Positions 1 through 64,000 of a stretch of DNA of 64,000 nucleotides are shown here, piece after piece. The DNA is from Geothrix oryzisoli (GTDB lineage Bacteria > Acidobacteriota > Holophagae > Holophagales > Holophagaceae). Under the pieces are notes generated by a model. It made no database searches. It was given only the letters and a program-made list of their open reading frames with translations, and was not told the origin of the DNA. Made by a program: the position numbers and the translations under genes. The stretch covers positions 191,875 through 255,874 of the forward strand of contig NZ_JAKZLB010000003.1 of NCBI RefSeq assembly GCF_022808865.1. Reading direction: 5' to 3'. Numbering within the stretch: position 1 is the stretch's first letter; every line of letters starts with the position of its first letter.

Positions 1-996
1 GACGCCAACCTCTCGGGCCAGACCTACCCGGACCAGAGCCTCTACCCCGCCAACTCCGTTCCGGCCCTGGTGAAGCGCCTCAACGGGGCCCTCCAGCGGG
101 CCGATCAGGTCGAGCACGGTGAGGGCGGCGTGAGCCGCGACTGGTTCCTGCCCATCGTGGCGGACGCCGAGGCCGGCTTCGGCGGCCCCCTCAACGCCTA
201 CGAGCTGATGAAGGGCATGATCGAGGCGGGCGCCTCGGGCGTCCACTTCGAGGACCAGCTCTCCAGCGAGAAGAAGTGCGGCCACCTCGGCGGCAAGGTC
301 CTCATCCCCACGGGCCACTTCATCCGCACCCTGGTGGCGGCCCGCCTGGCGGCGGACGTCATGGACACGCCCACCCTCATCATCGCCCGCACGGACGCCG
401 ACTCGGCCCGCCTCATCACCTCCGACATCGACGAGCGCGACCGGCCCTTCCTCACGGGGGAGCGCACGCCCGAGGGCTTCCACCGCATCACCGGCGGCGT
501 CCAGATGGCCATCGCCCGCGCCAAGGCCTACGCGCCCTATGCCGACCTGATCTGGTGCGAGACCTCCACGCCCGACCTGAAGGAGGCCCGCGAGTTCGCC
601 GAGGGCGTCCACGCCGAGTTCCCCGGCAAGCTGCTGGCCTACAACTGCTCGCCGTCCTTCAACTGGAAGAAGAAGCTCTCCGACGAGGAGATCGCCACCT
701 TCCAGCGGGAGCTGAACGCCCTGGGCTACAAGTTCCAGTTCATCACCCTGGCGGGCTTCCACAGCCTGAACTTCGGAATGTTCGAGCTGGCCCATGCCTA
801 CCGTACGGAGCACATGACCGCCTACGCCCGGCTGCAGGAGGCCGAGTTCGCCGCCGAGGCCCAGGGCTACACGGCCACCAAGCACCAGCGGGAGGTCGGC
901 ACCGGCTACTTCGACGAAGTCGCCCAGGCCGTCAGCGGTGGCCTGGCTTCCACCCTGGCCCTGGTGGGTTCCACCGAGGCCCAGCAGTTCCGCTGA
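1..996 (+). CDS. aceA: Isocitrate lyase, 3' part (5' end outside window)
   Basis: Isocitrate lyase cleaves isocitrate to glyoxylate and succinate in the glyoxylate shunt. The reading frame is open from base 1 ([16 protein letters not shown], the typical ICL segment after the substrate-binding region), so the gene is truncated by the window edge and the GTG at 70 is internal. The catalytic cysteine lies in [10 protein letters not shown] (Cys codon at 277-279). Downstream signatures such as [10 protein letters not shown] and [11 protein letters not shown] are also present. The C-terminus ends in STEAQQFR, as in full-length family members. The neighbour downstream is convergent. Identification is secure from motifs; the missing N-terminus cannot be judged. 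Confidence 0.95.
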
Positions 997-1019
997 AGCG
1001 CAGAGCCAGGCCTGGTACG

Positions 1020-1430
1020 CTAGGGCTTTCCGGACACGGCCCGGAAGACGTCCAGCACCAGGCTCTGGCCCGGCACCGTGTTGGGGTAGCGCACGGCCAG
1101 GGAGAGCCGCAGGCCCGACTCACCCACCAGGTCGAAGCGGAAGGGCCGGTCCTGTTGGGCCCAGCGATCGGGGGCGACCGTCCAGCGGAGGGTCGCCCTC
1201 GGTTCGCCCGGGAGGATCTCCAGGTCCTGTCCCTCCGCGGTCTCCGCCCGCCAGTGGCCCACGGGCAGGAGCAGCTCCACCCGCCAGCGGCCGTCCTGCT
1301 TCCGCGCCAGGGCCGTGAGCTGCTCCACGCGTCGGCCCGCCAGGGTGGTCTCCAGCCGCCTCGGACCGCCGCAGGCCGCCAGCCCCGCCAGCAGGAGCAG
1401 CGCGGGGACCTGGGTCCAGGGAGCCGACAT
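1020..1430 (-). CDS. Small predicted lipoprotein, function unknown
   Basis: 136 aa. The N-terminus has a short hydrophobic stretch ending in a lipobox (LLLLAGLAAC, Cys20), so export and lipidation are likely. The mature part is rich in beta-type alternation (RWRVELLLPVGHWRAE, ATLRWTVAPDRW, LRLSLAVRYP), suggesting a small beta-sandwich. I recognise no family. It is convergent with aceA (23-base gap) and lies 24 bases downstream of the alpha/beta hydrolase on the same strand, so the two probably share a transcript. Start is the ATG at 1430 because it directly precedes the signal sequence. Confidence 0.7.
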   Translation of the reverse strand: MSAPWTQVPALLLLAGLAACGGPRRLETTLAGRRVEQLTALARKQDGRWRVELLLPVGHWRAETAEGQDLEILPGEPRATLRWTVAPDRWAQQDRPFRFDLVGESGLRLSLAVRYPNTVPGQSLVLDVFRAVSGKP

Positions 1431-1454
1431 GGTACCTCCGGGTGGGAGGAGGGA

Positions 1455-2357
1455 CTACTTGGGGGCGGGGCCGCCCGTGGGTTTCTTCTCGGCCGGGGCC
1501 GGTCCGCCGGTCATGCCTTCCGGCGAAGCGGGGGCGGGGGCGGCACCCTTGGCCCGGGCCTCGGCATAGCGCTTCCCGGTGTGGTGGTAGGTGAGGTACT
1601 CGCCGAAGTAGACGGCCATGAGGTCGGAGCAGTCCTTGAAGTAGGCGAACCCGTGGTCGCCCCCTTCTTTCAGGTCCACGGCCACGCCAGGCAGGTCCTT
1701 CAAGGCCTGGGCGTTCTCGGCAGCGTCCTTGTCGTCCATGGAGGCCAGCACCAGGACGGAGGGACGGCTGCGGAGCACGGCGCCCTTCAGGCGGTCCCGG
1801 GCGCTGTCCCCGAAGGCACCCGTGCCGGCGGGGCTGAGGCTGAGGATGGCCACGGGCTTCACTTCCGGGGCGGCCAGGAGCACCGCGAAGGCTCCGACAC
1901 TGGAGCCCGCCAGGCCGAGGCGGCGCCCATCCACGCCCGGCTGCTTGCGGAGCCAGGTGGCGGCCTGGGCCAGGTCGGCGGGGATCTTGTCGAAGCCCAC
2001 GGCCTTGGCGGAGGCCGGGAAGTCGGTGGTGACGCGGACCTCGGCGCCCGCCTTCAGGGCGCTGTCGCCGTGGCCGCGGAGATCCAGGGCCAGCACGCCG
2101 ATGCCCCGCGCCAGGAGCTTCTCGGTGAGCGGGGCCCAGCCGGCGCGGTTCGAGCCGAACTGGTGGGCGAGGATCACCACCGGCGATTTGGCCTTGGGCT
2201 TGGCCGTGGCGGGCAGGGTCAGCGTGCCCTTGAGGGCGAAGCCATCGGCGCTGGTGAGGGCCATCTCGGTGGTGGCCGGTGCAGCGGCCAAGGTGGGAAT
2301 CAGGGGAGCGGCCACGATCAGGGCCGCCAGAGGAGCCAGCAGACGGAGTGCGCGCAT
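1455..2357 (-). CDS. Exported alpha/beta hydrolase (dienelactone-hydrolase-like)
   Basis: 300 aa with an N-terminal signal peptide (residues 1-26, ending in an Ala-rich stretch). The alpha/beta-hydrolase core shows HQFGSNRAGW after strand 3, LDLRGHGDS, the nucleophile elbow GSSVG (Ser153), an acidic pair near residues 208-209 and a histidine in GGDHGF (His235), which together form a complete catalytic triad. The domain resembles the secreted BAAT/dienelactone hydrolase group; the substrate is not deducible. The C-terminal about 30 residues are Ala/Pro/Gly-rich and probably disordered (APAPASPEGMTGG). Likely periplasmic esterase or peptidase-like hydrolase. The small lipoprotein gene follows. 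Confidence 0.8.
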   Translation of the reverse strand: MRALRLLAPLAALIVAAPLIPTLAAAPATTEMALTSADGFALKGTLTLPATAKPKAKSPVVILAHQFGSNRAGWAPLTEKLLARGIGVLALDLRGHGDSALKAGAEVRVTTDFPASAKAVGFDKIPADLAQAATWLRKQPGVDGRRLGLAGSSVGAFAVLLAAPEVKPVAILSLSPAGTGAFGDSARDRLKGAVLRSRPSVLVLASMDDKDAAENAQALKDLPGVAVDLKEGGDHGFAYFKDCSDLMAVYFGEYLTYHHTGKRYAEARAKGAAPAPASPEGMTGGPAPAEKKPTGGPAPK

Positions 2358-2408
2358 GGTGACCTCGCAGAAGTGCCCTACTGTAGCACCCGAGTTCCTG
2401 GGTCTCTA

Positions 2409-2680
2409 AGAGTACCTAACAAAACCCCGACGAGGCCGCGAGAAAGCCAGGCGGGATGCGCCGAAAGGAAGGGCCCGCAGGGCGATGTGGTTCATCGTTC
2501 AAGGGCGCTGACGACGCGGGGCGCCCGCCTGGCTTTCTCCCTCCGGGCGAGGGGCGGCGGGCTTCTCGATGCTGCGTCAAACTCCTCGGCGGTGGGGTCC
2601 ACCATCGCCTTCGTCGCTTTCCTTGCCTCGCTCGCCCGGCGCCTCTCCCGCGGCCCCGTGGGGGTTCTGTTAGGCACTCT
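2409..2680. repeat. 272-bp inverted-repeat element, MITE-like or structured RNA
   Basis: The ends are imperfect terminal inverted repeats: 2409-2443 matches the reverse complement of 2644-2680 at about 28 of the first 32 positions (both begin AGAGT.CCTAACA.AACCCC). Inside lie two further inverted repeats arranged side by side: perfect 16-bp arms at 2440-2455 and 2524-2539, and perfect 9-bp arms at 2543-2551 and 2631-2639. On paper the whole unit folds as a three-way junction closed by the terminal repeats. It occupies nearly all of the gap between the divergent hydrolase and frr genes. Short ORFs in it on both strands are low-complexity and look spurious. No transposase is nearby. Confidence 0.75.
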
Positions 2681-2718
2681 AGGGTATAAAAGAAAGCTTC
2701 CGCTCTTTCGAGGTGCCC

Positions 2719-3294
2719 ATGTCCGCCCAGACCCCCGATGCCATCCTGCAGGAAACCAAGCGCCGCATGCATGCGTCCGTGGAGGCGCTCAAGAAGGAGA
2801 TGGCCACCATCCGCACGGGCCGGGCCAATGCCAGCCTGCTGGACAACGTGCATGTGGAGTACTACGGCTCCATGGTGCCCCTGAACCAGATGGGCACGGT
2901 GTCCGTGCCCGAAGCCGGCATGCTCGTGGTGACCCCCTTCGACAAGAGCGCCATCAAGGCCGTGGAGACGGCCATCCTCAAGTCCGACCTGGGCATCAAC
3001 CCCGGCAACGACGGCAACGTGATCCGCCTGCCCATCCCCATGCTCACGGAAGAGCGCCGCAAGGAGCTGGTGAAGGTGCTCCACCGCCTGGGCGAGGAGA
3101 TCAAGACCGGCGTGCGCAACATCCGCCGCGACGCCAACGAGGAAGTGAAGAAGCTCGAAAAGGCCAAGGAGGGCCACATCTCCGAGGACGCCGCCAAGAA
3201 GGCCCTGGACGACATCCAGAAGCTCACCGACGTCCACACCAAGGAGATCGATGAGGCCCTGAAGCACAAGGAAGTGGAGATCTTGAAAGTCTGA
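2719..3294 (+). CDS. frr: Ribosome recycling factor
   Basis: RRF, with EF-G, splits post-termination ribosomes in the cytoplasm. 191 aa, close to the usual 185. Hallmarks are IRTGRANASLLD near residue 30, VEYYGS, the central GND(G)NVIRLPIP segment and the C-terminal coiled helices (RNIRRDANEEVKKLEKA). I chose ATG 2719 over the in-frame GTG at 2713, which sits in the GAGGTG Shine-Dalgarno-like sequence. A TATAAA at 2685-2690 just outside the inverted-repeat element could be a -10 box, but no good -35 is visible. tsf and pyrH, common partners, are not adjacent. Confidence 0.95.
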   Translation: MSAQTPDAILQETKRRMHASVEALKKEMATIRTGRANASLLDNVHVEYYGSMVPLNQMGTVSVPEAGMLVVTPFDKSAIKAVETAILKSDLGINPGNDGNVIRLPIPMLTEERRKELVKVLHRLGEEIKTGVRNIRRDANEEVKKLEKAKEGHISEDAAKKALDDIQKLTDVHTKEIDEALKHKEVEILKV

Positions 3295-3295
3295 G

Positions 3296-4072
3296 GTGGT
3301 GATCGGTCTTCCCACCCTCGCCCTCCTCATGCTCGCCGCGCTGCTGGCGGGGTTCATCGATGCGGTGGTGGGCGGGGGCGGCTTGATCACGGTGCCGGCC
3401 CTCCTGATCGGGCTGCCGGCGGGCACGCCGCTGCCCACCCTGCTGGGCACCAACAAGGTGGTGGCGGTCACGGGCACGACCATGGCGGCGGGGAAGTTCC
3501 TGCGGTCCGGGGCCCTGGCCTGGCGGGAGATGGTGGTGCCGGTACTCGCCTCCGCCCTGGGGGCCTCGGGGGGCGTCTGGCTCACCTACCGGGTCCATGC
3601 GGACTTCCTGAAGCCGGTCATGCTGGGCCTGCTGGTGGCCATGCTGGCCTTCACCCTCCTGAAGCCGGAGCTGGGCAACCTGCACGCGCCCCGGTACGGT
3701 CTCCACCACCAGCGGGGCCTGGCGGCGCTCATCGCCCTGGCGCTGGGTTTCTATGATGGGTTCTTCGGCCCCGGCACGGGCTCGGTGCTGATCTTCCTGT
3801 TCGTGGCGGTCCTGGGGTTCGACTTCCTGCGGTCGTCCGCCCTGGCCAAGAGCGTGAACTGGGCTTCCAACATCACCGCCATGGGGCTCTTCGTCTGGCA
3901 GGGCAGCTGGCTCCCCTCCGTGGCCGTGGGGATGGCCGCCGCGAACGGGGTGGGGGGCTACCTGGGCGCCCACGTGGCCCTCAACAAGGGCAGCGGCTGG
4001 GTCCGGGGCGTCTTCATCGGGGTGGTGGGGGCTCTGATCCTGCGCTTGGGCTGGCAGGTGCTCCACGGCTGA
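3296..4072 (+). CDS. TauE/SafE family membrane permease
   Basis: 258 aa, hydrophobic throughout with about seven or eight predicted membrane segments. Two similar halves begin with the family signature: an N-terminal GFIDAVVGGGGLITVPAL and a second-half GFYDGFFGPGTGSVLIF. Members export sulfite, sulfoacetate or other organosulfur or carboxylate anions; the substrate here is unknown. The GTG start follows the frr stop by one base (a second GTG at 3299 is equally possible), so translational coupling to frr is likely although the functions are unrelated. The next gene is 43 bases downstream. Confidence 0.88.
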   Translation: MVIGLPTLALLMLAALLAGFIDAVVGGGGLITVPALLIGLPAGTPLPTLLGTNKVVAVTGTTMAAGKFLRSGALAWREMVVPVLASALGASGGVWLTYRVHADFLKPVMLGLLVAMLAFTLLKPELGNLHAPRYGLHHQRGLAALIALALGFYDGFFGPGTGSVLIFLFVAVLGFDFLRSSALAKSVNWASNITAMGLFVWQGSWLPSVAVGMAAANGVGGYLGAHVALNKGSGWVRGVFIGVVGALILRLGWQVLHG

Positions 4073-4115
4073 AACGGGCATTCCAATTCCCTCGGCGGCC
4101 GCCTAGGCTAGTGCG

Positions 4116-4403
4116 ATGCCCTCCCGTCCCCGTCCCTTCGCCTGGGACGTCCTCATTCGAACCCTGCGCTTCTTCTACCTGCTGTGGGGGGGGATGCTGC
4201 TCTCCACCCTGGCCTTCTACGGCCGGCTGAAGCTGCCCCCGGCGTTCTGGCACTGGCCGGACCTCTGCCGGGCCCTCATGGGGCCCTGGGGTCGGGCCCT
4301 GGCCCTGGGCTTCGGGCTGGTGATGTGCCTGGCGGCCCTCCTGGAGGTCTGGGAGCTGGTGGACCGGCTGCTGGTGCGCTTCATGGGGGAGTCCGAGCAC
4401 TAG
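4116..4403 (+). CDS. Small two-helix membrane protein, unknown function
   Basis: 95 aa. Two hydrophobic segments are visible, roughly residues 15-37 (FFYLLWGGMLLSTLAFYG) and 57-80 (LALGFGLVMCLAALLEVWELV), separated by a short loop; the ends are charged. No family recognised. The ATG at 4116 has no strong Shine-Dalgarno sequence. Same direction as its neighbours. The reading frame carries sensible amino-acid composition, unlike overlapping frames. Confidence 0.6.
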   Translation: MPSRPRPFAWDVLIRTLRFFYLLWGGMLLSTLAFYGRLKLPPAFWHWPDLCRALMGPWGRALALGFGLVMCLAALLEVWELVDRLLVRFMGESEH

Positions 4404-4514
4404 CCGGAACACTCTGCTTGGTGAATCGAGCTCTTTTGGCGATCCTGGAGCCTTGGGCTTGAACCCTTTCCGGGTTCGGGCCATTCAAGAAGCGTGTCTC
4501 GGAGGCGGGTCGAT

Positions 4515-5888
4515 ATGGCGCAGGTCGTTCGTGGAGTGATCGGGGCTGGACTGGTGCTGGGCGCGGCGGCCCTGCCGTTGGCGGCCCAGAGCATGGCCCT
4601 TCCGGCCGTGGATCCCGTGGGCATCGCCCGCAGCGGGGTGCAGGTGGCCTACGGCTACAGCCTGGAGGCGGCCACCACCAACCCGGCCCTCCTGGCCTCG
4701 CTGCGGGAGAAGAGCAGCTTCTACCTCGCCGCCGGGATGGAGTTCTCGGGCATCCAGCAGAGCCTGGAAGCAAACCAGCGGACCGTCTTCAGCTTCGACC
4801 GCAACCGCGCCATCGGCGGTTTCGGCCTGGCCACGCGGCTCTCGCCCAAGCTGACCCTCGGCTTGAAGCTGGACGAGCCCTTCCTCCGTCACGCGCGGCT
4901 CCTGGACGACGCCCCCAGCCGGTACCTCGGCGACGGCATCGACCTGTCCGCCCGCCGCCTGGAAGGGCAGGCGGCCTGGACCCTCAACCCGAACATGTCC
5001 ATCGGCCTGGGGCTCGGCGTGGCCCGCCTCGGCTTCGAGTCCAGCAGCGTCATGCGCCTCGGCGTGCCCCTCGTCCCCTCGGACCCCGTGTCGGCGACGA
5101 ACCCGGTGCAGGGCCTGGTGGAGCAGCGGGTGGCCCAGAGCGGGAACAAGGTGGTTCCGAGCTATTCGCTGGGTTTCCGCTGGGCCCTCAACCCGCGCTG
5201 GACCCTGGCCGCCGCGCACCAGTCCGGCCTCAAGGGTGACCTCGACCTCCACGCGGGCTACCGGGACGCGAGCCTGGGCCTCTACGCCAACGACGGTCTC
5301 AGCGCGGCGCCCATCGGTGTGGCGCCCCGGGCCGTCGAGCTGCTGGCGGCTTCGACGCCCGTGAAGGGCAGCTCGGGCACGCTGGAACTGCCCTCCCAGA
5401 CGACGCTGGGCATCCGGCACCGCGCCCACCCGATGGTGACCTGGGAAGCGGATCTCCGCTGGACTTCCGCGGGCCTGCGGATGCCCGCCTTCGCCCAGGT
5501 GGCCACCCCCTCGGGTCCGGTGACTGCCCCGGCGGAGCTGCCCCAGGGCAAGAGCCACCTTGGTTTCGGCGCCTCTGTGGAAGTGGAGCTCGGAAAGTTC
5601 TGGACCCTGCGGAGCGGGCTGTTCCTCGACCAGCGCTCGGTGGATGAATCCACGGCCGAACCGCTGCTGGGCGGAGCCCGGACCGCGGCCTTCTCCATCG
5701 GCGCCGGGTACAAGGTCTGGGGCGGGGAGTTGAGCATCGGCTACCAGTTCCGCCAGAGCGAGGACCAGGACACGCGGCGGTTGACGGGCGACTGGGCCGC
5801 CTCGGGGTTCGAGCCCACGCCCATCAACCGTGTGCGCATGGAGGGCATGGGGCACATCATGGCCCTGGGCTTCCGGAAGTCCTTCTAG
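4515..5888 (+). CDS. FadL/OmpP1-like outer-membrane barrel protein
   Basis: 457 aa from ATG 4515, chosen because GGAGG at 4501-4505 sits well placed before it; an in-frame GTG at 4494 has no such site. A signal peptide (about residues 1-24, ending LAAQS) is followed by the FadL-type segment with TNPALLASL (NPA motif) and many amphipathic beta strands, and the chain ends in phenylalanine (FRKSF), as outer-membrane barrels do for BAM recognition. FadL proteins admit long-chain fatty acids or other hydrophobic compounds. The substrate is inferred from family only. rlmB follows after two bases, so the genes are probably co-transcribed. Confidence 0.75.
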   Translation: MAQVVRGVIGAGLVLGAAALPLAAQSMALPAVDPVGIARSGVQVAYGYSLEAATTNPALLASLREKSSFYLAAGMEFSGIQQSLEANQRTVFSFDRNRAIGGFGLATRLSPKLTLGLKLDEPFLRHARLLDDAPSRYLGDGIDLSARRLEGQAAWTLNPNMSIGLGLGVARLGFESSSVMRLGVPLVPSDPVSATNPVQGLVEQRVAQSGNKVVPSYSLGFRWALNPRWTLAAAHQSGLKGDLDLHAGYRDASLGLYANDGLSAAPIGVAPRAVELLAASTPVKGSSGTLELPSQTTLGIRHRAHPMVTWEADLRWTSAGLRMPAFAQVATPSGPVTAPAELPQGKSHLGFGASVEVELGKFWTLRSGLFLDQRSVDESTAEPLLGGARTAAFSIGAGYKVWGGELSIGYQFRQSEDQDTRRLTGDWAASGFEPTPINRVRMEGMGHIMALGFRKSF

Positions 5889-5890
5889 CC

Positions 5891-6616
5891 GTGCGCTACC
5901 TCGGCCCCCATGCCTGCGAAGAGGCCCTGGCCCGGGGCGAACTCCACACGGTCTGGATCGCGCCCGCGGCCTTCGGCAGGCTGGCGAAGTTCATCGCCGA
6001 AGCCCGCAGTGCAGGCGTGGTCCTCCACCGCGAGCCCATGGAGGGCCTGGACCGCCGGGCCCAGGGACAGCGGCATCAGGGCGTGCTGGGGGAGGGCGGA
6101 GCCTTCGCCTATGCGGACTTCGAGGAAGTCGCCGCCCGCATCCGGAGCCGGGGTGATGCGGCCCTGGTGCTGGCGCTGGACGGCGTCACCGATCCCCACA
6201 ACCTGGGGGCCATCCTGCGCTCCGCCGCCGGCGCTGGCGTGGACGGCGTCATCCTTCCGGAACGGCGCTCCGCGGCCGTGAACGAGACCGTGATCCGCGC
6301 CAGCGCGGGCACCGCGGGCCGCGTGCCGGTGTGCCGGGTGGTGAACCTGGGCCGGGCCCTGGATGATCTGAAGGCCGCCGGCGCCTGGATCTACGGGCTG
6401 GCCGCGGGCGAGGGTAGCCGCGACTACCTGGCGGAGCCCTTCGATCGCGCCACGGTCCTGGTGATGGGAGCCGAGGGCGAGGGTCTGCATCTCAAGATCC
6501 GGGAGCGCTGCGATGGCCTGCTGTTCATCCCCATGCCCGGCGGCATCGAGAGCCTGAACGTCTCAGCGGCCGCGGCGGTGACGCTCTTCCGCGTCCTGGC
6601 CCGGCGGCAGGCGTGA
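5891..6616 (+). CDS. rlmB: TrmH-family (SpoU) RNA 2'-O-methyltransferase, RlmB-like
   Basis: 241 aa. The N-terminal substrate-binding part (YLGPHACEEALARGELHTVW) precedes a SPOUT domain with all three motifs: NLGAILRSA (motif 1), VMGAEGEGL (motif 2) and the trefoil-knot motif 3 IPMPGGIESLNVSAAAAV. Such enzymes use AdoMet to 2'-O-methylate 23S rRNA Gm2251 (RlmB) or tRNA G18; the N-terminal extension favours RlmB. The start is GTG 5891, two bases after the upstream stop. A long gap follows before the tRNA genes. Confidence 0.9.
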   Translation: MRYLGPHACEEALARGELHTVWIAPAAFGRLAKFIAEARSAGVVLHREPMEGLDRRAQGQRHQGVLGEGGAFAYADFEEVAARIRSRGDAALVLALDGVTDPHNLGAILRSAAGAGVDGVILPERRSAAVNETVIRASAGTAGRVPVCRVVNLGRALDDLKAAGAWIYGLAAGEGSRDYLAEPFDRATVLVMGAEGEGLHLKIRERCDGLLFIPMPGGIESLNVSAAAAVTLFRVLARRQA

Positions 6617-6711
6617 GCGAGTCCGGAAGTTTCCCCTTGAGGCTCCTCTGGGTGCGTGATATCTTTCGAGTTCCCTGTCAGGAAAGCCCTGCCTCGCAGC
6701 GCCCCTGACAC

Positions 6712-6796
6712 GGAGCCCCGACAGGGGTTCCGAGGGGAGTTTCCCGGGTCCACCGGGAAGCATTGACAAGCCCCGGGAGGGGCGACGGACAAGCAT
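6712..6796 (+). promoter_or_regulatory. Possible promoter region of the tRNA-tuf operon
   Basis: A perfect TTGACA hexamer lies at 6763-6768, about 29 bases before tRNA-Tyr, a suitable position for a -35 box, but no good -10 hexamer is seen 16-18 bases later. Just upstream is an 8-bp hairpin with one G-U pair (6712-6719 with 6724-6731). The assignment rests on position and the -35 match only. Confidence 0.3.
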
Positions 6797-6883
6797 GCCG
6801 AGATGGCCGAGTGGTTAATGGCAGCAGACTGTAAATCTGCCACGCATCGCGTTACGGAGGTTCGAATCCTTCTCTCGGCACCA
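6797..6883 (+). tRNA. tRNA-Tyr (anticodon GTA)
   Basis: The acceptor stem gccgaga pairs with tctcggc (6873-6879), followed by discriminator A and encoded CCA (6881-6883). The anticodon loop reads CTGTAAA. A long variable arm, as in class II tRNA-Tyr, lies before the T arm (GGTTCGAATCC). First of three tRNA genes ahead of tuf. Confidence 0.97.
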
Positions 6884-6947
6884 GTCCTCCGGAATCCCAG
6901 CTCTCTGCGGGATTCGGGAGCGCTGGATCCCGTACTCGGGTTTCCAC

Positions 6948-7024
<77 letters not shown>

Positions 7025-7096
7025 CCCTCCCCGTCCGCCGGTTTCCGGCTGACGGCAAGGCCCCCGCCGCGTTCCGCACCGGCGGGAAGGTACCAA

Positions 7097-7171
<75 letters not shown>

Positions 7172-7224
7172 CCTTCGCACTGTTCACCCCCCATTACTTC
7201 TCTCCCACCCCTCAGGAGGTATCC

Positions 7225-8418
<1,194 letters not shown>

Positions 8419-8447
8419 AGCCGCTCCGCCCGACCTAGGAGGTTCCC

Positions 8448-8597
8448 ATGCGCGACATCGTTCACCTGCAGTGCCAAGACTGCAAGCGCAAGAACTACAG
8501 CACCACCAAGAACAAGAAGACCACCACAGGCAAGCTTGAGTTCAACAAGTTCTGCCGTTTCTGTGGCGGTTACCGGGTCCACCGCGAGGCGAAGTAG
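8448..8597 (+). CDS. rpmG: 50S ribosomal protein L33, zinc-binding form
   Basis: 49 aa, starting MRDIVHLQCQDCKRKNY and ending GGYRVHREAK. It keeps two CXXC pairs (CQDC and CRFC), i.e. the C+ zinc-containing form of L33. The ATG at 8448 is preceded by AGGAGG at 8437-8442. It lies 29 bases after tuf and just before tRNA-Trp and secE, its usual place. Confidence 0.97.
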   Translation: MRDIVHLQCQDCKRKNYSTTKNKKTTTGKLEFNKFCRFCGGYRVHREAK

Positions 8598-8651
8598 CCT
8601 CCGGTCCCGAGGGTTTCCGCCCGGCTCCCACCAGAAGCCGGGCGGTCCCAC

Positions 8652-8727
8652 AGGGGAGTAGCTCAGCTGGTAGAGCAGCGGACTCCAAATCCGCAGGTCG
8701 CGGGTTCGAACCCTGTCTCCCCTGCCA
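8652..8727 (+). tRNA. tRNA-Trp (anticodon CCA)
   Basis: The acceptor stem aggggag pairs with ctcccct (8717-8723), discriminator G, encoded CCA at 8725-8727. The anticodon loop ACTCCAAAT carries CCA, and the T arm is GGTTCGAACCC. Sits between rpmG and secE, as in many bacteria. Confidence 0.97.
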
Positions 8728-8734
8728 CCTTCCC

Positions 8735-8768
8735 GGCCCCGGCGCTTTCGCTCGGGGCCAGGTTTTTC
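8735..8768 (+). terminator. Intrinsic terminator after tRNA-Trp
   Basis: A GC-rich hairpin (GGCCCCG at 8735-8741 with CGGGGCC at 8753-8759, extended inside by GCG/CGC around a CTTT loop) is followed by a five-T run at 8763-8767. It would end the tuf-rpmG-tRNA transcript or attenuate read-through into secE. Confidence 0.7.
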
Positions 8769-8796
8769 TCACCGAATCCTTTCCGCGGGGTCCATC

Positions 8797-8991
8797 GTGA
8801 TTGGCGCCATCAAGCAGCAGGCCAGGGATCTGTTCGCAGAACTCGACCGAGTGGACTGGCCCAGCAAGGAGAAAGTGCTGACCTCTACCTGGACGGTGGT
8901 GATCGTCTCTGTGTTCGTCGGCGTCTACCTGTGGGCCGTGGATTGGGTCTTCACCAAGGGCTTCGCGGCCCTGTGGTTGAAGACGCGCTGA
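8797..8991 (+). CDS. secE: Preprotein translocase subunit SecE
   Basis: 64 aa, the short single-helix form of SecE. The amphipathic region FAELDRVDWPSKEKVL (with the conserved WPSKEE-like motif) precedes one membrane helix, about residues 31-53. SecE clamps SecY in the Sec channel of the inner membrane. The GTG start at 8797 is the only in-frame start ahead of the conserved part. nusG follows 13 bases downstream. Confidence 0.95.
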   Translation: MIGAIKQQARDLFAELDRVDWPSKEKVLTSTWTVVIVSVFVGVYLWAVDWVFTKGFAALWLKTR

Positions 8992-9004
8992 AGCGGAGGC
9001 AGCC

Positions 9005-9643
9005 ATGACCGATCTCGTGAGCACCCCTCAGGACACGGTGGTTCCGGCCCAGCCTCAGGGTCGCGAGCTCAAGTGGTTCATCATCCACACCTACTCGGGC
9101 TATGAAGCCAAGGTGATGGAGCATCTCCGCCAGCGCATCAAGATGGAAGAGCGCGACGAGAACTTCGGGGACATCCAGATCCCCGAGGAGACCTACGAGG
9201 AGATGAAGGTCGACGCGAAGTCGGGCAAGAAGGAGCGCGTCGTCAAGAAGCGCAAGTCCTTCCCCGGCTACCTGCTGGTGCAGATCCAGGTGGAGCGCAA
9301 GCCCGGCGGCTCCGTGGAGATGGCGGACGCCGACTGGCACTTGGTGCGGAACACGCCCAAGGTCACCAGCTTCGTGGGGGCCAACAAGAAGCGGCCCACG
9401 CCCCTGACGGACGAGGAAGTCCGCCAGATCATGCACCACACGGAAGAGACCCAGGAGAAGCCCAAGCCGAAGTACCACTTCGAGAAGGGCGAGAAGGTCC
9501 GCATCATCGACGGCCCCTTCGCCAACTTCGAGGGCGACGTGGAAGAGATCCACGAGGAGCGCTCCACGATCAAGGTCATGGTCACGGTCTTCGGGCGATC
9601 CACCCCCGTTGAGCTGGACTTCATCCAGGTCGAGAAGAGGTAG
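9005..9643 (+). CDS. nusG: Transcription antitermination factor NusG
   Basis: 212 aa, about 30 longer than E. coli NusG. The NGN domain begins at about residue 23 ([19 protein letters not shown]). The extra length is a charged insertion around residues 57-80 ([20 protein letters not shown]) before [13 protein letters not shown], as seen in many non-enterobacterial NusGs. A C-terminal KOW domain has [17 protein letters not shown]. NusG binds the RNA polymerase clamp and links it to Rho or ribosomal S10. It sits in the conserved secE-nusG-rplK order. Confidence 0.97.
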
Positions 9644-9703
9644 GGGAACGGCTTTCCCTCAATCCCCTGAAGACTTTTCCCGGCCTTTCAGATAAACTGT
9701 CCC

Positions 9704-9733
9704 GTCCCGGTCCGTCTGGACCGGGACGTTTTC
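9704..9733 (+). terminator. Hairpin with short T-tract between nusG and rplK
   Basis: A perfect 10-bp stem (GTCCCGGTCC at 9704-9713 and GGACCGGGAC at 9718-9727) with a GTCT loop is followed by GTTTTC. It can act as an intrinsic terminator or attenuator before the L11 gene. The T-tract is short, so read-through is likely. Confidence 0.6.
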
Positions 9734-9818
9734 AACCCGGCTGGGCGATCCGATGGATCCCCACCCACCAAGGCGGCCGTTGCCGGCAGATGCCGGAATC
9801 CACCGCGGGAGCAATCAC

Positions 9819-10250
9819 ATGGCGAAGAAGATCACCGGCTATATCAAGCTGCAGCTGCCCGCGGGCGAGGCCACCCCGGCTCCTCCCGTCGGTCCCGCGC
9901 TGGGCCAGCACGGCGTCAACATCATGGAATTCGTGAAGCAGTTCAACGCGAAGTCCGTGGGCTCCGTGGAGAAGGGCACCACCCTCCCCGTGGTCATCAC
10001 CGTCTACGCCGACCGCAGCTTCAGCTTCATCCTGAAGACCCCGCCCGCCGCCGTGCTGATCATGAAGAAGCTCGGCCTGCCCAAGGGCAGCGCCACGCCC
10101 AACAAGGAGAAGGTCGGCAAGATCACCAAGGCGCAGCTCGCCGAGATCGCCAAGGTGAAGATGCCCGACCTCACCGCCGGCAGCCTCGAAGCCGCCGTGC
10201 GCTCCATCGCCGGCTCCGCCCGCTCCATGGGCGTCGAAGTCATCGACTGA
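9819..10250 (+). CDS. rplK: 50S ribosomal protein L11
   Basis: 143 aa from ATG 9819, preceded by GGGAG at 9808-9812; the frame is open upstream to 9753 but that part lacks similarity. Typical start [19 protein letters not shown], then [17 protein letters not shown], and an RNA-binding C-terminal half with [11 protein letters not shown]11 forms the GTPase-associated centre with 23S rRNA and the L10/L12 stalk. Confidence 0.98.
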
Positions 10251-10257
10251 CGTTTTC

Positions 10258-10292
10258 CGCACGGGCCCCGGGCCCGTGCGAGTCTCTTTTTC
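10258..10292 (+). terminator. Intrinsic terminator/attenuator between rplK and rplA
   Basis: A very GC-rich stem (10258-10268 with 10270-10280, core GCACGGGCCC/GGGCCCGTGC) is followed by GTCTC and five T at 10287-10291. It lies in the 131-base rplK-rplA gap. The remaining gap before rplA holds two smaller stem-capable stretches (GCCGC/GCGGC, CCGCG/CGCGG) that could be a ribosomal-protein leader; this is not proven. Confidence 0.65.
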
Positions 10293-10381
10293 AGCAGTTC
10301 GCTTTTGTTGGAAAGCCGCGCCGTGCGGCGATCCCGGCCACCGCGACCGTCATCGCGGGAGATTGTTCGAATGGAGCCAAT

Positions 10382-11074
10382 ATGGCAAAACCTGGAAAGA
10401 AGTACCGGGCTGCCGCGGCCAAGATCGAAGATCGCCCCTATGAGCTGAAGGATGCGCTCACTGTCGTGAAGGACGCGGCCTACGCCAAGTTCGACGAGAC
10501 GGTTGAAGTGCACATGCGGCTCGGTGTGGATCCCCGCCATGCGGACCAGATGGTCCGCGGCACGATCGTCCTGCCCCACGGAACGGGCAAGACCATGCGT
10601 GTGGCTGTGATCGCGGGTGGCGAGAAGATCAAGGAAGCGGAAGCGGCGGGCGCCGAGATCGTGGGCGGGGACGAGCTGGTCGAGAAGATCGCCGGCGGTT
10701 TCCTCGACTTCGATGCCCTGGTCGCGACCCCCGACATGATGAAGGGCGTCGGTCGACTGGGTAAGGTGCTGGGCCCCCGCGGCCTGATGCCCAACCCCAA
10801 GACCGGCACCGTGACCTTCGATGTGGTCAAGGCCATCAAGGAGATCAAGGCCGGCAAGGTGGAGTACCGGGTCGACAAGACCGGCATCATCCACGCGCCC
10901 GTGGGCAAGCTCTCCTTCGGCGTCGAGAAGCTGGAAGAGAACGCCAAGGCGCTCATCGATGCCGTCCACAAGGCCAAGCCCGCTACGGCGAAGGGCAAGT
11001 ATGTGAAGACGATGTACATCGCCTCCACGATGGGCCCCTCGGTCACCCTCAACACCACAAGCGTTGAGAAGTAG
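10382..11074 (+). CDS. rplA: 50S ribosomal protein L1
   Basis: 230 aa, normal length. It begins [15 protein letters not shown] and contains the L1 signature around [19 protein letters not shown] and PNPKTGTV. L1 forms the mobile stalk that ejects deacylated tRNA and often represses its own mRNA. ATG 10382 is preceded by GGAGCC. Only ten bases separate it from rplJ, so the usual L10 leader between these genes is missing. Confidence 0.98.
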
Positions 11075-11084
11075 GAGGCCGACC

Positions 11085-11573
11085 ATGGAAAAGAATCAGA
11101 AGATCGCCGAAGTCGCCGTGCTCAAGGAGACCTTCTCGTCCGCCACCTCGGCGGTCGTGATCGAGTTCAAGGGTCTCGTGGTCGGGAAGGACACCGCCTT
11201 CCGCAAGAGCATCCGCGAGAGCAAGGCCCAGTACCGTGTCAGCAAGAACACCCTGCTCCGTCTGGCCGTGAAGGACACCTCCTTCGCCGCCCTGGGGGAC
11301 CACTTCAAGGGCGCCAGCGCCGTCGCCACCACCAAGGACGACGTCGTCGCCCTGGCCAAGGCCGTCAATGGCTTCCTGAAGGACAACCCGGCCGCCACCT
11401 TCAAGGCTGGCATCATGGACGGCAAGCAGATCGACGCCAAGCAGCTCCAGGTTCTTGCCGAACTGCCGAGCCGCGACGTGCTGATCGCCAAGCTGCTCTA
11501 CCTCATGACCTATCCGATCTCCGGTCTGGCGGTCGCCCTCGAGGGCATCCGCAAGCAGAAGGCCGGCGAGTAA
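11085..11573 (+). CDS. rplJ: 50S ribosomal protein L10
   Basis: 162 aa from ATG 11085; AGGAGG at 11073-11078, overlapping the end of rplA, fixes this start. Motifs include the N-terminal [18 protein letters not shown] with [12 protein letters not shown], and the C-terminal helix that binds L7/L12 dimers ([18 protein letters not shown]). L10 anchors the L12 stalk. Confidence 0.98.
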
Positions 11574-11628
11574 GACGCACCCTCAACCCCGAATCCAAAA
11601 CCATTCATTTGCATGTAGGAGACCCATC

Positions 11629-12006
11629 ATGGCTCTCACCGCTGATCAGCTCATCGCTGAAATCGAAACCATGACCGTGCTGGACCTGGCCAACCTGGTC
11701 AAGGCCCTCGAGGACCGCTTCGGCGTGTCCGCCGCCGCCATGGCCGCTCCCGCCGCCGGCGGCGCCGCCCCGGCTGCCGCTGCCGAAGAGCAGACCGAGT
11801 TCAATGTCATCCTGACGGACGCCGGCGCCAACAAGCTGAACGTCATCAAGGCCGTCCGCGAGATCGTCGCTGGCCTGGGCCTCAAGGAAGCCAAGGACCT
11901 CGTTGACGGCGCCCCCAAGCCCGTCAAGGAAGGCGTGGCCAAGGACGAGGCTGCCAAGATCAAGGAAAAGCTCGAAGCCGCTGGCGCCAAGGTCGAGATC
12001 AAGTAG
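11629..12006 (+). CDS. rplL: 50S ribosomal protein L7/L12
   Basis: 125 aa. The N-terminal dimerisation domain ([17 protein letters not shown]-like start) is followed by an Ala-rich hinge (about residues 38-55) and the C-terminal factor-binding domain with [20 protein letters not shown] and [22 protein letters not shown] precedes ATG 11629. L12 recruits translational GTPases. Confidence 0.98.
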
Positions 12007-12377
12007 TCGCCTTTCCAGCACTAACGCAAAGCGTAGGGTGCCTCGTGCACCTTGCGCTTTGCGGTTTTGTCTGGACATGGTACGATTATTCCTTCCGCCC
12101 GGTCCCTCGGGCGGTCCCGCCACCTTCAAAGGCCCCTGGTTGCGAAACGCCTTCCGCCGCAGCGCCAATCATCTTGCTGGGCCGCTCCCTCCACCGATGG
12201 GTGGCGGGATGGCCTTCGCTGCATGCATCCGCGTGACCTCCGCCAGCCACCCCTGATCCCTTCCCCGGGGCCGTGGCTCCGGGGGCATCGCCGTCTTTGC
12301 TCAAGGCCCGCAGCATCGTCACCATCGCGCCGCGTGCCGTTCATCGAAGGTTCCGCCAACTTCATCTGGAGCGAACC
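12007..12377 (+). promoter_or_regulatory. rplL-rpoB intergenic leader
   Basis: A 371-base non-coding gap in an otherwise tight operon. It begins with the hairpin terminator listed separately and continues with GC-rich sequence in which no ORF looks real. A weak promoter-like pair (TTGCGG 12059-12064, 16-base spacer, TACGAT 12081-12086) overlaps the terminator stem. The gap probably sets the ratio of RNA polymerase to ribosomal protein synthesis, as the corresponding attenuator does in E. coli. Confidence 0.5.
12025..12068 (+). terminator. Attenuator hairpin between rplL and rpoB
   Basis: A 9-bp outer stem (CGCAAAGCG at 12025-12033 with CGCTTTGCG at 12055-12063) encloses a smaller GGTGC/GCACC stem and is followed by GTTTTG. 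Position and shape match the partial terminator known between rplL and rpoB in other bacteria. Confidence 0.7.
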
Positions 12378-16772
<4,395 letters not shown>

Positions 16773-16814
16773 TCTCCTTCCGCTTCCGTTTCCGACGAAT
16801 CCTGAGAGGTCCCT

Positions 16815-21038
<4,224 letters not shown>

Positions 21039-21054
21039 CCGGCGACGCACTCCC

Positions 21055-21083
21055 AAACGGCCCGCTTCGGCGGGCCGTTTCTC
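21055..21083 (+). terminator. rho-independent terminator after rpoC
   Basis: A perfect 11-bp stem (AAACGGCCCGC 21055-21065, GCGGGCCGTTT 21070-21080) closes a TTCG tetraloop and ends in a T-rich arm followed by CTC. It closes the ribosomal protein/rpoBC operon. Confidence 0.85.
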
Positions 21084-21514
21084 ATGTCGCTGGAAGCGCT
21101 GTCATAGCCGGTTCTGAATCTCGGCCATGGGAATGGCAGTCCGTGGGAGTGTCCACGGGGCCCAAGTTCATTTGGGCTTAGAGGCAGCTGGGAAGAACAG
21201 CCCCACATTCTGGACCGAGTGCGGAACCACCCTTGCTTGTTGTGTCTCCCAGGGGTCATTCCAGTCGGATCGGTTTCTTACCGTTATTAGGGAATCATTC
21301 CAGAATGAGTACCCCGGGGAAACTGGAGCCGTGAAGATCGGCCGAGAATGCCGGGGGGCAGCGGTAGTGGGTATTGCTGAGTCATCTAACGGAATACCCG
21401 ATTCAGCGGCTTCAACACCTTGCCTGGGTAGAGCCAGTCACAGATAATCTTTCTTGAAGAGAATGTTTTTAAATTCATGGGGTTTACTAGAAAGCGATAT
21501 CGATGAGGTGAAGG
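21084..21514 (+). other. Gap between rpoC terminator and polysaccharide locus
   Basis: 431 bases without a convincing gene; the 106-aa frame inside it has no recognisable features. It contains the direct repeat TCATTCCAG (21256-21264 and 21295-21303) and, near its end, the promoter-like pair listed separately. Base composition shifts toward A/T across this stretch, marking the edge of the polysaccharide locus. Confidence 0.5.
21420..21448 (+). promoter_or_regulatory. Candidate sigma-70 promoter of polysaccharide locus
   Basis: TTGCCT (21420-21425), a 17-base spacer and GATAAT (21443-21448). It would start transcription about 60 bases before the first gene of the locus at 21515. Confidence 0.45.
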
Positions 21515-22594
21515 ATGAGTGGCCGTTCGGTGCTCTTGTGGGTGCTGGTCCTGTTCTCATTGCCACTTGGGGGTACCCAGGTAGGTGTTCCAGCCCCTGG
21601 GGTTAGAAATGAAATGCTCATCTCTAGGGTAATCCAAGGGAAAGTAAGGGAAGCAAAGGCAGGATGGTGGGGCTTCAATCCAGTCGATTCCACAAAGACG
21701 CTGCAGGATGCCATAAATTCAGGGGCCTCCAAGGTGATCGTAGAAAATTTCGATGTGCCATGGAACATAGGGCCAATTAAACTCGCGAGCAACCAACAGA
21801 TCGTTTTCGAAAAGGATGTCATCGTCCAGGCAAAAAGAGGGGCGTTCCAGGGCCCCAACGATTGTTTGTTTACCGCCTGGGAAAGGGAGAACGTGACCCT
21901 GACTGGCCCTGGCGCCACTTTGCGCATGTGGCGGCAGGACTACGCGAGTGGTCCCTACAAGAGGGGCGAGTGGCGCCATATTCTAAACATTATCAGTTGT
22001 AAAAATGTGAATATTGCAGGCTTAACCTTGTCGAGCAGTGGCGGAGATGGCATCTACCTCGGAGGGTCTGAAAGGGGCGGGCCGAATCAAAATATTCATA
22101 TATATTTTATAAATTGCAATGATAATTATAGACAGGGTGTAAGCGTAATTAGTGCAATGAATCTATTAATAGAAAATTGTGTTTTTCTTAATACGAATGG
22201 TACCGATCCAATGGGCGGAATTGATTTCGAACCCAACACTCCTTCGCAAGTTCTGGTGAACTGCATCGTCCGGAACTGCAGAAGTCAGAATAATGGAGGG
22301 CCGGGGTTTCTCTTCACCCTCGGTAACCTGGGTCGGGCCTCCACTCCTGTTTCAATTTGGCTAGAAAATTGTCAAACCATTGGGAATAAAAGAGATCTTA
22401 GCTTTTGGATCAAACCCGAAGACTCGGTCAAGGCTGACCTTAAGCTGGTTAACTGTAAGCTAGAAAAGATTCCAATAGAAACCTCAATTCCCAAAGTAAT
22501 CGACATCAGGTTTGAAAATTGTGAAATCACGGGTGGGAAATCTAATACACTCGGATCCAAACCTATCATTTTTAACGGGTATCCGCGCCGATGA
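21515..22594 (+). CDS. Secreted right-handed beta-helix protein
   Basis: 359 aa. A hydrophobic N-terminal signal sequence (VLLWVLVLFSLPLGG) is followed by a pectate-lyase-like opening (DSTKTLQDAINSGASKVIVENF) and then repeated short beta strands with Asn/Cys ladders (NIISCKNVNIAGLTLSSSGG, NIHIYFINCNDNY, LLIENCVFLNT, VLVNCIVRNC). This is the pattern of a parallel beta-helix such as polysaccharide lyases, hydrolases or epimerases. No catalytic residues can be assigned with confidence. As first gene of the locus it may trim or modify the exported polymer in the periplasm. A/T-rich codons increase toward its 3' end. Confidence 0.7.
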   Translation: MSGRSVLLWVLVLFSLPLGGTQVGVPAPGVRNEMLISRVIQGKVREAKAGWWGFNPVDSTKTLQDAINSGASKVIVENFDVPWNIGPIKLASNQQIVFEKDVIVQAKRGAFQGPNDCLFTAWERENVTLTGPGATLRMWRQDYASGPYKRGEWRHILNIISCKNVNIAGLTLSSSGGDGIYLGGSERGGPNQNIHIYFINCNDNYRQGVSVISAMNLLIENCVFLNTNGTDPMGGIDFEPNTPSQVLVNCIVRNCRSQNNGGPGFLFTLGNLGRASTPVSIWLENCQTIGNKRDLSFWIKPEDSVKADLKLVNCKLEKIPIETSIPKVIDIRFENCEITGGKSNTLGSKPIIFNGYPRR

Positions 22595-22769
22595 TTGGAT
22601 CGTGGCTAGAGCGCGAGGGCAAGGGTCGGGCAAATAAATGGGCCGACCAGAGATTTATGTGGGGATAATTCTGGTATTCATTGACTCAAGGGGTTCACCG
22701 GATGCCTGCACAATGGATAGTTGGGGACAGTGGTATGGACAATCTTGAAATAAGGAGGCGTAAGACCAT

Positions 22770-23729
22770 ATGAGTGATAATAAACCATCGGGTTCCCCAC
22801 CAGAATTGCCCTTCGGGTTCAAGAGGTCCCTAATCGTCGGATTTTGCGCCAGTGTTATAGTCGCCCTTTCGAGCCTATTGGTGGTGAACAGGTACACTTC
22901 GGAAGGTCGTGTTCTCCCGGATTTGAAGCATCTGAGCAATCTTGGCGGCCTTGCCGCCGCGGGGGAAGCATTGGGCCTTGGTGCCCAAATTGGAGGGGGC
23001 GGCCAAGATGCCCTGTATGTGGATATCCTGAAAAGCCGATGGTTGGGAGATCAAGTCCTAGACGAGACCTATACATACAAAGTTCGTTCTTGGATGTTTG
23101 GTGAGCCAGAGACCCGTGCCACGACCTTGTTGGGGTACTTTAAAGAGAAAAACAAGGACAAAGGATTTAAGGCCCTGATGTCCGTTATAAATATTAAGAG
23201 AGATGTCAAAACGAATCTAGTCACCATCACCGTAGAAACCAGATCCCCTGAGCTGTCTCAGGCTGTGGTCAAGAAGGCCCTCACGCTTCTCGATCAATAT
23301 CTCATCGAAAAAGTGCAAACCCAAGGCAAAGCCAAAGCCATCTATTTGGAACAAAGATTGAAAGAGGCGGCGATTGAATTTCAGAAAGCGGAGGATGGCC
23401 TCGCGCGCTTCCAGGCCAACAATCGGACCTATTCTTCGAGCTCAGATCCAGCCGTTCGACTTCGAGGCCAGCACTTAGAGAACGATCTTGAGCTTCATAA
23501 GCAACTGTTTTCGCAATTGACCTATCAACTCGAGCAGGCCCGTCTCGATGAAAAGAAAGATGTGCCGACTCTCAGCATCCTTGATTCCGGAACCCTCCCC
23601 ATTCAAAAATCGGGCCCCTCAAGGGGGTTCTGGACAATGGTGACGTTCTTTATTGTCGGGGGGGCGCATTTCTGTTGGGGAAACCGGGTGCGTTTATCAA
23701 AGTATCTCAGTTCCGAGGACCCACTCTGA
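22770..23729 (+). CDS. Wzz-like polysaccharide co-polymerase without kinase domain
   Basis: 319 aa. Topology is of the Wzz family: an N-terminal membrane helix at about residues 18-42 (SLIVGFCASVIVALSSLLVV), a large periplasmic part with coiled-coil character (ITVETRSPELSQAVVKKALT, YLEQRLKEAAIEFQKAEDGL), and a second helix near residues 288-305 preceded by a Pro-rich turn (TLPIQKSGPSRGFW). No Walker motifs follow, so it regulates chain length rather than phosphorylating. AAGGAGG at 22752-22758 precedes ATG 22770 at a rather long spacing. A separate full Wzc lies at 60.5 kb. Confidence 0.75.
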   Translation: MSDNKPSGSPPELPFGFKRSLIVGFCASVIVALSSLLVVNRYTSEGRVLPDLKHLSNLGGLAAAGEALGLGAQIGGGGQDALYVDILKSRWLGDQVLDETYTYKVRSWMFGEPETRATTLLGYFKEKNKDKGFKALMSVINIKRDVKTNLVTITVETRSPELSQAVVKKALTLLDQYLIEKVQTQGKAKAIYLEQRLKEAAIEFQKAEDGLARFQANNRTYSSSSDPAVRLRGQHLENDLELHKQLFSQLTYQLEQARLDEKKDVPTLSILDSGTLPIQKSGPSRGFWTMVTFFIVGGAHFCWGNRVRLSKYLSSEDPL

Positions 23730-23822
23730 AAAGGGGTTGGGCTCTCGCGCTCATGTCCAATTGTCGAGTCGCCCACGGCCGAAACGGGGCTTCAACCGTG
23801 GGTTTGAGTGAGAAGGTGCCAA

Positions 23823-25013
23823 TTGACGCAGACTGAACGGATCGTATCGGGGCCTCCCAAGCCGCTGATCACCCTCTTCGTGATCTTGGTGGGTGTCTCC
23901 CTGTTCCTGAATCCATGGAACTCGGCGATGGTTCAGGGGATCGATACGAACTTCGTTCCCAGGTATATCTCCCTGGCAATTGGGTGTCCCTTGGCGGCGC
24001 TCAAATTGCTCCAGCAGAAAAGAGTTCACTTATACATTGTATTTGCTCTCCTATTTCTGTTGTGGATCTTGTTCCGAAGCGTCGATGCGCGTATCCCCGA
24101 GGAGGCGATTTCCGCCTCCCGTTACTATCTGATTGGGATCGTCACATTCGGGGTTTTGACCTTAATCCCGCTGACCGAAAGCCAGATTTACTTCATGATT
24201 GGGGCCCAAATTGCCGGATGCGCCATCGCTGCCCAGATGATGCTCCAAGGCGGGATCGACCTGGATCCGGGAAGCAAGTTCCGCCTGACGGCGGGAGATG
24301 TCAACGGGAACTACGTCGCCTACTGTTGCGTGCATGCGGCCTCGCTCCTGGCCCTGGCCTTTCAGATCAGGCGTGAGCAATCCAGGGGTGGTGCCAGATC
24401 CCTTCTGGTCATGACTCTCTGCATGACCATCTTGATGGTCGGGGTGGTACTTCCCTTGACCCGTGGGGCGTTCATTGGCTTTGCGATTGTTCTATTCATG
24501 GTGGTTCACGGCTATTTCAAGCTCAAAGCAAGGCGCAGGGTCTACCTGGGTTATGCCATCATTCTGCTGTGTATCGTCGGGATTCTGGCCATGAGCCCTG
24601 CGCTGTTGGCGCGTTTTTCCGAGGGCTCCGGCGGAGACTACGGTTCTGACCGCCTGCTGCTATGGGGTGTAGCCTTCGGACTTTTCCAGGGTGCTCCTAT
24701 AACAGGCATTGGAACGGGGCAGTACGCTTCCGCGGCTTTCGGAATTCCCACTCATAACGTCTTTCTTGCCTTCCTTACTGAACAGGGAATCATTGGGTTC
24801 ATGCTGTTTATGGGCTTCCTCTATACCATTTTTCGCCGTGTCCGATCACAGTGCGAAGGATTCGGGCCTTGGTTCTTTTTCCTCCCCTGGTTTGTCATCG
24901 CCATGACCGGGGCTTGGGAAAGAAGCTATGCGGCCTATGCGGGCTTCGGGATTCTTGTGGCCATGGGGAACACCCTCTGCGCCAAGGGGGGAAAGAATAA
25001 TGCAAACAGATGA
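23823..25013 (+). CDS. O-antigen ligase/polymerase (Wzy/WaaL-like) membrane protein
   Basis: About 396 aa from TTG 23823, preferred because AGAAGG at 23811-23816 precedes it; a GTG at 23808 is the alternative. Ten or more hydrophobic segments are present. The Wzy_C/O-antigen ligase region shows TRGAFIGFAIVLF and, in the C-terminal half, GIGTGQYASAAFGIPTHNVF followed by LTEQGIIGFMLF, the family's conserved H-N and E-x-G pattern. Proteins of this fold polymerise undecaprenyl-linked repeat units or ligate glycan to lipid A core; in this locus polymerase is more likely. The 3' end overlaps the next gene by 14 bases. Confidence 0.78.
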   Translation: MTQTERIVSGPPKPLITLFVILVGVSLFLNPWNSAMVQGIDTNFVPRYISLAIGCPLAALKLLQQKRVHLYIVFALLFLLWILFRSVDARIPEEAISASRYYLIGIVTFGVLTLIPLTESQIYFMIGAQIAGCAIAAQMMLQGGIDLDPGSKFRLTAGDVNGNYVAYCCVHAASLLALAFQIRREQSRGGARSLLVMTLCMTILMVGVVLPLTRGAFIGFAIVLFMVVHGYFKLKARRRVYLGYAIILLCIVGILAMSPALLARFSEGSGGDYGSDRLLLWGVAFGLFQGAPITGIGTGQYASAAFGIPTHNVFLAFLTEQGIIGFMLFMGFLYTIFRRVRSQCEGFGPWFFFLPWFVIAMTGAWERSYAAYAGFGILVAMGNTLCAKGGKNNANR

Positions 25014-26310
25014 CCCCAAGGCTTTCCCAAGGGTTCTTGTCCTATCGGGGTTGCCCTTTTCCCAGGACAATGCCACTGGCATTACCTTGTCGAACATATT
25101 TTCCGATTGGCCCAGTGAGAATATGGCCTTGGCCTTCATTTCAGGAGAACTGGAGCCAAATTTCGGCTCCAAGGCCATGAAGCTGGGTGAGTGGCGTTGG
25201 TTCCTCCCCGGCTATCTGGCGCGAGGGGTCCTTCCGGACCGTTTTCTGAGGCTTTCCAGGGAGGTTCCAGGTGGCGCCCCGGCGGTGGAGGTCGGTGGGG
25301 GGACCAAAGCGCTCGCCTGGGCCCATCGGTTCGTCCGAACCGGGAACGAATTCGTTCCGGTGTTACGGCTCGGACCGCTGAAGCAGTTTATTGAGGCGTT
25401 CAATCCGGATGTGATCTACTCCATGCTGGGCTCAATGAAGCTCATAAGGTTTGTGAATAATATTGCTGACCGTTATAACCTTCCTGTCGTTCCTCATTTC
25501 ATGGATGACTGGCCGACCTTTTTTTATTCCGACGGATTCCTTTGCGGCCTGCCCAGGAGAGCGTTGGCGCACTCCCTCGAATCGTTGTTCAAGCATGTCC
25601 ATTCGGGCTTGTGCATCGGGGAAGATATGGCGGATGAATACCAGCAAAGGTACAGACGCCCGTTTTTGCCTTTGATGAATAGCATTCCCAATGAAAGGTT
25701 TGCTAGCCCCCCGGTCTTCCATTCATCGGAAACAGTCATCTTCTCCTACATTGGAGGGCTTCATCTGAACCGGTGGCAGTCACTTCTGGAGATTGCCAGC
25801 GTCATGGGCGAAGGGACCGAATTGAGAATCTTCGCTCCTGAGAAGGACCTCGCTCAATTCTCGGATTTGTTTGCTGGATTCCCTTTCATCAAGTTGGGTT
25901 CCTTGCGCTCAAGCGAGGTGGACGAGGAAATGCGGAGGGCGGATGTTTTGTTGCATGTGGAATCCTTCGATCCCGACGCTGCCTCATACACGCGCCTCTC
26001 AGTCTCGACGAAAATTTCTCAGTACATGTGTGTTGGGAAGCCCATCCTGGCCTACGGCCCCGGTAGCCTTTCCTCGATCAAGGTCATCGGGCGGGCTGGG
26101 GCCGGCGCCATCGTCGGCAGACGGGACTTGGGGCCGTTGAGAACCGAGATCCGGAATCTCGCCAGGGATGGAATCCTGAGGAAGGACCTCGGAAGCCATG
26201 GCTTCGAATATGCCAGGGGCCGATTCTCCCAGTCTGCTGCGACCAAGACCCTTCGAATGGCCCTGAGCAAAGCGGCCGCTCTCGGCCCCCGGGGTGGTGT
26301 CATCGACTAG
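25000..26310 (+). CDS. Glycosyltransferase, GT-B fold (family 4-like)
   Basis: 436 aa from ATG 25000, which has GGGGGAAAG just upstream and overlaps the polymerase gene; the longer frame from 24928 has no support. Two-domain GT-B pattern: N-terminal PRVLVLSGLPFSQDNATGI, acceptor side with DVIYSMLGSMKLIRF, then FSYIGGLHLNRWQSLLEIA and the donor-binding region LRSSEVDEEMRRADVLLHVE with KISQYMCVGKPILAYGPG. It likely adds one sugar of the repeat unit on the cytoplasmic face. Convergent with, and overlapping by 11 bases, the flippase gene. Confidence 0.75.
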   Translation: MQTDDPKAFPRVLVLSGLPFSQDNATGITLSNIFSDWPSENMALAFISGELEPNFGSKAMKLGEWRWFLPGYLARGVLPDRFLRLSREVPGGAPAVEVGGGTKALAWAHRFVRTGNEFVPVLRLGPLKQFIEAFNPDVIYSMLGSMKLIRFVNNIADRYNLPVVPHFMDDWPTFFYSDGFLCGLPRRALAHSLESLFKHVHSGLCIGEDMADEYQQRYRRPFLPLMNSIPNERFASPPVFHSSETVIFSYIGGLHLNRWQSLLEIASVMGEGTELRIFAPEKDLAQFSDLFAGFPFIKLGSLRSSEVDEEMRRADVLLHVESFDPDAASYTRLSVSTKISQYMCVGKPILAYGPGSLSSIKVIGRAGAGAIVGRRDLGPLRTEIRNLARDGILRKDLGSHGFEYARGRFSQSAATKTLRMALSKAAALGPRGGVID

Positions 26311-27694
26311 CTTGTTCTGGATTCGCAGAGGGGGGGCGGCAAATGGATACGGCCTTCCTCGCGACCCAGGGCAGAATTCCAAGCCCGTAGACCAAGGTCA
26401 TGCCTAGCGCGACGCCTTCGCTTCCCATGTACTTCGCCAAAAGAATTTTCACTAAGAGAACGATGGGAGTGAACACCGCAAAGGCGCGAATTTGCGAGCG
26501 TATTTGCCCGGCGCCGTTCAGAACCATGAAGAAGGGGGAGGCTGTTGCCAGGAGGGCTTGGCTGATCCCGCACAGCCCAAGGAGGCTTCGGGTCACCTGC
26601 AATTCCTTCCCGAGCCAGTGGGAGAACGCCCAGGGGCCGAGAAAGATCATCCCAAGGGTCCCGGACACGGCGAGGATCAATGAAAGCCGCGCAATCTTAA
26701 AGCATTGCCGGTGTACCCAGGCATATTCCCCCCTGGCAAGAGCCTCGCCATTGGCGGACCACATGGGAACAGAGAGCATGACCAGGACGGCACCCATGAC
26801 CGAGGCGATCCGGGAAGCCACGGAAAAGGCGGCGACCTCCTGGATCCCGCAGATCCTCGACACGATCAGGTTGTCCAGGCTGAGCCCGAGCGAGGTCAAG
26901 AGGGTAAGAAAACAGAAGGCCGCCCCCGTGTACATCAGGGATTTGCCCACCGTCCTATCGATTGCGGAAATTACTGGAATGTATTTTCTAAGCGTGAAAG
27001 CAAAGCAATATAACCAATTTAAAATCATGAATATCAATGGTATAGCCGTCGCAATCAAAATAAACCACAATGGGGAAGCATGCCAATGGGCTGCACCTAC
27101 GATTGCAATAAGATTTATAAAAACACCGGTGGACTGCCAGATGCTTGTTTTATAGCCCTCCTGAAAGGCCAGCTGGACCCTCTGGATGACCGAAAAGGGA
27201 ATCTGGATGATCTGAGTTGATACCACGAGCGCGACAATCCATGGGACCACCCGAACACCGCGTTCACTGGAAGCGTTTAATATCTTGCTCCAAGGGATCC
27301 AGGGGAAGATGGCCCCGATGGCCACTAGCAAGCAAACCGAGATCAGAACGAGAATATAAAAAGTCGTGGAAATAAGAGTACGACATTCTTCAAGGTTGTC
27401 CCGGCCATAAGCGTTACTTAAACGGGTAAGCAACCCGAAACCCAGCCCAAGGTCGGCAAATGTGAATAGAACAAAGAAGGAGATAACCGTCATCCAGAGG
27501 CCATATATTTCAATCCCCAGCGATCGAATAAAGATTCCAATCGTCACGATGGGAAAGATCAGAGACAGGCCTCGGGCCAGAGCATAAGTGGCGCTGGTCA
27601 AGCGGGCCCTTCGTTCCCTCTCACGGGTGCGAGTGCCGTCCACGGTTAAAGAGGTGGCATCGACGGGGCCAGAGGGTTCGCCAAAAATGGACAT
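26300..27694 (-). CDS. Wzx-type polysaccharide flippase (MOP superfamily)
   Basis: 464 aa with about 12-14 hydrophobic segments after a charged cytoplasmic N-terminus of about 30 residues (TRERERRARLTSATY). Typical Wzx openings are seen: ALARGLSLIFPIVTIGIF followed by YGLWMTVISFFVLFTFADLG and GFGLLTRLSNAYGRDN. It is expected to flip undecaprenyl-diphosphate-linked repeat units across the inner membrane. It heads a minus-strand group with the next two genes and lies between the polymerase side and the precursor genes. Confidence 0.85.
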   Translation of the reverse strand: MSIFGEPSGPVDATSLTVDGTRTRERERRARLTSATYALARGLSLIFPIVTIGIFIRSLGIEIYGLWMTVISFFVLFTFADLGLGFGLLTRLSNAYGRDNLEECRTLISTTFYILVLISVCLLVAIGAIFPWIPWSKILNASSERGVRVVPWIVALVVSTQIIQIPFSVIQRVQLAFQEGYKTSIWQSTGVFINLIAIVGAAHWHASPLWFILIATAIPLIFMILNWLYCFAFTLRKYIPVISAIDRTVGKSLMYTGAAFCFLTLLTSLGLSLDNLIVSRICGIQEVAAFSVASRIASVMGAVLVMLSVPMWSANGEALARGEYAWVHRQCFKIARLSLILAVSGTLGMIFLGPWAFSHWLGKELQVTRSLLGLCGISQALLATASPFFMVLNGAGQIRSQIRAFAVFTPIVLLVKILLAKYMGSEGVALGMTLVYGLGILPWVARKAVSICRPPSANPEQASR

Positions 27695-27760
27695 GTAAGC
27701 TCTTTCGGCATTTGCTGGAATGGGCCCCGGACCTGCTCTCCGAAACTGGAGAAAGAGGCT

Positions 27761-28957
27761 TCAACTCGATCCCAGGATCAGGTCGGACAAGGGGCGGGAG
27801 TAGATCCGGTAATCAAAAGTCGTTTCGGCCATCCGTCTGGCGTTCACTCGCATCTGGTCCAACCCGGACTGTGTCATGCCCAAGGCTCTCCGAAATGTAG
27901 ACACCAGTGCCTCCACATCGAAACCCTCGCAGACGATACCCTGGACCCCGTCGTGGATCACTTCCCCCAGGTCGCTGGTGATATTGCAGATGGGAGGTAC
28001 TCCAAGGGCCATGCTTTCTACGACCTTGGTCGGGTACCCCGCCTGGGCGTATCTCAAGGGGGGGCGGAGGAGGACTGTGAAATCGAGCACTCTGACAAGA
28101 GCAAGAGCGTCTTCATGAGAAACCCTTCCATGGGCCTCGATGTTCAGGGGCAAGGCCGCTATCTGGCGGGCTCTGAGGGAAGGGTAGGCGAGGACCTCGT
28201 GGGGAGCGAGGCCGATCACATCCAGATGGATTAGATCGCCGGCGGGATCAAGCCGGAGCACTGCCTCCAGGATGACATCCAGGAGGTCCTTGTTCCCAGG
28301 GGACCCGGCATACCCGATGCGAAGGGGCCCCGGCTTCCCCATAGGTTCTCTGGGCACAAATTTTGCGATGTCCACGGTAGGGGGAACCCGCACGGTCCTG
28401 CACCCGCGTTGGTGGAAATAGTCCTCCAGAAACCGACTGATGACAATGGTGTTTCCAGTCCGGGGCGCCAGCCAGTTCATCGCAAGGCTGATATTCAGTC
28501 TGTAAAAGGAATACCGGCCCCCTGGCATGTTGGCCGGATCGTACCACTCCACCGCATCGAAGATGAGTGGGATATTTCGAGACCGACACCATGGGGTCAG
28601 ACGCAGGAGGAAGGGGGAATATCCACTGTAAAGAATGACCGCCCTCGGGGCCGGGGAAAGGCCTTGAAGCCAGGTGAGGGTTCGAACGCCCATCCCTATG
28701 TAGGAGAGATGCTTTAACCAGATCGGGAGGTGTTCGGAGGTTCGTTCTCCCAGGGAATGGACCTGGAAGTCCTGATGAAGAAACTTTTCCAGGGCACCTG
28801 GCCCCGGCAATTGCCCTGCGCCGATGAGAACCTCAAAACCAACCTCTCGCAGGGACAAGGCGATCCCCAAGATGCGCTGGGCGGCCGCCCCTCCCTCTGG
28901 AAAGGGGGCAGGTCCCACGATCGCCACCCGGGGGTGCAGGGGCTCAACGCTGGCCAA
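27761..28957 (-). CDS. Glycosyltransferase family 4 protein
   Basis: 398 aa. The TTG start at 28957 is supported by GGGAGG eight bases upstream; it overlaps the acetyltransferase gene by 14 bases. N-terminal Rossmann opening RVAIVGPAPFPEGGAAAQRI; C-terminal donor domain with LRIGYAGSPGNKDLLDVILE, then LALVRVLDFTVLLRPPLRYA and TKVVESMALGVPPICNITSD, the region with the E-x7-E type site of GT4 enzymes. Likely assembles part of the repeat unit. Confidence 0.82.
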   Translation of the reverse strand: MASVEPLHPRVAIVGPAPFPEGGAAAQRILGIALSLREVGFEVLIGAGQLPGPGALEKFLHQDFQVHSLGERTSEHLPIWLKHLSYIGMGVRTLTWLQGLSPAPRAVILYSGYSPFLLRLTPWCRSRNIPLIFDAVEWYDPANMPGGRYSFYRLNISLAMNWLAPRTGNTIVISRFLEDYFHQRGCRTVRVPPTVDIAKFVPREPMGKPGPLRIGYAGSPGNKDLLDVILEAVLRLDPAGDLIHLDVIGLAPHEVLAYPSLRARQIAALPLNIEAHGRVSHEDALALVRVLDFTVLLRPPLRYAQAGYPTKVVESMALGVPPICNITSDLGEVIHDGVQGIVCEGFDVEALVSTFRRALGMTQSGLDQMRVNARRMAETTFDYRIYSRPLSDLILGSS

Positions 28958-29507
28958 CGGGCTCGCCTCCCTGACTGGGAGACCCGAAAAGCTTCCTTAG
29001 GGCCTGCTCCTTTTCTCGGGCGGGAAGATGGCCCAGGCGGAGGGACTTGGGCAGGAGGTCTCGGAGGTACTGGTCCACCGTCTTGATGAAGCGTGCAGGA
29101 ACACCAGCCACCACCGGGTTGTCGGGAATATCCTTGGTGACGATCGATCCAGCCCCGATGATGACTCGGTTCCCGATGCGGATCCCCGCCAAGATCATGG
29201 CCCTGAGCCCGGTATAGACATTATTTCCCACCGAGATGAGGGTTGTTATCTGTAGATCCAGGACATCCCTCCGGAGGGTCAGGGTGCCGCCATCGTGACC
29301 AATAGAAACAACACCATCAGTAATATAAACATTATTCCCAGTGTCAATAAGATGGGGCTCGGTGCTCCACATCCTTGGGCTTCCGCCATATATATGCACA
29401 TTTCCCCCGAGCTTGACCCCCATCTTGCGAGAAACCCATACCGGGTTCAGTCGGAAGGCCATGAATTGGGCAGCTCTGACTACGACATGCAACAGCATCC
29501 TAACCAT
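28944..29507 (-). CDS. Left-handed beta-helix O-acetyltransferase (CapG/LacA-like)
   Basis: 187 aa from ATG 29507; the frame stays open to a TTG at 29579 (211 aa), but relatives start near MVRMLLHVVVRAAQF. The hexapeptide-repeat acyltransferase pattern shows GVKLGGNVHIYGG, HLIDTGNNVYITDGVV, ISVGNNVYTGLRAMILAGIR and the acetyl-CoA end IGAGSIVTKDIPDNPVVAGV with PARFIKTVD. A serine replaces the first H-D region poorly, but SIGHDGGT supplies the probable catalytic His. It probably O-acetylates a sugar of the polymer. Confidence 0.82.
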   Translation of the reverse strand: MVRMLLHVVVRAAQFMAFRLNPVWVSRKMGVKLGGNVHIYGGSPRMWSTEPHLIDTGNNVYITDGVVSIGHDGGTLTLRRDVLDLQITTLISVGNNVYTGLRAMILAGIRIGNRVIIGAGSIVTKDIPDNPVVAGVPARFIKTVDQYLRDLLPKSLRLGHLPAREKEQALRKLFGSPSQGGEPVGQR

Positions 29508-29928
29508 CCGTCTTTCCCTTAATGAAAGTTCCCATTGATGGCGGGTCCGGTTGAGGCGTTGAGGCCGTGGCCAGTCCAAGTCGAATCAGGCTCCGATCCT
29601 AGCACCACCCAGGGGTTGACATTGAGCACATCTTAAGCCCTGTTCTGGCGGGGAGAGCATCTGGCGCTGGGGAAGTGTGGTACCCTACGGCGCGAGGAAT
29701 ATCCAATATCCATGGAAAGCGCACAGGAGGCATTGTTGATCCGCTCGACTCCGGGCTCATGCCATTGGTCAGAAGGTGAATGGATGCCAGCGTTTTCTCT
29801 CGATCCTTCTCAATAAAAGGGTACATTTCCGGGTGCGGGCCCAAAGTATGGGGCCTAATCCCTTTTATTTCATCTAAGGTCCTGGATGTGGCCGGACCCT
29901 GGCCCCTATCCCTTATAAGGAAGCATTG
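29508..29928. other. Intergenic region between divergent polysaccharide genes
   Basis: 421 bases between the acetyltransferase and the fnlA-like gene. A TTGACA at 29615-29620 could be a -35 box but lacks a clear partner. An 81-codon minus-strand frame (29599-29844) shows no recognisable family. The main structural feature is the stem-loop at 29812-29869 listed separately. Confidence 0.45.
29812..29869. repeat. A/T-rich stem-loop upstream of fnlA-like gene
   Basis: Perfect 10-bp inverted arms AATAAAAGGG (29812-29821) and CCCTTTTATT (29860-29869) flank 38 bases that contain a smaller GGCCC/GGGCC hairpin. The A-tract/T-tract arms resemble a bidirectional terminator. It lies 59 bases before the next start codon. 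Confidence 0.5.
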
Positions 29929-30951
29929 ATGTTTAAAAACAAGAAAATTCTCGTTACAGGGGGCACTGGCACCTTTGGCAATGCGGTCGTTCGCCGATTT
30001 TTGGGTACGGACATTGGTGAGATCCGGGTCTTCTCAAGAGACGAAAAAAAACAGGACGACATGAGAAAGGCTTTTGGTTGCGAAAAGTTGCGCTTTTATA
30101 TTGGCGACGTTCGGGATGAATCAAGCCTCTTCTACGCAATGCAAGAGGTGGACTATGTCTTCCAGGCTGCGGCGCTCAAGCAGGTCCCATCCTGCGAGTT
30201 TTTCCCCCTGGAGGCTCTGCGTACCAACGCCCTGGGCACGGAGAATGTGGTCAACGCGGCGATCGCAGCGAGGGTCTCCAAGGTCATCGTGTTGAGCACT
30301 GACAAGGCGGTTTATCCAATAAACGCCATGGGAATCTCCAAGGCGATGATGGAGAAGTTGGCGGTGGCCAAATCGAGGGTGGCGGCACCCCGGACCACCA
30401 TCTGTGTCACTCGCTATGGGAATGTCATGGCAAGCCGAGGTTCAGTCATTCCCTTGTTCATCAAACAGACCCAAGAGGGGAAAGACCTCACTATCACAGA
30501 CCCGAACATGAGCCGATTCATGATGACCATCGAGAATGCGGTGGATCTGGTCCTCTACGCATTCGAGCACGGTAATCCCGGAGATACCTTCATTCAGAAG
30601 GCGCCTGCCGCCACGATTGGCATTCTTGCCGCTGCGGTGCAGAAGGTTCTAGGCAGCCAAGCTGCCCTCAAAGTGATTGGAACGCGTCACGGCGAGAAAT
30701 TATTCGAGACACTTCTAACTCGGGAAGAAAAAGCCGTGGCAGAAGACATGGGCGGCTACTTCCGGGTTCCCGCAGATAATCGGGACTTGAATTATGGGAA
30801 GTATTTCACCGAAGGGGAGGAACGCGTGGGGAACCTGGTGGATTACAACTCGCACAACAGCGGTCTGCTCGACCTTGAAGGAATGTGCGACCTGCTGATG
30901 CGTCTAGAATGCGTTCAACAAGCGCTTCGAGGGCAGAAAGTGGAAATATAA
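29929..30951 (+). CDS. fnlA: UDP-GlcNAc 4,6-dehydratase/5-epimerase (FnlA/WbjB/CapE-like)
   Basis: 340 aa from ATG 29929 (AAGGA upstream; TTG 29926 is in frame). Extended SDR fold: KILVTGGTGTFGNAVVRRF, then VFQAAALKQVPSCEFFPLEA, STDKAVYPINAMGISKAMME and RYGNVMASRGSVIPLF. As in CapE/FnlA relatives, Met stands where classical SDRs have the catalytic Tyr. The enzyme makes the first intermediates from UDP-GlcNAc toward UDP-N-acetyl-L-fucosamine. It leads a tight three-gene set (gaps of 18 and 1 bases) with fnlB and fnlC. Confidence 0.9.
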   Translation: MFKNKKILVTGGTGTFGNAVVRRFLGTDIGEIRVFSRDEKKQDDMRKAFGCEKLRFYIGDVRDESSLFYAMQEVDYVFQAAALKQVPSCEFFPLEALRTNALGTENVVNAAIAARVSKVIVLSTDKAVYPINAMGISKAMMEKLAVAKSRVAAPRTTICVTRYGNVMASRGSVIPLFIKQTQEGKDLTITDPNMSRFMMTIENAVDLVLYAFEHGNPGDTFIQKAPAATIGILAAAVQKVLGSQAALKVIGTRHGEKLFETLLTREEKAVAEDMGGYFRVPADNRDLNYGKYFTEGEERVGNLVDYNSHNSGLLDLEGMCDLLMRLECVQQALRGQKVEI

Positions 30952-30969
30952 TCATAAGGATGGCCCAAT

Positions 30970-32082
30970 ATGAAATCGATTCTTGTGACCGGGTCGGGCG
31001 GTTTTGTCGGTCAAAATTTATGTGTGGTCCTAGGTAGGAGGGATGACACGAGGTTGCTGACCTTCGACCTTGCGGACGACCCGGGATGCCTTGAAGATCG
31101 AGTTCTTCAGGCGGATTTTATTTTTCACTTGGCTGGCGTCAACCGCCCGGTCAAGACCGAAGATTTCGAGCCAGGCAATGCCGGACTCACCGGCACGATC
31201 CTGGAGTTGCTCCGAAAAGCTGGGCGTGCCACGCCATTGCTGCTTTCATCATCCACCCAGGCAGCTTTGGAGAATCCATACGGACTCAGCAAACGGGCCG
31301 CGGAAAACTTGGTTTTCGCCTACGGACGAGATTGCGGAGCTGAGGTGTTCGTCTACCGCTTCCCCAACCTCTTTGGGAAATGGTGCCGTCCCAACTACAA
31401 CAGCGCCGTGGCCACCTTCTGTCACAACATTGCTCGCGGGCTTCCTATCCATCTGAACGACCCCGCATCACCCATCCGATTGGTCTATATCGACGACCTT
31501 CTCTCAGAGGCTCTGAGAGCGTTAGAGGGGCGGCCGACCCGGAGTGGGGAGTTTTGTGAGGTTCCAATCTCCCACAAGGTCACCATTGGGCAAATCGCTG
31601 ATCTTGTCTCGTCATTCCGGGAAAGCCGGGAAAATCTCTCATTCCCGGATTTGAGCGATCCATTCACCCTGAAACTCTATAGTACATATCTCAGCTATCT
31701 ACCTGAGGGGGATTTTGGTTATCCCCTTAAGATGCATTGCGATCCCAGGGGTTCTTTCACAGAATTCCAGAGGACTCCCGACCGGGGCCAGATTTCGATA
31801 AACATTTCAAAGCCGGGTATTACCCGCGGCAATCATTGGCACCATACCAAGACTGAAAAATTCCTAGTGGTAAGCGGCCAGGGAGTGATTCGATTTAGGA
31901 GGCTGGGTACCTTAAAAGTCATCGAGTATCCAGTATGTGGAGATCGACTCGAGGTCATTGATATCCCGCCGGGCTACACTCATAACATCAGTAATATTGG
32001 GGATACGGAATTGGTCACCGTCATGTGGGCCAACGAACCCTATGATCCCTCCCGTCCAGACACCTGGTTTGAGGAAGTTTGA
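30970..32082 (+). CDS. fnlB: UDP-2-acetamido-2,6-dideoxy-hexulose reductase (FnlB/WbjC/CapF-like)
   Basis: 370 aa, bifunctional architecture typical of CapF: an N-terminal SDR part ([39 protein letters not shown]) and a C-terminal cupin from about residue 250 ([43 protein letters not shown]) with metal-binding histidines. CapF epimerises at C3 in the cupin and reduces at C4 in the SDR domain. AAGGATGG precedes ATG 30970. Confidence 0.9.
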
Positions 32083-32083
32083 A

Positions 32084-33214
32084 ATGAGAAAGCTTAAGGT
32101 CGCAACTGTAGTCGGTACACGGCCGGAAATCATCCGGTTATCCAGAGTCATGGCAAAACTTGATGGGACCATGGACCATGTCCTCATCCATACTGGGCAA
32201 AACTACGACTACGAGCTGAATGAAATTTTTTTTAATGACCTCGAAATTCGGGAACCAGATTATTTCTTAGGGGCTGCCGGAGCATCAACTTGCGAAACCA
32301 TCGGGCAGACCATCATAAGAGTCGATGCCTTATTGAAGGAACTTGAGCCTGAGGCCCTGCTGGTGCTCGGGGACACCAATAGCTGCCTAGCAGCTCTCCC
32401 GGCCAAGAGGCGCAAAATACCCGTCTTCCACATGGAGGCAGGAAACCGCTGCTTTGATCAGCGGGTTCCCGAGGAGATTAACCGCAAGATTGTGGACCAC
32501 ATCAGCGATATCAATCTGACATATTCGGACATCGCAAGGGAGTATCTACTTCGGGAGGGAATCCCGCCGGACCGCGTGATCAAGACGGGATCCCCTATGT
32601 TCGAGGTGATTAATCATTACCTTCCCAAGATAGAAGCCTCCACGATTTTGGATAATTTGGGGTTGACCCCAGGCCATTTTTTTGTCGTCAGCGCTCATCG
32701 CGAAGAAAACATCGAACCCGAGCGATCGTTTGGTAAGCTCGTGAGCCTTTTGAATAGCCTGGCGGAGACCTATGGGCAGAGGATCATTGTCTCGACCCAT
32801 CCCAGGACGCGAAAGCGCCTGGAAGGTATGGCTGTCACCTTTGCTCCAGAAATAGAATTTCTGAAACCTCTTGGGTTTACGGACTATGTTCGCCTTCAAA
32901 TGGAGGCCCGGGCTGTCCTTTCCGACAGCGGGACTATAACTGAGGAATCTTCCATCCTTAATTTCCCGGCTTTGAACATCCGGGAGGCGCATGAACGGCC
33001 CGAGGGAATGGAGGAGGCTTCAGTGATGATGGTCGGTCTAGAGGTGGACCGGATTCATCAAGGGCTTGACCTTCTGGAAACCCAAAAGAGAGGAGTGGAA
33101 AGAACGCTCAATCGGGTGGCAGATTATTCCATGCCCAACGTTTCCGAGAAGGTTGCCAGAATCGTTTTAAGTTACTGTGATTATATTAATCGAAATGTAT
33201 GGAAAAATATATAA
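32084..33214 (+). CDS. fnlC: UDP-N-acetyl-hexosamine 2-epimerase (FnlC/WbjD/CapG-like)
   Basis: 376 aa from ATG 32084, one base after the fnlB stop; the frame open upstream to 31937 lies inside fnlB. WecB-type GT-B-like fold: [71 protein letters not shown] and SAHREENIE, with [11 protein letters not shown] near the end. This step gives UDP-L-FucNAc. With the two preceding genes it completes the FucNAc pathway. Confidence 0.9.
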
Positions 33215-33406
33215 ATTTCGAAATACTTTAAGAATTATACGCCATTCAGGACGCTTCGCCCTCTGTTGGGAGCTTGCATGAATTTGTGGACACTGCGAGA
33301 GCTTCCCCTGAATATTTTCAAGTGGGCGGCCAGGGTTCCCCGATTGGCCGGACGGGTCCTTTTTGGGCAGAAATGGTCGCCCCCTGAGAGGAAAACGAGG
33401 GGCGCC

Positions 33407-35005
33407 ATGAATTGGAAATTGGTTCGCGTTTCATTTTGCCTTGGTGCCCTCATTGCAGTGATCGATTGCCATGGGGACCTGACCAGTCAAAAGGCCCTGC
33501 GCGCACCTGAATTTATTATATCGCCCAAAATGGTTTCGCTCACCGCGGGGAGCCAACTTCATTTAAGTGCCAATTTGCATAATGCTCAGATTGATTGGAG
33601 CTCCAATTCAAGTTATGTCACCGTGGATGCCGATGGAAATATTTTCGCCACTCAAAATATGGCTGGGTGGTGGTCTCGTGCCGTAATTACAGCCAAACAA
33701 GCCGGTGGAGGCCAAGTTGCCTCGTGTAATGTAACAATTGTGGATTGGACCGCCAATCTTTCTAGCCTTGAAATTGTGGCGACGGCCGATGGGCCGACCT
33801 TGTGGCAGGTCCTGGGAGCAAATGGGAATAACCTTATCGGCTCCAATAATACAAGTCTTTTAATGGCCTCTGCGGACCTTCACCCACAAATGATTCTATC
33901 TCAATGGCCAGCTGCGCAAAGCCTGGTTCTTAAAGCCACTTCTTTTGGGTATATCCTACGCGGTACCTATGGGATATACAGTTCTAAAGATCTTATCTCT
34001 TGGACAACGGATCTTCAGCTACCGATGGGTTGCCTTACATCAGGCCTAGATACAAGTTACGACCCCAGCACCGGAAATACTTATGTGTTTACGGTAGAGT
34101 ACTCTGTCAACGAGAATGATATCCATCGGGTTTGGAAGGGCACCTATTCCCCCAATGGGCAGGTTGCCTGGAAGCCGGTGCTAACTTTTGATTCGATAAC
34201 AAATTGGAGAAAAGACCCATCCATTCTTGATTCTGCGCGCCATTGCCATGTTGTTTCTGTGGATCCATATACCGGTCATGTTTGGGTTGGCACTGGAGAT
34301 TTTGATGTGCATTGCAGGATTTTTTGTTCGGTGGACCATGGTGAGACTTTCCAGCTTATTGGGATGGGAACTCAAGATTGGCGGACCATTTCAGTATGGT
34401 TTACGCCTAAATATGTGTACTGGAACATGGATTCGAATGCGCCTGAATCTATATGGAGAATTTCAAGATCCGTATTCGACAGCAACGGCGCATGGCCATC
34501 AATGACTCCAGAGATATCGACGGGATACACAAAACCGAATGTTGCCTATTATGTAACCCGCAGTACCAGCCAGCCAAGTTGGGTGGGTCAAATAATCACA
34601 TTGAATACATCGCTTCCTTTGACGAATGATTTTATAGCAAGACCCATAACGGATCCAGCTTACGATTATAGAGAAAGGGTGATAACGCTTGAAAATGGCA
34701 CCCAATGGTATACAATGTGGGTAAAAGATGATAATAATGAAAATGTTCTTTTGATGGGTGAAACACCAGAAGGACTCCGAAGAGACTACAACGGCAGGAT
34801 ATTCGGACTGAAGGAACGGCCGGACGGATCCTGTGATGTACAAGAACTTATTTCTTTTCCACCTGCAACTCCCTCAACAGACTATCGTTATGTTAATTGG
34901 ACACCCGTTTGCCAGGATCTAGATGGGTACATATACTTCAATGGTCATAATACGGAGCATAATGTTTACAAAACAAAACTCCACTGGATTGACAATGTAA
35001 AATAA
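33407..35005 (+). CDS. Exported Ig-like plus BNR/Asp-box protein, unknown function
   Basis: 532 aa from ATG 33407, favoured by GAGGGG at 33396-33401 and by the hydrophobic signal sequence that follows (VRVSFCLGALIAVIDC); a longer frame starts at 33266. After the signal comes a Big-2/Ig-like segment (PKMVSLTAGSQLHLSANL, SSYVTVDADGNIFATQN), then about 400 residues of beta-propeller type with an Asp box SVDHGETF (codons 34328-34351) and repeats such as YSSKDLISWTTDL. This resembles sialidase or glycan-binding propellers. No catalytic set can be assigned. Codon use is A/T-rich compared with the chromosome. It may bind or process the polysaccharide. Confidence 0.6.
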   Translation: MNWKLVRVSFCLGALIAVIDCHGDLTSQKALRAPEFIISPKMVSLTAGSQLHLSANLHNAQIDWSSNSSYVTVDADGNIFATQNMAGWWSRAVITAKQAGGGQVASCNVTIVDWTANLSSLEIVATADGPTLWQVLGANGNNLIGSNNTSLLMASADLHPQMILSQWPAAQSLVLKATSFGYILRGTYGIYSSKDLISWTTDLQLPMGCLTSGLDTSYDPSTGNTYVFTVEYSVNENDIHRVWKGTYSPNGQVAWKPVLTFDSITNWRKDPSILDSARHCHVVSVDPYTGHVWVGTGDFDVHCRIFCSVDHGETFQLIGMGTQDWRTISVWFTPKYVYWNMDSNAPESIWRISRSVFDSNGAWPSMTPEISTGYTKPNVAYYVTRSTSQPSWVGQIITLNTSLPLTNDFIARPITDPAYDYRERVITLENGTQWYTMWVKDDNNENVLLMGETPEGLRRDYNGRIFGLKERPDGSCDVQELISFPPATPSTDYRYVNWTPVCQDLDGYIYFNGHNTEHNVYKTKLHWIDNVK

Positions 35006-35258
35006 ACTATCGTCCCTCACTGCCATTAGTGGGCGAGCGAGGACTTGCGCTCTAAACCGTCGCCGACTCGAGCCGAATGATGATGTATGGGTATCACCGG
35101 GACCTTTTACAATTTCAAGACTAGGCTCATGGGGCCTTCTGCAACAGGAATCAAAATAGATGCTTGCCAATAAAGGTAGGAATCATCCCCATGTCGTAAT
35201 TTAATTTGTGATTGAATGCTGGCAAATTTAATGAGCATGAATAATCTAGGAGCAAACA
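35006..35258 (+). other. Intergenic spacer before wbpO-like gene
   Basis: 253 bases, A/T-rich in its second half. No gene or clear promoter is visible; CTAGGAG at 35248-35254 serves as ribosome binding site for the following ATG. Confidence 0.4.
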
Positions 35259-36530
35259 ATGAAAATTGCCATTATTGGGTTGGGATATGTGGGGCTTCCT
35301 TTGGCATTGGGTATGGCGCGGGCTTTTGAGGGAGCGGTTGGCTTTGATATCCATGAAGCGAAGATTCTTGCGTTGCGTGACGGGCATGACCCCACGGGGG
35401 AAATATCCAGCGAAGCCCTGCTGGACAGCTCTTTACATATGACCTCTGATATCGAGGATTTGCGATCATGCACTTTCTACATTGTGGCGGTACCCACTCC
35501 CATTGACGAGCATAAAGCCCCGGACCTGACTCCTGTGATTCGTGCCTCGGAAACCGTAGGCAAGGTGCTTAAGAAGGGCGACATCGTGGTGTATGAATCT
35601 ACGGTCTATCCCGGTGTCACCGAAGGGGTCTGTGCAGACACCCTATTGCGCCTGTCGGGGCTGTCGCGGGGGGACTTCAGGCTGGGCTATTCACCGGAAC
35701 GCATCAATCCAGGGGATAAGGAACATACGCTGGAGCGCATCGTGAAGGTGGTCTCAGCAGAAGATACCGAGACGCTTGCGACCGTGGCAGAGGTCTACGG
35801 CGCGGTCATCAAGGCCGGCGTCCATCAGGCTCCGTCCATTATGGTGGCTGAGGCCGCCAAGGTGATCGAGAACACCCAGAGGGACATCAACATTGCGCTC
35901 ATGAATGAACTTTCCCTCATCTTCGACCGCATGGGCATTCGGACGGCCGATGTGCTGGCGGCGGCGCGCACCAAGTGGAACTTCCTGCCTTTCACGCCAG
36001 GCCTGGTGGGGGGGCACTGCATCGGCGTGGATCCCTACTATCTGACCACCAAGGCCCAGCTCTTGGGGTACCACCCGGAAGTCATTCTCGCTGGGCGCCG
36101 CATCAATGATGGCATGGGGGCCATGATCGCCCAGAAGCTGATCAAGCTCCTCGTCCATGCGGATATCCCACCCAAGTGCGCGAAAGTCGGGATCCTGGGG
36201 CTCACCTTCAAGGAGAACGTCACCGACCTTCGTAACAGTCGGGTGCCGGACATCATTCAGGAACTTCGGCAGTTCGGCATCGAGCCCCTAGTCCACGATG
36301 CAGTCGCTTCGGCCCACGAGGCGAAAGAGGAATACGGTCTGGAAGTGTCTGGATTGGATGCTTTCCAGGCCCTGGACGGCCTGATCCTGGCCGTAAGCCA
36401 CCGGGCCTATCTGGAAGTGGGGCCCAAAGCCCTGGCTACTAGGCTTCGTCCTGGCGGGATCTTCCTGGATGTCAAATCCGCCTTTGCGCCTGGGGACTTC
36501 CCGCCGTGCACCACCTACTGGAGTTTGTGA
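35259..36530 (+). CDS. wbpO: UDP-GlcNAc/GalNAc 6-dehydrogenase (WbpO/TviB-like)
   Basis: 423 aa. Nucleotide-sugar dehydrogenase with N-terminal NAD site KIAIIGLGYVGLPLALGMA, VAVPTPIDEHKAPDLTPV, ESTVYPGVTEGVC, SPERINPGDKEH, the central helix and catalytic cysteine segment FTPGLVGGHCIGVDPYYL, and the C-terminal GLTFKENVTDLRNSRV. The SPERINPGD and GGHCIGVDPYYLT pattern places it with the HexNAc dehydrogenases (UDP-GalNAcA/GlcNAcA) rather than UDP-glucose dehydrogenases. Four bases separate it from the 4-epimerase gene. Confidence 0.88.
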   Translation: MKIAIIGLGYVGLPLALGMARAFEGAVGFDIHEAKILALRDGHDPTGEISSEALLDSSLHMTSDIEDLRSCTFYIVAVPTPIDEHKAPDLTPVIRASETVGKVLKKGDIVVYESTVYPGVTEGVCADTLLRLSGLSRGDFRLGYSPERINPGDKEHTLERIVKVVSAEDTETLATVAEVYGAVIKAGVHQAPSIMVAEAAKVIENTQRDINIALMNELSLIFDRMGIRTADVLAAARTKWNFLPFTPGLVGGHCIGVDPYYLTTKAQLLGYHPEVILAGRRINDGMGAMIAQKLIKLLVHADIPPKCAKVGILGLTFKENVTDLRNSRVPDIIQELRQFGIEPLVHDAVASAHEAKEEYGLEVSGLDAFQALDGLILAVSHRAYLEVGPKALATRLRPGGIFLDVKSAFAPGDFPPCTTYWSL

Positions 36531-36533
36531 CCC

Positions 36534-37559
36534 ATGCCCTACGATGATGTTCTGGGAGCGCTGCATGCCTCCCCCCGCACTTGGCTCGTGACGGGAGCGG
36601 CGGGATTCATTGGATCGAATCTGGTCGAAACCTTGCTTCGCCACGGCCAGATCGTGGTGGGTCTGGATAATTTCGCCACCGGCTTTCCACATAACCTCGA
36701 GGATATTCACGGCCAAGTGGGCGAGGAGGCGTGGTCCCGGTTTACTTTTCATAAGGACGATATCCGGGATCTGGAAGCCTGTCGCCGCGCCTGCAAAGGG
36801 TGCAACATCGTCCTCCAGCAGGCCGCCCTGGGGTCCGTGCCGAGGTCCATCGGCAATCCCATCGCAAGCCACCAGGCGAACGTGGATGGATTCCTCAACA
36901 TGCTGGTGGCCGCCAAGGACGAAGGGGTGGACCGGTTCGTCTTTGCATCGTCCAGCTCGGTCTATGGCGACCACCCGGACTTGCCCAAGGTGGAGGAGCG
37001 GATCGGCAGGCCCCTCTCCCCGTATGCCCTGACCAAGGCCATTGGCGAGCAGTATGCGGCCGTATTTGCTCATACCTATGGCTTCAAAGCCGTCGGCCTT
37101 CGCTACTTCAATGTATTCGGCCGTCGGCAGAATCCGGACGGGGCCTATGCCGCGGTGATTCCCAAGTGGATCTCAACCCTGCTTCGCGGTGGTGATTGCC
37201 AGATCAATGGAGATGGGGAGACGAGTCGAGATTTCTGCTACATCGCCAATGTCGTGCAGGCCAATATCTTGGCCGGGACAGTTCAGGATGAAGCCGCGTT
37301 GAATCAGATATACAACGTGTCTTTTGGGGGGCGGACCACGTTGAAGAGTCTGTTCGCACTGATTCGGGATGGGCTGTTGCAAGCAGGGGAAGGGATTCAG
37401 GGCCAGGAACCGATATACGCCCCTTTCCGGGAAGGGGATGTCAGGCACTCTCAGGCTGATACCTCTAAAATTCGATCACTACTTGGTTATACACCCACCC
37501 ACGATATTGCTTCCGGTCTGAGCGAGACACTGGCCTGGTACATTAATCGACTGGCCTAG
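36534..37559 (+). CDS. wbpP: UDP-GlcNAc(A) C4-epimerase (WbpP/TviC-like)
   Basis: 341 aa extended SDR. It carries the characteristic 15-residue N-terminal extension before [17 protein letters not shown], then [26 protein letters not shown] (signature of WbpP/TviC), [29 protein letters not shown] (catalytic Y-x3-K) and [19 protein letters not shown]. It interconverts GlcNAc and GalNAc forms of the nucleotide sugar. Together with the preceding dehydrogenase it should yield UDP-GalNAcA. Confidence 0.9.
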
Positions 37560-37676
37560 GCCTCCCTAATATTTTCAAGTCGAGGGGATTGCTCGAAAAA
37601 GACCCGGAGTATTTTCAAAGCTTGGCAGCTCTCCATGCTCGGAAGTTGGCCGTATACGACTGAATTCCAGTTCTCG

Positions 37677-38648
37677 TCAATTATCAGAGGCGAGCTTCAC
37701 GCCAAAATCACTTGTTAGGGTGCGGCTCATACCTTCATTTAGGCTGAATGGAGCATTGAATCCGGTATCGGTGATATGGCACGAGCTGAATTGGGTGCTC
37801 TCACAGAATTTTTTCACACGAATAGCGCTGACCGTGAATTTCCGGTTGATGATTTTAGCGATGATATCTATCAGGGTGGCTAAGATGATACCAACCGAAT
37901 ATGGCAACCGAAAACGGATCTTGTTCCTGCGGTTCATTGATAGGGAAACCAAATTGGTTAGCTCGTTCATATTCAAATCTGGCTTGTCGGCATAATTGAA
38001 TATTTGGTGACCCGATAAAGATTCACAAAAACCTAAGAAGGCGGCCACATTACCGACATAGGCCATAGATTTCTTGTTTTGCCCATTGCCAATCATGATA
38101 AAGCGGCCTGTCGCAATCTGGTTGAGCAGATTATATACATTGCCTCGATTGGACTCTCCAAACACAACTGAAGGCCTGATGATGACTAGATTGCGGGTTT
38201 TGTCCGCAAGCAGCCAATCTTCATAGACCTGCTCTGCCTGCAATTTGCTTTTACCATAGTCGTTGAATGGATTTTTTTCACCATTCTCATCTGTATCTTG
38301 ATTTGTAAAACCATAGACAGCTACGGAGCTTGTAAAGATGATTTTCTGAATGCATAATTTTGTAGCAGCTTCGCATACATTACGAGCGCCATCGACGTTG
38401 ACTTCATAGTAAAGAGAGGTTGGACTCACGTTGTCGAGGTGTTCCGCTGCGAGATTCCAAATGACATCACAGCCTCGGAGTGCCTCGAGCAGAGCTGCCT
38501 CATTGCGCACGTCGGCCACAATGGTCAACTCCGGGTATCTTAGGCTCTTTATTTTATCGATAATACGAACATCACGCCCTGCCTCTAATAGAGTTGCTAC
38601 CAACCGTGAGCCAATAAACCCAGAACCTCCGATTACGGCTACAGTCAT
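37677..38648 (-). CDS. NAD-dependent epimerase/reductase, WbpV-like
   Basis: 323 aa extended SDR: TVAVIGGSGFIGSRLVATLL, DVIWNLAAEHLDN, TSSVAVYGFTNQDTDENG and catalytic DYGKSKLQAEQVYED. The C-terminal substrate part is closest in style to 4-keto reductases for 6-deoxy-HexNAc (UDP-QuiNAc type), but this assignment is tentative. Codons are much richer in A/T than the core genome. It follows a glycosyltransferase gene by one base on the minus strand, so both are one unit, opposite to the preceding wbpO-wbpP pair. Confidence 0.7.
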   Translation of the reverse strand: MTVAVIGGSGFIGSRLVATLLEAGRDVRIIDKIKSLRYPELTIVADVRNEAALLEALRGCDVIWNLAAEHLDNVSPTSLYYEVNVDGARNVCEAATKLCIQKIIFTSSVAVYGFTNQDTDENGEKNPFNDYGKSKLQAEQVYEDWLLADKTRNLVIIRPSVVFGESNRGNVYNLLNQIATGRFIMIGNGQNKKSMAYVGNVAAFLGFCESLSGHQIFNYADKPDLNMNELTNLVSLSMNRRNKIRFRLPYSVGIILATLIDIIAKIINRKFTVSAIRVKKFCESTQFSSCHITDTGFNAPFSLNEGMSRTLTSDFGVKLASDN

Positions 38649-38649
38649 A

Positions 38650-39762
38650 TTATTGCCCTCCAGATCTCTTGGCTATATTTCTATAGATTAACAATGTTTT
38701 CGTTAACATACACTCGAAAGTGAACTCTCGATCAAAAAGCGCTTTCCCCTTCATGCCCATCCGGCTCCGCAGGTCGGGACTCTCTATTAACGCCCTCAGG
38801 GCACTTGTCCACCCCCTTATATCGCCGCGGGCCACGAGCCATCCAGTGTTGCCATCAAGCACCGCTTCTCGAACACCACCGACATTGGAGGCTACGACAG
38901 GCAATCCGGCGCGCATGGCCTCTAGAATACTGCGAGGGAATCCTTCCCACTTGGTTGGGAGTACAAAGATTTGGCAACGCGATAAAATTTCATCTATATC
39001 GTCACGAGTGCCCCAAAATCTAACTCGATTGGAAATGCCCAATTCGGCTACCCGTGCCTTGGCCTGCTCGATTCTGCTGCCATGACCGATCAAGTCCAGC
39101 GTCCATTCAAGATCCTTCAGGCCAGCCAGGGCCTCGAATAGTAGTGAGTGATCCTTGGGTTCGTCGAACCGGGCAGTCATTACGATTTTAGGCACTATCT
39201 TGGTCGGATCTGCAATCATCGAGGCATCGATCGTCGGCATACCATTGTGTACGGTGGTCACCTTACTCGGGTCGCAAACCGAATACTTGATAGCTAACTG
39301 CCGGTCGTTCTCTGACACAGTTAGGATGTGAGTAGCGAGAGGAGCCACCAATTTTTCGGCAGTCAAATAAATTGCTTTTGAAATAGCCGGAACTCCATCG
39401 GTAAAAGCCCAGCCATGGGCTGTAAACAGCACCGGAATATCATTCATTCGTGCAGCAATACGACCGACCCACCCTGCCTTAGATGAGTGGGTGGATATGA
39501 TCTGAGGTCGAATGGCCTTGAATAGTTTATGCATTTCTATTACACACCTGATATCCCGTATCGGATCAATCTCTCTTTGCAAAGATTTCAAGGTGTGAAC
39601 ATTTATGCCACGTGTCATAAGTTGATGAGAAAACATGCCTTCATCGCCGACTACAACGTGAACCTCGTGTCCTTTGGAGTTCATATAAGTGGCCAAATCC
39701 CGAACATGGATTTGGGCACCACCAATCGGATCGGATTTCGTCACCACATAGGCGATTTTCAT
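38650..39762 (-). CDS. Glycosyltransferase family 4 protein
   Basis: 370 aa. GT4 pattern is clear: KIAYVVTKSDPIGGAQIHVR at the N-terminus, STHSSKAGWVGRIAARM, TAHGWAFTDG, TVSENDRQLAI, TVHNGMP, and a donor domain with MTARFDEPKDHSLLFEAL, LDLIGHGSR, FVLPTKWEGFPRSILEAM and GLPVVASNVGGVREAV. It resembles transferases acting with QuiNAc/FucNAc repeat units, but the donor is not determinable. Translated with the downstream reductase. Confidence 0.88.
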   Translation of the reverse strand: MKIAYVVTKSDPIGGAQIHVRDLATYMNSKGHEVHVVVGDEGMFSHQLMTRGINVHTLKSLQREIDPIRDIRCVIEMHKLFKAIRPQIISTHSSKAGWVGRIAARMNDIPVLFTAHGWAFTDGVPAISKAIYLTAEKLVAPLATHILTVSENDRQLAIKYSVCDPSKVTTVHNGMPTIDASMIADPTKIVPKIVMTARFDEPKDHSLLFEALAGLKDLEWTLDLIGHGSRIEQAKARVAELGISNRVRFWGTRDDIDEILSRCQIFVLPTKWEGFPRSILEAMRAGLPVVASNVGGVREAVLDGNTGWLVARGDIRGWTSALRALIESPDLRSRMGMKGKALFDREFTFECMLTKTLLIYRNIAKRSGGQ

Positions 39763-40097
39763 GATTACTCCCGTACACCATCCAGCCTTCCGCAGGGTAG
39801 CAGAATCAGGTCTTCCTAGCGACCTTGTTACACTAAATAGGCTATATCTATTTCAAGGTAAATGAACAAGAACGAATGAAAAAGATAATTAATTTAAAAT
39901 GGATGCTCATAATTATTTAAAAGTAAAAAACACAATTTCAGTTTTCAGGTTGTGTAATGAGTGGCTATTGAGGTGAATTTGGTTAGATTGATAAATTCAC
40001 GGTTAGCAACAGAGGTGCGAAACATACTTGTATTGACCATGCTTTTTATTGATCTGAAACATTAGAATTTATGATAAGTAGAAATTATGAGTACAAA
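39763..40097. other. A/T-rich intergenic region
   Basis: 335 bases of markedly A/T-rich sequence between the minus-strand glycosyltransferase start and the pnp terminator. No coding frame is seen. It contains the promoter candidate listed separately. It looks like the right boundary of the acquired polysaccharide block. Confidence 0.5.
39834..39862 (-). promoter_or_regulatory. Candidate promoter for the glycosyltransferase-reductase pair
   Basis: Read on the minus strand: TTTACC (39862-39857), a 17-base spacer and TATTTA (39839-39834), 72 bases before the start codon at 39762. Matches are moderate. Confidence 0.35.
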
Positions 40098-40132
40098 CCA
40101 TGAAGGGGGCCTCGCCGAGGCCCCCTTCATGG
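40098..40132 (-). terminator. Terminator of pnp
   Basis: A perfect 17-bp stem (40098-40114 with 40116-40132) around a single central base, beginning CCATGAAGGGGGCCTCG, lies 15 bases after the pnp stop. On the minus strand it is followed by TTTGT, a short T-tract. Confidence 0.75.
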
Positions 40133-40147
40133 CAAAGGCTAATAAGC

Positions 40148-42331
<2,184 letters not shown>

Positions 42332-42829
42332 GCGCGCTCCTGGGCCCTCGGGCCCACTGGGGCTCCCCTGAGCCCGGCTCTCGCGTCCGGGTCTCCTGCG
42401 ATCGCTCCATGAAACCCGTCCGCCGAATCCTGAGCCAGGAGGGGGAGGTGGGCTTCCTGCAGAGGTCGCCGCCGAAGGGGAGCAGGTGAAAATCGGCTTG
42501 GCCAGGATACCACGGGCCCACTCTGGTCGTGGACAAGGCCTCCGACCGGGTTGGAAGCGGCTTACGGAGGGCCCTGGCGGGTGGAAGGGTGGCCGGTTGG
42601 GGAATGAGGCCTATTTTGGATGAACTGGTTCGAGGCGGTAGGATGGCAAGAGAGATGGCCTCCAGCCCTGGTTGTCATGTGTTGTTTGCCAGTTCTCGGA
42701 GATGCCAACGGAATACATGCCTGCGTGTGTTTTCTGCGTAAAAATCCATAAGGGATCAACCCATCCCGAGAAATTCCGATCCAACAGCTTGAACGCCCCT
42801 GCAGCATTCCCCGTCCGACAAGGCTTTCC
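42332..42829. other. Divergent intergenic region pnp / wecA-like
   Basis: 498 bases between two divergently transcribed genes. No convincing ORF, tRNA or riboswitch is seen; short frames on both strands are not gene-like. Promoters for both sides must lie here, but I find no strong hexamer pairs. Confidence 0.4.
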
Positions 42830-43936
42830 ATGTTTCAGGCCCCCCAAATCGCGGCGCTGACGGCCCTGGTCACGGGCGGGCTGGTGCTCTTCCTGGCCCG
42901 AACCCTCGGCCCCAAGGGATGGATGGACGTGCCCTCCGGTCGCAAGTCCCATGCCCATCCCGTTCCGAGAATCGGTGGGCTGGCCCTGCTGGTCGTCCTC
43001 CTGGTCGCCAAGGCGCTGGGGGTGCTCTATCTGGGGCTCTCCGCCCTGGAGTGGTCGGTGGTCGTGGGCCTGGCCGCCCTCGGGGTGCTGGATGACCGGT
43101 TCAACCTCCGGGCCCGCTGGAAGGCCGCCGCAGGAGTGCTGGTGGCCATCCCCCTGGCGGCGGCCCACAGCCGGGAGCTCCTGCTGAGCGGGCGGAATGT
43201 GACCCTGTTCGGGCTCGACATCCCGGACCATGCCTACGTCTTCTTTCCGCTGCTGCTCCTCTGGTACTGGGGCATCCCTCAGGCCATCAACCTGATCGAT
43301 GGACTCAACGGCCTGTCCCTCGGCTTCTCCTGCCTCGTGCTGGGGGCGCTCGGCCTGAGCACCAACAGCCCGCTGGGAGCGGGCTCGGCGCCGCTCTGGG
43401 GCGCCCTGATCGCCCTGCTGCTGCTGAACTATCCCAAGGCCCGGCATTTCATGGGGGATGCGGGTTCCCTGGGCCTGGGCAGCCTGTTGGCCATCCTGGT
43501 GATGGACCGGGCCCTGCTGTTCCATCGCGGGCTGGGCTTCTGGCTCATGGCCTATCCCATCCTGGACGTGGCCACGGTCGTGGCCATCCGCCGGTATTCG
43601 GGGCGCCCCCTGGGGCAGGCGGACCGCAGCCACCTGCACCACTGGGTGCTGGAGCATGCGGGCGGCAGGGCGTGGCTGGCGGTGCCCCTCCTGCTGGGCC
43701 TGGCCGCCCTCCCCATGACCCGCGACCTGCCCTGGGTGCATGCCAAGGCGGTCTCCATGCTGGGCCTCGGCGCACTGGTCCTCCTCGCCCTCTGGGTGTT
43801 CGTGGACAAGGCGATTCTCAACCCCCTCTCCGCCTTCGTGCCGCGGAAACCCCGCCATGCGTTCCTGAACGAACCTTCCGGCACACAACCGTCGGCCTTT
43901 CTGAACCAAGGATCCGGCACCCATCCAGCGGCCTGA
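42830..43936 (+). CDS. Undecaprenyl-phosphate HexNAc-1-P transferase (WecA/MraY family)
   Basis: 368 aa, about ten membrane helices. Family landmarks: SHAHPVPRIGGLALLVV after helix 1, the Asp pair LGVLDDRFNL, NLIDGLNGLSLG, HFMGDAGSLGLG and the cytoplasmic HLHHWVLE histidine motif. It should transfer a sugar-1-phosphate from a UDP-sugar to undecaprenyl phosphate, starting repeat-unit synthesis. The last 30 residues are extra and contain an imperfect 12-residue duplication (AFLNEPSGTQPS, AFLNQGSGTHPA). The stop codon lies inside a stem that reaches the ribosome binding site of the next gene. Confidence 0.88.
   Translation: MFQAPQIAALTALVTGGLVLFLARTLGPKGWMDVPSGRKSHAHPVPRIGGLALLVVLLVAKALGVLYLGLSALEWSVVVGLAALGVLDDRFNLRARWKAAAGVLVAIPLAAAHSRELLLSGRNVTLFGLDIPDHAYVFFPLLLLWYWGIPQAINLIDGLNGLSLGFSCLVLGALGLSTNSPLGAGSAPLWGALIALLLLNYPKARHFMGDAGSLGLGSLLAILVMDRALLFHRGLGFWLMAYPILDVATVVAIRRYSGRPLGQADRSHLHHWVLEHAGGRAWLAVPLLLGLAALPMTRDLPWVHAKAVSMLGLGALVLLALWVFVDKAILNPLSAFVPRKPRHAFLNEPSGTQPSAFLNQGSGTHPAA
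43859..43930 (+). repeat. Imperfect 36-bp tandem duplication at the wecA-like 3' end
   Basis: Two adjacent 36-base units (43859-43894, 43895-43930) agree at 26 positions and encode AFLNEPSGTQPS and AFLNQGSGTHPA. The repeat keeps the frame and lies just before the stop codon. Confidence 0.7.
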
Positions 43937-43984
43937 TCGCGTGCTAGCGTAGGGGCGAGGTTCTTTCGAACCTGCGATCAGGGG
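43932..43984 (+). promoter_or_regulatory. Stem-loop linking wecA-like stop to SLBB gene ribosome binding site
   Basis: Outer 9-bp arms CCTGATCGC (43932-43940) and GCGATCAGG (43974-43982) enclose an AGGTTC-TTTC-GAACCT hairpin (43958-43973). The left arm contains the upstream TGA stop (43934-43936). The right arm covers the first bases of the AGGGG (43980-43984) that precedes ATG 43992. A ribosome finishing the upstream gene would open it, giving translational coupling. Confidence 0.55.
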
Positions 43985-43991
43985 TTTGTTT

Positions 43992-46739
43992 ATGCGTTCG
44001 AGGATGTTCCTGGGCTTGGTTTGCGTCTGCACGGCCGTTTTCGCCCAGCTCCCCCAGGGTTTGGACCTGCAGGCGCTCAAGCAGGCGGCGGCTGCGGCCG
44101 GCGTCCAGGGGATGAGCTCCCAGGGGGAGGTCACTCCATCCAAGTCGGCCGCGAGTCTGCCGGTCACCCAGGCCAACCCTGAGGAAGCCGCCCGGGAGCG
44201 GAGCGAAGACGAGAAGCTTGAGGCGGACATCAAGGCCCTGAAGGCCCGGGAGAAGGGCCCGCGCCGCTTCGCCTCGGACCTCTTCCTGGTGCGCCAGCGC
44301 GGTACGGCCGCCACCGAAGGCGGCATCGCCGAGGATTACGTGCTGGGCACCGGCGATCGGCTGAATCTCAATGTCTTCGGCAGCGCCACCTTCGACCTTC
44401 CCGTACAGGTGGATGGCCGTGGCGAGATCGTGATCCCCAAGGTGGGTACGGCCAAGGTGGGCGGCCTGACCCTCGGCAAGGCCAAGGCGGTGGTGCAGGG
44501 TCTGGTGGGCCGCAGCTTCTCGCGCTCCACGGTGGACCTGCAGGTGATCCAGCTGCGGGAGGTGCGGATCTTCGTGCTGGGTGAGGTCTACAAGCCCGGC
44601 AGCTACCTGGTGTCGAGCCTCAGCTCCCTGGTGAATGTGCTGGGCCTGGCCGGGGGGCCCACGGCCGTGGGCAGCTACCGGGACATCCGCGTCATGCGCG
44701 GTGGGAAGAAGGTGTTCAGCCTGGACCTGTATCCCCTCCGGGCCGAGGGCCTGGGGAACCCCAATGTGGCCCTGCAGAGCGGCGACACCATCTTCGTACC
44801 CCTGGCCCAGAACCAGGTGCTGCTGGAAGGGGCCTTCCAGCGGGTGGTGGGAGCCGCCGCCAGCCAGGAACAGGACGAAGGGCAGGGCCCGTTCCAGGCC
44901 ATGGATGCACAGGAAGAGTTGCGCGCCCGGCTGTTGCGGGAGAAGAAGGCCGTGGAGACCCAGCTCGGGCTTGTCAGGGCTGAAGGGCGCAAGGCCGAGG
45001 ACAAGAGGGAAACGGAGGGCAAGACGGATGTCGCGCCGGCCCCTTCGCTCGCAGAGCAGGCGGGCCTGGAGGATCGCCTCCAGGCCATCCAGTTCCAGCT
45101 GGAGGACCTGCGGTCCGCCCCGGTCTCAGATCACCGCCTCCGCCTCAACCCGGCGAACGGTCAGCCCCTGAAGGCCAAGGATGCAGCCACGCCCGATTGG
45201 TTGCGCCGGTGGACGGAGTACGGCACCGCGCCCCAGATGCAGTTCGAGATGCGCGAAGGGGAGACGGCCCAGGATGCCCTCCGCTGGGCGGGAGGTTTTG
45301 CCTCCGAAGCTGGGGCGGGCACCCTGACCCTGCGTCGGAGAGAACTGGATGGCATGATGACCGGGCGGGACATTCCGCTTGGGCAGGCGTCCGGGCTGGC
45401 CCTCCAGCGCGGTGACGTCCTGTCGTCGCTGCCCCGCCGCGAGCGGAGGGGCCCCGTCGTCGAAGTGGCCGGCTGGGTGCGCGTGCCCGGGGTCTTCGCC
45501 CGGACGGAGAACCTGCGGGTGGGGGACTTCCTGAAACGGGAGAACCAAGTGCTGCCGGATTCCTACCTGGGCCGGGGCGAGGTCGTGCACACGGGTCTCG
45601 ACGGCACCCAGCGTCTGCAGGCCTTTGATGTGGCGAAGGCCCTGGCGGGGGATCCGGCCCACAACCTGCTGCTGGAGGACCGGGATCGCATTGAGCTCTT
45701 CCGCCTGGATGAGCTGCGCCTGCCCAGGACCGTCTCGGTGGTGGGGCCCGTGGCCCGCCCTGGGACCTATGGCTTTCTGGCGGGCATGCGCGCTTCGGAC
45801 CTGATCTTCCGCGCTGGGATTCTCCAGAAGGACGCGGACGGCCTTATCGCTGAGCTGGCCCGCAGCCAGGATGGCAAGCCCAGCGAGGTGATCCGCCTGG
45901 ACCTGGTGAAGCTGTTGTCCACCGAGGCTTCCAGCCCCGTCGCCCTGCTGGACGATACCGTGAACCCCCTGATCCGGCCGGACGACCAGCTGAGTCTCTT
46001 CGCCCGTCCGGATTTCAAGATCCATCGGACGGTTCGCGTCTCGGGCCAGGTGGCGCGTCCCGGCTCCTATGCCCTGGATCAGGACCGGCCGAAGCTGTCG
46101 GACCTGGTCAAGCGGGCGGGCGGCCTGACGGCCGAAGCCATGCCCAAGGCCGGCATCTTCATCCGGCGCCTGAGCCGGGATGTGTCCCGGCAGAAGGCCG
46201 CGGCGGCGACGGGGGTCACTCAGGACCCCACGGCCCAGGGGATCAACGACATCCTGGACCGGCTCAATGAGACCAAGCGCCAGCCCCTGACGGGCCAGCT
46301 CCTGAGGAACCCGATCATGCACGGTCTGGTCGCCGGGGATCTCAACCGCCTGGTGGTGGACTTCGACCAGGCCCTCAAGGGGAATGAGACCTACGACGTG
46401 GAACTGCAGGACGGGGACGAGATACTCATTCCCAGGCGGGTGGATGCCGCCTACGTGGTGGGGGAGACGGCCAGTCCCTTCGCTTCGTTCAAGGTGGTGC
46501 CGGGCGAGAAGGTGTCCGACCTGCTCAGGCTCGCCGGCGGGACCACCCGCAATGCGGACACCTCGAACATCCGCCTGCTCAAGGCCGACGGCCGCATTCT
46601 CGACAGCTGGGTGGAGGGGAAGCTGGTCGAGCCTGGCGATACGGTCCTGGTGCCCCAGCGCTTCCGCCGCGATACCAGTTGGCAGGAGAACCTGCAGGCT
46701 CTGACGCCGCTGGCCCTGATCCTGAACGCCATCAAATAA
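43992..46739 (+). CDS. Large polysaccharide-export protein with multiple SLBB domains
   Basis: 915 aa from ATG 43992 (signal peptide MRSRMFLGLVCVCTAVFAQ; the TTG at 43986 is an alternative). A Poly_export domain near residues 115-195 (YVLGTGDRLNLNVFG, DGRGEIVIPKVG) is followed by about five SLBB beta-grasp units, e.g. VRIFVLGEVYKPGSYLVSSL, VVEVAGWVRVPGVFARTENL, VSVVGPVARPGTYGFL, VRVSGQVARPGSYAL and AYVVGETASPFASFKVV. A charged, coiled-coil-prone insertion sits around residues 295-370. It is much longer than Wza, like the long OPX proteins of acidobacteria and myxobacteria. Probably a periplasmic/outer-membrane export conduit. A terminator follows. Confidence 0.88.
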   Translation: MRSRMFLGLVCVCTAVFAQLPQGLDLQALKQAAAAAGVQGMSSQGEVTPSKSAASLPVTQANPEEAARERSEDEKLEADIKALKAREKGPRRFASDLFLVRQRGTAATEGGIAEDYVLGTGDRLNLNVFGSATFDLPVQVDGRGEIVIPKVGTAKVGGLTLGKAKAVVQGLVGRSFSRSTVDLQVIQLREVRIFVLGEVYKPGSYLVSSLSSLVNVLGLAGGPTAVGSYRDIRVMRGGKKVFSLDLYPLRAEGLGNPNVALQSGDTIFVPLAQNQVLLEGAFQRVVGAAASQEQDEGQGPFQAMDAQEELRARLLREKKAVETQLGLVRAEGRKAEDKRETEGKTDVAPAPSLAEQAGLEDRLQAIQFQLEDLRSAPVSDHRLRLNPANGQPLKAKDAATPDWLRRWTEYGTAPQMQFEMREGETAQDALRWAGGFASEAGAGTLTLRRRELDGMMTGRDIPLGQASGLALQRGDVLSSLPRRERRGPVVEVAGWVRVPGVFARTENLRVGDFLKRENQVLPDSYLGRGEVVHTGLDGTQRLQAFDVAKALAGDPAHNLLLEDRDRIELFRLDELRLPRTVSVVGPVARPGTYGFLAGMRASDLIFRAGILQKDADGLIAELARSQDGKPSEVIRLDLVKLLSTEASSPVALLDDTVNPLIRPDDQLSLFARPDFKIHRTVRVSGQVARPGSYALDQDRPKLSDLVKRAGGLTAEAMPKAGIFIRRLSRDVSRQKAAAATGVTQDPTAQGINDILDRLNETKRQPLTGQLLRNPIMHGLVAGDLNRLVVDFDQALKGNETYDVELQDGDEILIPRRVDAAYVVGETASPFASFKVVPGEKVSDLLRLAGGTTRNADTSNIRLLKADGRILDSWVEGKLVEPGDTVLVPQRFRRDTSWQENLQALTPLALILNAIK

Positions 46740-46758
46740 GGGCGCCTGGTACACTGAG

Positions 46759-46785
46759 GGGCCCCGCGACCGCGGGGCCCTTTTC
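46759..46785 (+). terminator. Intrinsic terminator after the SLBB gene
   Basis: A GC-rich stem GGGCCCCGCG (46759-46768) with CGCGGGGCCC (46771-46780) is followed by TTTTCT. It separates the polysaccharide genes from queD. Confidence 0.8.
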
Positions 46786-46798
46786 TGCCGTGAGTGCC

Positions 46799-47146
46799 AT
46801 GATCCTGCGCAAAGAATACTGGTTTGAAGCCGCCCACTTCATCTACAACCATCCCGGCAAGTGCCGGAACCTCCACGGCCACAGCTACAAGCTCTTCGTG
46901 TCCCTGGAGGGGAAGGTGAACCCCGGGACCGGCATGATCATCGACTTCGACGACCTCTCGAAGGTGGTGGTCGAGAACGTGATCTCGAAGCTGGACCACC
47001 GCTTCCTCAACGACCTCATCCCCCTGTCCACGGCCGAGAACATCTCGGTGTGGATCTGGGAGCAGCTCAAGCCCGCACTGCCCCAGCTCTGCCAGATCGA
47101 AGTCTACGAGACCACCGACAACTGCGTGATCTACCGCGGGGAATGA
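46799..47146 (+). CDS. queD: 6-carboxytetrahydropterin synthase (QueD/PTPS family)
   Basis: 115 aa from ATG 46799. Zn-binding histidines lie in FEAAHF and HGHSY, and the catalytic cysteine in GKCRNLHGHSY (the C-x3-HGH form typical of QueD). C-terminal VYETTDNCVIY carries the substrate-anchoring Glu. QueD makes 6-carboxy-5,6,7,8-tetrahydropterin for queuosine. queC and queE are not in the window. The upstream frame open to 46679 lies in non-coding and terminator sequence and is not used. The next gene starts two bases after the stop. Confidence 0.92.
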   Translation: MILRKEYWFEAAHFIYNHPGKCRNLHGHSYKLFVSLEGKVNPGTGMIIDFDDLSKVVVENVISKLDHRFLNDLIPLSTAENISVWIWEQLKPALPQLCQIEVYETTDNCVIYRGE

Positions 47147-47147
47147 C

Positions 47148-47648
47148 ATGAAACGCGCCCTCGCCCTCTCGGCCCTCGTGCTCCTCGCCGGCTGCGACGC
47201 CATCAACCCGGCCCTGCAATACCAGGAGGCGGCTCGGCAGCTGCGTTTCTCGCTGGACCGTGTGGAGCCGCAGATCGAGCTGGCCTTCCCGCTGGAGCAG
47301 TCGCGGCTGCGGCTGCGGCTGGATGTGGGCGTGGACAACCCCACGGACCAGCGCCTCCGCACGCGGCGCGTGCGTGGGGATCTGCGCCTGGCGGCCCAGG
47401 GCGGCGACCACGCCCTGGGGGCCATCGGCTTCCCCGAGGGCATGGACCTGGCGCCGAGGGGCCGCAGCACCCTGCATGCCGAGGTGGTGCTGAGCTACGC
47501 GGACCTGAAGAGCGCCTGGGGGCCCCTCACGGCCGCCGCCACCCGCCGCGAGCCCGCCACCTGGAGCCTGAACGGCGAGGCCCGCTTCGAGGTGCTGGGC
47601 ATCGAGTTCGGCGTACCCTTCCGCACGTCGAAGGCCTCCGGGCGATGA
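47148..47648 (+). CDS. LEA14-like (WHy domain) lipoprotein
   Basis: 166 aa. Signal peptide with lipobox VLLAGC (Cys16). The mature part matches the LEA type 2/WHy beta-sandwich: LRLRLDVGVDNPTDQRL (the conserved N-P-T turn), then GFPEGMDLAPRGRSTLHAEV and FEVLGIEFGVPFR. Such small lipoproteins are linked to stress or membrane stability; no exact role is known. Starts two bases after queD. Confidence 0.75.
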   Translation: MKRALALSALVLLAGCDAINPALQYQEAARQLRFSLDRVEPQIELAFPLEQSRLRLRLDVGVDNPTDQRLRTRRVRGDLRLAAQGGDHALGAIGFPEGMDLAPRGRSTLHAEVVLSYADLKSAWGPLTAAATRREPATWSLNGEARFEVLGIEFGVPFRTSKASGR

Positions 47649-47661
47649 GCTTCGGGGCCGC

Positions 47662-48342
47662 ATGATCCGCGCCGTCGTCTTCGATCTCTGGAACACGCTG
47701 GTCTTCAGCCCGGCGGGCAGCCCATTCCAGCGGTTGAAGGGCCTGCTGCGGCCGGAGCAGGAGCACCTGCACGCGGCGCTCATGCGGGATGGCATGATCC
47801 GGCCCTATGCGTCGGTGGAGGCCTTCCTGGAGGCCTGGCGGGAGCCGGCGAGGCTCGATCCGGAGCAGATGGAGGCCATGGCCCAGGCTTTCCGCGAAGC
47901 GGGCGAGCAGGCGGAGTGCTTTGCCGGCGCGCCCGAGGCGGTGGCCGCGGTGCGCGACCTGGCCCGGGTGGCACTGTTGTCGAACACCCAGAGCTTCGGC
48001 CTGGAGCTGCTCGACCGCCTGGGCATCTCCGAGCGCATCCGGTTGCAGCACCGCAGTGCCGACCTGGGTGCCCTCAAGCCCGAGGCCGCGGCCTACGAGG
48101 CGGTACAGCGACGGCTGGGCCTCTTCCCCGGCAACCTCGCCATGGTGGGCGACAGCTGGACGGATGACGTGCAAGGCGCGCTGGCCGTGGGCTGGACCGC
48201 GATCTGGGTGAACCGCGACGCCAAGCCGAGGCCCGAGCACGACCCGGATGCTTCCCTCTACGAGGTGCGCAGCCTGGACCGCGTGCCCGAGCTCATCGAG
48301 AACCTTCAGCTGGGCATGCGCTGTCCCACCTGCCTGGGGTGA
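47662..48342 (+). CDS. HAD-superfamily hydrolase
   Basis: 226 aa. Motif I is VVFDLWNTLVF, with Asp nucleophile but Trp at the +2 position normally held by the second Asp. Motif II is in VALLSNTQS, the conserved Lys of motif III lies in LGALKPEAAAYEAV, and motif IV is MVGDSWTDDVQGALAVGW. A helical cap occupies residues about 20-90. A small-molecule phosphatase or dehalogenase-like role is possible, but the altered motif I makes the chemistry uncertain. 13 bases after the LEA gene. Confidence 0.82.
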   Translation: MIRAVVFDLWNTLVFSPAGSPFQRLKGLLRPEQEHLHAALMRDGMIRPYASVEAFLEAWREPARLDPEQMEAMAQAFREAGEQAECFAGAPEAVAAVRDLARVALLSNTQSFGLELLDRLGISERIRLQHRSADLGALKPEAAAYEAVQRRLGLFPGNLAMVGDSWTDDVQGALAVGWTAIWVNRDAKPRPEHDPDASLYEVRSLDRVPELIENLQLGMRCPTCLG

Positions 48343-48378
48343 ACCCGCTCCGGTGCAGTGCGGGCTTCATGCGGGGCG

Positions 48379-50010
48379 TCAGGGCCGGGGCCAGGTCCAG
48401 CCCAGATCAATGAACCAGCGGAAGCCGATGCGCGCGTCGCCCTTCACATTGAGGTAGGCGTTCTGGCGCTGGGCGCTGACGCCGGCCTGGACACGCAGTA
48501 CCGGGTCCGGTCGCCACTCCACGAGCTGCTGGAGGCCGAGGAACCGGTTGCGCACCGGGGTGGCGCCGGGGTGGTCCTGGAACCAGTCGGCCAAGTCATC
48601 CGGGTTTGCCGGGTCGATCCGGTGGTCAGGCTCTCGAAAAGGGCGGTCGCCCCAGAGCAGCCAGGTCCTCGTCGCCCACCGGGGCGTCCAATCGACCTCT
48701 GCGCGCAAGGTGACCGTCCGTGCTTCGCCGGCGGTGGCGTTGCCCAGGGGATCCCCCTCGAGGTAGAAGCCGGAAAGGTACGAGCCGTGCTCAAAGCTGC
48801 GGTGATTCGACATGCCAGGGTTGTCGGGATTCAACAGGCTATTGGCGCTGTCGAGGTACTCGATGCCAAGGCGCATCCGGTGCCAGCGGACCAGCAGGCC
48901 CACCGCATCGTTCGGGACAGGCGAGGTTGGCAGGACATACCTGGCGCGCTGGTTCCACGGATAGGCCGGGGCATGCCAAAAGCTCTTCCAGTCACGTTCG
49001 AGATCCTGGGAGAGCGCGTACCCAGGGCGATGGAGCAGGATTTGGGTGCGGGTATTGACGGCCTTGGCACCGCGGGACACGTAGAAACGGACATCCTCGG
49101 CTCCGAACAGGCGCTCGAACGGGCTCAACCGAACCCGGATTCCGACATCCGAAGTGGAGGCGCTTTTCACCCGTCCCGTACTCAGGGGCGAAAAGGATCC
49201 GGGGCCAGCATTGAAATCCACGTCCCCCTCAGCATAGGAGTCCTTCAGGCCGAAGAACGAGGCGATCCAGTGACGGGCCTGGTACCCGTCGGTGAGGGAT
49301 TTCCCCTGGACACTGCCCCCGAACAGGTTGATGTAGTTGAGGTACAGCTCGGTGCTCTCACCCAGCTGGGATTCCAGCCGGAGGCCGGACAGGAAGGGGC
49401 GCTGCGGATCCCCCAAGTCGGCGATGGCACGCTTCCGGAAGGAGGGGTCCTGGCTGGCTTCCCCGACCACCTTGTGGCCTTCCACCTGGCCCAGGAAGAT
49501 CTGTCCTTTCCAAGTGCCGAGGGGCATGCCGAACACGCGGATGTCCTTGAAGGGCGTCTCCACTCGGAATCTGGGGAAGGGGCGTGCGGCCTCGCCGAGG
49601 ACATAGCCGCCGTTGAGGCCATAGCCCCACACGAGGGGCTCCTGCTCAAGGGCGGTGCGCCAGCCACCCTTGGAGGTGTAGGCGAAGTGGAAGCGCTGGA
49701 TGATCAGCCGGGATTGGCCTTCGGCATCCCGCCAGGCGTTGACCTGTCCGGCCATATCCCAGCGGGTGCCGCTCCAGCCGGCCTCCAGGTGCGTGCCCTG
49801 GCCGGTGAGGGCGTTCCCGAGGCCCAGGCTGTCCACGAAGGTGGCCGGCGCTCCGTGTTTGTCTCCGGCCCAGACGCCTCCCCCGTACCAGGCGCCCTGC
49901 CGACCCGTTCCCAGGGGCTCTTGATGGAACCAGCCAGGCGGAACCTGGGCCACCAATGGCAGGCAGGCCAGAAGGCAAGGCAGAACAAACACTGGTCGGT
50001 CGTATCTCAC
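48379..50010 (-). CDS. Wzi-like outer-membrane capsule-assembly barrel protein
   Basis: About 543 aa from GTG 50010, which directly precedes a signal peptide (PVFVLPCLLACLPLVAQ); the frame continues to 50112. Many amphipathic strands with aromatic belts (HLEAGWSGTRWDMAGQVNAW, LIIQRFHFAYTSKGGW, TELYLNYINLFGG, VGLLVRWHRMRLGIEYL) and a C-terminal strand ending GFRWFIDLGWTWPRP. Size and N-terminal helical features fit the Wzi family, which anchors capsule to the cell surface. Convergent with the HAD gene. Family assignment is by pattern only. Confidence 0.6.
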   Translation of the reverse strand: MRYDRPVFVLPCLLACLPLVAQVPPGWFHQEPLGTGRQGAWYGGGVWAGDKHGAPATFVDSLGLGNALTGQGTHLEAGWSGTRWDMAGQVNAWRDAEGQSRLIIQRFHFAYTSKGGWRTALEQEPLVWGYGLNGGYVLGEAARPFPRFRVETPFKDIRVFGMPLGTWKGQIFLGQVEGHKVVGEASQDPSFRKRAIADLGDPQRPFLSGLRLESQLGESTELYLNYINLFGGSVQGKSLTDGYQARHWIASFFGLKDSYAEGDVDFNAGPGSFSPLSTGRVKSASTSDVGIRVRLSPFERLFGAEDVRFYVSRGAKAVNTRTQILLHRPGYALSQDLERDWKSFWHAPAYPWNQRARYVLPTSPVPNDAVGLLVRWHRMRLGIEYLDSANSLLNPDNPGMSNHRSFEHGSYLSGFYLEGDPLGNATAGEARTVTLRAEVDWTPRWATRTWLLWGDRPFREPDHRIDPANPDDLADWFQDHPGATPVRNRFLGLQQLVEWRPDPVLRVQAGVSAQRQNAYLNVKGDARIGFRWFIDLGWTWPRP

Positions 50011-50164
50011 GCGGGAACCCAACTCTGATGGCGCCCGGGAAATCGAAGGCCTGGCCGCCTGCAAGGCGGAGTTTCCGGCTCCGCATTCCGCGAGTCTATA
50101 CGAGATTCGCATGTCAGCAGACTCGGGGGATCGGGAACGCCGACGCCGGGGATGACGCCTCCGA

Positions 50165-51691
50165 TCAGGCGGTGGCGCTGTCCTGGCCGGCCAGTTGCAC
50201 GTCCATCACCACCGCATGCCGCGGCGTGTCCTGGCGCTCGATCCACTGGATGCGGGCGCCGAGGAGGCGGGCCAGCTGCAGCAGGCCCTCGCGCGCCTCC
50301 TGGTGCAGGGCGCCGGACAACTCCGGATGCAGGGTCAGGCGCACATCGGCCCCGCGCAGGCGGTCGCCCAGGCGCACCAGCTCGCGGTAGGCCTTCAGCA
50401 GCGACGTCTCGGGGCTCGGGTGGCGGCCCGTGCCGTTGCAGGCGGGGCAGGGCTGGGTGAGCAGGCGTTCAAGGGAAGGCCCCGTGCGCTTGCGAGTGAG
50501 CTCCACCAGGCCGAACTCCGAGATGCCGCCGGCCCGCGCGTGGTTGCGGTCCCGCTTGAGCTCCTCCTGAAGCCGCGCCAGCACCTCCTCGCGGTGGCCC
50601 GAGTCCACCATGTCGATGAAGTCGATGACCACGATGCCGCCCAGGTTGCGCAGGCGCAGCTGGCGCACGACCTCCGGAATGGCCTCAAGGTTGGTGAGGT
50701 AGACCGTCTCCTCCAGATCCTTCTTGCCGACGAACTTGCCGGTGTTCACATCGACGCTGACCAGGGCCTCGGTCTGGTTCAGCACGATGGAGCCGCCGTG
50801 CTTGAGGAAGACCTTGGGTTGGCGCGCCGCCTCGATCTCCGATTCGATGCCGAAGGCCTCGAAGATCGGCAGGTCCGAGGTGAAGTGCTTCACCCGGTTG
50901 GCCCACTCCGGATGCAGCTTCTCCACGAAGGCCAGCACCTCGCGGTGGGCGTCGGGGTCGTCCACCCAGAAGCTGGAGACCTCCTCGCGGAAGATGTCGC
51001 GCAGCACCTTCTGGAGCAGCCGCAGGTCGTGCCAGACCAGGCCCGGAGCGGGCACGGTCTCGGCCTTGGCCTGGATCTCCTGCCAGGCCTGGCGGAGGAA
51101 GGCCACATCGCCCACCAGGTCCTCGTCCTTCTCTCCGATGGCGGCGGTGCGGACGATGTAGCCCTCGCCGGGCTGGGCGTGGCTGCGGATCAGGTCGCGG
51201 AGGCGCTCCCGCTCCTCGGGATCCGTGATCTTGCGGGAGATGCCGATGTGGTCGATGCCCGGCATGAACACCAGGAAGCGGCCGGGAAAGCTCAGATGCC
51301 GCGAGAGCCGCGGTCCCTTGGAGCCGATGGGGTCCTTCACCACCTGGACCAGCGTCTCCTCGCCCTCCTTGAGGGGGGGCAGGGGTGGCGGGGGGGGCGG
51401 CAGATCCTCGGCGACCTCCTCGCCTTCCTCGTCGGCGGACAGGTCGGCCCCCAGGCGCTGGGCCACAGGATCGTCCAGGTAGAGGAAGCCGTCCTTGGCG
51501 CTCCCGATGCCCACGAAGGCGCTCTGCATGCCGGGGAGCAGCTTGGCCACCCGGCCCTTGTACACATCCCCCACCTGGCTCTTGTTCATCGTCCGCTCGA
51601 GGAACAGCTCGCAGAGCTGGCCGTTCTCAAGCAGGGCGATGCGCGTCTCCAGGGGGGTCGAATTGACCACCAGGGACTTGCGGACTTCCAT
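50165..51691 (-). CDS. rng: Ribonuclease G/E family endoribonuclease
   Basis: 508 aa. RNase G processes 16S rRNA and mRNA. It has an S1 domain (GDVYKGRVAKLLPGMQSAFV), the 5' sensor and RNase H-like regions, catalytic aspartates in SVDVNTGKFVG and VVIDFIDMV, and the zinc-link cysteines in CPACNGTG. There is no long degradosome scaffold tail, so RNase G rather than E. Odd: the S1 loop has an acidic stretch followed by nine residues of nearly pure proline (residues 98-106, PPPPPPLPP). Start ATG 51691. Confidence 0.93.
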   Translation of the reverse strand: MEVRKSLVVNSTPLETRIALLENGQLCELFLERTMNKSQVGDVYKGRVAKLLPGMQSAFVGIGSAKDGFLYLDDPVAQRLGADLSADEEGEEVAEDLPPPPPPLPPLKEGEETLVQVVKDPIGSKGPRLSRHLSFPGRFLVFMPGIDHIGISRKITDPEERERLRDLIRSHAQPGEGYIVRTAAIGEKDEDLVGDVAFLRQAWQEIQAKAETVPAPGLVWHDLRLLQKVLRDIFREEVSSFWVDDPDAHREVLAFVEKLHPEWANRVKHFTSDLPIFEAFGIESEIEAARQPKVFLKHGGSIVLNQTEALVSVDVNTGKFVGKKDLEETVYLTNLEAIPEVVRQLRLRNLGGIVVIDFIDMVDSGHREEVLARLQEELKRDRNHARAGGISEFGLVELTRKRTGPSLERLLTQPCPACNGTGRHPSPETSLLKAYRELVRLGDRLRGADVRLTLHPELSGALHQEAREGLLQLARLLGARIQWIERQDTPRHAVVMDVQLAGQDSATA

Positions 51692-51864
51692 GGAACCAAC
51701 CTTTCAGAACTTTGCAGGGGGGCTCCGTGCCCCGGCTGCGGGCCCCAGGGCCGTACCAGGCCGCAGGGTAGGTCATTTCTACCATGACCCTTGGATGCCG
51801 CGCCAACGGTCGAAGGTTCCTGGGCTGGATTTAATTGTTTCAGGGGGTTCTTTATTTGTTTGCA

Positions 51865-52656
51865 TCACACAAGATGTGTCCAGATGAGCAGACCCGGAAG
51901 GGTCAGCGCCGCATCGACCGCCAGGGCCCCCAGGACCCCCCGTGCCGTCAGCCGGGGGAAGCAGGCCAGGAGGATCAGGGCCGCCCCGCTGGCCGCCAGG
52001 CCCGGGCGATGGGCCGACCCGGCGCGCAGCACCGCGCCCGCGGCCAGGACCGCTGCCACGATCGCAGTCCACCGGGCGCCGAACATCACCGGGAAGCTGC
52101 GGATGCCGGACTGGCCATCGGGGGCCTCATCCTTCAGGTCGCACAGCAGGCACCCGGCGGCCAGCAGCAGGAACAGGGTCAGCGCGACGGGTTCGAGCAG
52201 GGCGCGCCACCCGAACCAGGACTGGGGTTGGAACGGCAGGGTCAGGCCCGCCCAAGTCCAGGCCAGGGGCACCCCCAGGGCCTTGGCGAAGGGGAACCGC
52301 TTCCAGCGGCGGTAGCCCAGCGCCGAAGCCCCGAGGAGCAGCACCAGCGCGACACTCTGCGGGGGGAGGCGGGGGATCAGGCCGACCCCCAGGAGGGCGG
52401 ACAGCCCGAACCCGACCGCGAGCAGTGGTCGGAAGGGGGCGCCCTCCGCGCCCGCCGGACCGTCGAGCAGGCGATCCAGGGAGTAGGCCGCGGCAATCCC
52501 CAGCAGGAGGAACGCCAGGCCCGGCAGGAACAGGGCCCGGCCGGTGGCCCGCTGGACGACGGTGGGGATCGACCCGCCCAGGGCGACGGGCAGGGCGTAG
52601 TGGAGCCACCGCACGCCCGGGGCCGCGCCGGGGCGGCCCGCCCACCGCGGGATCAT
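51865..52656 (-). CDS. UbiA-family prenyltransferase-like membrane protein
   Basis: 263 aa with about eight hydrophobic segments. The second aspartate motif is well kept (CDLKDEAPDGQSG), but the first, normally N-D-x2-D-x3-D, is reduced to YSLDRLLDG. Family members transfer prenyl groups to quinone or other acceptors; with the altered first motif the acceptor and activity are uncertain. The ATG overlaps the ClC stop by four bases (ATGA), so it is translationally coupled to the channel gene. Confidence 0.65.
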   Translation of the reverse strand: MIPRWAGRPGAAPGVRWLHYALPVALGGSIPTVVQRATGRALFLPGLAFLLLGIAAAYSLDRLLDGPAGAEGAPFRPLLAVGFGLSALLGVGLIPRLPPQSVALVLLLGASALGYRRWKRFPFAKALGVPLAWTWAGLTLPFQPQSWFGWRALLEPVALTLFLLLAAGCLLCDLKDEAPDGQSGIRSFPVMFGARWTAIVAAVLAAGAVLRAGSAHRPGLAASGAALILLACFPRLTARGVLGALAVDAALTLPGLLIWTHLV

Positions 52657-54527
52657 CCCGCCTGGCCCGGTCGCGGGAGGGGCGCCCCGGCGTCCCGGGC
52701 CAGGGCCCGCTCCGAGTGGCGCAGCCGCTCGGCATGGGCTTCCAGCAAGTCACTCCGGGTGAGGATGCCCACCACCCGCTGGGCTTCGTCGAGGATCAGC
52801 AGGCGGCCGACCCGTTCGCGGACCATGTGGTCGGCGGCCTCCCGCAGGGAGTTGCCCTCCAGGGCGACGGCCAGCGGGCGGCCGATGAGCGACCGCAGCG
52901 GCGCGTCCGGAGTGCGGGCGGGGTCCAGGAGGTCGCGGCGGGTGAGCACGCCGAGGGCGCGCCCCTCCCCATCGATGACCGGGAAGCCGTGATGGGCCGC
53001 TCCGCGGGCGTCCGCCTCCAGCCAGGCCCTGGCTTCCCGGAGGGTGTCGTCGGCGTTGAGGGTCAGCACGTTCCGCGAGGCGAAGTCCCGCACCAGCAGC
53101 TGATCCAGGTAATCCGAGGCGTATTCCTCGGGAACCCGGACGCCGCGGCGCGCCAGCTTCTCCGTCATGATGCTCCGCCGCATGATCAGGGCCGAGACCA
53201 GGTAGGCCGCCGCACACCCGCCGAGCAGGGGCAGGAGGCCCAGCGGCTGGAGGGTGGTCTCGAACACGAAGATGGCGGAGGCCAGCATGGTGCGGGAGGC
53301 CCCGGCGAAGATGGCCGCCATCCCGACCAGGGCGCAGATCCGGGGATCCACCCCGAGGTGGGGGAAGAGGGCCGCGAGGAGTCCTCCGGTGAGGGCCCCC
53401 AGGGCTCCTCCCAGGGTGAAGAGGGGCGCAAGGGTGCCCCCGGAGGTGCCGCTGCCCAGGGCGATGGCCCAGGAGAGGAACTTGGCCACGAAGAGGGTGA
53501 GGAGGGTGGTCCCCACGAGCTGGGCGGAAAGAACTCCCTGGATGTTCTCGTAGCCGACCCCCAGCGTGCGGGGCACCCACAGGCCGATCAGCCCGACCGC
53601 GAGGCCGCCGAGGGCGGGCCACCACATCCAGTGGATGGGGAGGCGCTCGAAGGTGTCCTCGAGGTGGTACACGGCCTTGGTCACGCCCACCGAGGCCAGG
53701 CCCATCAGGGCGCCGACCGCGATGTAGATGCCGAGGGCCGTCCCCGTGGGCGAGGCCAGGATCGGCATCGAGAACACGGGCGCGGACCCCACCAGTGAAT
53801 AGCGGACGGCGGTGGCGGCCACGCTGGCCAGCACCACCGGGATGATGGACCGGGGGTGGTACTCGAAGAGCAGCAGTTCGACGGCCAGCACCACCGCCGA
53901 CACGGGGGAGCCGAAGGTGGCCGCCATGCCGGCGGCGGCGCCGGCCGCGAGGAGCGTCTTGCGCTCCAGGGCGCTCATCGCGATGAACTGGCCTACCAGC
54001 GACCCCAGGGCGCCACCCGTGGCGATGATCGGGCCTTCGGCGCCGAAGGGCCCGCCGGTGCCGATGGCGACGGCGGCGGACAGGGGCTTCAGCAGGGTGA
54101 TCCGGGGCGGGATCCGGCTCTCGTTGAGGAGGATCTGCTCCATCGCCTCGGGGATTCCATGGCCCCGGATCGCGGTGGAGCCGTAGCGGGCCATGAGGCC
54201 GACGACCAGCCCTCCCGCCACCGGCACGAAGAGCGCGCCCCAGCCCAGGTGGTGGCCGGCCGGGGAGGTGAAGCTCGAGGAGAAGCGGTGGTAATAGGCC
54301 AGGTTCGTCACCAGTCCGATCAGCCGCAGCAGGCCCTCGGCGATGAAGCCCAGGGCCAGGCCGAGGGCGGTCGCCAGCAGGCCGAGGAAGGCCACCCGGC
54401 CGTCCAGGACCGCGGTGATGCGGGGCGTGCGCGCCTCCCCGGGCCGGAATGGCTGGCCAGTCCCGGCCGCCGCTCCCTCGCCCGGGGGGACCTGTGGAGG
54501 AATCCGGACGGGCTCAGACGGGGCCAT
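52653..54527 (-). CDS. ClC-family chloride channel/antiporter with CBS pair
   Basis: 624 aa. The ClC core spans about residues 40-440: the first anion-site motif is GHGIP (122-126, His in place of the Ser of E. coli ClC), the gating glutamate is retained in GAEGP (Glu164) and the third motif is GSGTSGGTLAP. Two CBS domains follow (about 485-600, ending VVGILTRSDLLEAH). It moves Cl- or a related anion, perhaps coupled to protons. The gene overlaps marR-like by 14 bases upstream and the UbiA-like gene by four bases downstream, forming one operon. Confidence 0.9.
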   Translation of the reverse strand: MAPSEPVRIPPQVPPGEGAAAGTGQPFRPGEARTPRITAVLDGRVAFLGLLATALGLALGFIAEGLLRLIGLVTNLAYYHRFSSSFTSPAGHHLGWGALFVPVAGGLVVGLMARYGSTAIRGHGIPEAMEQILLNESRIPPRITLLKPLSAAVAIGTGGPFGAEGPIIATGGALGSLVGQFIAMSALERKTLLAAGAAAGMAATFGSPVSAVVLAVELLLFEYHPRSIIPVVLASVAATAVRYSLVGSAPVFSMPILASPTGTALGIYIAVGALMGLASVGVTKAVYHLEDTFERLPIHWMWWPALGGLAVGLIGLWVPRTLGVGYENIQGVLSAQLVGTTLLTLFVAKFLSWAIALGSGTSGGTLAPLFTLGGALGALTGGLLAALFPHLGVDPRICALVGMAAIFAGASRTMLASAIFVFETTLQPLGLLPLLGGCAAAYLVSALIMRRSIMTEKLARRGVRVPEEYASDYLDQLLVRDFASRNVLTLNADDTLREARAWLEADARGAAHHGFPVIDGEGRALGVLTRRDLLDPARTPDAPLRSLIGRPLAVALEGNSLREAADHMVRERVGRLLILDEAQRVVGILTRSDLLEAHAERLRHSERALARDAGAPLPRPGQAG

Positions 54528-55035
54528 GGCCGGCCTCCTTCCGGCTCGGGCGGCCGCGCTCCTCGAAGAACATCGGGGGCGGCTCCGAGCTCGGGGGCGC
54601 CAGGGCCTCTAGCAGGCCCGCGAGTTGGAGCAGCTCGTTCGCCTGCAGCGCCGCCATCCGCCGGACGAGGGTGTCCTGCACCGGCGGCGGAGCCTCCTGG
54701 AGCAGCCCGCGCCCTTCCGGGGAGAGGCTGATCTCCAGCCGGCGGCGGTCGTGGCCCGCGACCGCCTTCACCACCAGCTGCTTCTCCTCCAGCTTGCGGA
54801 CCACCACCGAGACGGAGCTTTGATCGGTGAAGGTGGCGTCGGCGAGCTCGCCCAGGGACAGCCGCCCGTCCTTCCCAAGGACATGGAGGACGAAGACCTG
54901 GGCGCTGCTCAGGCCATGGTGCTTCCCGGTGGCGGCGGAGGCGAGCCGCAGCTCGCGCACGATGGACCGGAGGGCATCCAGGACGCGCCGGACCGTGGGG
55001 TCGGAGTCGAAGAGATTATTTGGGATCCCATTCAT
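54514..55035 (-). CDS. MarR-family transcriptional regulator
   Basis: 173 aa. Winged helix-turn-helix: AQVFVLHVLGKDGRLSLGEL, recognition helix ATFTDQSSVSVVVRKLEEK and wing VVKAVAGHDRRRLEISLSPEG, with dimerisation helices at both ends. A Pro/Arg-rich tail of about 25 residues follows. As first gene of the marR-ClC-UbiA operon it likely autoregulates and controls the channel in response to a small ligand. No operator palindrome was found with confidence upstream. Confidence 0.88.
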   Translation of the reverse strand: MNGIPNNLFDSDPTVRRVLDALRSIVRELRLASAATGKHHGLSSAQVFVLHVLGKDGRLSLGELADATFTDQSSVSVVVRKLEEKQLVVKAVAGHDRRRLEISLSPEGRGLLQEAPPPVQDTLVRRMAALQANELLQLAGLLEALAPPSSEPPPMFFEERGRPSRKEAGHGPV

Positions 55036-55101
55036 TTATGCAGCATAGCTTTCTCCCGGCCGGTCGGCAAGGCTCGGCCAGGTGCCACTGTTCCGGCCCG
55101 G

Positions 55102-55500
55102 TCAGTCCGGGAAGGCTGCCACGCAGAGGGGGGTGCGCTCCTGGCGGCGGCGCTCGGTGATGCGGTTGTGCTCATCCACGAAGACCACCTTCGGGGCCAC
55201 CGTCTCCGCTTCCTCGGCGGTCATCCAGCCGTAGGCGGCGATGATCACCAGGTCGCCCTTCTGGACCAGGTGGGCGGCGGCGCCGTTGATGCCGACCTCG
55301 CCCGAGCCCGGCACGCCCGGAATCACATAGGTGGACAGGCGCGAACCGTTGGTCACGTCGTAGATGTCGATCTTCTCGTTCTCCATGAAGCCGGCGGCCT
55401 CAATGAGCAACGGATCGAGCGTGATCGATCCCACGTAGTCCAGATCGGCCCTCGTCACGGTGGCGCGATGGATCTTACCGAGCAGGAAGTGGCGCAGCAT
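55102..55500 (-). CDS. panD: Aspartate 1-decarboxylase
   Basis: 132 aa from ATG 55500, fixed by GGAGG just upstream; the frame is open 25 codons further without support. It makes beta-alanine from aspartate. The pro-enzyme self-cleaves before serine in DYVGSITLD (Gly-Ser, residues 24-25), generating the pyruvoyl cofactor. Also present are [24 protein letters not shown] and the active-site Tyr/Lys region ([15 protein letters not shown]). The C-terminus is a few residues longer than in E. coli. Confidence 0.95.
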
Positions 55501-55548
55501 GCATCCTCCGGTCCAGGCTCCCGTCGGAGTCCCGGCCAACGCATAAGA

Positions 55549-55575
55549 ATGGACCCAGGTGTACCCCGGGTCCAT
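55549..55575. terminator. Hairpin between small secreted protein gene and panD
   Basis: Perfect 8-bp arms ATGGACCC (55549-55556) and GGGTCCAT (55568-55575). On the plus strand a T5 run follows at 55582-55586; on the minus strand, in the direction of the genes, only TCTTAT follows. It may act as a weak terminator or RNA processing site ahead of panD. Confidence 0.4.
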
Positions 55576-55603
55576 CCTCGATTTTTACCTGGTCGGGCAG
55601 GGC

Positions 55604-56149
55604 TCAGTTGAACAGCACCACGTGGAGGTTCAGGCCGAGCCTGGGCGGGGCCACGGGGGGCGGCGCCATGGGCAGCTGGAACGCGCCCTCCAAGTCCAGA
55701 CGGGCCCGGGGGTCGCGGACCTGGCGCAGCACCCAGCGCCCCTCCAGGAATACATAGCAGCGGGAGGGGTCGCCGGGGACCAGGGCCACGTAGCGGCGCG
55801 TGTCGCCGGGACGCCAGTAGCCGTCCATCCAGGCCGGGGCGCGGTAGTGCCGCGGCCGGTCCCGGTCCCGGTCATCGTCGTCGTAGTAGCGGTGGCGCTC
55901 GTATTTGCGGGCTTCCTTGTCCCTTTCCTTCCAGTACTTGCGCTCGGCCTTGTCGCGCTCCTGCCAGTACTTCCGATCCTCGCGGCGGTCGTCACGACGG
56001 TCATCGCGCCTGTCCTCGCGTCGATCCTCCCGACGGTCCTCCCGCTCCCCGTAGCGGCCCCGGCGCTCATCGTCGGGGCGGGCGGCGGCAGGCAGGGCCG
56101 GCAGGAGGAAGGCGGCCAGCAGGGCGGCACTCAGGATACGGCGGTTCAT
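55604..56149 (-). CDS. Secreted Arg/Asp-repeat protein, paralogue of next gene
   Basis: 181 aa. A clear signal peptide (ILSAALLAAFLLPALPAAA) is followed by about 70 residues of highly charged repeats (EDRREDRREDRRDDRRDD, then KYWQERDKAERKYWKERDKE), which should form a long charged helix. A globular C-terminal half (YVALVPGDPSRCYVFLEGRW) ends in LGLNLHVVLFN. That ending and the preceding xGRWxLR segment recur in the neighbouring gene. Function unknown; probably periplasmic or cell-surface. Confidence 0.75.
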   Translation of the reverse strand: MNRRILSAALLAAFLLPALPAAARPDDERRGRYGEREDRREDRREDRRDDRRDDRREDRKYWQERDKAERKYWKERDKEARKYERHRYYDDDDRDRDRPRHYRAPAWMDGYWRPGDTRRYVALVPGDPSRCYVFLEGRWVLRQVRDPRARLDLEGAFQLPMAPPPVAPPRLGLNLHVVLFN

Positions 56150-56163
56150 GGAGCCTCCTCAGT

Positions 56164-56544
56164 TCAGTTGAACAGCACCACGTGGAGGTCCACGCCGATG
56201 CGGGGCAGGGGCACCGGCGGCGGCACGGGGGCCAGCCGCAGGGTGTCGCGGACATCGGCCTGGAGGCCGATGTTGAACCCCTTGCGGAGCTCCCAGCGGC
56301 CATCGATCAGGAAGTAGGCGCGGTCGGTGTAGCGGGGATCGACCGCGATGTAGGGACGCTCGGGAACCCGGGGGCCGAACTTCTTCGCGAGGCCGGGGGG
56401 GAGGCCGCCCTTCTTGGCCAGGCCGGGCGGCACGCCATCGCCCCCGCGGGCATGTCCCGGAGGGCCGCCGCGGTCCCCCTTGTCATGGCCACGCCCCTGG
56501 GGCATGGCGAGAAGGGCGGCGGAAATCAGGATCGGGACGAGCAT
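56164..56544 (-). CDS. Small secreted protein ending in LHVVLFN, unknown function
   Basis: 126 aa from ATG 56544, with GGGAGG five bases upstream; the longer frame to 56631 is unsupported. Signal peptide MLVPILISAALLAMPQG, then a Gly/Lys-rich stretch with a duplicated LPPGLAKK-type unit (GVPPGLAKKGGLPPGLAKKF) and a C-terminal domain (YIAVDPRYTDRAYFLIDGRW) ending IGVDLHVVLFN. It shares this C-terminal layout, and the last 25 bases of DNA exactly, with the gene that follows 14 bases downstream. Likely a tandem duplication. Confidence 0.72.
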   Translation of the reverse strand: MLVPILISAALLAMPQGRGHDKGDRGGPPGHARGGDGVPPGLAKKGGLPPGLAKKFGPRVPERPYIAVDPRYTDRAYFLIDGRWELRKGFNIGLQADVRDTLRLAPVPPPVPLPRIGVDLHVVLFN

Positions 56545-56683
56545 GGAACCTCCCGGGATGGGCCCGCGGTGACTGGACGGACGGGACCCAGCCATTCTAA
56601 CCCTGCGAGGGAGGGAGCACCCTCCACCCATGGGAGGAGGCTCTCCTAGTCCGAAGGGTGGGGCCGTTCGCCGGAAACCCGGC

Positions 56684-57571
56684 TCAGGCGCCCTGGCCTC
56701 CGCCGGTCCCGATTCCGTTCGGCGCGGGAGACAGGAGCACGTTGTCGATGAGGCGGGTGCTGCCCACGTAGGCGGCCACGCACAGGGCGACCGTGCGGTC
56801 CACCGGGCCCTGCAGCGGCTCCAGGGTCTGGGCGTCCACCAGCTCCAGGTACTGGATCGAATCCGCCCCGGTCATGTGCGAACGCGCCAGGGCCACCAGC
56901 TTGGCGGGCGCCGCTTCCCCCTCCTCGAAGGCCGCCTTCGCGGCCAGCAGGCCCTGGCTGAGGGTCAGGGCCCGCTGCCGGGCCTCCTCGTCCAGGTAGG
57001 TGTTGCGGCTGCTCAGGGCCAGGCCGTCCGCCTCGCGCACCGTGGGCACCACCACCACGTCCACGGGCAGGTTCAGGTCGCGGGCCATGCGGCGGATCAC
57101 CGCCGTCTGCTGGAAGTCCTTCTGGCCGAAGAAGGCCAAGTCCGGCTGCACGATGTTGAAGAGCTTCGCCACCACGGTGGCCACGCCCCGGAAGTGGCCG
57201 GGCCGGTAGCGGCCGCAGAGCGTGTCGGCCAGGTGGCCGGGCTCCACATGGGTCTGGAAACCCGTGGGGTAGATTTCGGCCACCTCCGGGAGGAACAGCA
57301 CCGTGGCGCCGGTCTCCAGGCAGAGGTTCTGGTCCCGCTCCAGGTCCCGCGGGTAGCTGGCCAGGTCCTCGCCGGGGCCGAACTGGTTCGGATTCACGAA
57401 GATGGACACCACCGTGGCATCGCAGCGCGCGGCGCTCTGACGGATGAGGGCCCCGTGGCCCTCATGCAGAAAACCCATGGTGGGGACGAAGCCGATGCGC
57501 TTGCCCTCATCCCGGAGGGGCCTCAGAAGCGCGCGGAGATCAGCAATGGTACGAACGACTCGCATGGACAA
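56684..57571 (-). CDS. panC: Pantothenate synthetase
   Basis: 295 aa from TTG 57571, which has GAAGGA eight bases upstream; ATG 57565 is an alternative. ATP-dependent ligase joining pantoate and beta-alanine. HIGH-type nucleotide-binding motif GFVPTMGFLHEGHGALI, then SIFVNPNQFGPGEDLASYPR, FFGQKDFQQTAVI, PTVREADGLALSSRN and the KMSKS-like SSRNTYL. Located after panB (46-base gap) on the same strand. Confidence 0.96.
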   Translation of the reverse strand: MSMRVVRTIADLRALLRPLRDEGKRIGFVPTMGFLHEGHGALIRQSAARCDATVVSIFVNPNQFGPGEDLASYPRDLERDQNLCLETGATVLFLPEVAEIYPTGFQTHVEPGHLADTLCGRYRPGHFRGVATVVAKLFNIVQPDLAFFGQKDFQQTAVIRRMARDLNLPVDVVVVPTVREADGLALSSRNTYLDEEARQRALTLSQGLLAAKAAFEEGEAAPAKLVALARSHMTGADSIQYLELVDAQTLEPLQGPVDRTVALCVAAYVGSTRLIDNVLLSPAPNGIGTGGGQGA

Positions 57572-57617
57572 AAGCGGGATCCTTCAAATATCGCCTGCCA
57601 GTCTACCAAGGGCGCGA

Positions 57618-58481
57618 TCAGGGATGCCACTGGGTCAGGACCGGACGAACGGCTTCTGGAAGGGTATAGGATTCCCGGCCATCGGGGAACCCTCCCGACC
57701 GCACATCCCCGGCCCAGGTCGCCAGGGCATCACGCAGGTCTTGGAATCCTTCGGCATAGCGCCGCACGAATTTCGGCGAGGAACCCGGCAGCAGGCCCAG
57801 CACATCGTGGAAGACCAGCACCTGGCCCGCGCACTGGGGGCCGGCCCCGATGCCGATGGTGGGAATCTCGAGGGTCTCCGTCACCTTGGCGGCCAGGTCG
57901 GCGGGGATGCCCTCCAGCACCAGGCTGAAGCAGCCGGCGTCCTGCAGCTTCTGGGCGTCCTCCAGCAGGCGGATGGCGTCGCCCTTGTGCTTGCCCTGCA
58001 CCTTGAAGCCGCCCATGGGGTTCACGCTCTGGGGGGTGAGCCCCAGGTGGCCCATGACGGGGATCTCGGCGTCGATCAGGGCATGGATCATGGGCAGGCG
58101 CTTGGCCCCGCCCTCGAGTTTGACGGCCTGGGCCCCGCGCCGGAGGAAGCCCCCGGCGTTCCGCAGGGTGTCCTCCACGCTGAGGTGGAAGCTCAGGTAG
58201 GGCAGGTCGGCCACCAGCATGGCCGTGGGCTGGGTGCGAGCCACGGCCTCCAGGTGGTGGTTCATCATGGCCATGCTGACGGGCAGGGTGTTCTCGAAGC
58301 CCAGGCACACATTTCCCACGCTGTCGCCCACCAGGATCAGGTCCACGCCCGCCGCATCCGCGATGCGGGCCGTCGCGGCATCGTAGGCCGTGACCATCAC
58401 GAGCTTCCGTCCCGCGTGGTGCCAGGCGTGCAGCTGGGGGAGGGTGACGCGGGGGCGCGCGTCCGCAGGCAGGTGGCTCAT
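57618..58481 (-). CDS. panB: 3-methyl-2-oxobutanoate hydroxymethyltransferase
   Basis: 287 aa. It adds a hydroxymethyl group from methylene-THF to ketoisovalerate, the first step to pantoate. TIM-barrel landmarks: VTAYDAATARIADAAGVDLI, VGDSVGNVCLG (metal ligand Asp), VADLPYLSF, AVKLEGG, PVMGHLGLTPQSVN, LVLEGIPADLAAKVT and IGIGAGPQCAGQVLVFHD. Leads the panB-panC group; panD lies further downstream after two unrelated small genes. panE is not in the window. Confidence 0.96.
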   Translation of the reverse strand: MSHLPADARPRVTLPQLHAWHHAGRKLVMVTAYDAATARIADAAGVDLILVGDSVGNVCLGFENTLPVSMAMMNHHLEAVARTQPTAMLVADLPYLSFHLSVEDTLRNAGGFLRRGAQAVKLEGGAKRLPMIHALIDAEIPVMGHLGLTPQSVNPMGGFKVQGKHKGDAIRLLEDAQKLQDAGCFSLVLEGIPADLAAKVTETLEIPTIGIGAGPQCAGQVLVFHDVLGLLPGSSPKFVRRYAEGFQDLRDALATWAGDVRSGGFPDGRESYTLPEAVRPVLTQWHP

Positions 58482-58927
58482 GGGGTCTCCGCTGGAAGGT
58501 CGAAGCCGTGGGTCTCCATGAAACCACCAAACAGTGGGAAAAGGACGAGTTGGATTTTCATTTCTAAGGTGTCGTCCTCGTCACGCCGATCCGGTGTCTG
58601 AAAGCCCAATTGGGCGAGGCCAGGGTATCGGAGCCTGGGGAGTTTTCTGTTTGTAATGAGAGGATATAAATGCCTAGTGATTGATTCAAGTGGTTAAAAA
58701 TAAATGATATAGAAATATATTTTCCCATGTGTTTTCCAATGGAACTCCGGGTGTATTGAAGGTGCGGTGTTTAACCATTCCGAATGGTTGCGACTTTGGT
58801 CGGAGCGGGCCGAATCCTGTCTTTTCACACCGGTGCCCTCAGTGACCTGACCCAGAGCAGCAACCTCGCCGGATGGATGGAATGGGCCGTCCGACGCAAG
58901 CCTCAACCCACTCTTTACGGGAATGGA
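58482..58927. other. Divergent intergenic region panB / wza
   Basis: 446 bases, A/T-rich between about 58640 and 58790. A possible promoter toward wza is TTGATT at 58682-58687 with TGATAT about 18 bases later. The 17-bp palindrome is listed separately. Upstream in-frame codons of wza (from 58784) are present but lack a ribosome binding site. Confidence 0.45.
58773..58789. promoter_or_regulatory. 17-bp palindrome upstream of wza, possible operator
   Basis: AACCATTC-C-GAATGGTT: perfect 8-bp arms around one base. It lies about 85 bases after the promoter-like TTGATT and 139 bases before the wza start chosen here. Size and symmetry fit a homodimeric regulator site; the binding protein is unknown. 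Confidence 0.45.
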
Positions 58928-60088
58928 ATGTCAGTGTGTCTCTCAATCTGTCAGCCCCTGGTATCCGCCACTTCGTCCCATGCGACCTGCCATCGGCGCC
59001 TTCCTCAGGTGTTCGTCCTTGGGTTGGCCCTCCTTCTGGGCGCCTGCCGTGCCCCGGGCATGAAATTCAATACCCAGACCTGTGACAAGGAAACCCATAC
59101 CCAGGTGAATGGCCAGGACGTCACCCTGCATCCCTTGAACCCCGAGACCCTCAAGGCCTACGGGGCCCGAGCGGTCTTCGTGGAGATCAAGGAACTGCTG
59201 GCGACCAAAGTGGAGCCCTACCGCATCGGTCCCCAGGACATCCTCATGGTCACGGTCTGGGATCATCCGGAGTTGACCCTGCCCCTGGGCCAGTACCGCA
59301 CCGACGTCGCCACGGGCATGGTGGTGAACGACTCCGGCTTCATGTTCTATCCGTACGTCGGCAGGGTGAAGATGGCCGGCCTTACGGTGGAGGACGCCCG
59401 CGACGCCCTCACCGCCAAGCTGGACGAGGTGCTCCAGCGGCCCCAGGTGGACCTGAAGGTGCTCGCCTACCGTTCCCAGAAGGTCTTTGTCAGCGGAGAG
59501 GTGCGCAATCCCGCCGTCTACAACATCACTGACGTCCCCTTCACCCTGGCGGAAGCCGTCAACCGTGCTGGAGGCTTCCTCCCCACGGCGGATCAGAGCC
59601 ACGTGCTGGTCTCCCGCGGGAACCGCACCTGGTCCCTCGACTTCCTCGACCTGATGACCCGGGGCAACCGCATCGGCCAGATCCTGCTCAAGGATGGGGA
59701 CTCGGTGCATGTGCAGAACCGGGACGAGGAACCCGTCTACCTCCTGGGCGAGCTGCGCAATCCCCGTTCCGTGCCCACCTACCACGGCAAGCTGTCCCTG
59801 GCCCAGGCTCTCTCTGATGCAGGTGGCATCAACAGCACCACGGCCGAGGCCCGGTCCATCTACGTGTTCCGCCGCGGTAAGACCGAAAACGCGGTGGATG
59901 TGTTCCACCTGGACGCCTACAACCCCGTGGCCATGGTGCTGGCGGACCGCTTCGCCCTCCAGCCCCGGGATCTGGTCTATGTCGACGCAGGCCCCCTGGT
60001 GCGCTGGAACCGCGTGGTGAGTCTGATCGTGCCCACGGTCTCCGCCCTCACCTCCACCGCCTCCGAAGTCAAGTACCTCAGCCAGTAG
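58928..60088 (+). CDS. wza: Polysaccharide export outer-membrane lipoprotein
   Basis: 386 aa from ATG 58928; start uncertain because the signal peptide has a long polar n-region before FVLGLALLLGAC (lipobox, lipidated Cys). The Poly_export domain (YRIGPQDILMVTVWDHPELT, DSGFMFYPYVGRVKMAGLTV) and two SLBB repeats (QKVFVSGEVRNPAVYNITD, EPVYLLGELRNPRSVPTYHG) match Wza, and the C-terminus WNRVVSLIVPTVSALTS can form the amphipathic transmembrane helix of the octameric pore. First gene of wza-wzb-wzc. Confidence 0.93.
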   Translation: MSVCLSICQPLVSATSSHATCHRRLPQVFVLGLALLLGACRAPGMKFNTQTCDKETHTQVNGQDVTLHPLNPETLKAYGARAVFVEIKELLATKVEPYRIGPQDILMVTVWDHPELTLPLGQYRTDVATGMVVNDSGFMFYPYVGRVKMAGLTVEDARDALTAKLDEVLQRPQVDLKVLAYRSQKVFVSGEVRNPAVYNITDVPFTLAEAVNRAGGFLPTADQSHVLVSRGNRTWSLDFLDLMTRGNRIGQILLKDGDSVHVQNRDEEPVYLLGELRNPRSVPTYHGKLSLAQALSDAGGINSTTAEARSIYVFRRGKTENAVDVFHLDAYNPVAMVLADRFALQPRDLVYVDAGPLVRWNRVVSLIVPTVSALTSTASEVKYLSQ

Positions 60089-60091
60089 CCC

Positions 60092-60553
60092 ATGCCGATC
60101 GCCATCCGCCGCATCCTCGTCCTGTGCGAAGGCAACCACTGCCGGAGCCCCCTGGCCGAAGCCCTGCTCCGGCGGGCCCTCGGCCCCGTCAGCGACGTGC
60201 GCTCCGCTGGGCTCAGGGCCCTGGTGGGAGAGCCGGCCCATGAGGAAACCCAGCGCCAGGGTGTGGAACTCGGGCTCGATTTGAGCGCCCACCGCGGCCG
60301 GCAGGTCACGCTCGATCTGGCCAAACGCGCGGATCTCATCCTGGTCATGGATCGGGCCCAGAAGGCTGCTTGTGAAGCCTTGGCCCCCAGTGTCCGAGGG
60401 CGGGTCTTCCTGCTGGGCCAATGGCTGTCACCTGATCGGCCGGAGATCCCCGATCCCATCCGCCGCAGCGCCGAAGACCACCGCAGGATCGGCGACCACA
60501 TCCAGGGGGCCATCCAGACCTGGCTCCCCCGTCTGGCCAGAAGGAACCCATGA
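60092..60553 (+). CDS. wzb: Low-molecular-weight protein tyrosine phosphatase
   Basis: 153 aa. The P-loop CEGNHCRS (C-x5-R-S) is near the N-terminus and the general acid lies in IPDPIRRS. Wzb-type enzymes dephosphorylate the tyrosine kinase Wzc and so cycle polymer assembly. It starts three bases after wza and its stop overlaps the wzc start by four bases (ATGA), so the three are translated together. Confidence 0.93.
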   Translation: MPIAIRRILVLCEGNHCRSPLAEALLRRALGPVSDVRSAGLRALVGEPAHEETQRQGVELGLDLSAHRGRQVTLDLAKRADLILVMDRAQKAACEALAPSVRGRVFLLGQWLSPDRPEIPDPIRRSAEDHRRIGDHIQGAIQTWLPRLARRNP

Positions 60554-62736
60554 ACGCCATTGATCCGTCATCCATGCCCTCCACCGGGGACTTCAGCGGT
60601 GCCAATGACGGGGAGGAGATCTCCCTGGAGGAACTTCTCGGCAACTTGTGGGAGGGGCGCAACCTCATCCTGGGGATCACCCTGGTGGCTCTGCTGCTGG
60701 GGGGCTACTACGCCTGGCGCAAGAGCCCGGTCTACCAGGTTCAGGCCATGCTCCAGGTGGAGGACAAGAAGGGCGGCAAGGGCGCCCTCGGCATGGAGGC
60801 TCTGTCCAGTCTGCTGGACCAACCCACCGTGGCCCAGGCCGAGGTCGAGATTCTCAAAAGCAACTTGGTGCTGGGCCGCACGGTGGAGGCTCTGGCCCTG
60901 GATATTGTGGCCCAACCGAGGTTCAACCCCCTGGTGGGGGATGCCCTGGTGCGGGACCGGGCTGACGCCCCCACCCTGCGCATCGAGCGCTTTGAGCTTC
61001 CTGCTGCGGTTCAGGGGAGACCCTTCCGCGTCATTGCCGGGGAGAACGGCGCCTTCCGTTGGGAGGATCCAGACGGCAAGGTGCTGGCCGATGGCCACGA
61101 AGGCGAAGAGCTCAAGGCTACCTGGCTGGGCCAGCCCCTGGTCCTTCAGGTGCGTCGCCTCGTGGCCCCTTCGGGTCAGCGCTTCAACCTGACCCGGCAG
61201 CCCTTCCTCAGGGCCATCGAGAACTTGCGCCTGGGCCTGCTGGTCGCCGAGAAGGGCAAGCAGACCAACATCCTGGGCCTCAGCTTCGAGGACCGCAGCC
61301 CCACTCGGGGAGCTGAGATTCTCAATGAGATCGTGGCCCAGTACGTGCGCCAGAACATCGAACGCAAGGCCGAGGAGGCCTCCAAGACCCTGGCCTTCCT
61401 CCAGGAGCAGCTGCCTCAGCTGCGGGCCAAGCTGGATGCATCCGAGAACCAGCTGAACCAGTACCGCATGCAGACCGGCTCCGTGGACCTGCCCGAAGAG
61501 GCGAAGCTGGTGCTTAAACAGAGCGTGGATCTCGAGGGCCAGGTTCTGGTGCTCAGACAAAAGAAGGAGGAGCTGCTGCGCACCTACAAGGAGCGCGCGG
61601 ATGTGGTGGCGACCCTCGACCAGCAAATCGCCAAGCTGAGCGCCGAAGCCCGCCAGATTGATGGTCGGGTCCGCGGCCTCCCCCGTACCCAGCAGGAGCT
61701 GGTGCGCCTCATGCGCGAGGCGCAGGTGGGCACGGATATGTACACCGCCCTGCTCAACAACGCCCAGCAGCTGCAGGTGACCAAGGCCGGCGAGATCGGG
61801 AATGCCCGGATCGTGGACCACGCCCTGCCCAGCCTTGAACCGGTCAAGCCTCAGAAGCTCCTGGTGATCAGCCTGTCTGCCCTGCTGGGTCTCTTCGGCG
61901 GCATCGGCCTGGTCATGCTGCGCCGGACCCTGCTTCGGGGCGTGGAGGATCCCCGGCTCATCGAAGGCCGCCTGGGCCTGCCGGTGGTGGTGACCGTGCC
62001 CCACAGCGAACAGCAGGCGCTCATCCACCGGGACATGGAGCGCCGGAAGCAGGGCCTGCACCTGCTGGCCCAAGCCAATCCTGACGACCTGGCCGTGGAG
62101 AGCCTGCGCAGCCTGCGCACCAGCCTCCATTTCACCATGATGGACGCCAAGAACCCCGTGGTGCTGATCACCGGACCGACGCCGACCATCGGCAAGACGT
62201 TCGTGAGCAGCAATTTCGCGGCGCTGCTGGCCCAGGCCGGCGCGCGGGTACTGCTGGTGGATGGCGATCTGCGCAAGGGGTACCTGTACCGCCCCTTCGG
62301 CCTGCCGGAGCGTGGCCGGGGTCTCTCCGAGATCCTGTCAGGCCAGGTCGATTGGAGAGAGGTGCTGCACGCGGCCGTGCTGCCGGGCCTCGACCTCATC
62401 ACCACCGGGGCGCTGCCCCCCAATCCGGCCGAATTGCTGATGACCAGCCGCCTGTCGGGATTCATCCAGGAGGTGTCCGCTGCCTACGACCTCGTAATCA
62501 TCGATGCGGCCCCTGTCCTGGCGGCGACGGATCCCGTCATTCTGGCCAAGCACGTGGGTACGGTCCTCCTCATCGCCAAGGCCCGGGCCCACTCCCTGGA
62601 GGAGCTCCGCATCGCCCTCAAGCGCTTCGAAAGTGGTGGCACCAAGGTCAAGGGCTGCATCTTCAACGATGTGTCCGCCGTGTCGGTGGGGTATCAGCGC
62701 TACCGGTACGCCTACCATTACGAGTACACCAAGTAG
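60550..62736 (+). CDS. wzc: Wzc-type polysaccharide co-polymerase and tyrosine autokinase
   Basis: 728 aa. A Wzz domain with first membrane helix at residues about 37-56 and second near 435-458, a periplasmic coiled coil between (LAFLQEQLPQLRAKLDASEN), then a cytoplasmic BY-kinase: Walker A GPTPTIGKT (from residue 542), Walker A' VLLVDGDLRKG, Walker B LVIIDAAP. The tail carries six tyrosines between residues 715 and 726 (YQRYRYAYHYEY), the autophosphorylation cluster. It controls chain length and export with Wza and Wzb. Confidence 0.95.
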   Translation: MNAIDPSSMPSTGDFSGANDGEEISLEELLGNLWEGRNLILGITLVALLLGGYYAWRKSPVYQVQAMLQVEDKKGGKGALGMEALSSLLDQPTVAQAEVEILKSNLVLGRTVEALALDIVAQPRFNPLVGDALVRDRADAPTLRIERFELPAAVQGRPFRVIAGENGAFRWEDPDGKVLADGHEGEELKATWLGQPLVLQVRRLVAPSGQRFNLTRQPFLRAIENLRLGLLVAEKGKQTNILGLSFEDRSPTRGAEILNEIVAQYVRQNIERKAEEASKTLAFLQEQLPQLRAKLDASENQLNQYRMQTGSVDLPEEAKLVLKQSVDLEGQVLVLRQKKEELLRTYKERADVVATLDQQIAKLSAEARQIDGRVRGLPRTQQELVRLMREAQVGTDMYTALLNNAQQLQVTKAGEIGNARIVDHALPSLEPVKPQKLLVISLSALLGLFGGIGLVMLRRTLLRGVEDPRLIEGRLGLPVVVTVPHSEQQALIHRDMERRKQGLHLLAQANPDDLAVESLRSLRTSLHFTMMDAKNPVVLITGPTPTIGKTFVSSNFAALLAQAGARVLLVDGDLRKGYLYRPFGLPERGRGLSEILSGQVDWREVLHAAVLPGLDLITTGALPPNPAELLMTSRLSGFIQEVSAAYDLVIIDAAPVLAATDPVILAKHVGTVLLIAKARAHSLEELRIALKRFESGGTKVKGCIFNDVSAVSVGYQRYRYAYHYEYTK

Positions 62737-62795
62737 CCCGCCCATCGCCTGAGTCTGTGATTCGGGGCTCCGCCTGGACTATGGGTACGCTGCCT

Positions 62796-64000
62796 TCACT
62801 CGCCGTCGGGCACGACCGGCAGGTTCATCTGGGTGGGGGTCCAGTCGTGGAGGGGGTCGGCGCGCTCGGGGAGGACCCAGCGGAGGCCGGCGGCTTCGAC
62901 GGTCTGGCGGAAGCGGTGGAGGTCCTCGCGGCCCAGGAAGGCGGTGCCCTGGGTTTCGGGCAGGCGGGACCAGAGCTGCTGGAAGCTGGGGAAGGCATCC
63001 TGCAGGCGGGCCTTGGCGCCCAGCTTCTCGCCCCGCTGGAGCAGGAGCTGCGCCCCTTCCGTGCTGGCCTCCACCACCTGGGCTGGGAACTGGAGGTCCC
63101 GGGCGGCGGCCAGCACCTCGCTCCAGGCGTGCAGCGCCTCCTCCGCCACGGCCTCGGTGGGCGGCACCGTGGACAGCAGCAGCGCGTGGGCCCGGTGCCA
63201 CTCCAGGTCCAGCCAGCGGGAACCGGCGCCTTCCACCGGGCCCTTCAGGTTCTCGAGGATGGCCCAGCCCTGCTCCGGGGCCTCCTGCCGGGTGCGCTGG
63301 GATTCCCGCGCCAGGGCCTGGGCCAGGCGGAGCCGGGCCAACCGGTGGCGCCAGAGCAGGCCGGCGGCCTCGAACTGGTCCGCGGCGGCCTTGAGCAGCC
63401 GGGCCGCATCCCGCCAGGCGCCGCGGAAGCGGGCGACCTCCCCCTGGAGCATGGTGTGGTCGCCCTGCTCCTCCGGCGCGAGGTGGGGCTGGCTGGTCCC
63501 GGCGGCCTGGAACTGGGCATGGTCGGCCGCCACGGGATCGCCCATGGCGGCGAAGGTGCGGGCCCGCCAGATCTGGATCATGGCCACCTGGCCAGCGTCC
63601 CCGAGCCGCTGGGCCTGGCCGAGGGCCCGGTCCAGATGGGTCTGGGCGGGGCCCAGGAACTGCTGGAGGCTGCGCACGGTGCCGAGGGCCAGGTGGCACT
63701 GGCACTGGAGGGCGAGGTCGCCCTGCAGACGGGCGGTCTGGAGGGCCTCCTGCAGCAGGCTGATGCAGGGATCCGCCTGGCCCTGGCCGAGGCGCACCTG
63801 GGCCAGGGCGATCTGGGCCGGTACGAGGCCGCGGAAGTCCTGGCCGTGCTCCAGGAGCCGCTGGGCTGATTCGAGGAGGTCCGCCGAGCGCTGGAACTGG
63901 CCCTGGGCGGCCAGGGCCCGGCCCAGGGCGGTGAGCAGGGCCGCCTGGTCCTGGGGCTGGGGCCGGCCGCCGCCACTCTGGCCTTGGGGGTGCAGGCCCT
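62796..64000 (-). CDS. TPR-like repeat protein, N-terminal part outside window
   Basis: The frame is open on the minus strand from the window's right edge to the stop at 62796 (at least 400 residues), so the N-terminus is missing; GTG 63797 is only an internal codon. Helical repeats of about 35-40 residues are evident (ALLTALGRALAAQGQFQRSA, LALAQVRLGQGQADP-like, CHLALGTVRSLQQFLGPA, WRARTFAAMGDPVAADHA, RLRLAQALARE). This is typical of TPR scaffolds, often fused to a kinase or regulator N-terminally. Function unknown. Convergent with wzc, 59 bases apart. Confidence 0.7.
   Translation of the reverse strand, partial: GLHPQGQSGGGRPQPQDQAALLTALGRALAAQGQFQRSADLLESAQRLLEHGQDFRGLVPAQIALAQVRLGQGQADPCISLLQEALQTARLQGDLALQCQCHLALGTVRSLQQFLGPAQTHLDRALGQAQRLGDAGQVAMIQIWRARTFAAMGDPVAADHAQFQAAGTSQPHLAPEEQGDHTMLQGEVARFRGAWRDAARLLKAAADQFEAAGLLWRHRLARLRLAQALARESQRTRQEAPEQGWAILENLKGPVEGAGSRWLDLEWHRAHALLLSTVPPTEAVAEEALHAWSEVLAAARDLQFPAQVVEASTEGAQLLLQRGEKLGAKARLQDAFPSFQQLWSRLPETQGTAFLGREDLHRFRQTVEAAGLRWVLPERADPLHDWTPTQMNLPVVPDGE

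Follow-up and report, generated by a model that had tools for sequence, protein, structure and literature searches.

A mobile two-hairpin repeat beside frr in Geothrix oryzisoli, with a core that recurs inside different terminal repeats in Acidobacteriota

A stretch of 272 bp just upstream of frr in Geothrix oryzisoli folds strongly on itself, which raises the question of whether it is a leader RNA of that gene or a mobile element that came to rest there. It lies in a window of 64,000 nucleotides, the whole stretch of DNA analyzed (contig NZ_JAKZLB010000003.1, positions 191,875 to 255,874), from a genome of 3.23 Mb. A first-pass annotation had described terminal inverted repeats enclosing two perfect hairpins in a three-way junction and had offered both readings, MITE-like or leader. 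Its structural description holds: the terminal repeats close the unit by sequence and by fold (2409-2444 with 2645-2680), the perfect 16-bp arms lie at 2440-2455 and 2524-2539, and direct reading places the 9-bp arms, CCGGGCGAG and CTCGCCCGG, at 2543-2551 and 2631-2639. Folding of the 272-bp unit reproduced the junction, and 38 bases separate its right end from the frr ATG (2719). The claim that such an order exceeds chance was also borne out. Judged against 200 dinucleotide shuffles per strand, the fold reaches -169.6 kcal/mol (z -8.4) on the plus strand and -158.7 kcal/mol (z -7.8) on the minus strand, and 0 of 200 shuffles was as stable on either.

Relatives refine the boundaries. The mobile unit spans 2410-2679 (GAGT...ACTC, 270 bp), and the first and last bases of the interval originally drawn, 2409-2680, are parts of the target triplets. 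No open frame is common to all 41 copies, the best being open in 29, no conserved protein stood out among them, and Rfam holds no matching family at gathering or relaxed thresholds. The features of the element are as follows.

2410-2679, unstranded: MITE, 270 bp (empty site; seven full-length genome copies; copies in other Geothrix).
2407-2409, unstranded: left TNA target copy, TAA (TGA or TGG, once, in relatives; TNA rule over 71 elements).
2680-2682, unstranded: right TNA target copy, TAG (same basis as the left copy).
2409-2440, plus strand: left terminal inverted repeat, AGAGTACCTAACAAAACCCCGACGAGGCCGCG (sequence and fold; resembles the ends of the IS5-family element L208).
2649-2680, minus strand: right terminal inverted repeat (sequence and fold).
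2440-2539, plus strand: core arm 1, a long hairpin with a 16-bp perfect base (fold, covariation, conservation).
2466-2470 and 2510-2519, plus strand: conserved internal loop of arm 1, AAGGA opposite GACGACGCGG.
2539-2547, plus strand: central linker joining the arms, CCC-TCC-GGG (phylum-wide as CCC-NNN-GGG).
2543-2639, plus strand: core arm 2, an inverted relative of arm 1 (fold, covariation, arm comparison).
2571-2579 and 2618-2627, plus strand: conserved GCTGCGTCA opposite TTTCCTTGCC in arm 2.

Seven full-length copies occur in the window genome, the focal one included, and the other six share 78-86% identity with it; partial, nested and end-only forms are present as well. A DNA-level search found copies in 31 or 32 of 36 other Geothrix genomes and no match in 23 genomes outside the genus, and the exact end AGAGTGCCTAACAAAACCCC occurs in 68 stretches from Geothrix, Holophagaceae and a few Acidobacteria. 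The copies are dispersed and their flanks unrelated, as in a MITE. The copy search that the first-pass annotation had proposed thus gave the result it had tied to a mobile repeat, namely many copies with variable flanks.

The focal locus itself preserves a record of the insertion. Close relatives carry an empty site, GGTCTC-TGA-GGTATAAA or GGTCTC-TGG-GGTATAAA, where the window genome reads GGTCTC-TAA-(2410-2679)-TAG-GGTATAAA. From this alignment, the locus beside frr is best read as an insertion that duplicated a TNA target of 3 bp, one base of which has since changed, although the one-base difference between its two triplets counts against it. Across 71 distinct elements, a TNA triplet flanks the left end in 58 and the right end in 53, and both ends carry the same triplet in 35, compared with 13.4 after permutation (maximum 24 in 2000). 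A target duplication and an empty site are further marks of a MITE, and together with the many copies in different flanks they uphold the MITE half of the earlier description.

A candidate mobilizer exists within the genus. L208, a complete 869-bp insertion sequence in another Geothrix genome, is bordered by TTA on both sides, and its two overlapping frames match NF033580 (IS5-family), PF13340 (DUF4096) and PF01609 (DDE_Tnp_1). Its ends, GAACGGCTAACAAAACCC and GAGTGCCTAACAATAC, show 3-4 mismatches in 19 bases to those of the element, so that the two share ends as a MITE and its insertion sequence do. Both have GA(G/A) ends followed by CTAACAAAAC or CTAACAATAC, and both duplicate TNA; L208 differs from the element in its length and its two-frame transposase, and the hairpin core was not found inside it. 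Ends beginning GAG combined with a 3-bp TNA duplication, as in the ISfinder definition of the IS1031 group of the IS5 family, suit a mobilizer of that group, and L208 is IS1031-group-like. Given the nearly identical ends and the TTA duplication of this complete IS5-family element, mobilization in trans by an IS5-family transposase is the best-supported mechanism. In seven further carrier genomes, no PF01609 transposase had matching ends. Because no PF01609 match was found in the window genome and the copies there have diverged, the element is probably a fixed passenger in that genome today, its mobility past. The ends resemble integron attC R boxes (GCCTAAC / GTTAGGC), a likeness that was dismissed because the repeats are long and matched and come with a TNA duplication.

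The interior of the element has a much wider distribution. The core (2440-2639, about 200 bp) consists of two arms joined by CCC-NNN-GGG, and arm 1 aligns to the reverse complement of arm 2 with a score of 26 (maximum 22 in 300 shuffles); arm 2 is thus an inverted relative of arm 1, and the core contains one hairpin module twice, in inverted orientation, with GCAAGGA opposite GACGCAGC in the internal loop of the module. A covariance model of the core, which matched on both strands, detected it in 29 of 199 genomes of Acidobacteriota, where about 0.2 matches are expected by E-value from a short calibration and the least significant matches, those in G085 and G095, are incomplete. Of these genomes, 14 are Geothrix, two other genera of the same family are represented, and 13 genomes fall in seven other families. 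Twelve non-Geothrix core genomes were rescanned. Independently of the model, inverted repeats flank 33 of 33 core copies, several of which share one genome, versus 1 of 165 shuffled flanks, and the unit length stays at about 268-285 bp with two shorter exceptions, one at a contig edge.

The ends around this core vary. A second set of copies in the window genome holds the core within AGGGCCTGTTTTCAAAGTGG ends, which match L228, an 861-bp IS5-family element, while in genome G018 the core lies within AGGAGCCTGTCCAAGTA ends, which match the 1537-bp IS1182 element L214. By a loose criterion there are at least ten end classes, and genome G155 alone contains several of them; three of the classes correspond to known IS types, two to IS5 and one to IS1182. 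Some similar classes may have drifted together with their transposases rather than been swapped, yet gradual drift does not easily connect IS5 with IS1182 ends. In these comparisons the core outlasts its ends, the opposite of an ordinary MITE.

Copies with the second kind of ends in the window genome (L009, L011, L012, L014, L190) often begin at CTAG or at a TAG/TAA triplet, sometimes at the apparent stop codon of the preceding gene. A copy with the second kind of ends (G000:C5:231290-231631; L015, L037) has an additional insertion of about 70-80 bp, with hairpins of its own, at the arm junction. Beyond chromosomes, blastn of the element against plasmids and phages gave no match, and a less stringent search using the second end type gave only short, chance-level ones. 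Exact core motifs were absent from viral contigs; degenerate motifs gave six and one matches there, which look like ordinary coding DNA, and four such contigs rescanned with the core model showed no significant match. A possible likeness to a betaproteobacterial repeat was compared with plasmids only and found no match.

Variation within the core follows its stems. In 41 full-length copies set in one orientation, changes are compensatory and Watson-Crick. An alignment of 30 copies with the first kind of ends and five with the second has 96.6% of cells paired, both sides changed in 31 of 55 pairs, and a covariation score of 0.275 (0.101 for shuffles, at most 0.061 for slid structures). A more diverse set of 27 representatives below 80% identity (median pairwise identity 45%) shows two or more Watson-Crick types in 44 of 53 stem pairs. 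Selection on RNA from one strand should favor either G-U or A-C intermediates; here, with two fixed G-U positions set aside, they are nearly balanced (33 G-U, 23 A-C). Quasi-palindromes are repaired by template switching during replication, which introduces double changes in a single step (PMC8794818). The covariation therefore supports a conserved palindromic structure and is no proof of a functional RNA, making the core a warning case in which strong covariation within a near-perfect palindrome does not suffice on its own. Mean conservation is about equal in paired and unpaired columns of the core, and the loop motifs and linker are among its most conserved positions, which argues for selection on the core.

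Taken together, the element is very probably a TNA-targeting MITE mobilized by an IS5-family transposase, with a two-hairpin core that is conserved across the phylum, enclosed by changing ends and presumably selected in cis. An IS5-family (DDE) transposase would recognize the GAGTGCCTAACAAAA ends and insert the element into TNA targets, duplicating three bases, a movement deduced by comparing loci. The core, to go by its conservation, would be selected as a cis-acting, orientation-independent pair of hairpins that helps the element to propagate or persist by means of whatever transposase is available. The pair could act in DNA or, independent of orientation, in RNA, DNA being slightly favored. 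Template switching within the palindromes would keep both sides of each stem matched and, more speculatively, might copy a new end across the terminal hairpin onto both sides.

How the core acts can also be read differently. It is possible, if doubtful, that it works as RNA, transcripts in either direction folding into the two-armed form and stabilizing, cleaving or terminating host transcripts; the element would then be kept because its fold softens or exploits insertion near genes. The matches on both strands, the covarying stems and the sequence motifs kept in the internal loops would all suit this, and NEMIS and similar MITEs do act through such RNA folds (PMC2229807, PMC3733652), but the balance of G-U and A-C changes fits palindrome repair at the DNA level at least equally well. 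Less likely still is an ordinary MITE with an inert interior, in which recent horizontal spread alone explains the likeness across genomes and template-switch repair the covariation. Such repair can create as well as maintain matched stems (PMC8794818), and the balanced intermediates agree with it; however, loop motifs, linker and length are conserved in several families at 45% median pairwise identity, a divergence too great for recent spread.

The family also varies in size. Larger versions of about 314, 408, 431-437 and 471 bp (G000:C4:353972-354379, L008, L031; L111, L125, L128, L129, L141, L143, L144) carry extra hairpin modules nested inside the arms, some with the TGACGC motif as well, and their size classes recur across several species. 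At the other extreme are end-only hairpins of 49-64 bp (G000:C1:888044-888107, G000:C4:391361-391424; L106, L119, L132), which seem to have arisen from the full element by internal deletion. In L096, two ends spanning 1048 bp were set aside as a chance pairing across other DNA.

These variants bear on whether the core is itself the mobile unit, inserting into the loop of hairpins made of terminal repeats only. One core within many kinds of ends would thereby be explained, and both the end-only hairpins and the nested modules are in keeping with it. The end-only units, however, retain differing remnants of the outer stem and arm 1 with varied breakpoints, which looks like internal deletion, and no core-specific duplication was observed, making this reading improbable.

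The locus beside frr can now be considered for its own sake. Two features matter here.

2719-3294, plus strand: frr, ribosome recycling factor (PF01765, E 6.8e-68).
2685-2690, plus strand: TATAAA box of frr, a probable -10 element (in 30 of 30 frr upstream regions).

The right end of the element lies five bases before the TATAAA box. Since a consensus scan returned no sigma-70 promoter at frr, we infer the promoter role of this box; if it is the -10 element, transcription would start near 2697, and the insertion would have displaced everything upstream. That the element is a structured leader or regulatory RNA controlling frr is highly improbable: its very stable fold, its covarying stems and its proximity to the gene would suit such a role, but it precedes frr in only one of the 30 Geothrix loci compared, that of the window genome, and occupies many other loci, and a transcript begun at the conserved box downstream of it would exclude it. 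The leader half of the first-pass annotation therefore falls; the element is a mobile repeat and not an frr leader. Because the insertion parts the probable -10 box of frr, usually an essential gene, from its earlier upstream DNA, it constitutes a natural promoter experiment. Upstream of frr in other Geothrix (L164, L165, L175, L179) lies what appears to be a relic of another repeat, GCCTGTCC...TACTTGG, resembling IS1182-type ends, so the short intergenic region may have been a target more than once. Farther along the window, at 6797-8724, an Rfam scan located four plus-strand tRNA genes (starts 6797, 6949, 7097 and 8652).

Among the closest known repeats are bacterial MITEs such as RUP, NEMIS/Correia, ERIC and Coxiella QMITE1, some of which also fold strongly. 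Like them, the element is short, has no transposase gene, is bounded by terminal inverted repeats, duplicates its target, occurs in dispersed copies and folds strongly (PMC2229807, PMC3733652, PMC5896051). It differs in being about 270 bp and G+C rich, and in having a core conserved across families of a phylum within the ends of different IS families. REP/BIME and REPIN sequences, also multicopy, resemble it in pairing related hairpins in inverted orientation, and CGTC-type REPs likewise lack a known dedicated transposase (PMC3733652); unlike these, the element has arms several times longer and is closed by IS-type terminal repeats, and the window genome gave no match to a RAYT (Y1_Tnp, PF01797). 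Neither this repeat nor a structured core common to ends of different IS families turned up in a literature search of incomplete coverage, and the family across Acidobacteriota is apparently undescribed.

MITEs are usually seen as remnants of one insertion sequence, so that selection is taken to preserve the ends. In the case described here, the interior persists across several families of a phylum while the ends change. There is an even chance that these are phylum-wide miniature elements in which the hairpin pair is the persistent unit, the ends are exchangeable and transposases of unrelated IS families can be used. If confirmed, this would mean that non-autonomous elements can change transposases while keeping a functional body, and the role of that conserved body would become a testable question.

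Follow-up and report, generated by a model that had tools for sequence, protein, structure and literature searches.

Two adjacent small genes, here called A and B, encode members of a real and conserved protein family of Acidobacteriota which had not been described, and which is predicted from its N-terminal sequences to be exported. They lie in the window, that is, the whole 64,000-nucleotide stretch of Geothrix oryzisoli DNA analysed here, and both end in a domain that is absent from current libraries. They define a modest new protein family, not a new vitamin B5 pathway, and no known picture is overturned. The genes, their neighbours and a possible promoter element are as follows.

55604-56149, minus strand: gene A (181 aa), an ORF conserved over 19 sequences, combining a charged Arg/Asp/Glu linker with the common C-terminal domain; putative exported protein
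56164-56544, minus strand: gene B (126 aa), an ORF conserved over 17 sequences and under purifying selection, in which two PPGLAKK units precede the common C-terminal domain; putative exported protein
56684-57571, minus strand: panC, upstream neighbour (PF02569, E 2.7e-106; TIGR00018)
55102-55500, minus strand: panD, downstream neighbour (PF02261, E 2.2e-47; TIGR00223)
56594-56599, minus strand: −10-like TAGAAT before B, by consensus resemblance only

Both reading frames are found where a preliminary description of this DNA had placed them, flanked by panC and panD on the minus strand. The neighbours panC, panB and panD were confirmed with Pfam and NCBIfam, as were a MarR-type regulator and a ClC channel past panD. 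The start of B is the ATG located behind a GGGAGG Shine-Dalgarno-like sequence, the program-made ORF list beginning this gene upstream at 56631; the true start of panD is most likely at 55500, as set by conserved protein sequence (11 letters). The gaps are 139 bp between panC and B, 14 bp between B and A, and 103 bp between A and the likely panD start. Ribosome-binding sequences of the GGAGG type precede both A and B, and 10 of 17 sequences have TAGAATG ahead of B. Judging from the sequence, the pair is probably transcribed from its own promoter. A sigma-70 promoter scan of positions 55000-58700 found none, which makes read-through from panBC possible.

The common part of the two proteins corresponds to their C-terminal domains.

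56167-56364, minus strand: C-terminal domain of B, residues 61-126 (BLASTP, B alignment, model, phylum-wide alignment, hhalign)
55607-55837, minus strand: C-terminal domain of A, residues 105-181 (AlphaFold2 block-mean pLDDT 81-92 over residues 101-181; BLASTP; hhalign)

This domain is about 65-75 residues long and ends in LHVVLFN in both proteins. The sequences of A and B are identical at 27 of 64 residues (42%, BLASTP E 4e-8 for the pair), and the profile-profile comparison by hhalign gives a probability of 99.2 and an E-value of 1e-19 over 73 columns. In a tree of the domain comprising 48 rows, a branch with 100/100 support separates the A sequences from all others, and the proteins of other Acidobacteriota families group with B, not with A. 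Such separate clades point to an old duplication, and the duplicated family with a common C-terminal ending, as initially proposed, is thus well supported. Since the tree has 70 columns only and a midpoint root, the direction of the A/B split is one that we infer: B, which is the more widely distributed, is taken as the ancestral form, and A is probably a Holophagaceae paralogue of it.

The predicted structure of A (AlphaFold2) shows a charged helix at residues 37-82, followed by strands at 119-123, 130-135 and 138-143, a helix at 147-156 and a last strand at 176-180, with the block-mean pLDDT values of 81-92 given above for the domain. The model of B has the same order of elements at lower confidence (mean 56.8). 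According to these models, LHVVLFN probably closes the domain as its last strand and is not a sorting tail. The ending had been suspected not to belong to a known domain, and indeed no Pfam or NCBIfam model matches A or B at E ≤ 1, nor does any PHROG at E ≤ 0.1 (no family for each of four proteins searched). The other family members scanned gave no Pfam or NCBIfam match over cut-off either, and the fold searches gave nothing usable: none of the 219 Foldseek matches to the A model, folded at full length and not as the domain alone, reached E ≤ 0.001, and the best VIA-align match (Z 5.2) covers only the long helix, the rows touching the domain having Z < 3. Among PDB sequences, the only matches have E-values of 0.12-0.69 and none is convincing.

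Alternatively, the domain could belong, as a divergent member, to a known class of repeats or folds, for instance WXXGXW (PF12779), and have been missed because of shallow depth. Like A, the proteins of this class are small and carry W-x-x-G-x-W motifs, which WMDGYW and FLEGRW of A fit or nearly fit, and PF12779 was touched by five of the 19 A proteins at E ≤ 1 (best E 0.0019). However, a rescan of ten A proteins, from which the best-scoring member was absent, gave a single match of 13.9 bits, under the cut-off of 18; no B protein matched; there was no structural match; and the A/B domain adds a conserved helix and a C-terminal strand outside the motif. We consider this relationship unlikely, while leaving it some weight. 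The VHL beta domain (PF01847) showed a weak overlap of about 40 residues with nine of the 19 A proteins, which is taken as chance: the best score among ten rescanned A proteins was 18.1 bits, below the 21-bit cut-off, and the A protein of the window had no match. The PPGLAKK-like segments, signal peptide and small C-terminal beta-rich part also resemble the organization of periplasmic proteins of the RcnB/CigR type, in which a signal peptide, Pro-Gly-Leu-Ala-Lys repeats and a small beta-rich C-terminal part are likewise combined. No Pfam or NCBIfam family of this type matched A, B or the 11 B-type members scanned at E ≤ 1, and the literature search returned no paper naming both RcnB and CigR. 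Carriage by phages or plasmids was also considered and rejected: no relative was found in IMG/VR, where 23 stretches matched the search pattern and none was confirmed, and neither B nor its repeat segment had a match in PLSDB.

The two genes also share their last bases.

55604-55629, minus strand: last 26 bases of A, the same as those of B; coincidence of codons
56164-56189, minus strand: last 26 bases of B, the same as those of A; coincidence of codons

The identical run noted earlier is real, although it extends over 26 bases and not 25. Its reading as a sign of recent duplication does not hold. In the ten genomes with both genes, the mean difference between A and B over the last 21 bases is 2.8 within a genome and 2.5 between genomes, and a permutation test over the last 21, 24, 27 and 45 bases gives P(≤) of 0.95-0.98, the within-genome pairs being no closer than the between-genome ones. 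Gene conversion or recent duplication was rejected on this basis. The identity thus results from conserved residues and codon choice, and is peculiar to this genome.

The N-terminal parts of the two proteins are different, being rich in Arg, Asp and Glu in A and carrying two PPGLAKK units in B, as had been observed at the outset.

56503-56544, minus strand: signal-peptide-like N-terminus of B, residues 1-14; hydrophobic, judged by eye
56371-56430, minus strand: most constrained segment of B, residues 39-58, PPGLAKKGGLPPGLAKKFGP; pN/pS 0.09, kept in the phylum-wide alignment
56081-56149, minus strand: signal-peptide-like N-terminus of A, residues 1-23; ends in ALPAAA, judged by eye, without lipobox cysteine
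55838-56077, minus strand: charged linker of A, residues 25-104; 55-85 residues long, modelled helix 37-82, DNA tandem repeats

Protein B consists of a hydrophobic start, a short variable part, the segment PPGLAKKGGLPPGLAKK and the domain. In A, the signal-like start is followed by the Arg/Asp/Glu-rich stretch, WMDGYWR and the domain. The suggestion that both proteins are exported agrees with their N-termini, which by eye look like signal peptides. That of the window B is weak, with no positive charge in its n-region, and the B proteins of other families have clearer ones by the same inspection; a lipobox pattern was not found in A. Selection acts quite differently along the two proteins, as seen from pN/pS values pooled over 17 B and 19 A sequences. 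For B, the ratio is 0.09 in the PPGLAKK segment, 0.27 in the domain and 0.55 in the signal and variable part; for A, it is 0.29 in the domain, 0.47 in the linker and 0.85 in the signal. Among the 19 sequences the length of the A linker varies between 55 and 85 residues, and its DNA contains tandem repeats of 12 bp and 36 bp. The notion of fast-evolving linkers is therefore appropriate for A but not for B, where the PPGLAKK part is the slowest and is kept in other families. Two easy misreadings are corrected here: the identical ends do not reflect a recent duplication, and the low-complexity repeats are the slowest part of the protein, not a fast one. No paper with PPGLAKK was found in the literature search, and this sharply conserved module is a possible handle for the study of the Acidobacteriota envelope. 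Between families of the phylum, B-type proteins differ in how many PPGLAKK-like units they carry, from two to four (L196, L197, L201).

Close relatives of A and/or B were found in 26 of 60 genomes in a first search, and a profile of both domains then matched 36 of 77 Holophagaceae genomes. The window genus accounts for most of these, with the family present in 32 of its 47 genomes (16 with both genes, 15 with A only and one with B only). The other genera contribute four of 30, namely G076, G084 and G087 with B, and G077 with two sets of A and B, this last genome being the only one of the 77 to have A outside the window genus. The order of A and B is conserved among Holophagaceae genomes. Geothrix fermentans DSM 14018 (L068) is among the bacteria that have the two genes. 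In a phylum sample of 396 genomes, the profile of both domains matched 29 and the B profile 27; the B profile also matched three of 41 genomes in the class of G201 and seven of 148 in that of G298. Nine genomes outside Holophagaceae are convincing (G201, G224, G298, G445, G521, G523, G524, G540 and G541), since their B-type proteins combine the domain with a signal-like start and two to four PPGLAKK-like units. The weak profile matches in G189, G236, G166 and G279 are reading frames lacking the A/B architecture and look like chance. The B core of G201, G298 and G224 (76-92 residues) is 64-70% identical to the window B, and their panC proteins are 48-53% identical to the window panC; either constraint or horizontal transfer would explain why the B core is the closer of the two. 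The B-type protein of G298 diverges from the family near its C-terminus, perhaps through a frameshift. A scan of 84,980 named genomes with an A-type query yielded 85 pattern matches, of which 30 were confirmed, giving 29 loci that all belong to Geothrix, Holophagaceae or Acidobacteria; the 55 unconfirmed matches could include distant B-type relatives, and many of the 29 loci are the same contigs as in the genomes searched by profile, so that the two sets are not independent.

Given its restricted occurrence, A might be viewed as a lineage-specific and weakly constrained by-product of little function, a domain remnant whose linker arose by repeat slippage. The length variation and tandem repeats of the linker fit such an origin, as do the many genomes without A and its absence from all other genera except for G077. 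However, the pN/pS of the A domain is as low as 0.29 and many of its residues do not vary in the 19 sequences, and the 15 genomes of the genus with A alone show that it is kept without B. A by-product of this kind appears quite improbable.

The preliminary description proposed to check whether the pair is always close to pan genes. This is true of all 36 Holophagaceae genomes with A or B, which have a neighbouring pan gene. In 35 of them panC is upstream on the same contig, the contig of the remaining one (G063) ending there; panD is the next gene in 33, lies 1.8 kb off in G026 and 3.2 kb off in G012, and falls past the contig end in G027. Outside this family it is not: the 5-16 kb around the nine B loci of other families, searched at E ≤ 1e-3, contained none of panB, panC and panD. 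Conversely, among the 15 genomes of the genus that lack A and B, the distance from panC to panD is below about 140 bp in G005, G011, G019, G028, G034 and G064, and 0.7-4.8 kb in G004, G013, G015 and G071; panD was not found in G031, G033, G035, G065 and G072. For G072, which is 97% complete, the protein search found neither panC nor panD. Other inserts occur at the same junction, where toxin-antitoxin-like gene pairs were seen in two related genomes (L162:1901-2491 and L079:4843-5600): in G071 a Gp49-like gene accompanies one for an addiction-module antidote, and in G022 the partner of a PIN-domain gene is DUF6364-like (under cut-off). Together with the nine B loci devoid of pan genes, these inserts indicate that the linkage is the habit of one family and that the junction is a variable spot, at which A and B look like passengers.

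The alternative would be that A and B function within the pantothenate operon, perhaps as partners, exported or membrane-associated, that sense or handle beta-alanine, aspartate or pantothenate. The unbroken Holophagaceae linkage, with all genes in the same direction, speaks in its favour; it is not required of a pure passenger and counts against the passenger view. On the other hand, besides the loci of other families, at least six genomes of the genus have panC and panD with neither A nor B between them, no catalytic-looking conserved set is seen beyond structural W, G, P and R, and the signal-like N-termini would put A and B outside the cytoplasm, where PanB, PanC and PanD act. Such a role in pantothenate synthesis is unlikely from the genomic context, and we regard it as decidedly improbable.

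The explanation that we prefer, with a confidence evenly poised between right and wrong, is that the A/B paralogues are small envelope proteins, probably exported by Sec, in which the common domain is anchored or spaced by different N-termini, and which are passengers without a role in pantothenate synthesis. The envelope assignment is drawn from the signal-like N-termini, the lack of a lipobox and of any enzyme signature, and the strong conservation of structural residues. Both proteins would be retained in the periplasm or at the envelope, where the domain would bind a partner. Judging from composition, the positively charged and flexible PPGLAKK repeats of B may hold the domain to an anionic polymer (LPS or cell wall), and the charged helix of A may be a spacer; in A, this long helix and the WMxGYWR motif would replace the PPGLAKK part. 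The B-A pair would then be a two-gene cassette inserted at the variable panC-panD spot. A more elaborate scheme, to which we attach very little probability, would make A and B the two halves of an envelope system, a basic PPGLAKK anchor and a charged-helix spacer, which would bind one another, or the same partner, across the periplasm and which in Holophagaceae would be tied to the pan locus through expression coupled to coenzyme A demand.

The region between A and panD contains a conserved RNA-like structure and an element resembling a promoter.

55510-55537, minus strand: hairpin of the panD leader, bulged at two A residues, adjoining the panD ribosome-binding site (alignment, folding, covariation)
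55546-55574, minus strand: promoter-like TGGACC-17-CATTCT between A and panD, conserved among panD leaders and missed by the sigma-70 scan

This leader is found between A (or panC) and panD. All Holophagaceae leaders examined except that of G096 consist of GGCCGGGAC, a short variable stem and GCCTGGACC, followed by the ribosome-binding site, a few variants having one base changed and two having a long loop. The promoter-like TGGAC-N17-CATNCT lies upstream of the hairpin, and its position suggests that the panD transcript is likely to start at the hairpin. The presence of these conserved upstream signals belonging to panD itself counts for a separate A/B cassette. In 39 unique hairpins, 98.1% of the cells pair, and both bulged A columns are invariant in the aligned leaders, the two bulges being also present in the minimum-energy folds. 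Three pairs show two-sided changes, amounting to 13 cells (mean of 2.7 after shuffling, none of 500 as high), and the covariation score is 0.113 versus 0.059 (0/500), which is reduced by sliding; this covariation is located in the upper stem, seven pairs that never vary carrying no such information. A model of the hairpin gave 25 strong matches (E ≤ 2.6e-6) in 297 genomes of the phylum, all directly before panD and all in Holophagaceae. Of the matches weaker than E 7e-4 outside this family, the five loci inspected (L228-L232) have no pan gene within their 3 kb, and such matches were dismissed as chance.

The hairpin resembles the pan RNA motif (RF01749) by the two bulged A residues in its stem and its place before a pan gene, a comparison that draws on PMC2864571. 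It differs in being single, whereas the pan motif is usually tandem, and in being missed by the Rfam model: none of 12 genomes exceeded the 36.2-bit cut-off of RF01749, the window genome had no match at E ≤ 10, and Rfam scans of the window stretch gave chance-level matches only. The panD hairpin is nevertheless a probable single-hairpin leader of the pan type, as far as sequence and folding can indicate, and through it the pan RNA motif may reach Acidobacteriota in this single-hairpin form. In another Acidobacteriota family, RF01749 matched below threshold (27.2 bits, E 0.026) before panB, at G298:C30:16881-16964.
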